Source: a virus. Taken from it: DNA of 40,070 bases. The stretch is taken from positions 1-40,070 of the IMG/VR virus record IMGVR_UViG_3300009488_000032; one strand, given 5' to 3'. Shown one piece after another: positions 1-40,070 of this stretch. Both the position numbers and the translations under genes were made by a program. The notes beneath the pieces are model-generated. The model ran no database searches and had not been told where the DNA came from. It was given only the letters and a program-made list of their open reading frames with translations. Positions within the stretch are counted from its first letter, which is position 1, and every line of letters starts with the position of its first letter.

Positions 1-1
1 A

Positions 2-235
2 GAGGTCACGTTGCACAGCCAGGGGGCCGCCGACGCCTTGCGGAACCGGGTCAACGCCGGTATCCACCTGTGCAGCACATGCCTTGCCGAGCGCGGCGGT
101 CACGGGTGGAAGCGCAAGTCGCCACAGCCCGAGCGCTACCAGGAGGGCAGCTACAGCGCGGCGATGCGGCGGAGCGATGCGGCGACCCGGATGCGGCGCC
201 GAAACCAAGCGGTCGACGAAAGGACCGAGACATGA
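2..235 (+). CDS. Hypothetical protein, 3' end only (cut by window edge)
   Basis: The reading frame is open from the window edge to a TGA at 233-235, so only the C-terminal ~77 residues are visible and the true start lies outside. A TTG at 11 could start a 74-residue protein, but that cannot be told from a truncation. The visible part has one CxxC pair (CSTC) and an Arg-rich tail. The stop overlaps the start of the exonuclease gene as ATGA, which implies translational coupling and supports the frame. I do not recognise the family. Confidence 0.5.
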   Translation, partial: EVTLHSQGAADALRNRVNAGIHLCSTCLAERGGHGWKRKSPQPERYQEGSYSAAMRRSDAATRMRRRNQAVDERTET

Positions 236-819
236 TTCTTTGCTTCGACACAGAGACAACGGGCCTAGTGCAGCACAAGCTACCTGCCGAACACCCGTCA
301 CAACCGCACCTGGTCCAGTACGCCGGGATTCTGGCCAACGATGCCGGCCGGGTATTCGGGGCACTCAGCGCAATAGTCAAGCCGCCGGTAGACATTCCCG
401 AGCAGGCATCGAGCGTGCACGGAATCACCGACGACTTGGCCGATAAGCTCGGAAAGCCACTGGATGACATTCTGGGCTGGCACGAGTCGGCCTGGCGGGG
501 CGCCGATCTAATCGTCTGTCACAACTACGGATTCGACAGCAGGGTCATGGATGCGGCGATACACAGGTCCGGCGCACCGGGGTTGCTGGATCGAGAAGCC
601 TACTGCACCATGGAGGAGTCGACCGGCCTGCTGAAGCTGCCGGGCAAGTACGGATACAAGTGGCCCAAGCTGGAGGAGCTGCACAAGTTCCTCTTCGGCG
701 AAATGTTCTCTGGCGCCCATGATGCGCTGGAGGATGTACGGGCCACTTTGCGCTGCTACCTTGAGTTGATGCGGCGCGAAAAGGAAGACACGATCGAACC
801 AGAGAGGACGGGGACATGA
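232..819 (+). CDS. DnaQ-like (DEDDh) 3'-5' exonuclease
   Basis: This 195-residue protein has all three exonuclease motifs of the RNase H-fold DEDD family. Exo I is FDTETTG (residues 5-11, metal ligands D6 and E8), Exo II is NYGFD (D102), and Exo III is HDALEDV (H163, D168). The His five residues before the last Asp marks the DEDDh subclass of DnaQ/epsilon and exonuclease-X-like enzymes. Such enzymes remove nucleotides from 3' ends using two metal ions. ATG 232 is chosen because it puts motif I near the N terminus, as is usual, and because it overlaps the upstream stop; the frame is open further upstream. The next gene, a putative annealing protein, overlaps it by ATGA, so the pair probably acts in phage recombination or DNA repair. 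It could instead serve replication proofreading. Confidence 0.9.
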   Translation: MILCFDTETTGLVQHKLPAEHPSQPHLVQYAGILANDAGRVFGALSAIVKPPVDIPEQASSVHGITDDLADKLGKPLDDILGWHESAWRGADLIVCHNYGFDSRVMDAAIHRSGAPGLLDREAYCTMEESTGLLKLPGKYGYKWPKLEELHKFLFGEMFSGAHDALEDVRATLRCYLELMRREKEDTIEPERTGT

Positions 820-1949
820 GCGATAACAAAGCAATGGCAACGCAAAAGCAGCGGGCAGCCGGCCTGGCCCCGGTCTTCAGCGGCCAAGAGATGTCCGTGG
901 CCCTGACCGCCTACAAAGAACTACAGAAGGTTCTCGATGAGAAGATGCCGGACCAGATCATGACGATCGGCAAGGGCAAGAACGCCAAGAAGTTCCGCAA
1001 GAAAGGTTACTGGCGAGCAACGCAGGTCGCCTTCGGCCTGGATATCGAGCTGGTCAAAGAGGAGTTGATCCGGCTGGCAGAAGGGGACTGGGGCTACATC
1101 GTGGTTTATCGCTCGGTGTCCCCCAATGGCCGGTCGATGGTCGGTGATGGCTCCTGCATGGCGAGTGAAAAAAAGGTGTTCGTCAAGGACTGGAAGGCAT
1201 GGCGCAAAAACGGCTCCAAGGGACCACCGCCTCTCGTTCTCGACGGCGACGGCTCGCCGAAGATCGACAAGCTCGGCACCGCCGAAAACGCCACGGTGCA
1301 CAACGTCCGCGCCCACGCCCACACCAGGGCGAAAAACCGCGCCATCTCCGACCATGTGGGATTCGGGGAGGTGTCGGCGGAGGAGATCAACTACAACCAG
1401 CGGGACCAAGAGTCGGGCAGCCAGAGACAGAACAGCCACGCCCGCAACGGCCAGGCTCGCGAGGAAGACAAGTTCGCGCAGCTCTACGGTCGGGCTAAGC
1501 AGGGAGGCATGGACGACGCCACCTGGAAAAAGATTCATCAGGTCGTGGGCATCGTCAAGGAAGGGCACCGCAAAGATGCGGTGCTTCTGGCCGCGCTCGA
1601 GAGCGAGTTGAATGACTGGGAGCGCGCCACGATCGACAACGCGCAGCGAGACCCCGACCAACCGTCCACCGACCAGCCCGAGCCGCAGCACAGTGAGGGG
1701 CCGACGCCGCTGGACGATCCTCCTGACGACGACCCCGGCCCCGCGGAGTTCGAGTCGCCCGCGCTACCCCCCGCCCAAGATCACAGCTACGAGGAATTGA
1801 AGCACTGGGCCACGCAGGACGGCATGACGGCGCTGGAGTTCGCCGGGCTGTGTACCAAGTGCCAGGTCACACCCAGGACGCGAAGCAAGAAAGGGCTGCG
1901 GGAGCTGGGTGGGCTGATCGATGCGTGGGTGCAGGGCGAGAGGGAATAG
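816..1949 (+). CDS. Putative phage recombination/ssDNA-annealing protein (Rad52/Sak-like, uncertain)
   Basis: This is a 377-residue protein. The N-terminal ~200 residues resemble a phage family I associate with annealing proteins: a helix with AYKELQKVLDEKMPD, then FRKKGYWRATQVAFGL, a beta-rich segment with YRSVSPNGRSMVGDGSCMAS, and a basic helix (HAHTRAKNRAISDHVGFGE). Residues ~200-310 are a charged, Pro/Asp-rich linker. The last ~60 residues form a small helical domain (YEELKHWATQDGMTALEF) that could be a protein- or DNA-binding tail. The start overlaps the exonuclease stop by 4 bp. Pairing of an exonuclease with an annealing protein is a known phage recombination layout, and that context is the main support for the role. 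The family link is from memory only and no catalytic motif is expected, so the function is inferred. Confidence 0.5.
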   Translation: MSDNKAMATQKQRAAGLAPVFSGQEMSVALTAYKELQKVLDEKMPDQIMTIGKGKNAKKFRKKGYWRATQVAFGLDIELVKEELIRLAEGDWGYIVVYRSVSPNGRSMVGDGSCMASEKKVFVKDWKAWRKNGSKGPPPLVLDGDGSPKIDKLGTAENATVHNVRAHAHTRAKNRAISDHVGFGEVSAEEINYNQRDQESGSQRQNSHARNGQAREEDKFAQLYGRAKQGGMDDATWKKIHQVVGIVKEGHRKDAVLLAALESELNDWERATIDNAQRDPDQPSTDQPEPQHSEGPTPLDDPPDDDPGPAEFESPALPPAQDHSYEELKHWATQDGMTALEFAGLCTKCQVTPRTRSKKGLRELGGLIDAWVQGERE

Positions 1950-1951
1950 GG

Positions 1952-2233
1952 ATGAAGAGCTTCGAATGCAGCGGAAAGGGGACGCTGACGCACATGGCGA
2001 TCATCTACAGCTCCCAGCCGTGCCCGCTGTGCGAGTGCTATGACCTAATCGGGCGTCTCCGTTGCGCCCTTGAGGCGTCCATTGATGTGGCGGAAGCGTA
2101 CAGCGACTTGCTCACTACTACTGCGACGGTGGCCGAAAACGTCGGACACATCCATAGGGACGCGTTGCCAAAGAACGCCAGGGCGGCGCTTGCTAAAGTT
2201 GCGAGCCGCGTCCCCGAAAGGGGCGACCCATGA
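1952..2233 (+). CDS. Hypothetical protein, 93 aa, with a CxxCxC motif
   Basis: The gene starts at ATG 1952, two bases after the previous stop; the Shine-Dalgarno-like purine run GAGGGAATAGGG overlaps the upstream end. Residues ~24-28 read CPLCEC, and a single further Cys lies at residue 5, so zinc binding is possible but not certain. The rest is helical with a hydrophobic face (ASIDVAEAYSDLLTTTATVAENVGHI). The 3' end overlaps a tiny frame at 2230 by ATGA. No family is recognised. Confidence 0.6.
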   Translation: MKSFECSGKGTLTHMAIIYSSQPCPLCECYDLIGRLRCALEASIDVAEAYSDLLTTTATVAENVGHIHRDALPKNARAALAKVASRVPERGDP

Positions 2234-2283
2234 TCCACCACTGCCCCCACTGTGAAGCCGCCGGCCGCAAGGCGAAGCCATGA
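2230..2283 (+). CDS. Tiny coupled frame, 17 aa, with CxxC
   Basis: An ATG overlaps the upstream stop and the stop overlaps the next ATG, both as ATGA. It encodes MIHHCPHCEAAGRKAKP, whose HxCPHC start resembles that of the zinc-finger gene at 8122. It may be a real micropeptide, a remnant of a zinc-finger gene, or only a device that carries ribosomes across the gap. Its length is too short for sequence alone to settle this. Confidence 0.3.
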   Translation: MIHHCPHCEAAGRKAKP

Positions 2284-2534
2284 CGAGACTTGAGGCGATC
2301 GAGGAGCGATACCAGGACTTCATAAAGGCGGGCTATTGCGATGGGATAAACTTCGGGGCTCATCCCTGCGACTTCCTCGAGGAGGACATCCCTTGGCTGC
2401 AGGAGCGGCTCGAGGAATTGGCCGGGGCGTTGCGGGTACTCACGAGTACCGCGCCAGCGGTCGAGTTGAACCAGGCCGTTCGCGACGCGGGGATCGCTCT
2501 GGCGAAGCTGGATGAACCAGAGAAGGAGGGATGA
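2280..2534 (+). CDS. Hypothetical helical protein, 84 aa
   Basis: The ATG overlaps the stop of the tiny upstream frame. The protein is acidic and mostly helical; residues ~35-80 have heptad-like spacing of Leu/Ala (WLQERLEELAGALRVL, then VRDAGIALAKL). There is a single short Cys-containing turn (GAHPCDF). No family is recognised. It ends in an ATGA overlap with the next gene, whose Shine-Dalgarno (GAAGGAGG, 2522-2529) lies inside this gene. Confidence 0.65.
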   Translation: MTRLEAIEERYQDFIKAGYCDGINFGAHPCDFLEEDIPWLQERLEELAGALRVLTSTAPAVELNQAVRDAGIALAKLDEPEKEG

Positions 2535-2983
2535 GGATGAGCAGCGCAATTGGATACTACTACTTACATACGAACGGGGACTTGATCTACAAGAGGACAT
2601 ACCCGGACCTGGGTAGTGACTTCGTCCGCAAGATTTGGCCGCTCTACCCCGACGACCGCGGGTATGCCTGGAGTCTCTGCGTCGAGGCGCTGGCCCTCGG
2701 GGCGTGCGAATCCCGCATCAGGGAACTCAAGAAAAAGTGGCGGCTGCTGGACGACGACGCCGAGAACTTCGCGAAGTGGTGCGGCGTGCGGATCTTCATG
2801 GACGGTGACCAGTGGTGCGCCACGCTAGAGGATTTCATAAACCTCCAAGAAAGTCCAGCCGGATTCGGAGACGACGCCCTGCACGCCTTCGCTGAGTTGG
2901 CAAAAAACTCTGCGGCCGAAGGCGTGCGGTTATCGTTCTCGCACATGGCAAAGAAGATCGCAAACGCCATAGGCGACTCATAA
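2531..2983 (+). CDS. Hypothetical protein, 150 aa
   Basis: Two starts are possible: ATG 2531, which overlaps the upstream stop, and ATG 2537, which is better spaced from GAAGGAGG; I give the longer form. The N terminus (IGYYYLHTNGDLIYKR) looks like the opening of a beta-rich fold, and Trp and Asp are common (KIWPLYPDDRGYAWSLCVEAL). The C-terminal ~50 residues are helical. This type of small phage protein often recurs near replication genes, but I cannot assign a function. It is the last gene before the first sizeable non-coding gap. Confidence 0.7.
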   Translation: MRMSSAIGYYYLHTNGDLIYKRTYPDLGSDFVRKIWPLYPDDRGYAWSLCVEALALGACESRIRELKKKWRLLDDDAENFAKWCGVRIFMDGDQWCATLEDFINLQESPAGFGDDALHAFAELAKNSAAEGVRLSFSHMAKKIANAIGDS

Positions 2984-2988
2984 ACCCC

Positions 2989-3129
2989 TTGACACCCCGG
3001 CCCGGACGTGATTGGGTGGTGGACGTGACGATCACGAAACGAAAAAAACAAGGCTAACGATTCCCGGGCTGGTGGTGCCCCTGTGGTCGTCACAAGCTGC
3101 AAGCATCACCGCCCGGCGGATCGTTTGGA
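2989..3129 (+). promoter_or_regulatory. Non-coding gap with TTGACA and a strong leader hairpin
   Basis: TTGACA lies at 2989-2994, six bases after the stop, but the best -10 at normal spacing is poor (TTGGGT, 3012-3017), so a sigma-70 promoter is only possible. A small hairpin, CGTGA-cga-TCACG, lies at about 3025-3037. A larger one pairs 3064-3077 with 3104-3116: CCGGGC, one bulged T, then GGTGGTG against CATCACC and GCCCGG, 13 pairs with one G-U. It ends eight bases before the Shine-Dalgarno TTGGAG (3125-3130). It may control translation of the initiator gene. Confidence 0.45.
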
Positions 3130-3136
3130 GCCGAGT

Positions 3137-4237
3137 ATGCGAGCCAAGAAAGGCCACCTATTGCAAACTGAAAACCTCGTGCGCTCGAAGAAATGGCGGG
3201 AGCTTCCAGTCCCGGGAGATTTCGAACGGCTGGTCTATTGCCTCCTGGTGGGTGGTGTTGATTCCTGGGGTATGATGCCGGCCGATCCATGCACCCTGAA
3301 GGCCGAGCTTGACCCGATGGCGGGGACTCACGCGGAAGCCGACTATATAAGCGCCGTGAACGTTCTGACTGGTGTCAAGCTGATTCAGGTATGGTTACAC
3401 CAAGGCGATCCGTGGCTGCGAGTCGTAGGGCATGATGAGATCCAAAAGGCTGGAATTCGCAGGAGAAGTGCGGAGCCCGCTGTGCCTATCCCGGAGTGGT
3501 CCGGGAGTGGTCCGGGAGTTGTACTGGAGTTATCCGGGAGTGGTCCGGGTCCGGGAGTGGTCCGGGATAACTCCCGATATGAAGTAGAAGTTGAAGTAGA
3601 ATCTGAAGTTGAAGGGGAAGTAGAAATGCAGAAATCTCCCCCCTCCCCTTCAACCACAACCCCCCGGATCGGAGCAATCCTCCCCGGCGCCATAGCCCAA
3701 TCCCGAGCCGCCCCCCCCGATCGTTCCCAATCTGCAGCCCTGGTCCCCGACAGCCGGGCGGGCGGGCTACAGCCGGAGCTGGAGGAGCTACGGCATGCCT
3801 ACGCTGCGGCCTGGAGTGTCGACCCCGCCCTGGTGCCCCTCCCGGCCGGCGACCATCTGGAGCGCGTCAGGGCGGCTCTCAGCGACAACCAGGCCGGGCT
3901 GACGCGAGACGAGCGGATCAGCAACGCTTTCGCGGCGATCCAGGGACATCACCGGGAGGCGTCCAAGGATGGGTCGAGCTACGGGCGCGATTTGATACAC
4001 GTTTTCCCACCGCTACGGAAGGGCGACAAGGCCAGGTCGAGCGAGTTGGACTTCTCAAGGTATATGAAGTTCGCTCGAGGGAGCATGTCAACCCGGGTCG
4101 AGACTGAATCCTCATCCGAGCGGGAGCGGCGGGAGCGGGAGAAGGAGATCGAGCGGGAGGGGACGGAGGGACGGGCGGAGAAGGCAGCGGTAGGGCGGGA
4201 GGAGTTCGAGGCGGCCGTGAAAGGGGTGAAGGGATGA
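3137..4237 (+). CDS. Replication initiator / helicase-loader-like protein (winged-helix, lambda O-like context)
   Basis: This 366-residue protein opens with a segment typical of phage winged-helix replication proteins: PGDFERLVYCLLVGGVDSWG, then MPADPCTLKAELDPMA, a helix, and VKLIQVWLHQGDPWLRVVGHDEIQK. The first ~110 residues would bind origin DNA. The middle is low complexity: Gly/Ser/Pro repeats, then alternating Glu-Val, encoded by iteron-like DNA. A helical domain follows (ELEELRHAYAAAWSVDP to RYMKFARG), then a highly charged Arg/Glu helix. ATG 3137 is preferred because TTGGAG lies 7 bases upstream and the first residues (MRAKKGHLLQTENL) fit the family; earlier in-frame codons fall in the structured leader. 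No helicase or polymerase is encoded nearby, so the protein probably recruits host enzymes. A transcription factor is a weaker alternative. Confidence 0.65.
   Translation: MRAKKGHLLQTENLVRSKKWRELPVPGDFERLVYCLLVGGVDSWGMMPADPCTLKAELDPMAGTHAEADYISAVNVLTGVKLIQVWLHQGDPWLRVVGHDEIQKAGIRRRSAEPAVPIPEWSGSGPGVVLELSGSGPGPGVVRDNSRYEVEVEVESEVEGEVEMQKSPPSPSTTTPRIGAILPGAIAQSRAAPPDRSQSAALVPDSRAGGLQPELEELRHAYAAAWSVDPALVPLPAGDHLERVRAALSDNQAGLTRDERISNAFAAIQGHHREASKDGSSYGRDLIHVFPPLRKGDKARSSELDFSRYMKFARGSMSTRVETESSSERERREREKEIEREGTEGRAEKAAVGREEFEAAVKGVKG
3489..3636 (+). other. Candidate replication origin: iterons plus A-rich tract inside the initiator gene
   Basis: TCCGGGAGTGG occurs exactly at 3500-3510, 3533-3543 and 3550-3560. 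Near-copies lie at 3489-3499 (one change) and 3511-3521 (one change), and a half-copy TCCGGGA at 3561-3567. An inverted pair, GGAGTTAT (3526-3533) and ATAACTCC (3567-3574), flanks the last copies. Directly after comes a purine-rich, AT-richer tract (3581-3636) built from GAAGTAGAA/GAAGTTGAA units. Iterons next to an A-rich asymmetric tract inside the O gene is the known layout of lambdoid origins. Here the function is inferred from that likeness. Confidence 0.5.
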
Positions 4238-4626
4238 GCGACGCATGTATCGACACAGGAAATGAGGAAGATGAACCAACACTGTTCATACAGAAGATAT
4301 GCACCGCCCGCAAGCAATATGAATGTTGCGAGTGCGGCAACGCCATCAACTCGGGCGATGAATATGAGTACACGAAGGGGCTTTGGGATGGCGAATGGAT
4401 GGCATCCAAGACATGCCGGATCTGCGCAGCCGTGCGTCGGGACTTCTGCCACAGCTACATCTTCGGCGAGCTTTGGGAGTCGATGCGCGAGACGCACGGA
4501 CTTGGGTTCGACAGCATCGACCTTCCGGACAGGGATACGCCCTGGGATGTCCCGGATTTGGAGTGGGCAGCGAGAATCAAAGCGGAGATAGAGCGCAAGG
4601 CGGCGCAGAAAAGGACGTGGATATGA
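4234..4626 (+). CDS. Small zinc-ribbon-like phage protein, 130 aa
   Basis: The protein has two paired-cysteine knuckles: ECCECG (residues ~31-36), followed by GDEYEYTKGLWDGEW, and CRIC (~62-65), which together would bind one zinc ion as in a treble-clef or zinc ribbon. I recognise the pattern of an early CxxC, a GDEY-type strand, a WDG turn and a second CxxC from other phage proteins of unknown function. The C-terminal half is helical and acidic and ends in a basic helix (AARIKAEIERKAAQKR). It overlaps both neighbours by ATGA. Confidence 0.7.
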   Translation: MSDACIDTGNEEDEPTLFIQKICTARKQYECCECGNAINSGDEYEYTKGLWDGEWMASKTCRICAAVRRDFCHSYIFGELWESMRETHGLGFDSIDLPDRDTPWDVPDLEWAARIKAEIERKAAQKRTWI

Positions 4627-4889
4627 AGCTGCTGACGCCGGAGGAGATCGAAGAAGCCATCAGCGGGCGGCGCGGAGTAAAGGCACTCCGGACGGGAGCC
4701 ACCGTAAAGACCGCGTGCGAGCGGTTGGCGGCGGTGGAGCGGTGTCAATGCTTGCTGCGTAGCGGCCCTGGTGATTGCGTGGTTTGCGGCGCCACGATCT
4801 GGACTGCCGACGATTGTCCCGACTGCGACGGCACCGGCCGCGCCCACCGCACATGGCAGGACGCGTGCCGGTCCCTGGGGGCGGAGTGA
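4623..4889 (+). CDS. Small DnaJ-type zinc-finger protein, 88 aa
   Basis: ATG 4623 overlaps the upstream stop. The N-terminal half starts LTPEEIEEAISGRRGVKALRTG and is helical. The C-terminal half has four cysteines in two pairs, CVVCGATIW and CPDCDGTGR; the second follows the CxxCxGxG pattern of DnaJ zinc fingers and of many phage zinc ribbons. There is no J domain, so a chaperone role is not implied. The next gene, a methyltransferase, starts inside its stop as GTGA. Confidence 0.65.
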   Translation: MKLLTPEEIEEAISGRRGVKALRTGATVKTACERLAAVERCQCLLRSGPGDCVVCGATIWTADDCPDCDGTGRAHRTWQDACRSLGAE

Positions 4890-5536
4890 GGCCGTACTAC
4901 TCACATGGGGGGATCGAGCTGTACTGCGGGAGCGCCCTCGAGGTGCTGCCCGACCTGAAGGCTGTCGATGTGATACTGACCGATCCGGTGTGGCCGAACG
5001 CGCACCCGGATCTTGCTGGCGCGGAGGACCCGGAGACGCTTCTGGCCGCCGCCCTCGAGGTGGCACCTGAAAGCAAGCGGCTGATTATCTGGCTTGGGTG
5101 CCAGAGCGATCCACGGTTCCTGCGCGCCGTACCTCGAGGCTGGGAATTCCTGCGCTCCTGTTATCTGTCACGCGCTGTCCCGTCGTACAATGGGCGCTGT
5201 CTCGTGACTGGAGACGTGGCGTATGTTTTTGGGGAGTGGCCCGCCTCGAGGGTGAGGCGCCGGGTCCTGCCTGGCGAGTGCCGTGTCACCTCGAAGCCGG
5301 GATTGAGACAGCCACATCCATGCGCCAGGAACGAGGAACACGCCGCCTGGTTGATCAAGTGGTTCTCCGACAAGGGCGACCTCATCCTCGACCCGTTCTG
5401 CGGCAGCGGCACAACCTTGGTTGCCGCGAAGAACCTTGGCCGCCGGGCCATCGGCATCGAGATTAGCGAGGAGTATTGTGAGGTGGCTGCTCGTAGGCTC
5501 TCCCAGGAGGTGTTCGGCTTCGGGGGTGGGGAGTGA
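4886..5536 (+). CDS. DNA methyltransferase, N6-adenine/N4-cytosine type (beta-class order)
   Basis: This 216-residue protein has the catalytic motif IV as TDPVWPN (D33-P-V-W36) and the AdoMet-binding motif I as DPFCGSGTT (169-177), followed by a motif II-like acidic strand (AIGIEISEEYCEVAARRL). The order IV then I is that of beta-class amino-methyltransferases, which transfer a methyl group to adenine N6 or cytosine N4. The usual DPPY/SPPY is DPVW, a variant I have seen in phage enzymes. The region between the motifs is short, so the target-recognition part is small. The start is GTG 4886, overlapping the previous stop. It precedes a C5-methyltransferase, so the phage probably protects its DNA at two kinds of site. 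Confidence 0.85.
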   Translation: MRPYYSHGGIELYCGSALEVLPDLKAVDVILTDPVWPNAHPDLAGAEDPETLLAAALEVAPESKRLIIWLGCQSDPRFLRAVPRGWEFLRSCYLSRAVPSYNGRCLVTGDVAYVFGEWPASRVRRRVLPGECRVTSKPGLRQPHPCARNEEHAAWLIKWFSDKGDLILDPFCGSGTTLVAAKNLGRRAIGIEISEEYCEVAARRLSQEVFGFGGGE

Positions 5537-6570
5537 ACGAGCTTTCACTCTTCACCGGCGCCGGCGGCGGGATCTGGGGTTCCAAACTACTGGGCTGGAG
5601 GACGATCGGATATGTCGAAAAGGAACCGTACTGTCAGAAGGTTATCAAAGCTCGGATTAGGGAAGGGTATTTTGATAACGCACCAATCTTCGGTGATATA
5701 CATGCCTTCATCCATCGGAGATGCGGTCATGCCAGAAGATACCGCAGTCGAGTCGATGTCGTCACGGCTGGATTTCCTTGTCAGCCGTTTTCGCCGGCAG
5801 GAAAGCGACTTGGCGAAGCGGACAGCCGGAACCTCTGGCCTCAAACAATCCGCTGCATTCGCATTGTTCGACCACGATTCGCGTTCTTGGAGAACTCCGC
5901 AACTCTCACTTCTCAAAAGTATTTCGGAACCATACTCGGAGACCTGGCCGAAGCGGGGTATGATGCGGAGTGGTGCGTGCTGGGAGCGGACGATGTTGGT
6001 GCCCCGCATCAAAGGAAGAGAGTCTGGATATTGGCCCACGCCAACGGTCGATGGAAACTACAACCGGAAAGGGTTATCAGCAACGAGCGGGGATGGACTA
6101 GCAACAGCGGTGAAGAAGTGGCCGACGCCGCAAGCAAGGGACTGCAAGGGGCCATCGGGGTTCAAGAGGAGGCGGGAGAGCGATTTATGCGGCGAGGTCG
6201 AGAAGTACCCTACGCCGAGGAGCAGCGATGCGAAGAGAGGGAATTCCCCGTCCGAGAGGAGAAGGAACGATCCTTGCCTGGCGTCCATTGTTCATGGTGG
6301 AACATCGATCCGGCAGACCTGGGGAACTCCGACGGCACAGATTGCGGAGAAGTGCGGCGGGCGGCATCGGGGCAGGGCAGACACACTTGCATCACAGATA
6401 GCGGAGCGGGAGGGATTGAATCAAATGAGCACTGGCCAGTTGAATCCCGAGTGGGAAGAGTGGCTTATGGGTTGGCCAATCGGCGCCACAGGGTTGCAGC
6501 CGTTGGAGAAGGACAGGTTCCAGCGGTGGTGGCGACTGCATGGCGGTTGCTGTCGGAGGGATTGACGTGA
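5533..6570 (+). CDS. DNA (cytosine-5) methyltransferase
   Basis: This 345-residue protein carries motif I LFTGAGGG (6-13), motif IV with catalytic cysteine FPCQPFSPAG (C83), motif VI as ENS (120-122, usually ENV), motif VIII QRKRVWI (160-166) and a motif X-like end, GEGQVPAVVATAWRLL, in which the usual Asn is missing. The enzyme would attack cytosine C6 with C83 and methylate C5. The C-terminal half matches phage enzymes of this kind in places (WWNIDP, VGRVAYGLANR) but is otherwise low in order, and it is overlapped by a second long frame at +1. The start is GTG 5533, which overlaps the previous stop. The end overlaps the next gene by GTGA. Confidence 0.9.
   Translation: MNELSLFTGAGGGIWGSKLLGWRTIGYVEKEPYCQKVIKARIREGYFDNAPIFGDIHAFIHRRCGHARRYRSRVDVVTAGFPCQPFSPAGKRLGEADSRNLWPQTIRCIRIVRPRFAFLENSATLTSQKYFGTILGDLAEAGYDAEWCVLGADDVGAPHQRKRVWILAHANGRWKLQPERVISNERGWTSNSGEEVADAASKGLQGAIGVQEEAGERFMRRGREVPYAEEQRCEEREFPVREEKERSLPGVHCSWWNIDPADLGNSDGTDCGEVRRAASGQGRHTCITDSGAGGIESNEHWPVESRVGRVAYGLANRRHRVAAVGEGQVPAVVATAWRLLSEGLT
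5729..6565 (+). CDS. Overlapping +1-frame protein nested in the C5-methyltransferase gene (WPTP-repeat type)
   Basis: A frame shifted +1 stays open from 5612 to 6565. Its product looks like a real protein, not a shadow. It has SRSWRTPQLSLL, SETWPKRGMMRSGACWE, three WPTP or YPTP motifs followed by Asp-rich turns (YWPTPTVDG, KWPTPQARD, KYPTPRSSD) and an end LNPEWEEWLMGWPIGAT. I know this composition from phage proteins found next to, or annotated as part of, cytosine methyltransferases. The start is uncertain: ATG 5612, 5729 or 5756; I give 5729. It stops five bases before the methyltransferase. The role is unknown; a partner or DNA-recognition subunit is a guess. Confidence is for it being expressed. 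Confidence 0.55.
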   Translation: MPEDTAVESMSSRLDFLVSRFRRQESDLAKRTAGTSGLKQSAAFALFDHDSRSWRTPQLSLLKSISEPYSETWPKRGMMRSGACWERTMLVPRIKGRESGYWPTPTVDGNYNRKGLSATSGDGLATAVKKWPTPQARDCKGPSGFKRRRESDLCGEVEKYPTPRSSDAKRGNSPSERRRNDPCLASIVHGGTSIRQTWGTPTAQIAEKCGGRHRGRADTLASQIAEREGLNQMSTGQLNPEWEEWLMGWPIGATGLQPLEKDRFQRWWRLHGGCCRRD

Positions 6571-6833
6571 TCCAACACACCCTCGACCTACACACACTCC
6601 GTCCCCGCGCCAAGCCCGCACACGAGCGCTTGGTTGATCTCCTGCGCGCCGGGCCGTGCTCGACGTGGGGCATCATGGCGAAGCTCGGGATCCGTGACGT
6701 GTCTGGGGCCGTGGCGAGGGCGAACGCGGAGCTTGCGGTGGTCGGGAAGCGCATCGAAAACTTAGCGGCGCCGGGGGAGGTCGGGCGTTATTGCCTGGCC
6801 GATGACCGGGCGAGCCCGCACAGGAGGGAGTGA
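6567..6833 (+). CDS. Small helix-turn-helix (winged-helix) protein, 88 aa
   Basis: The start is GTG 6567, overlapping the methyltransferase stop. Residues ~20-55 (HERLVDLLRAGPCSTWGIMAKLGIRDVSGAVARANAEL) have the pattern of a winged-helix DNA-binding domain: a helix, a turn with a small residue, a second helix (WGIMAKLGI) and a recognition helix. The remainder (VVGKRIENLAAPGEVGRYCL) would form the wing. It could regulate phage transcription or modification genes. No ligand-binding domain is present. Confidence 0.65.
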   Translation: MIQHTLDLHTLRPRAKPAHERLVDLLRAGPCSTWGIMAKLGIRDVSGAVARANAELAVVGKRIENLAAPGEVGRYCLADDRASPHRRE

Positions 6834-7147
6834 TGAAGTGCAAGAAGTGCGGAGCCGATCTAGTCAGTGTGACCCACAGGAGGGCGCATATCTGTCCGGA
6901 CGAATGGGAAGTGTGGCACGAGAACGATCGCGGCGATGATTACTGGACCGTCCGCTGCTTCAGCGCCATGGGTGCCGGGGAGGGCTACGCGGAACATTAC
7001 GACCGGGACTACGCGCTGGTCAACGCCATTGGGAGCGCGATCGAAGTCAAGATCCGCAGGGTGGGCGCGGAGCAGTGGGAGACGTTCGTTCTGTCGGCGG
7101 AGCAGAGCGTCGAGTATGCGGCGCGGGAGAAGGCGACCCATGCCTAG
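6833..7147 (+). CDS. Hypothetical protein with N-terminal CxxC, 104 aa
   Basis: ATG 6833 sits 3 bases after AGGAGGGAG (6822-6830); a GTG at 6830 would add one residue. The protein starts MKCKKCGADL and has a further His/Cys group (HRRAHICPDEW), so a zinc knuckle is likely. The rest is acidic and beta-rich (DDYWTVRCFSAMGAG, AIEVKIRRVGAEQWETFVL). No family is recognised. Its stop lies inside the next gene (8-bp overlap). Confidence 0.7.
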   Translation: MKCKKCGADLVSVTHRRAHICPDEWEVWHENDRGDDYWTVRCFSAMGAGEGYAEHYDRDYALVNAIGSAIEVKIRRVGAEQWETFVLSAEQSVEYAAREKATHA

Positions 7148-7379
7148 GCCATACAAAAACTTTCGCCGCAAGCGCCACGCCTTGCGAGAGGCACGCCGCC
7201 TGGAGGCGCAGCGTAAGTCGGAGGACAAGCCCATCTACGTCTGGCACTACCGGGGTGGTTACATTGGGCGTGGCTACTATGTGGGGACGCGGCTGCCGGA
7301 GCGGATCACGAACAGCAAGGCGGTCGTCACGTTGATCAGTATCGGCGGGCGGACTTCGATTGGGGGATCAAATGACTGA
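7140..7379 (+). CDS. Small basic protein, 79 aa
   Basis: ATG 7140 overlaps the previous gene by 8 bp. The N-terminal 30 residues are very basic (PRPYKNFRRKRHALREARRLEAQRK), suggesting nucleic-acid binding. A short Tyr/Gly-rich segment follows (YVWHYRGGYIGRGYYVGTRLPE). No family is recognised. The end overlaps the next start by 8 bp. Confidence 0.6.
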   Translation: MPRPYKNFRRKRHALREARRLEAQRKSEDKPIYVWHYRGGYIGRGYYVGTRLPERITNSKAVVTLISIGGRTSIGGSND

Positions 7380-7590
7380 GAAACGAAGAGCGAGCAAGAC
7401 GGTTCGCGTCACGTTCGACCGCGAACTCGAAGCGATGGCTCTCATCAAGAAGGCGATGGAAATTGCGGCGCCGTATCAATGGGATCGGATCCTGAAATGG
7501 GCGGTGTCGCAATATCTCGGCACCGAGGATCACGTCAACGAGGCCATCGTAATCCGCAAGACGCGGGTATCGCTGACCGACCACAAATGA
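7372..7590 (+). CDS. Small hypothetical protein, 72 aa (ribbon-helix-helix possible)
   Basis: The N terminus KRRASKTVRVTFDRELEAMALIKKAMEIA could be the strand plus first helix of a ribbon-helix-helix DNA-binding protein, and RILKWAVSQYLG could be the second helix. This is only a secondary-structure resemblance. The stop is ATGA-coupled to a tiny frame at 7587. Confidence 0.6.
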   Translation: MTEKRRASKTVRVTFDRELEAMALIKKAMEIAAPYQWDRILKWAVSQYLGTEDHVNEAIVIRKTRVSLTDHK

Positions 7591-7646
7591 TCGGCCGTCA
7601 CTACACATGCCGGGGCGAGCGCGTCGAGGCCGGGAGGGTGACATGA
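7587..7646 (+). CDS. Tiny coupled frame, 19 aa
   Basis: This frame begins inside the upstream stop and ends inside the next start, both as ATGA, and encodes MIGRHYTCRGERVEAGRVT. The Shine-Dalgarno for the next gene (GGGAGG, 7631-7636) lies inside it. It has the same both-ends coupling as 2230-2283. It may be a micropeptide or only a ribosome bridge. Confidence 0.3.
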   Translation: MIGRHYTCRGERVEAGRVT

Positions 7647-8125
7647 GAGACGGACAGATCAAGCGAGCGGTCGAGATCCTTGAGGCCGACGGATTCGACA
7701 TGCGCTGGGCCACGGGACTTGACGAGGCGGTCGAGACGATTATCGAGCGGCGACAGGCGGCGCGGGCGGAACTAACCACGGCGGGCCAGGCGCTGGTTCG
7801 TGCCGATAAAGAGGTGACGAAGCTGCGCGCCGCCCTGACTGCGCTTGTCAACCAGATCGACGCGGTGCAAGGCGATGCCGACTACCAGTATCACTGGTCA
7901 ATGGCCTTCGTCCATGCAGGCTCGTACAAGGGGCCACACTACGCCGATGAACTCAAGGCGGCGCGGGAAGTGCTGGCGATGAAGACGGACCAGATCGCCC
8001 GCTGCAAGGGGTGCGGGAAATACTTGGAGCTTGACCAGACGCATCACGGATCGCACGTCGTTGACCGCTCAGAGTGCGGACCCGTGGAATGGGTAGACCG
8101 CGAGAAGCCAGCGGGGATGCCGTGA
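7643..8125 (+). CDS. Hypothetical coiled-coil protein with a C-terminal zinc knuckle, 160 aa
   Basis: Residues ~30-75 form a predicted coiled coil (TIIERRQAARAELTTAGQALVRADKEVTKLRAALTALVNQ, shown here in part). The middle is Tyr/His-rich (DADYQYHWSMAFVHAG). The end has CKGCGKY and, further on, HHGSH and a Cys, which could complete a zinc site. No family is recognised. The gene is ATGA-coupled upstream and GTGA-coupled downstream. Confidence 0.65.
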   Translation: MRDGQIKRAVEILEADGFDMRWATGLDEAVETIIERRQAARAELTTAGQALVRADKEVTKLRAALTALVNQIDAVQGDADYQYHWSMAFVHAGSYKGPHYADELKAAREVLAMKTDQIARCKGCGKYLELDQTHHGSHVVDRSECGPVEWVDREKPAGMP

Positions 8126-8307
8126 CCTTCCACCCCTGCCCACACTGCGGCCGCGAGTTCCGCTTCGCGTCCCAGCTTCAACGCCACCTGGCCACCAGGG
8201 CGCGGGCGGGCGAGTGCCCGATCCATACAAGCCGCGCAGGGAACCGACGAAGCCGAAGCGGCGGCACAGGATGGGGCCACGGCCAAAGCCGTCCGATGAC
8301 CCGATGA
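8122..8307 (+). CDS. Small C2H2/C2HC zinc-finger protein, 61 aa
   Basis: GTG 8122 overlaps the previous stop. The sequence CPHCGREFRFASQLQRHLATR has the spacing of a classical finger: CxxC, a Phe/Leu core, then His, with a second His missing and a Cys 9-10 residues later (RAGEC). The C-terminal third is Arg/Gly-rich, so nucleic-acid binding is likely. Small C2H2-type fingers occur in phages and their hosts, often as regulators. The end overlaps another tiny frame. Confidence 0.65.
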   Translation: MTFHPCPHCGREFRFASQLQRHLATRARAGECPIHTSRAGNRRSRSGGTGWGHGQSRPMTR

Positions 8308-8348
8308 CCGCCGATGACTACGAGTACGCCCGGCGGTACTGGACTTGA
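8304..8348 (+). CDS. Tiny frame, 14 aa
   Basis: ATG 8304 overlaps the zinc-finger stop as ATGA, and the frame encodes MTADDYEYARRYWT before a TGA seven bases ahead of the next gene. It is again a very short frame filling a gap between coupled genes. The evidence for expression is only the overlap. Confidence 0.2.
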   Translation: MTADDYEYARRYWT

Positions 8349-8355
8349 GGATGCC

Positions 8356-9012
8356 ATGAGAATATGCGTTGGCAGCACGCGCAGCAGAGAGTTTGTTGAC
8401 GCGCTTCGCAAATACGACATCGGGCGCGTGAACCACCCAGAGTCGCATTTCAATCCCTATCAGGGTGAGAAGTGGATTGCGGATAACGGCGCATTTTCAG
8501 CATGGCTCAAGGGACGATCGTTCAACGAAACGGTCTTCCGACGGTACCTTGATAAGCTCGGCAAGCATACAGATCCACAATTCGCAGTGCTGCCGGACAT
8601 CGTAGCTGAAGGATTGCGCTCTCTTGAATATTCGATTCATTGGGTGACCAGGGATTCGCTCCCGGCGTGGTCTTGGTATCTCGCTCTGCAAGATGGCATG
8701 TCCGTCACGGACGTTGAATCCTGCATTGATCTCGTTGACGGCCTTTTCATCGGCGGCACTTTGCGATTCAAGTCAGAAGTCTACGCATGGGTTGAACTCG
8801 GCCGGCGCCACGGCAAGCCTGTGCATTTCGGCAGGGCGGGCGTCCACCATCGGCTACACGAGGCCAACCGCGCCGGGTGCGACTCCGCCGACTCCGCCTT
8901 TCCCCTCTGGTGCCGAGAGCGGTTTTTCAGATTTCTTGATTGGACCAAGGGTGGTCACTACGATCCAGACAGCTATAGACAACTACTGCTAGAGCTAAGG
9001 GCCGGGACTTGA
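8356..9012 (+). CDS. tRNA-guanine transglycosylase superfamily protein, DpdA-like (DNA 7-deazaguanine insertion)
   Basis: This 218-residue protein has motifs in the order seen in TGT barrels. DNGAFSAW (43-50) lines up with the TGT DSGGFQ loop bearing a catalytic Asp, and VLPDIVA (78-84) is a second acidic strand. YLALQDGM (108-115) comes next, then GLFIGGT (129-135), which resembles GLAIGG. HFGRAGVHHRLHEANRAGCDSADSAFP (157-183, seen in parts) resembles the TGT G-G-P/L-A-G-D-x-x-D stretch. TGT enzymes swap guanine for a 7-deazaguanine; phage relatives called DpdA do this in DNA, protecting it from restriction. The protein is shorter than bacterial TGT, and no C-terminal zinc cluster is obvious. 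No preQ0-pathway gene is in the window, so precursor would come from the host or from genes outside. It neighbours two methyltransferases. The superfamily is fairly sure, the DNA role less so. Confidence 0.65.
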   Translation: MRICVGSTRSREFVDALRKYDIGRVNHPESHFNPYQGEKWIADNGAFSAWLKGRSFNETVFRRYLDKLGKHTDPQFAVLPDIVAEGLRSLEYSIHWVTRDSLPAWSWYLALQDGMSVTDVESCIDLVDGLFIGGTLRFKSEVYAWVELGRRHGKPVHFGRAGVHHRLHEANRAGCDSADSAFPLWCRERFFRFLDWTKGGHYDPDSYRQLLLELRAGT

Positions 9013-9024
9013 GGGCGTGAGAAT

Positions 9025-9077
9025 AGTTTTCAAAAACCTCCGATTTTCCTTGACACGCGCTCAAGACGTGGTATACT
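9025..9077 (+). promoter_or_regulatory. Likely sigma-70 promoter with A/T-tract upstream element
   Basis: TTGACA (9050-9055) and TATACT (9072-9077) are separated by 16 bp, the best consensus match in the window. AGTTTTCAAAAA (9025-9036) lies 13 bp upstream; the same 12-mer precedes TTGACA at 39519. It follows the TGT-like gene stop and would drive the small-gene block from 9182. A transcript would start near 9084, just before a small hairpin TGAGT/ACTCA (9085-9100). Confidence 0.75.
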
Positions 9078-9110
9078 GTAATCATGAGTCGGGCAACTCA
9101 CATACAAGAT

Positions 9111-9176
9111 ACCGGATCGGCGGCCTTCTGGGGCGTCTGCCCGGCTCCCCCGGTGGGTCGCCGGTCCGGTTGGAGG
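9111..9176 (+). promoter_or_regulatory. Structured 5' leader ending at the Shine-Dalgarno
   Basis: ACCGGATCGGCG (9111-9122) pairs with CGCCGGTCCGGT (9159-9170): 12 pairs with one G-U, closing a 36-nt loop. The stem ends one base before TGGAGG (9171-9176), so folding would directly affect ribosome access to the gene at 9182. It resembles the leader at 9733 in sequence as well as shape. Confidence 0.55.
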
Positions 9177-9181
9177 TTGAG

Positions 9182-9364
9182 ATGACGACCTACAAAGCAG
9201 CGATCTGGCGGAGCGACGATGGACAGGGCTCGGTAGTGCTGACTTTGCCCGAGGAGTCTGGCAAGAACGACGAGGAGCTGCTCAGACTGGCCCATGAGGA
9301 AGCTGAAAAGGAGCGGCTGGATCTCGACGGTGGGGAGATCGTCATCGGCGATTGGACCGACTGA
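9182..9364 (+). CDS. Small acidic protein, 60 aa
   Basis: ATG 9182 lies 5 bases after TTGGAGG. The product (MTTYKAAIWRSDDGQGSVVL, then a helix rich in Glu and a final IVIGDWTD) has a beta-alpha-beta look. It resembles many unnamed small phage proteins; no function can be assigned. The same frame is open upstream through the leader, but the good ribosome site supports this start. Confidence 0.65.
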   Translation: MTTYKAAIWRSDDGQGSVVLTLPEESGKNDEELLRLAHEEAEKERLDLDGGEIVIGDWTD

Positions 9365-9371
9365 CATAAGG

Positions 9372-9420
9372 GGCCCGGCGTTGCGGCCGGGCCGGACCAT
9401 GCCCTGCGGTGGGCGGGAGG
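9372..9420 (+). promoter_or_regulatory. Hairpin and Shine-Dalgarno before 9427
   Basis: GGCCCGGC (9372-9379) and GCCGGGCC (9386-9393) form a perfect 8-bp stem with a 6-nt loop. A Shine-Dalgarno, GGGAGG (9415-9420), follows about 20 bases later. No T-tract follows the stem, so it is not a typical terminator. It is a third structured leader in a row. Confidence 0.45.
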
Positions 9421-9426
9421 TGAGAG

Positions 9427-9726
9427 ATGAGATGGGAAAAGATCGGGGATATGAGAGGCAAGATGCTTCTCCTGCCTGCGGTGGGCGATGAGTGGGTTCT
9501 TTGTGGCCCGGGAGCATCCCCAGCCACAGAGGAACAGGCGATGGCGGTGGTGCTCCCCGACGGGGGATTCCCCGGCCATGTGAGTCGAGGCGGATATCAT
9601 TGGATGGCGCGTCGGGATGCACTGCCGGAAATGCCATCATCCAAGCCGCGGCCAGTGTCGATAATGGCACGCTGCCCATCGCCGTCATGGCGGGACGATG
9701 ATGGGCAACACGGCCACGGACGATGA
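9427..9726 (+). CDS. Hypothetical protein, 99 aa; reading frame uncertain
   Basis: ATG 9427 has a good ribosome site (GGGAGGTGAGAG). The first ~65 residues look protein-like (MRWEKIGDMRGKMLLLPAVG, MAVVLPDGGFPG, GGYHWMARRDALPE). The last ~30 are Pro/Ser/Asp/His-rich and poor. In another frame the same 3' DNA ends in a better-looking stretch, NAIIQAAASVDNGTLPIAVM, with TGA at 9699-9701. A frameshift or a sequencing error near 9600-9630 would explain both. Confidence 0.4.
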   Translation: MRWEKIGDMRGKMLLLPAVGDEWVLCGPGASPATEEQAMAVVLPDGGFPGHVSRGGYHWMARRDALPEMPSSKPRPVSIMARCPSPSWRDDDGQHGHGR

Positions 9727-9732
9727 TCACAC

Positions 9733-9789
9733 GACCGGCGGCCCTGCGTCGGTGCTTCCCGTTCCTCGCGGGGTCGTCGGTCTTGGAGG
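9733..9789 (+). promoter_or_regulatory. Structured 5' leader ending at the Shine-Dalgarno
   Basis: GACCGGCGGCCC (9733-9744) pairs with GGGTCGTCGGTC (9771-9782): 12 pairs with two G-U, closing a 26-nt loop. TTGGAGG (9783-9789) follows directly. The segment shares CGGCGGCC, GGGTCG-CGGTC and TTGGAGGT-GAG with the leader at 9111, so the two look like diverged copies of one element. Confidence 0.5.
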
Positions 9790-9796
9790 TGAGGGG

Positions 9797-9997
9797 ATGA
9801 TCGAATACCATATTTTCACCGCGACGTTGCGGGGTGGCGATCTTGCGACCTTCCTGATTTCGGACGATGCCTTGGCCGATGGCGATCCGGAGGTTTTTCT
9901 TCCGATCGGGGTGCGCGAGATCAGCGACCACGGCACGGTCGAAATCAGCGGGCCGGAAGAGCACATGCTGACCGAGTACTTCTCGGACAAGTCATGA
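9797..9997 (+). CDS. Small hypothetical protein, 66 aa
   Basis: ATG 9797 has a strong ribosome site (TTGGAGGTGAGGGG). A longer in-frame start at 9698 would run through the hairpin leader and is less likely. The product is acidic (MIEYHIFTATLRGGDLATFL, EISGPEEHMLTEYFSDK), with alternating strands. It is ATGA-coupled to the next gene. Confidence 0.6.
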   Translation: MIEYHIFTATLRGGDLATFLISDDALADGDPEVFLPIGVREISDHGTVEISGPEEHMLTEYFSDKS

Positions 9998-10221
9998 CCG
10001 CCCCCATGCGCGCCTTCATCGCCGTGCGGAAGCGGGAGCACGGGCCACGCCATGACCGGCCCGCAACCCTCGAGTTCTTCGATTTCGACATGTTCGGGGC
10101 GGTACGTGGGATCTCGCAGGACGCAGCGGATCGGCGGGATGCGATGACCCCGGATGACGTGCGCTCCCCCGTGGTCCGCATCGCAGAGGTGGAGATACGG
10201 GAGATTGGGGGTGGGGGATGA
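9994..10221 (+). CDS. Hypothetical protein, 75 aa
   Basis: The start overlaps the previous stop by ATGA. The N terminus is basic (MRAFIAVRKREHGPRHDRPA), followed by FFDFDMFGAVRGISQDAADRR and an acidic end. No family is recognised. It is coupled by ATGA to the next gene. Confidence 0.55.
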   Translation: MTAPMRAFIAVRKREHGPRHDRPATLEFFDFDMFGAVRGISQDAADRRDAMTPDDVRSPVVRIAEVEIREIGGGG

Positions 10222-10499
10222 AGAACGAGGCCATGGAAAAGGCGATCGACCGCCTGGCTGCGTTGGTGGACAACGGGTCGCTCCTCGCAGCCACGAACCC
10301 GGCCGGGATGCTGGATGCGGTGTCCGATGAAATCGAGCGGTTGCGGAAGGCAGATGGCGACCTTCTGGAAAAGGAGATCGTCGTGCTCAAGGGCCTGCTG
10401 CTGAGCGCGGTGTTGTATCGCCGCAGAAAGCGCGAGCAAACATGGGAGAGTCGGGCCAGGCAGGCGCTCGGGATCGCCAAGGCCAAAGGTGGATCATGA
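10218..10499 (+). CDS. Hypothetical helical protein, 93 aa
   Basis: GGGGGTGGGGG precedes ATG 10218, which also overlaps the previous stop. The protein looks all-helical, with two amphipathic segments (MEKAIDRLAALVDNG and AVSDEIERLRKADGDLLEKE), a hydrophobic stretch (IVVLKGLLLSAVLYRRRK) too short to be a clear membrane helix, and a basic tail. No family is recognised. Confidence 0.6.
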   Translation: MKNEAMEKAIDRLAALVDNGSLLAATNPAGMLDAVSDEIERLRKADGDLLEKEIVVLKGLLLSAVLYRRRKREQTWESRARQALGIAKAKGGS

Positions 10500-10744
10500 C
10501 CCACCTAGCCGTGCTCAAGTTCATCGCCCATCTCCTGTCGGAACATGACGACATGCAGGAGCAACTCGACCACGCGAACATGTACGCGGCGGACCAGGAG
10601 CGGAGAGCGGGCGAGCTGCAACTGAAATTGGTGGCACAACCAGGCATGCGTACGGAGAGATTCAGGGAGCCGCGATGCGAAGAACGGCCCGGAGATTACA
10701 GGTGCCGCTTGCTGCCGGGGCATGACGGCGAACATTTGTTCTGA
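10496..10744 (+). CDS. Small protein with C-terminal Cys/His motif, 82 aa
   Basis: The start overlaps the previous stop by ATGA. The N-terminal two thirds are helical/coiled coil (LLSEHDDMQEQLDHANMY). The end, CEERPGDYRCRLLPGHDGEHLF, follows a Cys-Cys-x-Leu-Pro-x-Gly-His-x-Gly-x-His pattern common in small phage proteins and thought to bind zinc. Function is unknown. Confidence 0.6.
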   Translation: MTHLAVLKFIAHLLSEHDDMQEQLDHANMYAADQERRAGELQLKLVAQPGMRTERFREPRCEERPGDYRCRLLPGHDGEHLF

Positions 10745-10756
10745 GGAGGGGCGACG

Positions 10757-11026
10757 ATGAAGATCCACGAGCTGAAGACTCGGCCGCAGTTCATGGGGCC
10801 GATCCTCGATGGGCGCAAGGCTTTCGAACTACGCTACGATGACCGTGGCTTCGAGGTGGGCGATGTGCTGCACTTGCGAGAGTGGTGTCCGGAGAGCGAG
10901 ACATATTCGGGGCGAGAGGCGTTGGCCGAAGTGACGTACATCTTGCTGATCGGCGTGATTGTCGTTGTCCCGACGATCAATCCCTGGGTCGCCATGAGTA
11001 TCAAGCTCCTGAAAGTATCGCCATGA
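10757..11026 (+). CDS. ASCH-domain protein (DUF3850-like), 89 aa
   Basis: The sequence MKIHELKTRPQFMGPILDGR, then KAFELRYDDRGFEVGDVLHL and REWCPESETYSGREA, matches the small ASCH family I know as DUF3850. The family has a PUA-like beta barrel, and members are thought to bind RNA or modified nucleobases. The last part (EVTYILLI, then VAMSIKLLKV) supplies the closing strands. GAGGAGGGG lies just upstream of the ATG. ASCH proteins are frequent in phages with modified DNA, but a direct role here is not shown. Confidence 0.75.
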   Translation: MKIHELKTRPQFMGPILDGRKAFELRYDDRGFEVGDVLHLREWCPESETYSGREALAEVTYILLIGVIVVVPTINPWVAMSIKLLKVSP

Positions 11027-11412
11027 CCGACGCGAAGCCGCCCGACGACTCCCGGGCCCGCATCGAAGAACTCACCCGCCAACTGGCCGAATCGCAGGAG
11101 CGGTGTCGGAGAGCGGAGCGGAGCGCGGAGGGGGTCGAGGATGCCCACGGGGCGCGCAAGGCGGCGGAGCGTAACCATGCCGAAGTCTGCGCCTTGCACC
11201 AGCACCAATGGGAGGATGCCTACGCCGAAGCTGGCTACTTCCGCCGGCTAGTCGAGGAGATGTGGGCCGCCGGTGTGAAGCTGGCCGGGGAGCTTGCGGA
11301 ATTGAAGGGGGAAAGCGCGGAAGCCCTAGTCGCAGCCGAGACCGCCGCAGATAAGAGGGCGCTGGCGCTTGCCTTCGAGGCTCAGATCGAACGAGGAATG
11401 AGGCGACGATGA
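11023..11412 (+). CDS. Hypothetical coiled-coil protein, 129 aa
   Basis: The start overlaps the ASCH gene by ATGA. It is rich in Ala, Glu and Arg with heptads through most of its length (RARIEELTRQLAESQERCRR and AGELAELKGESAEALVAAE). A Trp/Tyr-rich middle (HQHQWEDAYAEAGYFRRLVEE) breaks the coil. It may oligomerise. No family is recognised. Confidence 0.6.
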   Translation: MTDAKPPDDSRARIEELTRQLAESQERCRRAERSAEGVEDAHGARKAAERNHAEVCALHQHQWEDAYAEAGYFRRLVEEMWAAGVKLAGELAELKGESAEALVAAETAADKRALALAFEAQIERGMRRR

Positions 11413-11813
11413 CCGACGCCACCGATATCGCTCTGCTTGACGAGATAGCCGATGCGCGCCGGGAGATCGACCGGCTCCGGGGTGTGACCGTGGACATGGG
11501 ACAGCGGATCGCGGAACTGCAAGGAATGCACAAGGCACGCAGAATCGCTCGTACCGTCAACCGGCTGACTTACGATCTGCGGTGGATGGTGGACGAAAAG
11601 CTATTCGAATCATCGGAGGATTTCGGCGTTACGATCGGCGCGGCGTTCTGCGTGCTGTTCGACAAGCTGGTTATCGAGGGCTCCGCGTTCGGAGTCGATA
11701 GCCGCAAGGCGTTTGGAGTCGATAGCCGCAAGGCGTTCGATGCGTTCTTCTCAGCGATGATCCACCGGAAGGTGCAGCGCGATGGCGTACAGTCTGGCGC
11801 TACGCAGAATTGA
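11409..11813 (+). CDS. Hypothetical protein with internal 8-residue duplication, 134 aa
   Basis: The start overlaps the previous stop by ATGA. The N-terminal part is coiled coil (ALLDEIADARREIDRLRG); the middle (RTVNRLTYDLRWMVDEKLFE) is helical. AFGVDSRK is repeated twice in tandem at about residues 93-108, encoded by a 24-bp DNA duplication differing at one base. The repeat keeps the frame. Function is unknown. Confidence 0.6.
   Translation: MTDATDIALLDEIADARREIDRLRGVTVDMGQRIAELQGMHKARRIARTVNRLTYDLRWMVDEKLFESSEDFGVTIGAAFCVLFDKLVIEGSAFGVDSRKAFGVDSRKAFDAFFSAMIHRKVQRDGVQSGATQN
11685..11732 (+). repeat. 24-bp tandem duplication (2 copies)
   Basis: Copies at 11685-11708 and 11709-11732 differ only by C/T at the sixth base. 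The length is a multiple of three, so the host gene gains AFGVDSRK without a frame change. Near identity suggests a recent slippage event. Confidence 0.9.
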
Positions 11814-11825
11814 GGGTGTGAGCGA

Positions 11826-12065
11826 ATGAAGCAATCCACGATCCTTGACCCCACCGGCCAGCCATATGCGATCGCCACCGAAGAGGGCGAGAGGGCACAG
11901 GGGCGCCGCGAAGCCATGCAGCGGGTCGTCAATGCCAAGAAGGCCGGGGCACTGATTTCGTATGCCGGGTCGTTCTGGCGCACAATGGACGTGCTGGACG
12001 TGGGGTTCTTCGTGCTCTACGCGGGACCGAGCGGGAAGACGAAGAAGAGGAGGCGGGAGAAGTGA
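11826..12065 (+). CDS. Small hypothetical protein, 79 aa
   Basis: ATG 11826 follows GAGGGTGTGAGCGA by a suitable distance. The middle (KKAGALISYAGSFWRTMDVLDVGFFVLYAGPSG) looks like a small beta sheet; the last ten residues are nearly all Lys/Arg. No family is recognised. It ends in a GTGA overlap with the next gene. Confidence 0.6.
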   Translation: MKQSTILDPTGQPYAIATEEGERAQGRREAMQRVVNAKKAGALISYAGSFWRTMDVLDVGFFVLYAGPSGKTKKRRREK

Positions 12066-12334
12066 ATCTGTACCTCATCACCACCGACGAGGGGCCAAGG
12101 TGCCCGCTATCTGGCCGCCGGCAGCACTACGAATGCTACGATGAGGCTGTCGTCTGTGCTGGATCGGACGAAGAGGCCGCATCAATACATCCGTCCGGGA
12201 AGGGCGCTGACAAGTGGGGCTCTTGGGCTAACGGCTGGTGTGAGCGCCCGGACCAAGTCAAGGTCGAACTCATCGGCACTGCTGCGTCGCACGTCAAGCG
12301 GGGCGTGGTGCTGGCGTCGTTTTGTGCGGGGTGA
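12062..12334 (+). CDS. Conserved-looking small phage protein, 90 aa
   Basis: GTG 12062 overlaps the previous stop. The protein begins MNLYLITTDEGPRCPLSG and has YDEAVVCAGSDEEAASIHP, then KVELIGTAASHVKRGVVLASFCAG. I recognise this pattern (an N-terminal YLIT strand, an 'AxSxEEAxxIHP' helix and a 'GVVLASFxAG' end) from many phages, always without a function. It looks like a small ferredoxin-like or similar fold. Confidence 0.7.
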   Translation: MNLYLITTDEGPRCPLSGRRQHYECYDEAVVCAGSDEEAASIHPSGKGADKWGSWANGWCERPDQVKVELIGTAASHVKRGVVLASFCAG

Positions 12335-12805
12335 ATGATGATTCTCCTCGCCCGCACAATGGCCGCAGCCACCGCACCACCAGGGCGAGCGGAACTGGAA
12401 GACTTGCGGGCTCGGGTTGAGCGGCTGGAGGAATCGATGCGGCCGACGGAAGCCGAGAAGCTCCAGGCCGCCTACGGGAAGGAGCTGGACAACTATCCGC
12501 CAGGGCATCCACTTCGGATGGAGCGCGGCGATGATTTCTTCAGTGGATGGGGACCGCCGCTATTCCCGGCAGAGCCGGGAGATGATCACATGATGCTCGT
12601 GGGCGAGTACACGGTGAGCGTCAGACCGAACTACATCGAGGGCTTCCGTTGTATGTGTTGCGAGAGGTGGATTCCATGGGCCGAGATAAACGGGCCCGCC
12701 AACCGACCGCTGCGCGTGACAGGGCAGGCACTCGCCCCGGGCATGGTATTGGTGCTGGAGGGGCTTTGTCCTTCATGTTGCATCCCGCGGGATTGCGAGG
12801 CGTGA
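12335..12805 (+). CDS. Hypothetical protein with two cysteine pairs, 156 aa
   Basis: The frame begins directly after the previous stop. Starts at 12335, 12338 or 12359 are all possible. Residues ~25-45 are coiled coil (LEDLRARVERLEESMRP). The C-terminal part holds CMCCERWIPW and CPSCC, a likely zinc site, around a beta-rich segment (LRVTGQALAPGMVLVLEG). No family is recognised. Confidence 0.65.
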   Translation: MMILLARTMAAATAPPGRAELEDLRARVERLEESMRPTEAEKLQAAYGKELDNYPPGHPLRMERGDDFFSGWGPPLFPAEPGDDHMMLVGEYTVSVRPNYIEGFRCMCCERWIPWAEINGPANRPLRVTGQALAPGMVLVLEGLCPSCCIPRDCEA

Positions 12806-12876
12806 TGCGCTACTACGTACAGATCGGTGACCAATCATTCCTCGCCTTCCCGGTCGAGCATAGCAAGCGGCGTTGA
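12805..12876 (+). CDS. Very small protein, 23 aa
   Basis: ATG 12805 (or GTG 12802) overlaps the previous stop, and the frame encodes MRYYVQIGDQSFLAFPVEHS followed by three basic residues. The alternation of hydrophobic and polar residues is like a beta hairpin, so it looks more protein-like than the other tiny frames. GCGAGG lies upstream. Confidence 0.35.
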   Translation: MRYYVQIGDQSFLAFPVEHSKRR

Positions 12877-12910
12877 CACGGGCCGCCGAAGCTCAAGAGG
12901 GAGCGCACGC

Positions 12911-13115
12911 ATGAGGGCAGGGACAGGGACGTCAAGACTACGGTGTCGATGGAGGTTTTCGGGATGATCGTGGACAGCGGGAAGGGGGTTGACGTGGCGA
13001 AGCCTCGAATATTTCCAACCGAAAGGACAAACCAATGACGGCGAAGAAGACGAACGCGAAGGCATGGCCAACAAACTACTGGTCGAGAATCCGCGGGTTG
13101 AGAACAAGCGACTGA
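12911..13115 (+). other. Region with three chained tiny frames, coding status unclear
   Basis: Between the 23-residue gene and the gene at 13064 I see no clear gene. Three short frames follow each other with ATGA overlaps: 12911-12967 (18 aa), 12964-13038 (24 aa, VAKPRIFPTERTNQ end) and 13035-13115 (26 aa, KKTNAKAWPTNYW). The third overlaps the next gene. Each has a purine-rich stretch upstream (for example GAAAGGACAAACCA at 13021-13034). They may be micropeptides, decayed genes or chance. Confidence 0.25.
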
Positions 13116-13426
13116 AGGAGGCGTTGGCCGGCCAGACCTGGAAGCACGAGATCGCCACGCTCAAGGAAGAACTGCGGGGGGCGGTGGAGGAGGTTGACAA
13201 GTATCGCGATCTCTACCTCGACAGCCAGGGGCGGATGGATCGGGCAGTGCGTCGAATCAAGGAACTCAAAACGGCACTGAAATCGACATGGGATCACAAC
13301 GATGTGCTATGTGCTCAACTCGTGGGTTCTCAAGAAATGCCCGATGGCAGGCTGGTTCGCGAATATGCCCGAGACATAACCATATTCGGCAAGGAATGCG
13401 CCGACACCACTTTGGCCACCGACTGA
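13064..13426 (+). CDS. Hypothetical coiled-coil protein, 120 aa
   Basis: The start is taken at ATG 13064 (MANKLLVENPRVENKRLKEA); the ribosome site is weak (GCGAAGG), and the frame is open upstream to 12989. Residues ~10-85 are a long charged coiled coil (HEIATLKEELRGAVEEVDKY, MDRAVRRIKELKTALKS). The end (VREYARDITIFGKECADTT) is non-coiled. This is the last gene before the late region. Confidence 0.6.
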   Translation: MANKLLVENPRVENKRLKEALAGQTWKHEIATLKEELRGAVEEVDKYRDLYLDSQGRMDRAVRRIKELKTALKSTWDHNDVLCAQLVGSQEMPDGRLVREYARDITIFGKECADTTLATD

Positions 13427-13448
13427 CCCACCCGCAACACTCCCCTAG

Positions 13449-13501
13449 TTGACAAACAATCCCCGTCTGTGTAATGCCTTGATCGAGGGCTAGGCTCTCG
13501 A
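13449..13501 (+). promoter_or_regulatory. Candidate late promoter and hairpin before terminase
   Basis: TTGACA (13449-13454) is followed after 15 bp by TGTAAT (13470-13475), or after 17 bp by the weaker TAATGC. A hairpin follows, TCGAGGGC (13483-13490), loop TAG, GCTCTCGA (13494-13501), eight pairs with one G-U. GAGGCGG before ATG 13516 is the ribosome site. The gap marks the border between the small-gene block and the packaging genes. Confidence 0.5.
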
Positions 13502-13515
13502 CTGCGAGGCGGTCA

Positions 13516-14199
13516 ATGGCAAGAACCCCACCCCCTAGGGGTCGGCCTTATGCCGAGCCGACAAGCAAGACCAAGCCCGTCAAGCGCTGCGGCGCGAAGA
13601 CAAGCAAAGGGAAGCCTTGCCAGAACTACGCCGGGAAGAAAACCGATCACGTCGGAGAAGGAAAGTGCTGGCTTCACGGCGGGCGGGGTGGGGCCAAGCG
13701 GGATAGCCCAATTACACACGGCCTCAAGATCGCAGCACTCCGGCCGTCAACCTATCCGCGGGCCAAAGAGATCCGCGTCGTGGTCGACGCCGCCTTCGAC
13801 GGCCAGGGCGATCTGTGGTGGGCGCGGGATCTACTCCGGACACAGATCCGGATCTGCTATGACCGAATGTGCACGCTCGAGGTCATGCGAGACGGAGAGG
13901 ACGGCGATCCGTCAGAGGCATTTCTTGCTGCACTCGAGGAACAGTTTGGCCGCTGGTTCACCAGGGCGTCAACGCTCACCGCGCAATTGCCCCGGCTCAT
14001 GCTGGAGATCAAGAAGCTCGGATTGGAGGAGAAAGACAAGACATACGCTCTTTTCGTCACGCCTCCCGAGGGCGTTGATTTCGTTCCTTTCCGTGCTGGC
14101 GATCTTCCTGTTGACACGCGGGACAACTTCTTGCGCGCCTATGCTCAGAAGCTCATCGACTCGGGCGACCTGGACAGTGACGATGACGGACGTGATTGA
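13516..14199 (+). CDS. terS: Terminase small subunit
   Basis: The first 60 residues hold CGAKTSKGKPCQNYAG and, after a spacer, GKCWLHGGRGGAKRDSPITHG (seen in two parts): cysteines 25, 35, 51 and His54 of a small zinc-stabilised motif common in phage terminase small subunits and related packaging proteins. The middle is helical (WWARDLLRTQIRICYDRMC). The protein would bind the packaging site and regulate the large subunit. The position directly before the large subunit and the 17-bp overlap with it support the call. The call rests on motif and position, since small subunits diverge strongly. Confidence 0.8.
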   Translation: MARTPPPRGRPYAEPTSKTKPVKRCGAKTSKGKPCQNYAGKKTDHVGEGKCWLHGGRGGAKRDSPITHGLKIAALRPSTYPRAKEIRVVVDAAFDGQGDLWWARDLLRTQIRICYDRMCTLEVMRDGEDGDPSEAFLAALEEQFGRWFTRASTLTAQLPRLMLEIKKLGLEEKDKTYALFVTPPEGVDFVPFRAGDLPVDTRDNFLRAYAQKLIDSGDLDSDDDGRD

Positions 14200-15640
14200 C
14201 TTCGCGGCGGCACTCCGGGCCCGGGGCCTGGGTGCTGACGAGATCCCGCTGGTCTTGCGTGATCCCAAATACCCCGACCGACCGCTGCAACTCCAGCCAT
14301 ACCAGTGGGAGTATGCCACATCGTCGTCCTACGCGACCTACCTGGCCGGCGGCTGGTTCTCGGGCAAGTCCTACGCGCTGCTACAGTGGCTTGCGTTGAG
14401 GGCGTACAGCAATCCGCCCGGCACGTCGGGCATGGTGGCGCTGCCGACTCATAAGATGATGCGGGAATTCTTGAGTCAGTACCTACTCCCCTCGTTCGGC
14501 CAGGGTCAGGATGGGATGATCGTGGGCGGCAACTGGGAGGAGGGCGCGCTCTACCTCAAGGGTAATCGGCGCTTGCTCTACCGCTCGGCACACGAGCCCA
14601 AGCGGATCGAGGTATCGGACCTGTGCTATGTCGGCGCTGATGAGATCGGTTTGATGAAGTCGGAAGTCTTCGTCCGCATGGTGGCGCGGACCAGAGATGA
14701 ACGGGCGACACTGCCGTTCCTCGGATTCACTGGCGTCCCGATCTTCGGCTGGCTCAAAGATAACTTCGATGGTCGCAACGACATGCAGCGGCGCATCATG
14801 CACATTCGATCCACGGACAACAAACGGGTGAGCAAAGAAGCGCTGAAGAACCTACTTGACGCCTGCCCGGCCAGACTCCGGCCCTGCTACATCGACGGTC
14901 GGTTTGTGCCGCCGGGCAATCGGGTCTACCATGTTTACGACAGAGACAGACACATTATCGATTGGAGTTTCGATTATTACGTTGAGCGCCTGCGTCACGC
15001 CAGGGTGCGCTCAGAGGTCGTTGTCGTCATTGACCCCGGGCTCCGCACTCCGCATGTGCTGTTCGTCCAGATCGTTCCCGAGGATGTGCGGCTACCGAAC
15101 GGCAAGGTCACGGCGAGCCCAACCGCGATCGTGTTCGATGAGCTTTACCCGGCCGGTCGTGATGAGGATGCGATCCGCACCGATCAACTCTGCGGGCTTA
15201 TCAAGGCCAAGGGCTACCCGCTGCGGCGCTGCATATTCGACCCCGCCGGACTCGCCAAAGAGCAGACATCCGGCGTGAGCGTTGCCGAGATCATAGCGAA
15301 CGAATTGAACCTCGAAGTGGAATACGAGACTGATCCCTCTCTGCGCTCGGTGATCAACGGCATCGAGCTTGTTGATCGCATGTTGAGCCCGACGACTGGC
15401 GACCCAATGCTTTACTTCGCCCGATCGCTTGACGAAAGCGCAGATCCGCGGGCAGTGCTCCGGGCTATCGACGTGTACCATTATCCAAAGGATGCGGAGG
15501 GCAAGCCGGTGTCCGACAACCCGGTAAAAGATGGCGTCACGGATCACGCGATGGATGACTTGAGATACCTAGCAATCAATACCGAAGAGTTCATCCCGAT
15601 TGACTGGCGACAGCGCATCACGTCGTACCGTGCAGCATAG
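14183..15640 (+). CDS. terL: Terminase large subunit
   Basis: This 485-residue packaging ATPase/nuclease has Walker A GGWFSGKS (56-63), Walker B with the catalytic Glu as CYVGADEIG (D153, E154), and the RNase H-like nuclease beginning VVVIDPGL (D284), with further acidic positions at FDELYP and FDPAG. The ATPase drives DNA into the head, and the nuclease cuts the concatemer. ATG 14183 is chosen because it gives a normal N terminus (MTDVIDFAAALRARGLGADE); the frame is open far upstream but overlaps the small subunit there. Length is normal for the family. Confidence 0.95.
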   Translation: MTDVIDFAAALRARGLGADEIPLVLRDPKYPDRPLQLQPYQWEYATSSSYATYLAGGWFSGKSYALLQWLALRAYSNPPGTSGMVALPTHKMMREFLSQYLLPSFGQGQDGMIVGGNWEEGALYLKGNRRLLYRSAHEPKRIEVSDLCYVGADEIGLMKSEVFVRMVARTRDERATLPFLGFTGVPIFGWLKDNFDGRNDMQRRIMHIRSTDNKRVSKEALKNLLDACPARLRPCYIDGRFVPPGNRVYHVYDRDRHIIDWSFDYYVERLRHARVRSEVVVVIDPGLRTPHVLFVQIVPEDVRLPNGKVTASPTAIVFDELYPAGRDEDAIRTDQLCGLIKAKGYPLRRCIFDPAGLAKEQTSGVSVAEIIANELNLEVEYETDPSLRSVINGIELVDRMLSPTTGDPMLYFARSLDESADPRAVLRAIDVYHYPKDAEGKPVSDNPVKDGVTDHAMDDLRYLAINTEEFIPIDWRQRITSYRAA

Positions 15641-15648
15641 GAGAGACA

Positions 15649-17310
15649 ATGGCATTCTTGGGCGATCTCGTTTTCCGACTAATGGGCGCCAACGGCGATC
15701 ACGAAAAGTTCTTCAAACGCTACGAAGGCAAGCGGGGGATAGCTCACTTCGATGCGCTCCGGGCCTACGTCGAGAGCTACCAGCCAGACGGCACGAACTA
15801 CGGGTACAAAGCGGAGATGGACAACCGTGTACTCTACCTATCAGGTGCCATGCAGAAGGACATGAACGAAATCCTGAAGCGCCAGTTCGAACTTACCTTC
15901 GAGGATTACAAGCGGGAAATGGTCAACCTCAAATTGATGCGGTCGATCATCCATGAACGTGCCCAAGTCTTTCCAGAGAGCACAAAGTTCGTGTTGATCG
16001 ACCGTGAGACAGGTGACGAGTTGGAGCCCGACGACAAGGGCGAGGGCCTCCAGGCAAAACAGTTCGCATCCATGATCAAGGATGGGCTCTGGCCCACCGT
16101 GCTCCGTAGCGCCGATGCCCTGGTGCAGACCTGTAACCGGGTGGGCCTCAAGGCGTGGTACGATCAAGACATCGAAGACGTGCGGCTCTCCGCGTATCCC
16201 CCGCAAGACGTGATGATCGTCCGCAACCCGTTCCGTCCGTGGTCGCCCTACACCGCGCCAGCCGTCATGTTTCGCCATGCCTCAATGCTTGGCGACGGCT
16301 ACTGCGATATGTGGGAGGTGTGGTCAACCGGTGATCTCAAGACGCCCGATGGTGAAGACGAACGCGGCCTCCCGATCTGGCTGCCCACCGCGCACTACAT
16401 GACCGATGGCGGAAAGGAATACCACATCAACGAGAACGACGAAAACCCATTCAAAGACCTACGCCACGACGACCGGCCCATCGTGCCATACACATGGATG
16501 AGTGACGACGGCGGTACCGACCTGTACGTGTTCGGCCAAGAGGATCTGCTGACGCTCAATCGCGTTTGCAACTGGGGCATGACCAGCCTGCACATCTCCG
16601 TCATCAACCAGGCGTTTGCCATCCCCTACTTCCACGCCGAAGCGGGCAAGTCCGTCAAGGTGCCGAAAGACCTGATTCTCTCGCCCAAGCGCCTGTGGCA
16701 ATTACCAAAGGGCGTAGAGATCCGCTTCGCATCCCCTGACCTCGACATCGAGGGACCGACTGCGCTTTATGATCGGCTCATGAAATGGGACGCCATCTTC
16801 TCCGGCCTCGACTCCGAAGTGGTCACGGTCGAGGCGAGAACGGGCGAGCAATCAGGCCGGGCGCTGCGGATCAAACAGACGCGCCTGGAGAAGTTCATCT
16901 CGCCGCTGCGCGAGAACTACGCACCGCCGGTTGAGGAGATCATGGCGCGGGGGATCATCGTCCATAACTACTACAAGGACCGGGTCAAAGATCGCGTTGA
17001 AATCGACCTTCTCAAATACAAGCCCACCGTGATATTCGGCGATCTCAAGGTGCCGGTCGATAGCAAAGAAGAGGGCGAAAGCTTCATGGTCGAGATCGAG
17101 CACGACGTATCGACGCCGATCGATTGGCTCATGAAGAAGGCCGGCATCACCCGAGACGAGGCAGAGAAGCGGCTGGAGGCGAACGCGGCGTACAACAAGG
17201 AAACGCGGGACGCCAGGCGCATCATTCCGATTGACGAGTCCGATGAAGACATCGAGCCGGGCGAGAAAGACACCGGCGATACCGATCAGGACGATGACAT
17301 CGAGGAATAG
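15649..17310 (+). CDS. Portal protein
   Basis: This 553-residue protein follows the terminase, after GGAGAG. Features fit a portal: an N-terminal helical region, a mixed core with DPQDVMIVRNPFR-like strands (YPPQDVMIVRNP), a long helix region (TEEVMARG-like, NYAPPVEEIMARGII) and an acidic tail (DESDEDIEPGEKDTGDTDQD). Portals form the dodecameric ring through which DNA passes. I recognise it mainly by size, position and overall composition, not by a signature motif. Confidence 0.75.
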   Translation: MAFLGDLVFRLMGANGDHEKFFKRYEGKRGIAHFDALRAYVESYQPDGTNYGYKAEMDNRVLYLSGAMQKDMNEILKRQFELTFEDYKREMVNLKLMRSIIHERAQVFPESTKFVLIDRETGDELEPDDKGEGLQAKQFASMIKDGLWPTVLRSADALVQTCNRVGLKAWYDQDIEDVRLSAYPPQDVMIVRNPFRPWSPYTAPAVMFRHASMLGDGYCDMWEVWSTGDLKTPDGEDERGLPIWLPTAHYMTDGGKEYHINENDENPFKDLRHDDRPIVPYTWMSDDGGTDLYVFGQEDLLTLNRVCNWGMTSLHISVINQAFAIPYFHAEAGKSVKVPKDLILSPKRLWQLPKGVEIRFASPDLDIEGPTALYDRLMKWDAIFSGLDSEVVTVEARTGEQSGRALRIKQTRLEKFISPLRENYAPPVEEIMARGIIVHNYYKDRVKDRVEIDLLKYKPTVIFGDLKVPVDSKEEGESFMVEIEHDVSTPIDWLMKKAGITRDEAEKRLEANAAYNKETRDARRIIPIDESDEDIEPGEKDTGDTDQDDDIEE

Positions 17311-18585
17311 ATGGCCCGACGCAGCCCATACGCGAATCCCGACGTTGAAAGCTCCGTGCTTGACATCGAAGACGCTTTCCGCAAGTCGTTCCGCAAGATC
17401 GCTGTCCGCTTCAAGAAGTTGATCCGAGACATCAAGGCGGGCCAGGGTATCAAGTACGGGGATGCGGCCACGGCCAGTAAGATTCGCGCGCTGATCTTCG
17501 AGCTTGAAAACGAGATGAACGAGGCCGGATTCGGCGACATCTTGAAGGAGCAACGGGCCGCGTTGAGTCGCATGACGGCGGCCGTGCTGAAGGAGGCTGG
17601 CGATCTTGGCATCCCGGCCGCGTTTACGAGCGCGGAGAAAGAGCAAATCAGGCTGCTGCGCTCTGGCTCCCACCATAAGCTGATAATGCACCGCCGCAAA
17701 GCCGCATCACAACTCGAGGAGATTCTTGTCCGCAGCGCCACCGCGAACGTAGACGTTGACGACGTGGTATCCGCCATCGCCCGCAGATTGGAGATCACCG
17801 AGACGCAGGCCCGCACCGAAGCAGAGAAGACGATCGCCACATTCCACACGCAGACCAGAGTTGAGCGTTCGACCAGGGCGGGCGTCAAGTGGTTCCTCTA
17901 TCGAGGGCCGCAGGATTCGCGGACGCGCAAGTTCTGCCAGCAATTCGCCGGTACACGAGTCACGATTGCCATACTCAACAGGCATGCGGGCAGCTTCGAG
18001 CGCGACCCCAAGTTCGTGCCCGTCTCCGCGTGGCTCGGCACTTACAACTGCCGTCATGAACTGGTCCCGTTGCCGAGAGAGGAGCGGTGGAGTAAATATC
18101 CGATCGGACCACGGGGGACGATTGCGGCGATCAGGCCGGAGCCAAAAAAGGTCGAGCCGAAAGCCACTCCGGAGCCACGGCCAGAATCAATCAAGGCAAG
18201 GCCAAAGGCGGCTACACCACTAACCAAGGCTGAAGAGGCGGAAAGGATCGAAGCCAGGCGACAAACGACCGCATTTCTTGAGGCAGAAAAAGAAGTCGCC
18301 GAGAAGGCGAAGAAGCGGGAGAAACCGAAGAAGCGGGAGAAACCGAAGAGATATAAAGTCATCGGCAACACGTTCGAAGAAATGCGGGCCGAGTTGTCCA
18401 ATGCGAGACAAGCTTATCGAAAAGGGGATATGGAGCCCTGGGAATACGAGAGGATCGGCAAAGCCATCATTTCCAAATATTCGCGGCTTCGGAATCGTGA
18501 ATTGAAGCTAAAAGGCAGAAGTATTAGTAGTACGATGGCGCATACCGAATTAATAGAAGGCAAATTCGCCTGGCTGGACAAATGA
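17311..18585 (+). CDS. Minor head protein, Mu F / SPP1 gp7-like, with long basic tail
   Basis: The gene begins immediately after the portal stop. Residues ~150-255 hold the Mu-F-like domain: TEAEKTIATFHTQTRVERST, KWFLYRGPQDSRTRKFCQQF and YNCRHELVPL, the last two bearing the Cys/His pattern typical of this family. Such proteins bind the portal and help head assembly or DNA entry. Beyond residue ~270 the protein is unusual: a Pro/Lys/Glu-rich linker with repeated KKREKP units, then a helical domain (FEEMRAELSNARQAYRKGDM) of unknown role. The start has no clear Shine-Dalgarno apart from GAGGAA. Confidence 0.8.
   Translation: MARRSPYANPDVESSVLDIEDAFRKSFRKIAVRFKKLIRDIKAGQGIKYGDAATASKIRALIFELENEMNEAGFGDILKEQRAALSRMTAAVLKEAGDLGIPAAFTSAEKEQIRLLRSGSHHKLIMHRRKAASQLEEILVRSATANVDVDDVVSAIARRLEITETQARTEAEKTIATFHTQTRVERSTRAGVKWFLYRGPQDSRTRKFCQQFAGTRVTIAILNRHAGSFERDPKFVPVSAWLGTYNCRHELVPLPREERWSKYPIGPRGTIAAIRPEPKKVEPKATPEPRPESIKARPKAATPLTKAEEAERIEARRQTTAFLEAEKEVAEKAKKREKPKKREKPKRYKVIGNTFEEMRAELSNARQAYRKGDMEPWEYERIGKAIISKYSRLRNRELKLKGRSISSTMAHTELIEGKFAWLDK
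18310..18345 (+). repeat. 18-bp tandem repeat (2 copies) in minor head gene
   Basis: The unit AAGAAGCGGGAGAAACCG occurs at 18310-18327 and 18328-18345 without change, and a partial third copy follows. It encodes KKREKP repeats in the basic linker. Identity at all bases suggests recent expansion. Confidence 0.9.
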
Positions 18586-19145
18586 CCGTCTCGATCAAAA
18601 CCAAGTTTGACCTCGGGGAGATTGAGAAGTTCTCGATGATCCCCAAAGATGCGGCACGGAGCGCCTTTCAACTGGTGGCTGACGAGTACATGCTTGACGT
18701 GCGCGAGAACGTAGACGCGGGCAAGACGCCGGACGGTAAGCCGCTCAAGGTCTACGATCCGAAATACGCCGCGCTCAAGAGGCGGGCTGGCCGCACCGTT
18801 GACTCAAGCAAGCCGGATCTCACTCTTACCGATGCGATGTGGAAAGCCATGGTAGCGCTGGTGTCACCAGACGGCCGGAGGATGACCGTCTCTTTTCCGG
18901 GCAACCATCCGAATACGCGCTTCAGGTCTGCGAAGGGGCCGGCCAAGGGACGGACGCGGAGCGCACCGGGCCAGTCCTTGACCGTTTCGCGCACGAAGGG
19001 AGCTATCTTGACTTCGATTATCGCAGAAGCCAACGACAGGCTGCGCCCTTTCATTGGGGTTTCACCTACCGGATTACAACGACTTTTCAAACTCTTTCTG
19101 CGCTCGGTGAGCAAGGCGTTGACAAAAGAAAATGAGGGCACTTGA
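18582..19145 (+). CDS. Phage virion morphogenesis / head completion protein
   Basis: This 187-residue protein is ATGA-coupled to the minor head gene. PDGKPLKVYDPKYAALKRRA is like the 'G-x-x-W-x-x-L/PxYAxxKxxxG' part of phage virion morphogenesis (gpG/HK97 gp10-like) proteins, and the C-terminal end is a short helix (LQRLFKLFLRSVSKALTK). Such proteins usually act at the head-tail joint. The family assignment is moderate; position alone would also allow another head protein. Confidence 0.5.
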   Translation: MTVSIKTKFDLGEIEKFSMIPKDAARSAFQLVADEYMLDVRENVDAGKTPDGKPLKVYDPKYAALKRRAGRTVDSSKPDLTLTDAMWKAMVALVSPDGRRMTVSFPGNHPNTRFRSAKGPAKGRTRSAPGQSLTVSRTKGAILTSIIAEANDRLRPFIGVSPTGLQRLFKLFLRSVSKALTKENEGT

Positions 19146-19201
19146 CAAAAGGTTTTCAATGATCCTAGGTTTGGACAGGATCACAAATCCCGGCGACGGG
19201 A
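19142..19201 (+). promoter_or_regulatory. Candidate promoter and paired hairpins before the scaffold gene
   Basis: TTGACA (19142-19147) overlaps the upstream stop; an 18-bp spacer leads to TAGGTT (19166-19171), a weak -10. GATCCT (19161-19166) pairs with AGGATC (19177-19182). TCCCG-GCGA-CGGGA (19188-19201) is a stem with a GNRA tetraloop, ending just before GAGAGGACG and ATG 19215. Head proteins are needed in large amounts, so a promoter here is plausible. Confidence 0.45.
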
Positions 19202-19214
19202 GAGAGGACGAAAA

Positions 19215-20072
19215 ATGATCAACTGGTTCTTGAATCTGCTGGGCGGATCGATGGACCTTGGACTCAATTTACCCATCACTGGCGCGGATGACGGAGGCGG
19301 CGAGGCCGGTTCCAGTTCCGACGGCGGGTCCGAAGGAGCGGGCGACGGTGGCGGTGACAACTCAGGCGAGGGAGGCGATGGAGGCGATAGCGCGGCCGGC
19401 GGCGGGTCTGCCGGTGGGTCAAGCGGCGGGTCCGTTGGCTCAGGCGATAGCTTCGAATCCGACCTTGCGGGGAAGACCGTCGAGGAGTTGATCGCCTTGA
19501 ATACCAAGCTTCGCGATGATCGCTCCAAGAAGAACAAGGCGCTGGAGGGGCTGAAGGGCACCAAGAAGGAACTCGACGCAGCCAAGACGGAACTCGCCAG
19601 GATCGCCCGCGAGAAGATGAACGACGACGAAAAGCGAGATGCCGACTCCAGGGCCGCCACCGAGCGGGCCGACGCATCGGACGCAAAGGTCAAGAAGTAC
19701 CGTATCAAGACGGCCGCCAACTCGACCGGCACCAAGGTGCTTGACCCCGACTTCGTTGAGTACAAGATCAGCGAGCATCTGAAGGCCAACCCCGACGCCA
19801 CCGACGAAGACTTGGCCGGAGTGACCACCGCGCTCCTCAAGTCCAGTCCGATCGCCTTCGAGAGTAGCAACGGAAGCGGCGGCACAGTCAACACGGCGGG
19901 CGGCGGGGCCAGCGCGCAGGCAGGCAGAGTATCGATGCAATCAGAGCTAGAACTTGTAAATAAACAACTCGAATCCCGGGCCGGCCTGACGTTGCAGCAA
20001 GACGCAGAGCTGTGCGCCAAGAAAGCGCGGCTGACGCAGCAACTCAGCGCGCAGAGCGGAGCCGGGACGTAG
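19215..20072 (+). CDS. Capsid scaffolding protein
   Basis: The protein has 285 residues. Residues ~20-75 are an extreme Gly/Ser/Asp-rich low-complexity stretch. A coiled coil follows (VEELIALNTKLRDDRSKKNK, ALEGLKGTKKELDAAKTELA), then a more ordered part (YKISEHLKANPDATDEDLAG) and a helical C terminus. Acidic, coiled-coil, low-complexity proteins directly before the major capsid gene are typically scaffolds that guide capsid assembly and leave later. No protease is visible in the neighbourhood, so removal would be by exit or an unseen protease. Confidence 0.75.
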   Translation: MINWFLNLLGGSMDLGLNLPITGADDGGGEAGSSSDGGSEGAGDGGGDNSGEGGDGGDSAAGGGSAGGSSGGSVGSGDSFESDLAGKTVEELIALNTKLRDDRSKKNKALEGLKGTKKELDAAKTELARIAREKMNDDEKRDADSRAATERADASDAKVKKYRIKTAANSTGTKVLDPDFVEYKISEHLKANPDATDEDLAGVTTALLKSSPIAFESSNGSGGTVNTAGGGASAQAGRVSMQSELELVNKQLESRAGLTLQQDAELCAKKARLTQQLSAQSGAGT

Positions 20073-20089
20073 CCACGAAAGGGTAGGCC

Positions 20090-21271
20090 ATGGCAAACGA
20101 ATATGGAATGCAGGACACCTCGCAGGCGACCGCCGCGAGGATCACATATGCAAACGCAGTAGCCCTGTTACAACCCGTCCAGACCCCGGTGCTCTCGCTG
20201 GTGTCGCCCAATCTGCAAAACCTGAGCGTGTCCAAGGGCGGACTCGGCGGTGGAGACGGCACGGCGGGCGGCAGCACAACCATCAAGCACGCGGAGAAGA
20301 CTTATCGCGTGGGCCGCACTACCTTGAACGGTGCCTTGACGGCCGCCTCGACCTCGATGACCCTGGACGATCCGTTCGCGGAGACCGGCTTCATCGTGCA
20401 GATGGGCGAGGAGACGATCCTATGCGGTGAGACCTCCGACCGCTTGACCTTCGACATCACCGACGGTCGCAGCGTGGGGACCGCGGCCGCCGAGATTCAC
20501 GACGACGGCGTGGACGTGCTGATCATGGGCAAGCCCTTCAAAGAGGGCAGCCCGGCCAAAACCGGCGGGCTCATCGTGACCCCTTCGGAGATCACCAACT
20601 ACCTCCAGAACTTCATGGAGGTCGCCGACGTGACCGGCTCCATGCGCTTTCTCTCCAAGTACTACGAGGGAGACGGAGACGCCCTGATCGCAATGCTCGC
20701 CGAGCACAACATGGCGCTGAAGCACGAACTCGAGCACTGCCTGATCTGGGGCAAGGCGGTTGCCAGGGTCGCCAAGACCACAGCGGGAGTCGCGGACGGG
20801 ATCTACGAGCGAGTCGCCGCGACCGCAAGCGTGGACATGAGCGACGATCTGATCACCTACACCGACGTACAGAAGGCAATCCGAGCCATGCGGAAGCGGG
20901 GCGCTCGCCCGTCGGCACTGGCATGCAGCTTCTACCAGGCCGATTACTTCAACAACCTGGGCATCTCCCAGATCACCCTGGGCGGCTCCGAGGCAGCCCG
21001 CGTGATCTACGGCACCGTCGTTCCGCAGCTTCGAGTCGGCGACATCATGCTCGACATCATCGCGACCGACAAGATGGATGACAACGCCATGATCCTGAGC
21101 CCGGAGAACATCAACGTCGGCCCGAAAGAGGTGGGTCGCCACTTCCACCCGGAACCGCTGGGCAAGGAAGGCGACAGCGATCAGGTGATGATCATCGGCG
21201 AGTACACCTTTCAGGTGATGCTGCCGTGGTCGCACTACTGGTTCAAGAACGTGGCGAGAGAGAACACCTAG
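20090..21271 (+). CDS. Major capsid protein (SU10/DUF5309 type)
   Basis: This 393-residue protein follows the scaffold with GAAAGGG upstream of the ATG. It begins with TPVLSLVSPN-like text, then has the domain pattern of SU10-type capsid proteins: LDDPFAETGFIVQMGEETIL, the TDGRSVGTAAAEIHDDG turn and a PFKEGSPAKTGGLIVTPSEITNY stretch (in parts). The C-terminal core is ...YGTVVPQLRVGDIMLDIIATD and ends with the beta strands QVMIIGEYTFQVMLPW. The fold is HK97-like in known members. Length and position support the major capsid role. Confidence 0.85.
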   Translation: MANEYGMQDTSQATAARITYANAVALLQPVQTPVLSLVSPNLQNLSVSKGGLGGGDGTAGGSTTIKHAEKTYRVGRTTLNGALTAASTSMTLDDPFAETGFIVQMGEETILCGETSDRLTFDITDGRSVGTAAAEIHDDGVDVLIMGKPFKEGSPAKTGGLIVTPSEITNYLQNFMEVADVTGSMRFLSKYYEGDGDALIAMLAEHNMALKHELEHCLIWGKAVARVAKTTAGVADGIYERVAATASVDMSDDLITYTDVQKAIRAMRKRGARPSALACSFYQADYFNNLGISQITLGGSEAARVIYGTVVPQLRVGDIMLDIIATDKMDDNAMILSPENINVGPKEVGRHFHPEPLGKEGDSDQVMIIGEYTFQVMLPWSHYWFKNVARENT

Positions 21272-21370
21272 ACCCAAGGTGCGATAGGCGCAGGAACTAA
21301 ACATCTCGGCAGAAAGTAAACTGAGGAAGCAGAAATAAACGAATCGAAACGAACGACGAAAGGAAAAGTC

Positions 21371-22081
21371 ATGAGCAAGCTGAGAAAGACCATCAACCGA
21401 ATCCCCGCAATCTATGTCATCGTCGCGGTCATGGCGTTCGTGCTGATGGCTGTAGCCGCACAGGCGTACCGACCGAGCGGCTCTTCGACGCTCTCCAGCG
21501 CGGCCGAGTTCGAGAACTCCAGCCGGTTCGCCAAGAACTACGTCCACAACCGGCCGTTCCTGTGGATCTCGATGACGCCCGTCCAGATCACCACGACCGA
21601 TGGGCTGGTGAGCATCGGGGGCGGCGCGGGCACCTATACCGAGATCGGAACTTCGGAGGCGGTCGCGCTTCTCCTCGACACCGACGCAGACACGGTGGGC
21701 ACCGGGGTAGTGCCTATCCCGACCGACATCGACCTGGCCAAAAATATCCAGTGTCGGGTGATCTGGGCGCAATCTGAAGCGGCGGCAACTGGATCGATAG
21801 ATTTCGTGTTGACGTACGAAATTTACGTTGCCGGAACAACTGCGGTCACAGTCCCGAACGATGCTTTTGACGTGGACGGCGGGACACAAGTCGACCTCGG
21901 TGCGGATATTTTGACGAACGGGCCGTGGTCCACTATTACCGGCAGCACCATCACTGCGACCCCGGGCGACGATTTCTGGGCATTCCTGTTGACATACGAC
22001 GAAACGACCGCCGCGGATGCGGAAGTCTTCGGCCTGCAATGTCGTTATTACCGGAAGTGGCTGGGCGGCGGGCAGGGCTAG
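21371..22081 (+). CDS. Virion-region protein with N-terminal signal peptide or anchor, 236 aa
   Basis: GAAAGGAAAAG precedes ATG 21371. The N terminus has a basic start (MSKLRKTINRIPAIYV), a ~17-residue hydrophobic core (VIVAVMAFVLMAVAA) and AQA-Y, a plausible signal-peptidase I site. The rest is beta-rich, Gly/Thr/Ala-rich, and ends in QCRYYRKWLGGG. It sits where capsid decoration or head-fibre proteins usually lie, yet virion proteins normally lack export signals. It could be a decoration protein with a hydrophobic capsid-binding tail, or an exported phage product. The 99-bp gap before it (21272-21370) shows no clear promoter or hairpin. Confidence 0.6.
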   Translation: MSKLRKTINRIPAIYVIVAVMAFVLMAVAAQAYRPSGSSTLSSAAEFENSSRFAKNYVHNRPFLWISMTPVQITTTDGLVSIGGGAGTYTEIGTSEAVALLLDTDADTVGTGVVPIPTDIDLAKNIQCRVIWAQSEAAATGSIDFVLTYEIYVAGTTAVTVPNDAFDVDGGTQVDLGADILTNGPWSTITGSTITATPGDDFWAFLLTYDETTAADAEVFGLQCRYYRKWLGGGQG

Positions 22082-22084
22082 ATA

Positions 22085-22152
22085 TTGACCCGACCCGGGT
22101 CTTGGCCTGGGCTCCGGCTAGATAATGAAAAGATGGACGGAGCCCGGGCTCA
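22085..22152 (+). promoter_or_regulatory. Palindrome-rich gap
   Basis: TTGACC lies at 22085-22090, without a convincing -10. The gap has a 10-bp palindrome GACCCGGGTC (22092-22101), an inverted repeat GGGCTCCG (22109-22116) / CGGAGCCC (22138-22145), and an overlapping 12-bp palindrome GAGCCCGGGCTC (22140-22151). The last two cannot form together. A processing site, terminator without T-tract, or binding site for a dimeric protein are all possible. Confidence 0.5.
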
Positions 22153-22186
22153 TATAGAGCGATGACCGAACCGAAAGGATCGAGAG

Positions 22187-22768
22187 ATGAGCGATACCCA
22201 AAAGAAGGTAGAGCCAAAGAAGGGCATTATCGAACGGCTCAAGCGCCCCAAGGCCGATGCCGATAAGGCGAACGAGAAAGCGAACGCAGATAGGAAGGGC
22301 GCCCGGTTCTGGCTCCCGTCCCGCGTTGACCTGGCAGGCCACGGACCGCGCACGTCCGACGACCCATTCGAGGGAACGCCGCGCCAGATTTCGTTTCCGC
22401 GCATTCTCCGCAAAGGTAAGGAGCACAAGATTCGCGGCGAGGTGTATCTCGGAGAACTCAAAGGCGACCGTGGCATCATGATCGAGCATATCATGCACCC
22501 GGGCCAGCTCCGCCACGACCGTGCCGAGATCCTCAAGAAGGGCCTGCTCACCGAGGCCGACTTCGAGGCGATGGACAAGGGCAAGCACCCGGACGAACAC
22601 AAGAGCACGCCCAACGAGATGCCCGAAATGCGGATCGGCGATATCGATCACCTGACCGACCTCGAGGCGAGCGCGTACTGCACCAAGCACAACATCCTCC
22701 TGCCTGCGGACGCCGATCTCCTAGTCAAGCGGCAGTACATCAAAGCGGCGCTCAGCAAGACCCGGTAG
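22187..22768 (+). CDS. Hypothetical head/neck-region protein, 193 aa
   Basis: GAAAGGATCGAGAG precedes the ATG. The N-terminal 40 residues are very basic (KKVEPKKGIIERLKRPKADA). The core reads ISFPRILRKGKEHKIRGEVYL and MIEHIMHPGQLRHDRAEIL. The C-terminal part (YCTKHNILLPADADLLVKRQ) may form a helical domain like those used in head-neck contacts. It lies between capsid genes and structural beta proteins. No family is recognised. Confidence 0.6.
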   Translation: MSDTQKKVEPKKGIIERLKRPKADADKANEKANADRKGARFWLPSRVDLAGHGPRTSDDPFEGTPRQISFPRILRKGKEHKIRGEVYLGELKGDRGIMIEHIMHPGQLRHDRAEILKKGLLTEADFEAMDKGKHPDEHKSTPNEMPEMRIGDIDHLTDLEASAYCTKHNILLPADADLLVKRQYIKAALSKTR

Positions 22769-22786
22769 CGGGAGAGGGGAGTCGGC

Positions 22787-23518
22787 ATGACAGCCATGAA
22801 CGCTCCGAAATGGCGCAGAGTGACCGGCGCCGATTCGTTCGTTGAGGATCTGCTGACCCTGACCGGCCAGCCACTAAACACCGAGACGGTCGTGCTCGGA
22901 GCCAAGACCTACACATTCCAGACCACGCTGACCGATGTCGACGGTAACGTGGCGATCGGGGCAGACACCGCGACATCAATTGCTAACCTGATCGCGGCCA
23001 TCACCCTGGGCGCCGGAGTGGGCACTCTGTACGCGACATCGATGACCGCCCATGCCAACGCAACCGCGCAAGCAGGGGCGCCTGGCGATACGACGATGGT
23101 GGCGCGGGCCAAGACCGCGGGTGTCGCCGGCAACTCGATCGCGACCACCGAGACGCTGACGAACGGCTCTTGGCGCTCAACGAAGCTGGGCCTCGTGTAT
23201 GTCGACCTCAACATGGAGGGTCACGACCGGGACGGACTCAGGCTTCTCCTGTCGTGTGCGGCCGGCACCGTGACCGCAACGCTGGAATCGGCGATTCGCA
23301 ATGTCCCAGATCCTGCCAATGTCCCCGTGGCCGATTGGGATGATACCACCAACGATACGTTTGGAGTCGCCAGCTTGATCGCCGCCGCAACCGCAGCCGA
23401 TGACACATGGATCGACAACCTCGGGATCCTTGGGCTGACACGGCATTCCAGAATCAAGATCGCCGTCGGGACAACTGCGACGACCGTTGTCTGGTCCGTT
23501 GACCACGTGCGGAAGTAG
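22787..23518 (+). CDS. Structural beta-rich protein, 243 aa (phage tail/head surface type)
   Basis: ATG 22787 follows GGGAGAGGGGAG. Residues ~30-130 contain TYTFQTTLTDVDGNVAIGAD, then TSIANLIAAITLGAGVGTLY and TAKTAGVAGN-type text: a module I know from many phage tail and baseplate proteins, with alternating strands and one helix. The C-terminal half (ILGLTRHSRIKIAVGTTA) is beta-rich. It lies among head genes, so it may be a decoration or fibre protein. The exact role is unclear. Confidence 0.6.
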   Translation: MTAMNAPKWRRVTGADSFVEDLLTLTGQPLNTETVVLGAKTYTFQTTLTDVDGNVAIGADTATSIANLIAAITLGAGVGTLYATSMTAHANATAQAGAPGDTTMVARAKTAGVAGNSIATTETLTNGSWRSTKLGLVYVDLNMEGHDRDGLRLLLSCAAGTVTATLESAIRNVPDPANVPVADWDDTTNDTFGVASLIAAATAADDTWIDNLGILGLTRHSRIKIAVGTTATTVVWSVDHVRK

Positions 23519-23527
23519 GAGGCGGCC

Positions 23528-24097
23528 ATGCGAACAAGTGCACTTGCGCAGGTCCTCCAAGCATTCGAAGCCGCACTCGGCAATCCATCGAACCTCAACA
23601 GCGTCCACGATCATCTGGAGCGAGCCGGCGGCCATATCATCAGTAATGAGATCACGTTGTCCGCGAATGCCGGGGCTGGGACGAACAATATCTTTCAGGT
23701 CACGAAGACGGTGAAGGTGTTCCGATTGTTTGCATTCATCACCGACGCCACGGTTTTAGCCAACCTGACGGCTGGGCAGTTCACTTTGTGGGATGGCGCG
23801 GCCGACGACGCGATTACGAAGAACGATGGTGTTCTGAGCGGCATGGCCGTCGATACGTTCATGGCCAAGAACGCGCTGAAGACTGTCACCATGGCAATCG
23901 CGAACAACGTAAACGGCGCGGTGACAGAGCAAGCGGCCGACAAAAAGGCGTTTCAGTCCTTTTTCGCCACGCAGAAGACGGGGCAGAACACATACATCCG
24001 ATGGAAGTATACCACCACCGATGCGCCGATCAACGCCAAGCTTCTAGTGCTTGCAGAATACAAGGGGCTCAATGGCGGCACCCTGGTGGCAGTTTAG
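23528..24097 (+). CDS. Putative capsid decoration/fibre protein, 189 aa
   Basis: AGGAGGCGGCC lies just before ATG 23528. The sequence is beta-rich with regular turns (AGTNNIFQVTKTVKVFRLFA, LTAGQFTLWDGAADDAI, TYIRWKYTTTDAPINAKLLVLAEY), like a jelly-roll or Ig-type virion surface protein. No signature motif is seen. The gene is ten bases from the upstream stop and eleven bases ahead of the next gene. Confidence 0.5.
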   Translation: MRTSALAQVLQAFEAALGNPSNLNSVHDHLERAGGHIISNEITLSANAGAGTNNIFQVTKTVKVFRLFAFITDATVLANLTAGQFTLWDGAADDAITKNDGVLSGMAVDTFMAKNALKTVTMAIANNVNGAVTEQAADKKAFQSFFATQKTGQNTYIRWKYTTTDAPINAKLLVLAEYKGLNGGTLVAV

Positions 24098-24108
24098 GAC
24101 GGAGCACA

Positions 24109-25026
24109 ATGCCCGAGCTGGTAGTAGGCAACATTCACATCCTGGAGCTTCAGGCCCGCAAGCGTGCTGACTCCGACCCCGTTGGCGCCAGTGCCGATCT
24201 CGCGATCCGCTTCCTCAAGGTCGGACACGACGACCACGGCAAGTATTGGGATGGCGATTCATGGGAGGCAGCCGCAGTTGTCGCCGCCACGCCCACCACC
24301 TTCCACGGGCAGCAGTACTCACTTCCCGCCGCTGCGGTAGTCGCCGACATGCGGGGCGGCCGGATCACGGCTCGGGTAGCAGACGCGGACGCGATCCAGG
24401 TGGGCGAAGAGATCCAATACCCCATCGTGCTCTACACGCTCGACACGCTGATCGGCTTAACGGGGCAATATCAAATCACTGTGCATGTTCAAGACGCAGA
24501 TACAAATGACATCCCAGGCGTCAGCGTGACGATCTATTCCGAAGATAACTCGACCTTTATCACGAGCGGGGATGCTGGCACGACTGGCGATCGAGTCTTT
24601 GCGCTTGATGCCGGAGCGTATCAGGTCAGACTCGGCAAAGACCTGTATGGTTTCACGGTGCCGGAGGAAATGGTTGTCAGCGAGGATGATACCAAGACGT
24701 TTACAGGCACAGCGTTTACCGCGCCGACACCCGCCAACCCTAACAACTGTTCGATCTATGGGACGCTACGGGACGCGGGTGGCAATAACCTGGTCGGCGA
24801 GACAGTAAAGATCCATGCAGCCGTTCCCCAGGGCACGGCGGGTGTGATGCTCGGAAAACAGCCCCTGCAGAAAACAACGGATTCATCCGGTAAGTTCACC
24901 ATCGAAGTCCAGAAGCTGGCCGTGGTATGGGTTTTCAATCCCGAGGTCGGTGTCTGGAAAAAGCTGACCGTCCCGAATGCAGTGAATCAGGACATCTCGA
25001 CCTGGACAACCTGGGTGCCGTCATGA
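24109..25026 (+). CDS. Virion surface protein with two carboxypeptidase-regulatory/Ig-like domains, 305 aa
   Basis: GGACGGAG precedes ATG 24109. The N-terminal ~115 residues are a beta domain (GKYWDGDSWEAAAVVAATPT). Two similar modules follow: ITVHVQDADTNDIPGVSVTI, ending in YQVRLGKDLYGFTVP, and CSIYGTLRDAGGNNLVGETV, ending in a SSGKFTIEVQK strand. Both have the pattern of prealbumin-like carboxypeptidase regulatory domains, which occur as surface or sugar-binding modules in phage virions. It overlaps the next gene by ATGA. Confidence 0.65.
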   Translation: MPELVVGNIHILELQARKRADSDPVGASADLAIRFLKVGHDDHGKYWDGDSWEAAAVVAATPTTFHGQQYSLPAAAVVADMRGGRITARVADADAIQVGEEIQYPIVLYTLDTLIGLTGQYQITVHVQDADTNDIPGVSVTIYSEDNSTFITSGDAGTTGDRVFALDAGAYQVRLGKDLYGFTVPEEMVVSEDDTKTFTGTAFTAPTPANPNNCSIYGTLRDAGGNNLVGETVKIHAAVPQGTAGVMLGKQPLQKTTDSSGKFTIEVQKLAVVWVFNPEVGVWKKLTVPNAVNQDISTWTTWVPS

Positions 25027-25283
25027 GCGAGCCGAGAATCAGAATCCCGAGCCTTATTAGGCGCTGGACCGGGCCCGGCGACTACGCGGGCGTTGAGGCA
25101 TTCGAGCCAGCCAGGGGCGAAGAGGCGGCCCTGTGTGAGACGTGTGGCTCTGCGCTGCGGGACCATGGCGTGATCGGGGATAGCCGCGTATGTCTCGGCG
25201 CCTTGATCGTCGGAGGCGGGACGCTGCGGGCCTGGCCGTTGAGCGAAGTCACCTTCGAGCCGAGCGCAGCACTGGAGGCATAA
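25023..25283 (+). CDS. Small hypothetical protein with CxxC, 86 aa
   Basis: The start overlaps the previous stop. The sequence has CETCGSALRDHGVIGDSRVC, a possible zinc knuckle, in an otherwise small beta protein ending LRAWPLSEVTFEPS. Proteins with a short cysteine cluster at this place (after fibre genes) are unnamed to me. It ends at TAATG, shared with the next start. Confidence 0.55.
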   Translation: MSEPRIRIPSLIRRWTGPGDYAGVEAFEPARGEEAALCETCGSALRDHGVIGDSRVCLGALIVGGGTLRAWPLSEVTFEPSAALEA

Positions 25284-25606
25284 TGCCAGCCACCATTGAC
25301 AGCGTGTGCCTCAAACTGGATAGCGTGCTCGACAAGCTCGGGGACATCAAAAAGCGCAATGATGAGGATCACAAGGCGATGGCGGCAGAGCAGAAGACGA
25401 CATCGGATCGCCTGGCTAAGATGGACACCCAGGCAGCCGTGGCAAAGAAAGACACGGAGGCCAACGCCAAGGATATCAGGCATCACGCCAAGCGGTGCGA
25501 GAAGCGCCACGCCGGGCTCAATAAGAAGCTGTGGGCCTTCGTCGTTGCCGGCCTACTTGCGGCGGGCGGCATTGTGCTACAATTCATCCTCGGGGGCGCG
25601 TCTTGA
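25283..25606 (+). CDS. Coiled-coil protein with C-terminal membrane helix (XhlA-like shape), 107 aa
   Basis: ATG 25283 overlaps the previous stop. Residues 1-75 are charged and helical (LKLDSVLDKLGDIKKRNDED, KKDTEANAKDIRHHAKR), and the end is a membrane helix (LWAFVVAGLLAAGGIVLQFI) followed by LGGAS. This layout, a coil then a C-terminal membrane span, is that of XhlA-type lysis-associated proteins. But it sits between fibre and neck genes, not in the lysis block. A membrane-contact or tail-associated role is also possible. Confidence 0.6.
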   Translation: MPATIDSVCLKLDSVLDKLGDIKKRNDEDHKAMAAEQKTTSDRLAKMDTQAAVAKKDTEANAKDIRHHAKRCEKRHAGLNKKLWAFVVAGLLAAGGIVLQFILGGAS

Positions 25607-26322
25607 AGCTCGAAGGCTTCCAGCAATCGATCCAGTACGAGGGTGGCTCGGGGCGACTCTGGTACAAGCCGACCCTCGAGGGCAAAGAGACTGTTCCCGA
25701 CGCCGCGCCGACCATCTCCATAATCGACCCGGGCGGGACTGAGCTTGTGGCCACGACCAACATGACGCGGGATGCCCTGACGGCCTGGTACTACTACGAT
25801 GTCGACGCGGAGAACACCACCAGCTATGGGCTCGGACTTGACTACCAGGCGGAGATCGTCTTCGAGGTCAATTCGGTCGAGTATATCGACCGCATGATCT
25901 TCGACGTCTGTCGCTGGCCCATCGGGCAGCCGCTCCTGACCTCCGAGGTCATCGACAAGAAGCGCCCGACATGGGCGGCGAGTCGCCCGGTCGAATGGGG
26001 CCTGGATTGGAGCGAGCCGATCAAGGATGCCCACCGGGAAATGGTTGACGAGCTACGGGGCATCATGGGATCGAAGGGTGAGTTCATTCGGCCACACCTG
26101 ATCCTGACCAGGGCCAAGCTGCACGCCGTCGCGATGAAGTTTACTCTTTACGAGATCGCGGAAGGAATCGGCTTACCCGAAGACGAGAAGAACGAGTACA
26201 GGGACCGGCGCAACAATGCGATCGACGCGATGGGGCCGGTGTCGGTTGACTATGACGATGACCTATTGGTTGACTCCGACGAGGATGATCAGACCCTTGG
26301 CGGCGTAGTGCTTCGGAGGTAG
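25603..26322 (+). CDS. Head-tail connector / neck protein, 239 aa
   Basis: TTG 25603 overlaps the previous stop as TTGA; ATG codons come only further downstream. The first ~100 residues form a beta domain (APTISIIDPGGTELVATTNM, YEVNSVEYIDRMIFDVC-like). Residues ~120-215 are helical (DWSEPIKDAHREMVDELRGI, ILTRAKLHAVAMKFTLYEIA), matching phage head-tail connector proteins in shape. The acidic tail is short. Position between head and tail genes supports a neck role. Confidence 0.6.
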   Translation: MKLEGFQQSIQYEGGSGRLWYKPTLEGKETVPDAAPTISIIDPGGTELVATTNMTRDALTAWYYYDVDAENTTSYGLGLDYQAEIVFEVNSVEYIDRMIFDVCRWPIGQPLLTSEVIDKKRPTWAASRPVEWGLDWSEPIKDAHREMVDELRGIMGSKGEFIRPHLILTRAKLHAVAMKFTLYEIAEGIGLPEDEKNEYRDRRNNAIDAMGPVSVDYDDDLLVDSDEDDQTLGGVVLRR

Positions 26323-26323
26323 T

Positions 26324-26812
26324 GTGGCAACGACGACTCCAGACGCGGTGATCATCGCAATCGAGGCGCTGATCGTTGGCTTGCGGCCGGCCGGCGCCGA
26401 CATCAAGGGCCAGTCAAACGAGTACGTCGTGACCGGCGATCGGGACAGCCATGTTGATTGGGAGACGAGGTCAGAGGGCAACGTTGACCGCCACTTCCAG
26501 ATTACCGAGTTCGAACCTGTTGAGTTCGTGACGTTCGGCGGCGGCGAGCGGGACATCACGGCAAACCTCGTCGTCCAGGTCGGGCATATTGCCGGCAACT
26601 TTGCGGTGACTCGCAACCGGCGGGTAAACGACATCTATCAGCTGATCGTTCAACTGACCAGGCCCGCAAACCACGATGCGATCAGCGGCTTGCACGCCAT
26701 ATTCCCGAACCTGTCTTCGGACGCCGCGCCGATCAAAGATGGCAAGTACGTTGTGACCACGCTCGGCTTCCCGGCTCAGTTCGCCCTATCCGCGAACTAT
26801 GGAGGATCATAA
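26324..26812 (+). CDS. Tail terminator/completion-like protein, 162 aa
   Basis: GTG 26324 follows CGGAGGT by five bases. The product (DAVIIAIEALIVGLRPAGAD, then FQITEFEPVEFVTFGGGERD, TANLVVQVGHIAGNF and YQLIVQLTRPANHDAIS) has the alpha-beta pattern of tail terminator proteins, which cap the tail tube at the neck. It lies directly before the tail tube gene. The assignment rests on shape and place. Confidence 0.55.
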   Translation: MATTTPDAVIIAIEALIVGLRPAGADIKGQSNEYVVTGDRDSHVDWETRSEGNVDRHFQITEFEPVEFVTFGGGERDITANLVVQVGHIAGNFAVTRNRRVNDIYQLIVQLTRPANHDAISGLHAIFPNLSSDAAPIKDGKYVVTTLGFPAQFALSANYGGS

Positions 26813-26814
26813 TC

Positions 26815-28041
26815 ATGGCTTTCGCTACCAGACACATAATGACCGACGTGCGCGGCATCGACTGGGGAGAGGCCGCCGATATGGAATCCGTGCCCGGCGC
26901 ATTCTCCCCGCTGGTCAAGGCCCGCGATATCAAGGGCGATCTTGTACAGGAGGAGATCAAGCGGATCATCCAGAAGACCGGCCTGGCTCGCGGGCCCGAG
27001 AAGTCGATCCTTGGTCCGAAGGGCGGGACCATCGGGTTCTCGCTCCCGGTCAGGGGCGGCAAGCTGGCGGCCGGCACTGGGTCGGAAAGCAACATGTCGA
27101 AGCTCATGAGCAACATGGGCATGGTGCGGCAGAACATCGCGGACGGGATCGCCAAGGTGACGGGTGGCGCCGCGGGCAATGTGACCATGCTCGATGCCGA
27201 CGCCGTGGGCTACGCACCCGGCGGGTTTATCTGCGTCAACGCCGACAAGGGCGGCGCGCCGGATATCCAATTGCGGGCGATCATCCAGGTGCAGGCAGCA
27301 GCCGGCACGACGACGGTCACGGTGGCGCCCAACTGGGACACCAACCCGGTGAACCTCGACGACATGTTCGCACTCGACAGCTTCAAGCCGTCGCCGGGAG
27401 AGCCCACGGTCTATTCAGGCCTCGATCTGTACCGCGGCCAGGGAGCGAGCAATCGGCACAAGTTCCAGTGCTTGGGCGCCGCGGCTACCTGGAAGATCCC
27501 GACCACCGCGCTCAACGCGATTCCGTTCATGGAGTTGGAGTTCATGATCGATGACTGGGAGGAATCCGAAGCGGTGCGGAGCGATGAAGACCCGGCCGAT
27601 CTGCTGGCCGATGAACGATTATTGCTGTTGGACGCGGAGTTCTACTGGGGCGCCACCGCTCTCCAGATCCAGGACTTCGCCTTCGATCCCGCATTCCCGC
27701 TGACCATGATGCCGGGCAATCTTTACGGCAACGGGCGGATCGGCTGGTGGTACGGTAACCCCGTGCCGAACCTGGAGGTCACGCCGTACTGGGACGCGGA
27801 GTGGTGGGACATCTGGAAGGATCGGACAACCGAGGAGGTCGCGCTCTATAGCGTTGCCGATCAATATGACTTCTTTGGCTTCTGCATGTTCGAGACCCAG
27901 GTCGTTGGCATCGAGGAGGCCACGATCGGAGAGGCGCTACTGGGCTCAAAGCCGACGTTCCTGTCGGTCGATCCGCACGAGTCACCCACGCCTGAGTTCG
28001 ACCAACTGCCGCAATTCGGCTTCTGCTTTTCCGGCGTATAG
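26815..28041 (+). CDS. Major tail (tube) protein
   Basis: GGAGG precedes ATG 26815. The 408-residue product is large for a tube protein but has the right composition: beta-rich with GTIGFSLPVRGGKLAAGTGS, a Gly/Ala-rich loop region, AVGYAPGGFICVN, TVAPNWDTNPVNLD and the conserved-looking LELEFMIDDW strand near residue 240. An extra C-terminal ~130 residues rich in Trp (GRIGWWYGNPVPNLEVTPYW, AEWWDIWKD) may be a surface domain. Its position before frameshifted tail chaperones is the standard order for the tube gene. Confidence 0.75.
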   Translation: MAFATRHIMTDVRGIDWGEAADMESVPGAFSPLVKARDIKGDLVQEEIKRIIQKTGLARGPEKSILGPKGGTIGFSLPVRGGKLAAGTGSESNMSKLMSNMGMVRQNIADGIAKVTGGAAGNVTMLDADAVGYAPGGFICVNADKGGAPDIQLRAIIQVQAAAGTTTVTVAPNWDTNPVNLDDMFALDSFKPSPGEPTVYSGLDLYRGQGASNRHKFQCLGAAATWKIPTTALNAIPFMELEFMIDDWEESEAVRSDEDPADLLADERLLLLDAEFYWGATALQIQDFAFDPAFPLTMMPGNLYGNGRIGWWYGNPVPNLEVTPYWDAEWWDIWKDRTTEEVALYSVADQYDFFGFCMFETQVVGIEEATIGEALLGSKPTFLSVDPHESPTPEFDQLPQFGFCFSGV

Positions 28042-28080
28042 ACGCCACCATACCTCCGGCAACGGAGAGAGGAGATCGAC

Positions 28081-28677
28081 ATGGCTGACACAGAGACTCC
28101 GAACGCCACCGCACAGGCAATCTCGCAGATATTCGAGAAGACACAGGAGGTCGATCCGCGTCGGCTGGTTCGGGAGTACGAGCTTGATAGCCTGCGGCGC
28201 GTGCTACAAAACTCAGAGAAGAACGCGGAGTTGATGAAGGGCAAGAAGCCGCCGGCCGGCGAAGTGTCCCCGGAGGAACTGCGGGTCGAGGCGGCGAGCC
28301 AGGTCGCGGAATGCGAGGAGGCGCTAGAGGAGTACGATGGGATGACCGGCATTCCGGCCACCATCACCATCGGCTATATCCCCGAAGCCGTGCTCACCGA
28401 CTACGACCTCGCGGACCAGGGCATGATGTCCATGGAGATCGGGTCGAGGGAGCAAGCCGAGGCACTACGCGAGCTTGACAAGATGCTGGTCAAGGCCGGC
28501 GTCAAGGGCCACAACGGGGTCATGTTCAAGGGCGTCGAGGTGCCCTACTCGGAGTGCCCGATGGGCCTTCCCTCCGACGCCGTGCTCGAGGTCTACTCCC
28601 GCGCCAAGTGGCTGCGTGCGCTCCGGTGGGCGGTCTACCGCCACAACTCGCTCGCCGAGGAAAAAAAAAGCAGATAG
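28081..28677 (+). CDS. Tail assembly chaperone, short form (G-like)
   Basis: CGGAGAGAGGAG precedes the ATG. This 198-residue acidic helical protein ends in EEKKSR just after a run of nine A (28661-28669). Lambda-like tail chaperones come as a short G and a longer GT form made by frameshifting; the position between the tube and tape-measure genes and the frame change at the end fit this. The short form would be the major product. It would bind the tape measure during tail assembly and not be in the virion. Confidence 0.85.
   Translation: MADTETPNATAQAISQIFEKTQEVDPRRLVREYELDSLRRVLQNSEKNAELMKGKKPPAGEVSPEELRVEAASQVAECEEALEEYDGMTGIPATITIGYIPEAVLTDYDLADQGMMSMEIGSREQAEALRELDKMLVKAGVKGHNGVMFKGVEVPYSECPMGLPSDAVLEVYSRAKWLRALRWAVYRHNSLAEEKKSR
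28661..28669 (+). promoter_or_regulatory. Programmed -1 frameshift site (A-run)
   Basis: The run of nine A is read in the G frame as GAA AAA AAA AGC. A -1 slip on A-AAA-AAA lets the ribosome read AAG CAG ATA GTC and continue in the T frame. The stop of the unshifted frame (TAG, 28675-28677) lies five bases past the run. I see no strong stem immediately after, so the slip may rely on the run alone. Confidence 0.8.
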
Positions 28678-29024
28678 TCGCCTTCGTGTGGCGAGAAAAT
28701 CTTGATCTCAATTGTGGACGCTGCGGAGACAGGCAGGATCGAAAGGACGCGAACGGATGCACTGGCCCTGCAAAGCGCGCATACACCAGAGGGCACCCAA
28801 AGAAGATCCCTGTCAAGTTTTGGCGCTGTCCCGTCCGCTACATCGGCACCGATGTCATAGCTCTGGCGAACGTCTACAACTCAGCGGGTGGCAACCTGTC
28901 GGTCACGGAGCGCCGCGCACTCCCGCCGCCATACCTGGAGGCATGGGACATGTACCGGGCAGAGCACAGGGCCGCCAAGCTGGATGCACAGGAGCGGATC
29001 GCGAAGCAAGGCGCCAAGGGATGA
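28668..29024 (+). CDS. Tail assembly chaperone, frameshifted extension (T part of GT)
   Basis: After the -1 slip translation runs on for about 118 residues, giving a ~314-residue GT fusion with the 28081 gene. The T part starts KQIVAFVWRENLDLNCGRCG and contains PVKFWRCPVRYIGTDVIALAN and VTERRALPPPYLEAWDMYR. The Trp/Tyr-rich helical text and Pro-rich turn are typical of T parts. No start codon with a ribosome site opens this frame, which supports frameshifting. It ends next to the tape-measure start. Confidence 0.8.
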   Translation, partial: KQIVAFVWRENLDLNCGRCGDRQDRKDANGCTGPAKRAYTRGHPKKIPVKFWRCPVRYIGTDVIALANVYNSAGGNLSVTERRALPPPYLEAWDMYRAEHRAAKLDAQERIAKQGAKG

Positions 29025-29028
29025 CGCC

Positions 29029-30972
29029 TTGACGGTCACTAAAAAAGCTACGTTCATCATCGACGGCAAGGACAATACGAAGGCCGCTACTGATTCGGCC
29101 AAGCGGAATGTCAAGGCTGCGGCCAATGAAATGAGCCGGTCGATGAAGAGTGCCGGGTTTGTGACGGATAAAACCGGCAGAGCGCTGTCACAACTGAACG
29201 AGAAAACAGAAAAAGCTCGTCAGGTGCTCACCACATTCGGGGGCGCGATGGGTGGCGCTGCGGGCCAAGCAGTGTACTACGGCGGTACATTGTGTTTAGA
29301 AAAGGACACCGAGGTTATGACCACGAGGGGGCTGGTCAAGATCAAAGATATTCGGATCGGCGATACCGTCTTTGCCTATGATGCCAAAAGCCCCGGCGGT
29401 GTCAAGCCAACCAGGGTCGTCGGAGTAATCGACCAAGGCACGCAAGAGGTTGTCGATCTGATCGATGCCTCCGGCGCCGTGGTCGAGACGCCTACGCTGA
29501 ATCACCGCTGGCTTACATCAAGGGGCGTTGCATCCATCAACGATATCGAGGGCAACACTATAGAGATTCGTCGAGGTGATGGTTTCGAGACTTTGACCTT
29601 CGATCGGGAGGCAACTCGCCGGGAACACTGTCTTGATTTGTCGATTGACACCGAGGATAATCTTTACTTGCTGGCGAGTGGGTTGGTGACGCACAACTCC
29701 TATATCATCGGGCGCTTCAGCTTTTTAGAACTCGGCATCATGGCGGGCGTTGCGGCGGTGGCTGCGATCGGGGTCGCTCTATACAACAGCTTGATTGGGC
29801 CGCTCAACGACGCACAAGAGGCGCTAGGCAAAACGATCGAGGAAGTCGATAAACTTACGTCGTCCACAGCGGATCTCCTGGAGAAATTGGAGCTTACAAA
29901 GCTGGGCTTTACTGACGCGGACTTCGCAGTGCTGAAACACAAGCGCAAACGCACAGAGCTTTTATTGAAGATCGCTGGCCTAGAAGACAAGCTAGCAGAT
30001 CAAAGAACCAGTGCGCTAAAGCTAAGTGTTGTAATGATGCTCAAAGAGGATGTGCAGTCTAAAGAACAACTCGCGCGGGCAGAGGCGCGGCTTGAAATTA
30101 TAAAAGATCAGATCACGGCGCTGGAGAAATTAGCGGAGGCCGAGAAGCTTCCGGCCCTTGTGCCGATAGGAACCGAAGAGGCGAAGGGCCGGGCGCGTGG
30201 ATTCGCGGCAGAGGCTGAAAGATTCAGGGCGAGGAAGGAACGCGAACGACAACAGGAGGCCGCCGAGTTCGTGAAGAACAGGGCCGCGAGAGAAAAGCGC
30301 GCGCAAATAATGGCTGATTGGGAGATAGAGTGGGAACGCAAGGAGGCGGCGCGGAAAGAAAGAGCGCTCACCGCTGAAGCTGCGCGTCTGTTGAGGCACC
30401 ATAATCACCTGGCCGATCTTGAAGCCGCCGCTCGCAAGAAAAGTCTCGCTCTCGAAAAGAAACAAGCCGACGATCTGGCCCGCATCCAAGAAGAGCAGAT
30501 GAAGAAACGCGAGCAGTCAATCCAGAATCAACTCGCTCTCGCAGAGCAGTCAATCGGCATCGCCTCTCAGATCGGAGACATGTTCGATCTCTGGGGCGTC
30601 AGCGCCGCCAAGTCAGAGAGGGAGCGGGAGAAGGCTGAAGCAAAACGGATCGCGACCATATCGGCGCTCAACATGGCCCTTGAGATCGCACGTGCCGCAG
30701 CGGCTTATCCGAACATTCCTGAGATGGCCGCGCACGCCCTAGCGGCAACGCTTTTCGCCGTATCGCTCGGCAAGGCGGTAGCCAGCCTGTCAGGTGCGGG
30801 TGCTGGGGGTGGCGGTGCAGGTGCCGGAGGCGGTCGAGCCAGGACACCGGACATCACGACCCGAGAGGAAGCCGAACAGGAGGCGAAGCAGGGCATCACG
30901 ATCAACGTGTTCGGCCACCAGATATTCGGCCGGGACGGCGACCGGATCTTCTGGGAGGGTGCGGGATTATGA
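29029..30972 (+). CDS. Tail tape-measure protein interrupted by a mini-intein
   Basis: The 647-residue precursor starts at TTG 29029, four bases after the chaperone stop, with AAGGG as ribosome site. After removal of residues 89-223 (the intein) the protein is 512 residues. N-terminal TMP-like text is FIIDGKDNTKAATDSAKRNV, a common tape-measure opening. A hydrophobic span (LGIMAGVAAVAAIGVALYNS) follows the intein, then ~300 residues of coiled coil rich in Lys, Arg and Glu, a second Ala-rich hydrophobic region (AHALAATLFAVSLGKAVASL), a Gly run and a beta tail. Tape measures set tail length at about 0.15 nm per residue, so ~77 nm is predicted. Confidence 0.85.
   Translation: MTVTKKATFIIDGKDNTKAATDSAKRNVKAAANEMSRSMKSAGFVTDKTGRALSQLNEKTEKARQVLTTFGGAMGGAAGQAVYYGGTLCLEKDTEVMTTRGLVKIKDIRIGDTVFAYDAKSPGGVKPTRVVGVIDQGTQEVVDLIDASGAVVETPTLNHRWLTSRGVASINDIEGNTIEIRRGDGFETLTFDREATRREHCLDLSIDTEDNLYLLASGLVTHNSYIIGRFSFLELGIMAGVAAVAAIGVALYNSLIGPLNDAQEALGKTIEEVDKLTSSTADLLEKLELTKLGFTDADFAVLKHKRKRTELLLKIAGLEDKLADQRTSALKLSVVMMLKEDVQSKEQLARAEARLEIIKDQITALEKLAEAEKLPALVPIGTEEAKGRARGFAAEAERFRARKERERQQEAAEFVKNRAAREKRAQIMADWEIEWERKEAARKERALTAEAARLLRHHNHLADLEAAARKKSLALEKKQADDLARIQEEQMKKREQSIQNQLALAEQSIGIASQIGDMFDLWGVSAAKSEREREKAEAKRIATISALNMALEIARAAAAYPNIPEMAAHALAATLFAVSLGKAVASLSGAGAGGGGAGAGGGRARTPDITTREEAEQEAKQGITINVFGHQIFGRDGDRIFWEGAGL
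29293..29697 (+). other. Mini-intein (135 aa) in the tape-measure protein
   Basis: The intein begins at Cys (TGT 29293) in CLEKDTEVMTTRGLVKIKDI (block A) and has block B TPTLNHRWL (TxxH). Block F is HCLDLSIDTEDNLYLLAS, and it ends GLVTHN with Asn at 29695-29697 (block G). The next residue is Ser, the expected +1 nucleophile. At 135 residues it is near the minimum for the splicing fold and has no homing endonuclease. Splicing would join GGTL to SYIIGRF. All key residues (C1, block B His, penultimate His, Asn, +1 Ser) are present, so self-splicing is expected. Confidence 0.85.
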
Positions 30973-31011
30973 TAATGCACAACGCCCGGGCCGCGATAGG
31001 GAGGCTTTCTA

Positions 31012-31782
31012 ATGGCCAACGGTCTGCCGGCCTTTCTGTTGCAGGTCGAGGTCACGAGCGCGAACAAGTGGCTTGACTTCATCTACGACATCACGACCTA
31101 TGCGGTATTGATTACCACCGGAACATACGACGACATGCGGGCCGTTGCGGCGGCCTTCGAGGCGGCGATGGATATAGCCGAGCCGATTCCCGCGCCCTGG
31201 TCTGTCACGATAGACATCAACGGAAAAGTCAACTTCGCGCACAGTGGGGGGCCTATAGTGACATTCAATTTGCTCTGGAAGACAGGCGTCCACGGCTCCG
31301 ATAACGCGGACGATCATTGTGGTGATCTATTCGGCTATGATGATTCAGCAAACGACATAGGCTCTCCGAGTTACGTGGCCGACTACCAGCACCAACTCGG
31401 CTGGTATTCTGACCACGGCCCGACCTTCGATTCACGCGACCGCGCCAGGCGTATTGGACCTGCTACATTCACCGCCGTATCCGGCAAGTCCACGCGCACA
31501 ACCTTTGCGACCCACTATCCACGCCGCGTTGACTTGGCATGGATCACTAAAGAGAAGTTCTGGCCGGCCTTCTCCGCGCTCAATGAGGATTTCGAGACAT
31601 GGTGGATCGAAGCGGCGAGCGGTACGCCTTTCGCCTTCTACTCCTCAACCGACACCTGGGTTGACGAAGGCAACTTCGTGCTGGTCCAGACCGAAGATGA
31701 AGACCTACTTGACCAAGTGCCGCGTCTCTCCCCCGGCGAGGAGCGCTACTCCATAACGCTTCGCATGATCAAACAGACGTAG
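31012..31782 (+). CDS. Tail protein (distal tail region), 256 aa
   Basis: GATAGGGAGGC precedes ATG 31012. The protein is beta-rich with many aromatic residues: WKTGVHGSDNADDHCGDLFG, SPSYVADYQHQLGWYSDHGP and FWPAFSALNEDFETWWIEAA. I recognise this as the kind of tail protein that follows the tape measure in siphophages (similar text includes 'GYD..AND..SPSY.AD'). It probably forms the distal tail ring or a part of it. It lacks a catalytic motif. Confidence 0.6.
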   Translation: MANGLPAFLLQVEVTSANKWLDFIYDITTYAVLITTGTYDDMRAVAAAFEAAMDIAEPIPAPWSVTIDINGKVNFAHSGGPIVTFNLLWKTGVHGSDNADDHCGDLFGYDDSANDIGSPSYVADYQHQLGWYSDHGPTFDSRDRARRIGPATFTAVSGKSTRTTFATHYPRRVDLAWITKEKFWPAFSALNEDFETWWIEAASGTPFAFYSSTDTWVDEGNFVLVQTEDEDLLDQVPRLSPGEERYSITLRMIKQT

Positions 31783-31789
31783 GTGCCGC

Positions 31790-34700
31790 ATGTCCTTTGC
31801 CAGTGAAAACGCAAAGCAGGCCATCAAGCCCTGGTGGTGGGTCGCCATCGAGGGTATCCGCAGGCGGCGCGGCACCCATCAGCCAGGCTGGAATCCGGCC
31901 GACACCGGAATGAACCGTCACATTGATCTGCTACTCGCCACTATCCCCAAGCTCGGAGGGCAGGAGGTCGATCCGCTCAATGGGACATGTACCGTCGCCA
32001 ACCACAGCTTTGATCTCCATGACGTGGATGGGGAAATCACATCATTACTGGCCGTGAGCGATACGCCGAAAGCCAAGTCGTTCCTCACATCCACCGTGCC
32101 CAAGACTGGTTTGACGCATATCTCGGTCGATGACTTCTCCTCGTTCGCCGCATCGGGCCATCTCTACATTGAGCGCGAAACGTTTTACTACACTACGAAG
32201 ACAACGCGATTGGCCAACGGCAAGACGGCGGATGAGCTTGTGGGGCAAACGGCGGACGCCAATCCGAACGGGGTGTATGATGATAGGGTCTACGATGCTG
32301 CACGAACGGAAGACAACGACTACTGGCTTGGCGGGTTGATAACATTCACTGGTGGGGCCAACAACGGACAGTCGCGGCGGATCACGAGGTTCGTCAGAGA
32401 TCCTAATATATTCGAATCGGCATTCACAAGAGTCCAAGACGGACAAGAAAACACACTCTACCTGGAGCCTGATAACCCATTGCCAAATAACGTTGCGGCC
32501 GGCGACACCTACGATCTACATTACTCACCCACCCGCATCAAGGATGCCGCGGCACTCGGCGGGGCTGACTATTGGCTTGGCGCCCGGATGCTCATCACGG
32601 CAGACGGCGATTATCCCGAGAACGTCGGTGAGTTGCGCTGGGTCAAATCGTGGGATGAGGTCAACAAAGTTTTTGAATTCTATGAACCACTACCGGGACC
32701 GACCGGGGCGACGACGGTTTACTCAATTGCGCTGTACGCCTTCACCACTGTGACGCGGGCGCTGTATGATTCAATTGCCGCAGAGCATTCAGTCCTTGAT
32801 GAGAAAGGCGGGCCGATCCCAATCGATGTACTCGACGCGCCTCCGTTCATCAAGTCCAGGCGTGTGCGGATTTACGAGAACCGCGCTGGCTGTGTCGAGG
32901 TCGATGCTAAACTTCGCGTGGGCTCAATAGATGATTACGTGCTCAGTCCGTCGGGTGAGGTCTTTAGTTTTACCGTGTCAGGCATCATGAGGTTGATCGA
33001 CAATAAAGTCATTGCCAAGCAACACCGCGCAAAGGTGGCGATCAAGCCGGTTTGGGGGGGGCGGTTTCATTGGAGGCAACTTCAAGGCGGGGGTGCACCG
33101 AAGTTCTTTTGGCCTGTGATGTCGGATTCAGATATCATCCATTATTCTGTGACAGAGATATTCGCTGACGCGCCGCCCGGGTTTACAAACTCGGGCAACC
33201 TAAAGATAGGCAAGGAGATCATTCACTACACTGGGATTGGGATCTCCAGAGATGAGCGCCTGGGGATCGGGCGCTTCTTCAAGTTAGCAGAAAATCATAT
33301 CCTGTTCGATAAAATGGGCTTTCACGAGACGTGGGATTATGTTGACATGTTTAGGCAGCACGGGATTGGTACTGAGAGTTGCGCCGCTGGGCGCGGGATG
33401 TTTGCTGAGAAGATCGGGGTTGGACAGATCCAGCATGAAGAACCCCCTCACATCGTCAAAGTCGGCGACTTGAATCCCACCGATTCCCCAGCGGCCCCAG
33501 GCGTCAACGCCTTCATGGAAGAACACTTTATCGGTGATGACATAGTACAGGTCTGCGTTTGTGACGACTCGACGCGCTCTGACTTCCCGCGCTATGATGT
33601 GATCCGCTACTCCGCGGGCGCCGGCGCTTTGACTATTCCGGCCACGCTCACTGGGGGATGGCATAGCGGTACGGCGACGGCTGTTGCCCATGACGCCACC
33701 AACTTCTTGATCACGGTTCACAGCTCCAGCGATGAATTCGTTTACGGAGAAGCACTCTTCGCGCCTGGCTGGTCATGCGTGGTTGAGGAGATCACACTCG
33801 GCGACGGCGTTGATCTACCAACACGCAACAACCCGCTGACTGTGCTGCTACAGTTGCTCATGTCCACCGGGGACGGCACTAACGGTGAATTCGACACACT
33901 GCCCGACGGCTGGGGCCTGGGCTTCGACTCCGACATGGTAGACGTGGATGGAATCAAGCTATTACGTGACACCCATTTTCCGACCACCAAGGTTGACTTC
34001 GTGCTACACGAGCCGGTGTCATTACGAGAACTTGTTGAGAAGAATCTTTATCGCTTCCTCCAGATATTCCCATTCGAGACCACGGATGGCAAGTATTCAC
34101 TGGCACACCTGCTTGTAGAAGACGAAGCGCGCGAGCTTGACGATGGCTCACTATTCGAAATGGACGGCGATCATGTCAAAGCACGGGGCCTGCCCGATTG
34201 GACAAGCGGCTCACCACCCGTCACCAAGGTCAAGGTCAAGTATAATAAAGATCCGGTAGGGGATAATTTCTATGGCAGCCTGGAGATCAATTTCAAGCGG
34301 TCGCAATCGAACTATCAGGAACTCGGCGAGACGGTTGCGATTGAATCAGGGATGATCTACCTCTCGAAATCGTTGGTATCAATCATCGATCCGGCCGATC
34401 CCGAACTGCCCGAGATGATATCAAGGCTTTTGAATCCCATGTACTTCCGTCACTCCAGACACCCCGCGCCACGAATGATGGTAATGTGTCCCTTCCAGGA
34501 TGCGGCAGAAGTAGAGATCGGCAACGTGGTGAAGTTAACACACCCATCAATGCCCAATCTCAGGACCGGGCTGCGTGGCTTATCGGGCGAATACTGCCAA
34601 GTCCTGGGCGTGACGCCCAGCGCGATGGGCGGAGAGGCTGAATTCCTACTGTGGCAAGTGGGCATCCATGACAACAAGTACAGCCGCAAACCGCCGTCTG

Positions 34701-35101
34701 CTCTGGTGGTGGTCTATGCCGCGGATACACCGGCTGCGGGTAAGTCAACGATCACAATCCAGCCAACGTGGTTCAATCTCAGATACGGTATACCGCGGGC
34801 CGACAGGCTGCTTGACCGTGATGACTTTGTGGTCGGTGACGAAATCATGATCATGTCTCCCGCCTGGGTGCCGCTTGCCGGTGCTGTGCCAGAGCACGCC
34901 ACAATTGAGGCGCTTGGGTCTGGCGCTGATTATAAAATTATCCTTGATCAGAATCTGGCGAACGTGCCGTCACTCTATGACATAGTGGAGCTAGCTAAAT
35001 ATGATGACAATACCTCGACCCGAAAGTCAATGCGGGTGTTCCTCGCTGACGAGGATCGCTGGCTTGGCGCTGCTAACGATAGCGCTTTCAAGTACAAGTA
35101 G
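31790..35101 (+). CDS. Large tail-tip / hub protein, 1103 aa
   Basis: This is the largest gene in the window. It begins MSFASENAKQAIKPWWWVAI, like other phage tail-tip proteins. Residues ~100-330 hold repeated turn-rich modules (WLGGLITFTGGANNGQSRRI, WLGARMLITADGDYPENVGE, each after DYWLG) of the type seen in phage proteins that bind DNA-packaging-independent tail-tip partners. The middle (DVLDAPPFIKSRRVRIYENR, FSFTVSGIMRLIDNKVIAK) and later parts (ISLRELVEKNLYRFLQIFPF-like, RLLNPMYFRHSRHPAPRMMV) are consistent with a baseplate hub or phage tail receptor-contact protein. I cannot name domains with confidence. It ends 12 bases before the next gene. Confidence 0.6.
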   Translation: MSFASENAKQAIKPWWWVAIEGIRRRRGTHQPGWNPADTGMNRHIDLLLATIPKLGGQEVDPLNGTCTVANHSFDLHDVDGEITSLLAVSDTPKAKSFLTSTVPKTGLTHISVDDFSSFAASGHLYIERETFYYTTKTTRLANGKTADELVGQTADANPNGVYDDRVYDAARTEDNDYWLGGLITFTGGANNGQSRRITRFVRDPNIFESAFTRVQDGQENTLYLEPDNPLPNNVAAGDTYDLHYSPTRIKDAAALGGADYWLGARMLITADGDYPENVGELRWVKSWDEVNKVFEFYEPLPGPTGATTVYSIALYAFTTVTRALYDSIAAEHSVLDEKGGPIPIDVLDAPPFIKSRRVRIYENRAGCVEVDAKLRVGSIDDYVLSPSGEVFSFTVSGIMRLIDNKVIAKQHRAKVAIKPVWGGRFHWRQLQGGGAPKFFWPVMSDSDIIHYSVTEIFADAPPGFTNSGNLKIGKEIIHYTGIGISRDERLGIGRFFKLAENHILFDKMGFHETWDYVDMFRQHGIGTESCAAGRGMFAEKIGVGQIQHEEPPHIVKVGDLNPTDSPAAPGVNAFMEEHFIGDDIVQVCVCDDSTRSDFPRYDVIRYSAGAGALTIPATLTGGWHSGTATAVAHDATNFLITVHSSSDEFVYGEALFAPGWSCVVEEITLGDGVDLPTRNNPLTVLLQLLMSTGDGTNGEFDTLPDGWGLGFDSDMVDVDGIKLLRDTHFPTTKVDFVLHEPVSLRELVEKNLYRFLQIFPFETTDGKYSLAHLLVEDEARELDDGSLFEMDGDHVKARGLPDWTSGSPPVTKVKVKYNKDPVGDNFYGSLEINFKRSQSNYQELGETVAIESGMIYLSKSLVSIIDPADPELPEMISRLLNPMYFRHSRHPAPRMMVMCPFQDAAEVEIGNVVKLTHPSMPNLRTGLRGLSGEYCQVLGVTPSAMGGEAEFLLWQVGIHDNKYSRKPPSALVVVYAADTPAAGKSTITIQPTWFNLRYGIPRADRLLDRDDFVVGDEIMIMSPAWVPLAGAVPEHATIEALGSGADYKIILDQNLANVPSLYDIVELAKYDDNTSTRKSMRVFLADEDRWLGAANDSAFKYK

Positions 35102-35113
35102 TTGTGGAGAGAT

Positions 35114-37210
35114 ATGGGATTTCCAAAACAACGCTACACCGGATACGAGGATTTACCCGGCTCGCAGATCACCAATCAGCAAATGATTGAGGATGAGGAG
35201 GCGTTGAGATTGGTGGGTAACGCAGTCGCTGTGTTCTCTCATAGTAAGCGGCTGGTTGCCTCCTCGCTCGGCTTCGGTCCCGATGTTGGCGCCACAGAAG
35301 ATTTGACCTTCGAGTTGACACCCGAGAACCCGGCGACGATTATCAGACTCCCCATGTCGCAAGTGGTATCGGGCATGAGTGGTAAGATCCGCGTTACCAT
35401 ACTTGCGGCGCGCGATGATGACACGGCGGGTGTAGAGCTGGAAGTCAACGCGGGTCGCGACTCTGCGCGTGGATACTTCTCCGCGGCGACTGGAGTTTAC
35501 CACCTCATCACTGCTGTTGTTGATGTGGGCCGCAACAAGAACCCGGCGCTCTACTCCGATGAAGAACTCACGATCAGCCTGCATGTCAGCTGGGCCTACG
35601 GCGAGGGCAATACCGTTGCTGTGGCGGTGCGCTCGCTCGCGGCCTACGAACTCGGTGACACAACGATGCCAAGATCGGTCCGCGACTGGGTTGACACGAC
35701 GGGGGCCAACAACAAGATCGGCCAGCCCGACTATCCGCTTTCCCCGGGCATGCAGCGTATCTTGAACGGCAATGCGCATGAATGCGCGGCGCATCGGATG
35801 ACCCGGGCGTCGATTTTCCATCGGTGCTTTAGGCTCGGGAATAAAGTCCCAAATGCCGGGTATGATGGCGATGAGGCCGGGCTGGGCGAATGGATTATCC
35901 GAAAGCCAAGAGGTGCGACGGTTGTTGAGGCAACTGGTTATGTTGCGCCAATCCCGGCGGGGGCGATCGATGCAAAGTTTAGTTTGTACTCGATCCAATC
36001 TCTAAATTACAATAACGAGGTGGCGCCCTTCACCGCTGGCGATCTGTTGACTGGTCAAACAACCGGAGTGCAGGCCCGCATCTTGAAAGTGGTCGATGCC
36101 GGGGCGACTGGGACAATATATCTCGGCTTCCTCAACGGCGCGAATCTGTTTCAGGCAGGCGAAGTCATCAAGGATGAGGGCACCGGCGAGGCCGATGTCA
36201 ACGGCGCCATGACTGGCCCGCTTTCGATCGCGTCGGATGAAAACAACTTTGCAGTCGGATCATATGAAGCATTCTTGATCGCAGGTCAGATAGAAGAAGA
36301 AGGCGAATATTGGGCAAGGTTTGATGTGAAAAAAGTCGGCGCCGTCAACACGGTCTATTTGCCTTGGTTCATGATTGTTGATGGGCTTGCCGCCAATGTG
36401 GCGCACAAGTTGCCATTACCAAGCAACGTCGAGCAGGACGACGATGTGCGGGCCTCTACATGGCTCAATACCAAAACCACACTTGAAAAGGTCTGGGCAC
36501 GGTGTAGATCAATCATGATGTCAGATTTCTGGTATAGCTCCGGCGGCCAGGCTGAAGGCAGGGCATCGTCCTATACGTCGCTTGCGCAACTAGAATACAA
36601 TATACAACATGGCGTTTTCGGCCTTGGTGTAGTTTATCCGTCACCCGGCGCAAGCCGATTGTACGCCCGCGTTTGGTTGAGGCGCACAGATACAAGGCTC
36701 GTTCGCAAAGTAGATGTTGTAGGTCATGTGGGGCCAGTTGCCGTCGATGATGTAGTCACTGGCGCAATATCTGGGGCCACGGGTTTGTATGAAAGATTTG
36801 ACGCAGCGGGCGGCTACATAGTCGTTAGCAGTCTATCTGGAGAATATCAAGTTGGTGAAGTGGTCAACTTTACATCGGGCGGCTCGGCAACTGTGGCGTC
36901 TGTGCCATATACTTTTGACGCAGTGTTAAAGATAAAGCTCATGACATCCATCGTAGACCCGCCGCTCGAGTTCGTAGAGCATGAGATCGATATTTCCAAT
37001 CTTCCGCAGAACCAGACGCAAAAGATCGAGATGGTAATTCCTATCTCCACTGAATATGTGAATGACTACAGCGTACAGACCGACATGCCTTATATGTGGG
37101 TCATCATGGCAAAGACCGATGAGCTTGGCGACCATCTCCTCCTCGACAAGTACCAGGTCTTCGAGGAGCCCTTGATCCCCGGCGGCCTCAATGCGACCCT
37201 GGAGGATTGA
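35114..37210 (+). CDS. Tail fibre / receptor-binding or tail-tip-associated protein, 698 aa
   Basis: ATG 35114 follows TGGAGAGA; an in-frame TTG/GTG upstream is less likely. The N-terminal ~230 residues form a beta-rich domain after MGFPKQRYTGYEDLPGSQIT. Two related ~55-residue modules occur in the middle and toward the end: FTAGDLLTGQTTGVQARILK with FQAGEVIKDEGTGEADVNG, and VDDVVTGAISGATGLYERFD with YQVGEVVNFTSGGSATVAS. Both read 'G-D/E-V-x-T-G-x-T-S/T-G-A', a pattern found in phage tail and fibre proteins. It lies just before lysis genes, where fibres are common. The host receptor is unknown. Confidence 0.6.
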   Translation: MGFPKQRYTGYEDLPGSQITNQQMIEDEEALRLVGNAVAVFSHSKRLVASSLGFGPDVGATEDLTFELTPENPATIIRLPMSQVVSGMSGKIRVTILAARDDDTAGVELEVNAGRDSARGYFSAATGVYHLITAVVDVGRNKNPALYSDEELTISLHVSWAYGEGNTVAVAVRSLAAYELGDTTMPRSVRDWVDTTGANNKIGQPDYPLSPGMQRILNGNAHECAAHRMTRASIFHRCFRLGNKVPNAGYDGDEAGLGEWIIRKPRGATVVEATGYVAPIPAGAIDAKFSLYSIQSLNYNNEVAPFTAGDLLTGQTTGVQARILKVVDAGATGTIYLGFLNGANLFQAGEVIKDEGTGEADVNGAMTGPLSIASDENNFAVGSYEAFLIAGQIEEEGEYWARFDVKKVGAVNTVYLPWFMIVDGLAANVAHKLPLPSNVEQDDDVRASTWLNTKTTLEKVWARCRSIMMSDFWYSSGGQAEGRASSYTSLAQLEYNIQHGVFGLGVVYPSPGASRLYARVWLRRTDTRLVRKVDVVGHVGPVAVDDVVTGAISGATGLYERFDAAGGYIVVSSLSGEYQVGEVVNFTSGGSATVASVPYTFDAVLKIKLMTSIVDPPLEFVEHEIDISNLPQNQTQKIEMVIPISTEYVNDYSVQTDMPYMWVIMAKTDELGDHLLLDKYQVFEEPLIPGGLNATLED

Positions 37211-37905
37211 TGCTGGTCATCCATGAACTCGCTCACAGCGCACCGAGAGCACGCGGCGCCGTCACTGCCCACGGCATCACTGAGCGAGAGGTCGCACGCC
37301 GGGCGGACCACGCGCTGCGGCGCCGACTATCTGCCGCCAAGCACGGCCTGATCACGATCTCCGGTAATCTGCGATCTAATATCCGGCGAGCCAACACCCG
37401 CTTTGTCGGGGCACAGACGACCGGTGTAGAGGTCTGCGCCGTGTCTTTGCACTTCAACAGCACGCCGCTCGAGGATTGTCCTGGCTGTGGCGGGAAGCGG
37501 CACAAGGGCGGAGTGTGTCAATGCGGGGCGCCAAGCCAGGTCCGCTGGGAGTTTGGACACCGGGCGGTTGTACGTTATGGCTCGAGGCATTCCAGCCGGC
37601 TAGCTCGGGAGATTCTGCGAAGCATCAAGACGATCATTCCCTGGAGTGAACAGCGGAGCATGATCATAGCGGGCGACCCCGACATTCCCGATGACTGCTG
37701 GCCGAATACCTTACTCTGGCCGCGCACCATGTTCCGCCCGTCCGCGCTGATCGAGATCGGCTTCGGGCCCGATCCCCGCTTCGCCGAATGGATCGGGAAT
37801 GTCGCAAACCAACGCGCCTACGGGCTAGCCGTGGCTGAAGGAATCCTCGCTTGGCGCGAACGGATGACGCTTGACAAGGTGCCGCTCGCCGACTGGAAGA
37901 AATAA
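37210..37905 (+). CDS. Endolysin: N-acetylmuramoyl-L-alanine amidase (Amidase_3-like) with a zinc-ribbon insert
   Basis: TGATG 37209-37213 couples this gene to the previous stop; a TTG at 37207 is an alternative. HGITEREVARRA (21-32) and VSLHFNS (78-84, H81) fit the zinc and substrate motifs of Amidase_3, and ALIEIGFGPDPR (179-190, E182) fits the catalytic glutamate strand. These enzymes cut the bond between MurNAc and L-Ala in peptidoglycan. Right after H81 the protein has an insert with CPGC and CQC (C90, C93, C103, C105), a small zinc ribbon not usual in this family. No export signal is seen, so it would need the holin. Confidence 0.75.
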   Translation: MLVIHELAHSAPRARGAVTAHGITEREVARRADHALRRRLSAAKHGLITISGNLRSNIRRANTRFVGAQTTGVEVCAVSLHFNSTPLEDCPGCGGKRHKGGVCQCGAPSQVRWEFGHRAVVRYGSRHSSRLAREILRSIKTIIPWSEQRSMIIAGDPDIPDDCWPNTLLWPRTMFRPSALIEIGFGPDPRFAEWIGNVANQRAYGLAVAEGILAWRERMTLDKVPLADWKK

Positions 37906-37906
37906 C

Positions 37907-38004
37907 TTGACAATTTCAGAAACCCGCGACGATACTGGATCACCTTGTCTCCTGTCTCCCGAGCCCGTCGGTTGTCATGTCGCCGGCGGGCTCATTTACG
38001 GAGG
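37907..38004 (+). promoter_or_regulatory. Candidate promoter and leader hairpin before the holin gene
   Basis: TTGACA (37907-37912) starts one base after the amidase stop; GATACT (37931-37936) follows with an 18-bp spacer. GAGCCCGTCGG (37961-37971) pairs with CCGGCGGGCTC (37983-37993): 11 pairs with one G-U and an 11-nt loop. GGAGG (38000-38004) lies six bases later and ATG at 38010. No T-tract follows the stem, so control of translation is more likely than termination. Confidence 0.55.
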
Positions 38005-38009
38005 TCGTC

Positions 38010-38399
38010 ATGGGACTCGCCGAACTCTTCGCGCAACTACTCCTCGATCACTACCTGCTGGCCGGCGGGACGATTGCTGTGCTACTCGTCTTGCGGCGCA
38101 TGCTCCCGTCCGCATTCACGGCCTGGCGTAAACGGCTCGCCGTCCTATACCCGATCGTGCTTGCGTCGGCCGGGGCGTTCTGCGGGTTGAGCACGTTCGA
38201 CAAGCCAGCGGAGCGGGTCGTCGTCGGCTTGGTGATCGGGCTGCTCGCATCGCTGGTTTTCAAGCTCGCCAAGCCGTTGCTTCGGCGCCTACTGAGAAAG
38301 ACGTTCGCGTTCACCGACGACGAACTCAGCATCGCCACCGCAATCCTCGAGCGGCACAATGAGGATACGGCAGACAAGATCGTGAGTTACCCGCTGTGA
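38010..38399 (+). CDS. Holin candidate, 129 aa, several membrane helices
   Basis: The protein has an N-terminal hydrophobic helix (LLAGGTIAVLLVL), a second (LYPIVLASAGAFCGL) and a third (VVVGLVIGLLASLVF), with basic residues between and a charged C terminus (FTDDELSIATAILERHNEDT). Size, helix number and position after the endolysin fit a class I-type holin, which makes holes in the inner membrane to release the endolysin. The gene overlaps the next by GTGA. Confidence 0.65.
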   Translation: MGLAELFAQLLLDHYLLAGGTIAVLLVLRRMLPSAFTAWRKRLAVLYPIVLASAGAFCGLSTFDKPAERVVVGLVIGLLASLVFKLAKPLLRRLLRKTFAFTDDELSIATAILERHNEDTADKIVSYPL

Positions 38400-38671
38400 G
38401 GTATCTGTGGGGCAAGATCAGGGCCATCAAGAGCTGGCTCCTTCTCGTTCCGGCCGTGGTGGTGCTGGCGTGGGGCGCAGTCAAGATTCTTGGTCGCGTG
38501 CTGTGCCAGAAGCCCGGGCCTGGACCACTACCGACGCGATATGTGACGCCCACACAAGAAGCCGATGCGCGCGAGCGGATCAAGGATCATCGCAGTGCGC
38601 AGCGGGTCGAGACTGACCGGGTGGCCGACGAGGCGCAGCAGGGGCTTGACGACTTCTTGGGAGGGGATTGA
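38396..38671 (+). CDS. Inner-membrane spanin candidate (Rz-like), 91 aa
   Basis: GTG 38396 overlaps the holin stop. The N terminus is a single membrane anchor (WLLLVPAVVVLAWGAVKIL) with a basic start, followed by a Pro-rich stretch and a charged helix (EADARERIKDHRSAQRVETD, EAQQGLDDFL). This is the layout of i-spanins, whose periplasmic coiled coil links to a lipoprotein partner to fuse the membranes. It is short, so a different small membrane protein is possible. Confidence 0.5.
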   Translation: MRYLWGKIRAIKSWLLLVPAVVVLAWGAVKILGRVLCQKPGPGPLPTRYVTPTQEADARERIKDHRSAQRVETDRVADEAQQGLDDFLGGD

Positions 38672-38673
38672 TA

Positions 38674-39072
38674 ATGCGCCTGACTATTATATTACTCCTC
38701 GCCTCCTTCGCCGCTTGCCGCACCGGCCCGGCGTCGGTCCCCACCGCGCCCGAGATCCCGCCCTGGCTCGCTGTGGATGAGCACTGCGATTCGGATCGGG
38801 TATCTGACGCGGAGACTTGCGGACGTGGCTACTTCAAGACCGAGTCCCGGAGGTGCGTGGAGCACTTCAGGGCGGCCCGGCACTTCTCGGGCGACCTGGT
38901 AGCCTGCCAAGCGGAGCGAGCCCTTGACGGGGATGTGGCGGCCTCCAGGCTGGCAGACTGCGACGACAAGCTCAAATCACCTTGGCGATCGCCGTGGCTG
39001 TGGGGCGCGATTGGGCTGGTCCTTGGCGGGGCGATCGGGGTGGGGGTGGGGGCGGGGGCGGGGGCGAGATGA
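38674..39072 (+). CDS. Lipoprotein, outer-membrane spanin candidate, 132 aa
   Basis: ATG 38674 follows GGGAGGGGA. The start MRLTIILLLASFAACRTGPA has a signal peptide with a lipobox-like ASFAAC (Cys15 as the lipidated residue; Phe at -3 is unusual). Four more Cys follow (EHCDSD, AETCGRG, RRCVEH, ACQAER), which may form disulfides. A C-terminal Gly/Val/Ala-rich span (LWGAIGLVLGGAIGVGVGAG) could be a second membrane helix. The position after the Rz-like gene fits an o-spanin, but the C-terminal span is not usual. Confidence 0.5.
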   Translation: MRLTIILLLASFAACRTGPASVPTAPEIPPWLAVDEHCDSDRVSDAETCGRGYFKTESRRCVEHFRAARHFSGDLVACQAERALDGDVAASRLADCDDKLKSPWRSPWLWGAIGLVLGGAIGVGVGAGAGAR

Positions 39073-39260
39073 AACTGTACGGCGACATAGAGATAGTGGC
39101 CCGCGACCAAGTGCCGGCCGGAACGTTGGCGATATTCCTGCCCGGCGCCGTCGGGATCCAAGAAGACACTTCCCCCGATGGGCACGTAGAGCACAAGTTG
39201 AGAATGCGCCCGGAGCGTGTCGCGGTGATCGAAAACATCGGCACCAAAGAGGAGGCCTGA
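39069..39260 (+). CDS. Small hypothetical protein, 63 aa
   Basis: The start overlaps the previous stop by ATGA. The product is a short beta-rich polypeptide (MKLYGDIEIVARDQVPAGTL, AIFLPGAVGIQED). No family is recognised. It follows the lysis genes but has no membrane segment. Confidence 0.55.
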   Translation: MKLYGDIEIVARDQVPAGTLAIFLPGAVGIQEDTSPDGHVEHKLRMRPERVAVIENIGTKEEA

Positions 39261-39261
39261 T

Positions 39262-39501
39262 ATGCCCTGGTTCATCGACATCGCAGAAGGCAACGCCCCG
39301 TTTACCATCGGCCCATTCACCACGCGGAAGATGGCTGCCAAGGTCAAGACCGCGCTAAGTAGCGTCTTGCCCTACGTGTCGGAGCCGTTCGAGCGGGAGC
39401 ACGGGGGCGGCGGGGTGGTCATGGGCGGGCTCTACGAACGAGCCCCGGAATCTGAGGACCAGCCGTCCGAATCCCCCACGTCCAGTAACGCCAACGAATA
39501 A
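39262..39501 (+). CDS. Small hypothetical protein, 79 aa
   Basis: GAGGAGGCC lies just upstream of ATG 39262. The sequence is MPWFIDIAEGNAPFTIGPFT, TRKMAAKVKTALSSVLPYVS, then Gly- and Ser/Glu-rich text. It is the last gene before the structured gap. No family is recognised. Confidence 0.6.
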   Translation: MPWFIDIAEGNAPFTIGPFTTRKMAAKVKTALSSVLPYVSEPFEREHGGGGVVMGGLYERAPESEDQPSESPTSSNANE

Positions 39502-39502
39502 A

Positions 39503-39547
39503 AGTTTTCAAAAAAGACTTGACAAGTCCCCCGACCTGTGCCATTCT
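39503..39547 (+). promoter_or_regulatory. Candidate promoter with the shared A/T tract
   Basis: AGTTTTCAAAAA (39503-39514) is identical to the tract at 9025. TTGACA (39519-39524) follows, then CATTCT (39542-39547) after 17 bp, which is a weak -10. A transcript would begin near 39554, exactly where the interlocked leader starts. Confidence 0.55.
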
Positions 39548-39553
39548 GCACGG

Positions 39554-39635
39554 GCATGGTTGACTTGACCACTAACCCCCGTCGTCCGATCCGGCACTCC
39601 CGTGCCACAACCATGCACGGGCGGCGGGGGCTTTT
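39554..39635 (+). promoter_or_regulatory. Structured RNA leader with interlocked inverted repeats and a terminator-like stem
   Basis: Arm A GCATGGTTG (39554-39562) pairs with A' CAACCATGC (39608-39616), nine pairs. Arm B CCCCCGTCGTCCG (39576-39588) pairs with B' CGGGCGGCGGGGG (39618-39630), 13 pairs with two G-U. The order is A, B, A', B', so the two helices form a pseudoknot or exclude each other. An inner hairpin GGCAC-TCCC-GTGCC (39593-39606) sits between. B' is followed by CTTTT (39631-39635), so the B stem may act as a weak terminator. Ribosome site GGGAGGTAGGAG precedes ATG 39648. Confidence 0.5.
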
Positions 39636-39647
39636 GGGAGGTAGGAG

Positions 39648-40070
39648 ATGATTCTGACAGGCGATGCATTGGGCGCTGCTCTGATCGCCCTTGAGCGGGG
39701 ACGATTATGGTGGCGGGTGACCGATCAGTATGGCAGAAGTTGCAACGGGGGCAACCGATCGTTTCGGCTCGTCTCCTCGTCGCCCGGCATGCCCGGGGAA
39801 TGGGCGCCCCGCATCGACAGCGTGAGTATGTGCTATCGTGGCTATCATGTTACATCCGATCCAATTAGGTGGCGGGGGCTCCGCGTGGTGTTGGTCGAGA
39901 TTGATGAGGTAGTCGGTCGACAGGAAAACAAAGCGCTCTGCCATACATTTCGCGAGATTGGTGTGGTTGAACCGTGGGATTGCTGCGACCCACGGGTCTG
40001 GGTGGCGGCATCCCGACCGCTACTCGACGGGGCCAGTCTCGACGGGGCCAGTCTCGACGGGGCCAGTCTC
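39648..40070 (+). CDS. Pentapeptide-repeat protein, cut by the window end
   Basis: The frame is open from ATG 39648 to the last base, giving 141 residues; the true 3' end is outside. The N-terminal ~124 residues (MILTGDALGAALIALERGRL, WWRVTDQYGRSCNGGNRSF, ..., DPRVWVAASRPL) are a separate domain of unknown function with several Trp and Cys. Three LDGAS-type units end the visible part (LLDGASLDGASLDGASL), the A(D/N)LxG-like pattern of pentapeptide repeats that form a right-handed beta helix. Such proteins can mimic DNA, but the role here is unknown. Confidence 0.75.
   Translation, partial: MILTGDALGAALIALERGRLWWRVTDQYGRSCNGGNRSFRLVSSSPGMPGEWAPRIDSVSMCYRGYHVTSDPIRWRGLRVVLVEIDEVVGRQENKALCHTFREIGVVEPWDCCDPRVWVAASRPLLDGASLDGASLDGASL
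40026..40070 (+). repeat. 15-bp perfect tandem repeat, three copies to the window end
   Basis: GACGGGGCCAGTCTC occurs at 40026-40040, 40041-40055 and 40056-40070 without a change. It encodes DGASL units of the pentapeptide gene. Perfect identity at all positions suggests recent expansion, and the array may continue past the window. Confidence 0.95.

What the first reader, a model, noticed from the sequence alone, without database searches (positions are those of the whole stretch)
39554..39635. Interlocked inverted repeats upstream of a pentapeptide gene
Two stems in the order A, B, A', B' start at the predicted transcript start and end in a T-tract-like CTTTT, with a small hairpin between. 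The arrangement fits a pseudoknot, or a switch in which A pairing excludes the B terminator stem. This could be a phage attenuator or ligand-sensing leader. The gene it controls is otherwise unremarkable, so the purpose of such control is unknown.
Basis: seen in the sequence. Interest (0 to 1): 0.6.

Follow-up and report, generated by a model that had tools for sequence, protein, structure and literature searches.

The report
Twin pseudoknot-forming phage RNA leaders
The start of this phage transcript can fold into two interlocked stems, and the same unusual layout, built from unrelated letters, recurs at the start of a second transcript in the same phage, so it is probably a real shape-based RNA control element of unproven function.

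Summary
Downstream of a sigma70-type promoter (TTGACA 39519, CATTCT 39542) the predicted transcript starts with arm A (39554-39562), perfectly complementary to 39608-39616. B (39576-39588) pairs over 13 bp (two G-U) with 39618-39630, interlocked with A. A 5-bp hairpin lies between, and CTTTT, a Shine-Dalgarno sequence (SD) and ATG follow. No dinucleotide shuffle of the leader (0/4000) reached it. New here: a second leader (9086-9170), after the only other promoter carrying the box AGTTTTCAAAAA, has the same order, similar spacing, start point (+1 to +3) and SD-abutting base, with longer arms (10 and 16 bp) and no sequence similarity. In the whole 40-kb viral contig, both strands, only these two places meet the strict criterion. 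This favours an RNA element in which shape, not sequence, matters. The second leader has no T-tract, so a terminator/attenuator is not a shared feature. No homologous leader was found: the only relative of the downstream gene lacks it, and Rfam has no match. Cross-species covariation is therefore untestable. Best guess: a 5'-end-tucking pseudoknot that protects early mRNAs and holds the SD at its base. An HK022 put-like antiterminator is the main rival. Mechanism unproven.

The parts
39503..39514 (+). AGTTTTCAAAAA box upstream of the promoter (UP-element-like)
   Evidence: Exact 12-mer occurs twice in the window (9025, 39503), both just upstream of TTGACA; 0 of 200 shuffled windows hold a copy.
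39519..39547 (+). sigma70-type promoter TTGACA-17-CATTCT
   Evidence: Sequence, pattern search. Consensus match only.
39554..39562 (+). arm A at the predicted transcript start
   Evidence: 9 bp with 39608-39616, stacking -17.3.
39576..39588 (+). arm B
   Evidence: 13 bp with 39618-39630, stacking -31.2.
39593..39606 (+). hairpin C, GGCAC-TCCC-GTGCC
39608..39616 (+). arm A'
   Evidence: lies in the unpaired 11-nt strand of the B hairpin in the minimum-energy fold
39618..39630 (+). arm B'
39631..39635 (+). CTTTT tract
   Evidence: absent from the twin leader
39636..39641 (+). Shine-Dalgarno GGGAGG
   Evidence: 6 nt before ATG 39648
39648..40070 (+). pentapeptide-repeat protein gene (cut by the contig end inside its repeats)
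   Evidence: relative L002 has Pfam Pentapeptide
9025..9077 (+). twin leader: AGTTTTCAAAAA box and promoter TTGACA-16-TATACT
9086..9095 (+). twin leader arm A
   Evidence: 10 bp with 9138-9147, stacking -22.8
9111..9126 (+). twin leader arm B
   Evidence: 16 bp with 9155-9170, stacking -37.0
9138..9147 (+). twin leader arm A', 10 of the 14 nt of the apical loop of the long hairpin
9155..9170 (+). twin leader arm B', followed by TGGAGG and ATG 9182, without a T-tract
37961..37993 (+). related but simpler leader hairpin (12 bp) after promoter 37907, before an SD; no A arms
9733..9782 (+). another 16-bp hairpin abutting an SD (TTGGAGG) and ATG; no promoter or strong A arm recognised

Best explanation
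The element is one of a pair of 5'-terminal, pseudoknot-capable RNA leaders that head two separately promoted, probably early, operons of this phage. In each, a very stable hairpin (B) stands directly against the ribosome-binding site and carries an exposed strand (A') complementary to the first 9-10 nucleotides or so of the transcript (A). The likely action is by shape: the 5' end tucks into the hairpin as a pseudoknot. That would hide the triphosphate end from 5'-end-dependent decay and keep the Shine-Dalgarno in a short open gap at the hairpin base, making early messages long-lived and translatable. Shown: the arms, their arrangement, their recurrence, their place relative to promoter motif, SD and ATG, and the lack of shared sequence. 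Inferred: transcription start, pseudoknot formation, early timing, and the effect on decay and translation.
For: Two leaders with the same order and similar spacers (L1 13/15, L2 19/11, L3 1/7 nt), each starting at +1 to +3. They are the only strict cases on both strands; shuffles 0/4000 and 1/4000 at the positional criterion. The leaders show no sequence similarity beyond chance (376 of 500 shuffles score at least as well) while their promoter regions do (0 of 500): shape kept, letters not, so the arms of the two copies differ yet still pair. L1 could span the stacked helices at 4.4-4.6 angstrom per nt in both, so the knot is not excluded sterically. Four of the six strongest + strand hairpins abut an SD-ATG. 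Known precedent: 5'-terminal base pairing controls RNase E-mediated decay (Bouvet and Belasco 1992; Emory et al. 1992; titles in the reference list of PMC3997798).
Against: No homologous leader, so no cross-species covariation. Start sites, pseudoknot and stability effect are untested. The nested energy model already gives the B fold high stability (-40.1 here, -53.0 in the twin), so A:A' may be transient. SD exposure is not predicted robustly once coding sequence is included. Two instances are few. Shuffled windows hold 0.48 strict cases on average. The mRNA-protection step rests on analogy only.
Confidence: 0.4

Rival explanations
1. A protein-free RNA antiterminator that works like HK022 put: the nascent leader folds, stays bound to RNA polymerase and lets it read through terminators in the early operons.
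For: HK022 carries two put elements of about 70 nt downstream of its two early promoters; putL lies just downstream of PL and its first pair involves A3 (PMC9378689). Here there are two elements of 77 and 85 nt at +1 to +3 of two promoters.
Against: putL and putR resemble each other in sequence and bind the beta' zinc domain; these two leaders have no sequence similarity. put has two stem-loops, and the paper does not mention a pseudoknot.
Confidence: 0.2
2. A transcription attenuator: B plus CTTTT terminates, and A:A', closed first during transcription, delays or excludes it.
For: Order of synthesis (A' before B') and the CTTTT after B'; the simpler leader 37961-37993 is followed by ATTTA.
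Against: Only four T, then GGG; the twin leader has no T-tract; A:A' is much weaker than B:B'. The terminator scan does not list it, though that scan's loop limit would exclude it.
Confidence: 0.12
3. A translational operator bound by a phage protein, as T4 gp32 binds the pseudoknot in its own leader.
For: Pseudoknot-capable leader near an SD in a phage; T4 gene 32 precedent (PMC3014915).
Against: Two leaders without shared sequence head unrelated genes; neither product matches a known RNA- or DNA-binding family.
Confidence: 0.12
4. DNA-level operators: the dyads and the repeated 9-mers CCYGTGCCA and TGCACGGGC around -10/+1 and +46 to +69 are repressor sites, and the RNA pairing is a by-product.
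For: Direct repeats 39535/39599 and 39547/39614; GTGC-N6-GCAC spans the -10.
Confidence: 0.08
5. Chance arms in a GC-rich leader.
For: Shuffled windows hold 0.48 strict arrangements on average; no conservation available.
Against: Two cases, both at predicted starts of the two box promoters and both against an SD.
Confidence: 0.08

Closest known systems
HK022 put RNA (putL/putR)
   Same: Two structured RNA elements of about 70-85 nt per phage at or near two promoters; the first pairs begin at the 5' end (PMC9378689).
   Different: put copies share sequence and have two stem-loops; these leaders share no sequence, have interlocked arms, and abut an SD.
T4-type gene 32 leader pseudoknot
   Same: Phage mRNA leader pseudoknot upstream of a ribosome-binding site (PMC3014915).
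   Different: Gene 32: pseudoknot 67 nt upstream of the start codon, with an A+U-rich stretch between. Here: long GC-rich stems whose base is 11-17 nt from ATG, before two unrelated genes.
5'-terminal mRNA-stabilising stem-loops (ompA, papA, aprE leaders)
   Same: 5'-terminal nucleotides held in base pairs; known to slow decay (titles in the reference list of PMC3997798).
   Different: Those are simple stem-loops; here the 5' end would pair into the loop of a second hairpin.
HDV-like ribozymes
   Same: P1 at the 5' end, interlocked P2, small hairpin between (own knowledge).
   Different: Only 1 nt between A' and B', so no P4 or J4/2 catalytic segment; no Rfam match.

Membership tests
HK022 put antiterminator | two elements per phage downstream of early promoters | tested here: inconclusive
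   Two leaders at two promoters; early timing is inferred only.
HK022 put antiterminator | sequence similarity between the copies and two separate stem-loops | tested here: not met
   No similarity beyond shuffles; arms are interlocked.
HK022 put antiterminator | terminator read-through by modified RNA polymerase | not testable with these tools
   Needs a transcription assay.
Intrinsic-terminator attenuator | stable GC-rich stem followed by a U-tract | tested here: inconclusive
   Stem yes, tract only CTTTT then GGG; absent in the twin leader.
Known riboswitch or other Rfam family | covariance-model match at gathering score | tested here: not met
   No match for the window; only chance matches at E up to 10.
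H-type pseudoknot | two interlocked helices, arms in order A B A' B' | tested here: met
   Arms present in both leaders. That both helices form at the same time is not tested.
H-type pseudoknot | compensatory change in homologous leaders | not testable with these tools
   No homologous leader: L002 lacks it, L003 is identical at the twin leader, L146 differs. The two leaders of this phage differ in all arms yet keep pairing.
T4 gene 32-type operator | bound by the protein encoded downstream | not testable with these tools
   Needs a binding assay.

The most novel reading that the evidence does not exclude
The two leaders are founding examples of an undescribed class of sequence-independent, 5'-end-tucking pseudoknot leaders that phages place at the very start of early transcripts, controlling message life, translation or polymerase processivity by shape alone.
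Probability: 0.25. Interest if true: 0.75.

Novelty: new variant of a known kind. Interest (0 to 1): 0.5.

Why it matters
[quoted passage not shown] Two leaders in one phage with the same interlocked layout and unrelated sequences could be a second kind of phage leader pseudoknot, one that sequence-based RNA searches cannot find because only shape recurs. It suggests a simple way to look for more: scan phage transcript starts for interlocked arms beginning at +1.

Tried and rejected
Homologues of the leader: the exact A-arm pattern in all viral contigs gave 12 hits, about as many as chance predicts, in unrelated contexts. No DNA match in 50,697 phage records. Relatives of the downstream gene: one (L002, 62% aa), with about 30 nt between genes and no such leader; none in genome contigs. 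Relatives of the gene after the twin leader: L146/L148 (Roseateles sp. YR242 prophage) has interlocked repeats AGGCAAG/CTTGCCT and GTAATACGC/GCGTATTAC. They end 37 nt or more from the SD, span a possible promoter, and stand out only in a hand-picked 85-nt stretch (0 of 500) and not clearly in the wider one (26 of 500), so they look operator-like and were not counted. L149 shows nothing. Background scan of about 2.5 Mb of other loci, mostly of lower GC: 9 strict rows, none with both promoter and SD context. SD occlusion by L1 as a switch: appears in the short fold but is not robust when 40 nt of coding sequence are added. Replication origin: GC skew shows no turning point at either leader. HDV-like ribozyme: no room for the catalytic segment, no Rfam match. 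One search timed out and was redone.

Full report
What is there. The window is a 40,070-base viral record, about 60% GC. A DNA-metabolism region (polymerase exonuclease subunit, methyltransferase) lies to the left, terminase, major head protein and probable tail genes in the middle, and an amidase and small genes to the right. At 39503-39650 lie, in order: the box AGTTTTCAAAAA, TTGACA-17-CATTCT, arm A (39554-39562), arm B (39576-39588), hairpin C (39593-39606), arm A' (39608-39616), arm B' (39618-39630), CTTTT, the Shine-Dalgarno GGGAGG and the ATG of a pentapeptide-repeat gene that the contig end cuts.

Is it more than chance? The ordinary fold is not exceptional (z -1.2). The interlocked arrangement is: summed stacking energy -48.5 against a shuffle mean of -28.0 (0 of 1000), and 0 of 4000 shuffles met the positional criterion. 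Across the window a strict scan (weaker helix at most -15, B at most -25, 95-nt span, both strands) finds two places only. Shuffled whole windows hold 0.48 such places on average, with totals reaching -56.6, so the bare count is weak evidence. The positions are not: both begin at +1 to +3 of a predicted start and both end against an SD.

The second leader. I looked at it because its promoter (TTGACA 9050, TATACT 9072) is the only other place in the window with the exact 12-mer AGTTTTCAAAAA. Its hairpin was seen first; the interlocked arms were found afterwards. A is 9086-9095 with 9138-9147 (10 bp), B is 9111-9126 with 9155-9170 (16 bp), followed by TGGAGG and ATG 9182. A' fills 10 of the 14 nt of the apical loop of a 23-nt-arm hairpin. 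The two promoter regions are similar (0 of 500 shuffles), the two leaders are not (376 of 500 shuffles score as well or better). So the layout recurs while every arm has different letters, which is the within-genome equivalent of compensatory change. It could also be two independent origins under the same constraint.

What it is not. The B stem is not a shared terminator: the twin has no T-tract. The strongest hairpins of the + strand tend to abut an SD (four of six: 9111-9170, 9733-9782, 37961-37993, 39576-39630), which fits a role at the ribosome-binding site or in message stability better than termination. No Rfam family matches. An SD-occlusion switch by the loop L1 is seen in the short folds but is not robust with coding sequence added.

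Relatives. The downstream protein has one relative, on L002 (62% over 124 aa), placed between a DnaC-like ATPase gene and a DnaB-like helicase gene (my reading of the translations), with a gap of about 30 nt and no such leader. This suggests that the gene belongs to an early replication module and that the leader is not tied to the gene family. L003, another contig of apparently the same virus, is identical over the twin leader and does not contain the reported one. The gene after the twin leader has a relative in a Roseateles prophage with a different, operator-like upstream region. Hence cross-species covariation cannot be tested with what is held.

Mechanism. Because shape recurs without sequence, models that need a sequence-specific partner (riboswitch ligand, RNA-binding protein, RNA polymerase contact as in put) are less favoured than a physical role: the first 9-12 nt of the message tuck into the hairpin beside the SD, hiding the 5' end and holding the SD at the hairpin base. 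5'-terminal pairing is known to control RNase E-dependent decay (works listed in PMC3997798). The put parallel (two elements of about 70 nt downstream of two early promoters; PMC9378689) is close in anatomy and remains the main rival. At equilibrium B:B' with C (-33.7) outweighs A:A' with C (-18.7), so A can matter only as part of a knot or transiently during synthesis. The linker lengths permit a knot (4.4-4.6 angstrom per nt across stacked helices in both leaders). That is a rough geometric check, not a model.

Verdict. Real and recurring architecture, likely an RNA element, mechanism open. The interest is moderate because only one virus shows it and nothing has been measured.

Noticed in passing
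37907-38012: Promoter TTGACA-18-GATACT followed by a 12-bp hairpin (37961-37993), ATTTA, SD and ATG 38010: a simpler leader of similar plan without A arms, at the start of the probable lysis genes.
   Followed up: partly
9733-9797: 16-bp GC-rich hairpin directly before TTGGAGG and an ATG, inside what ORF calling gives as one 99-aa ORF (9698-9997); the true start may be near 9797.
   Followed up: partly
39535-39555 and 39599-39622: Two colinear 9-mers, CCYGTGCCA and TGCACGGGC, occur over the -10/+1 region and again inside the leader; they are not explained by the RNA pairing and could be operators.
   Followed up: partly
40023-40070: The contig ends inside 15-nt tandem repeats of the pentapeptide gene, probably an assembly break.
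   Followed up: no
L146 4872-4943 (also L148): Prophage of Roseateles sp. YR242: interlocked inverted repeats AGGCAAG/CTTGCCT and GTAATACGC/GCGTATTAC upstream of a relative of the 9182 gene, operator-like.
   Followed up: partly
13449-13550: TTGACA with a possible TAATGC/TGTAAT -10 upstream of the terminase gene, a candidate late promoter; weaker interlocked helices (-26) in its leader.
   Followed up: no
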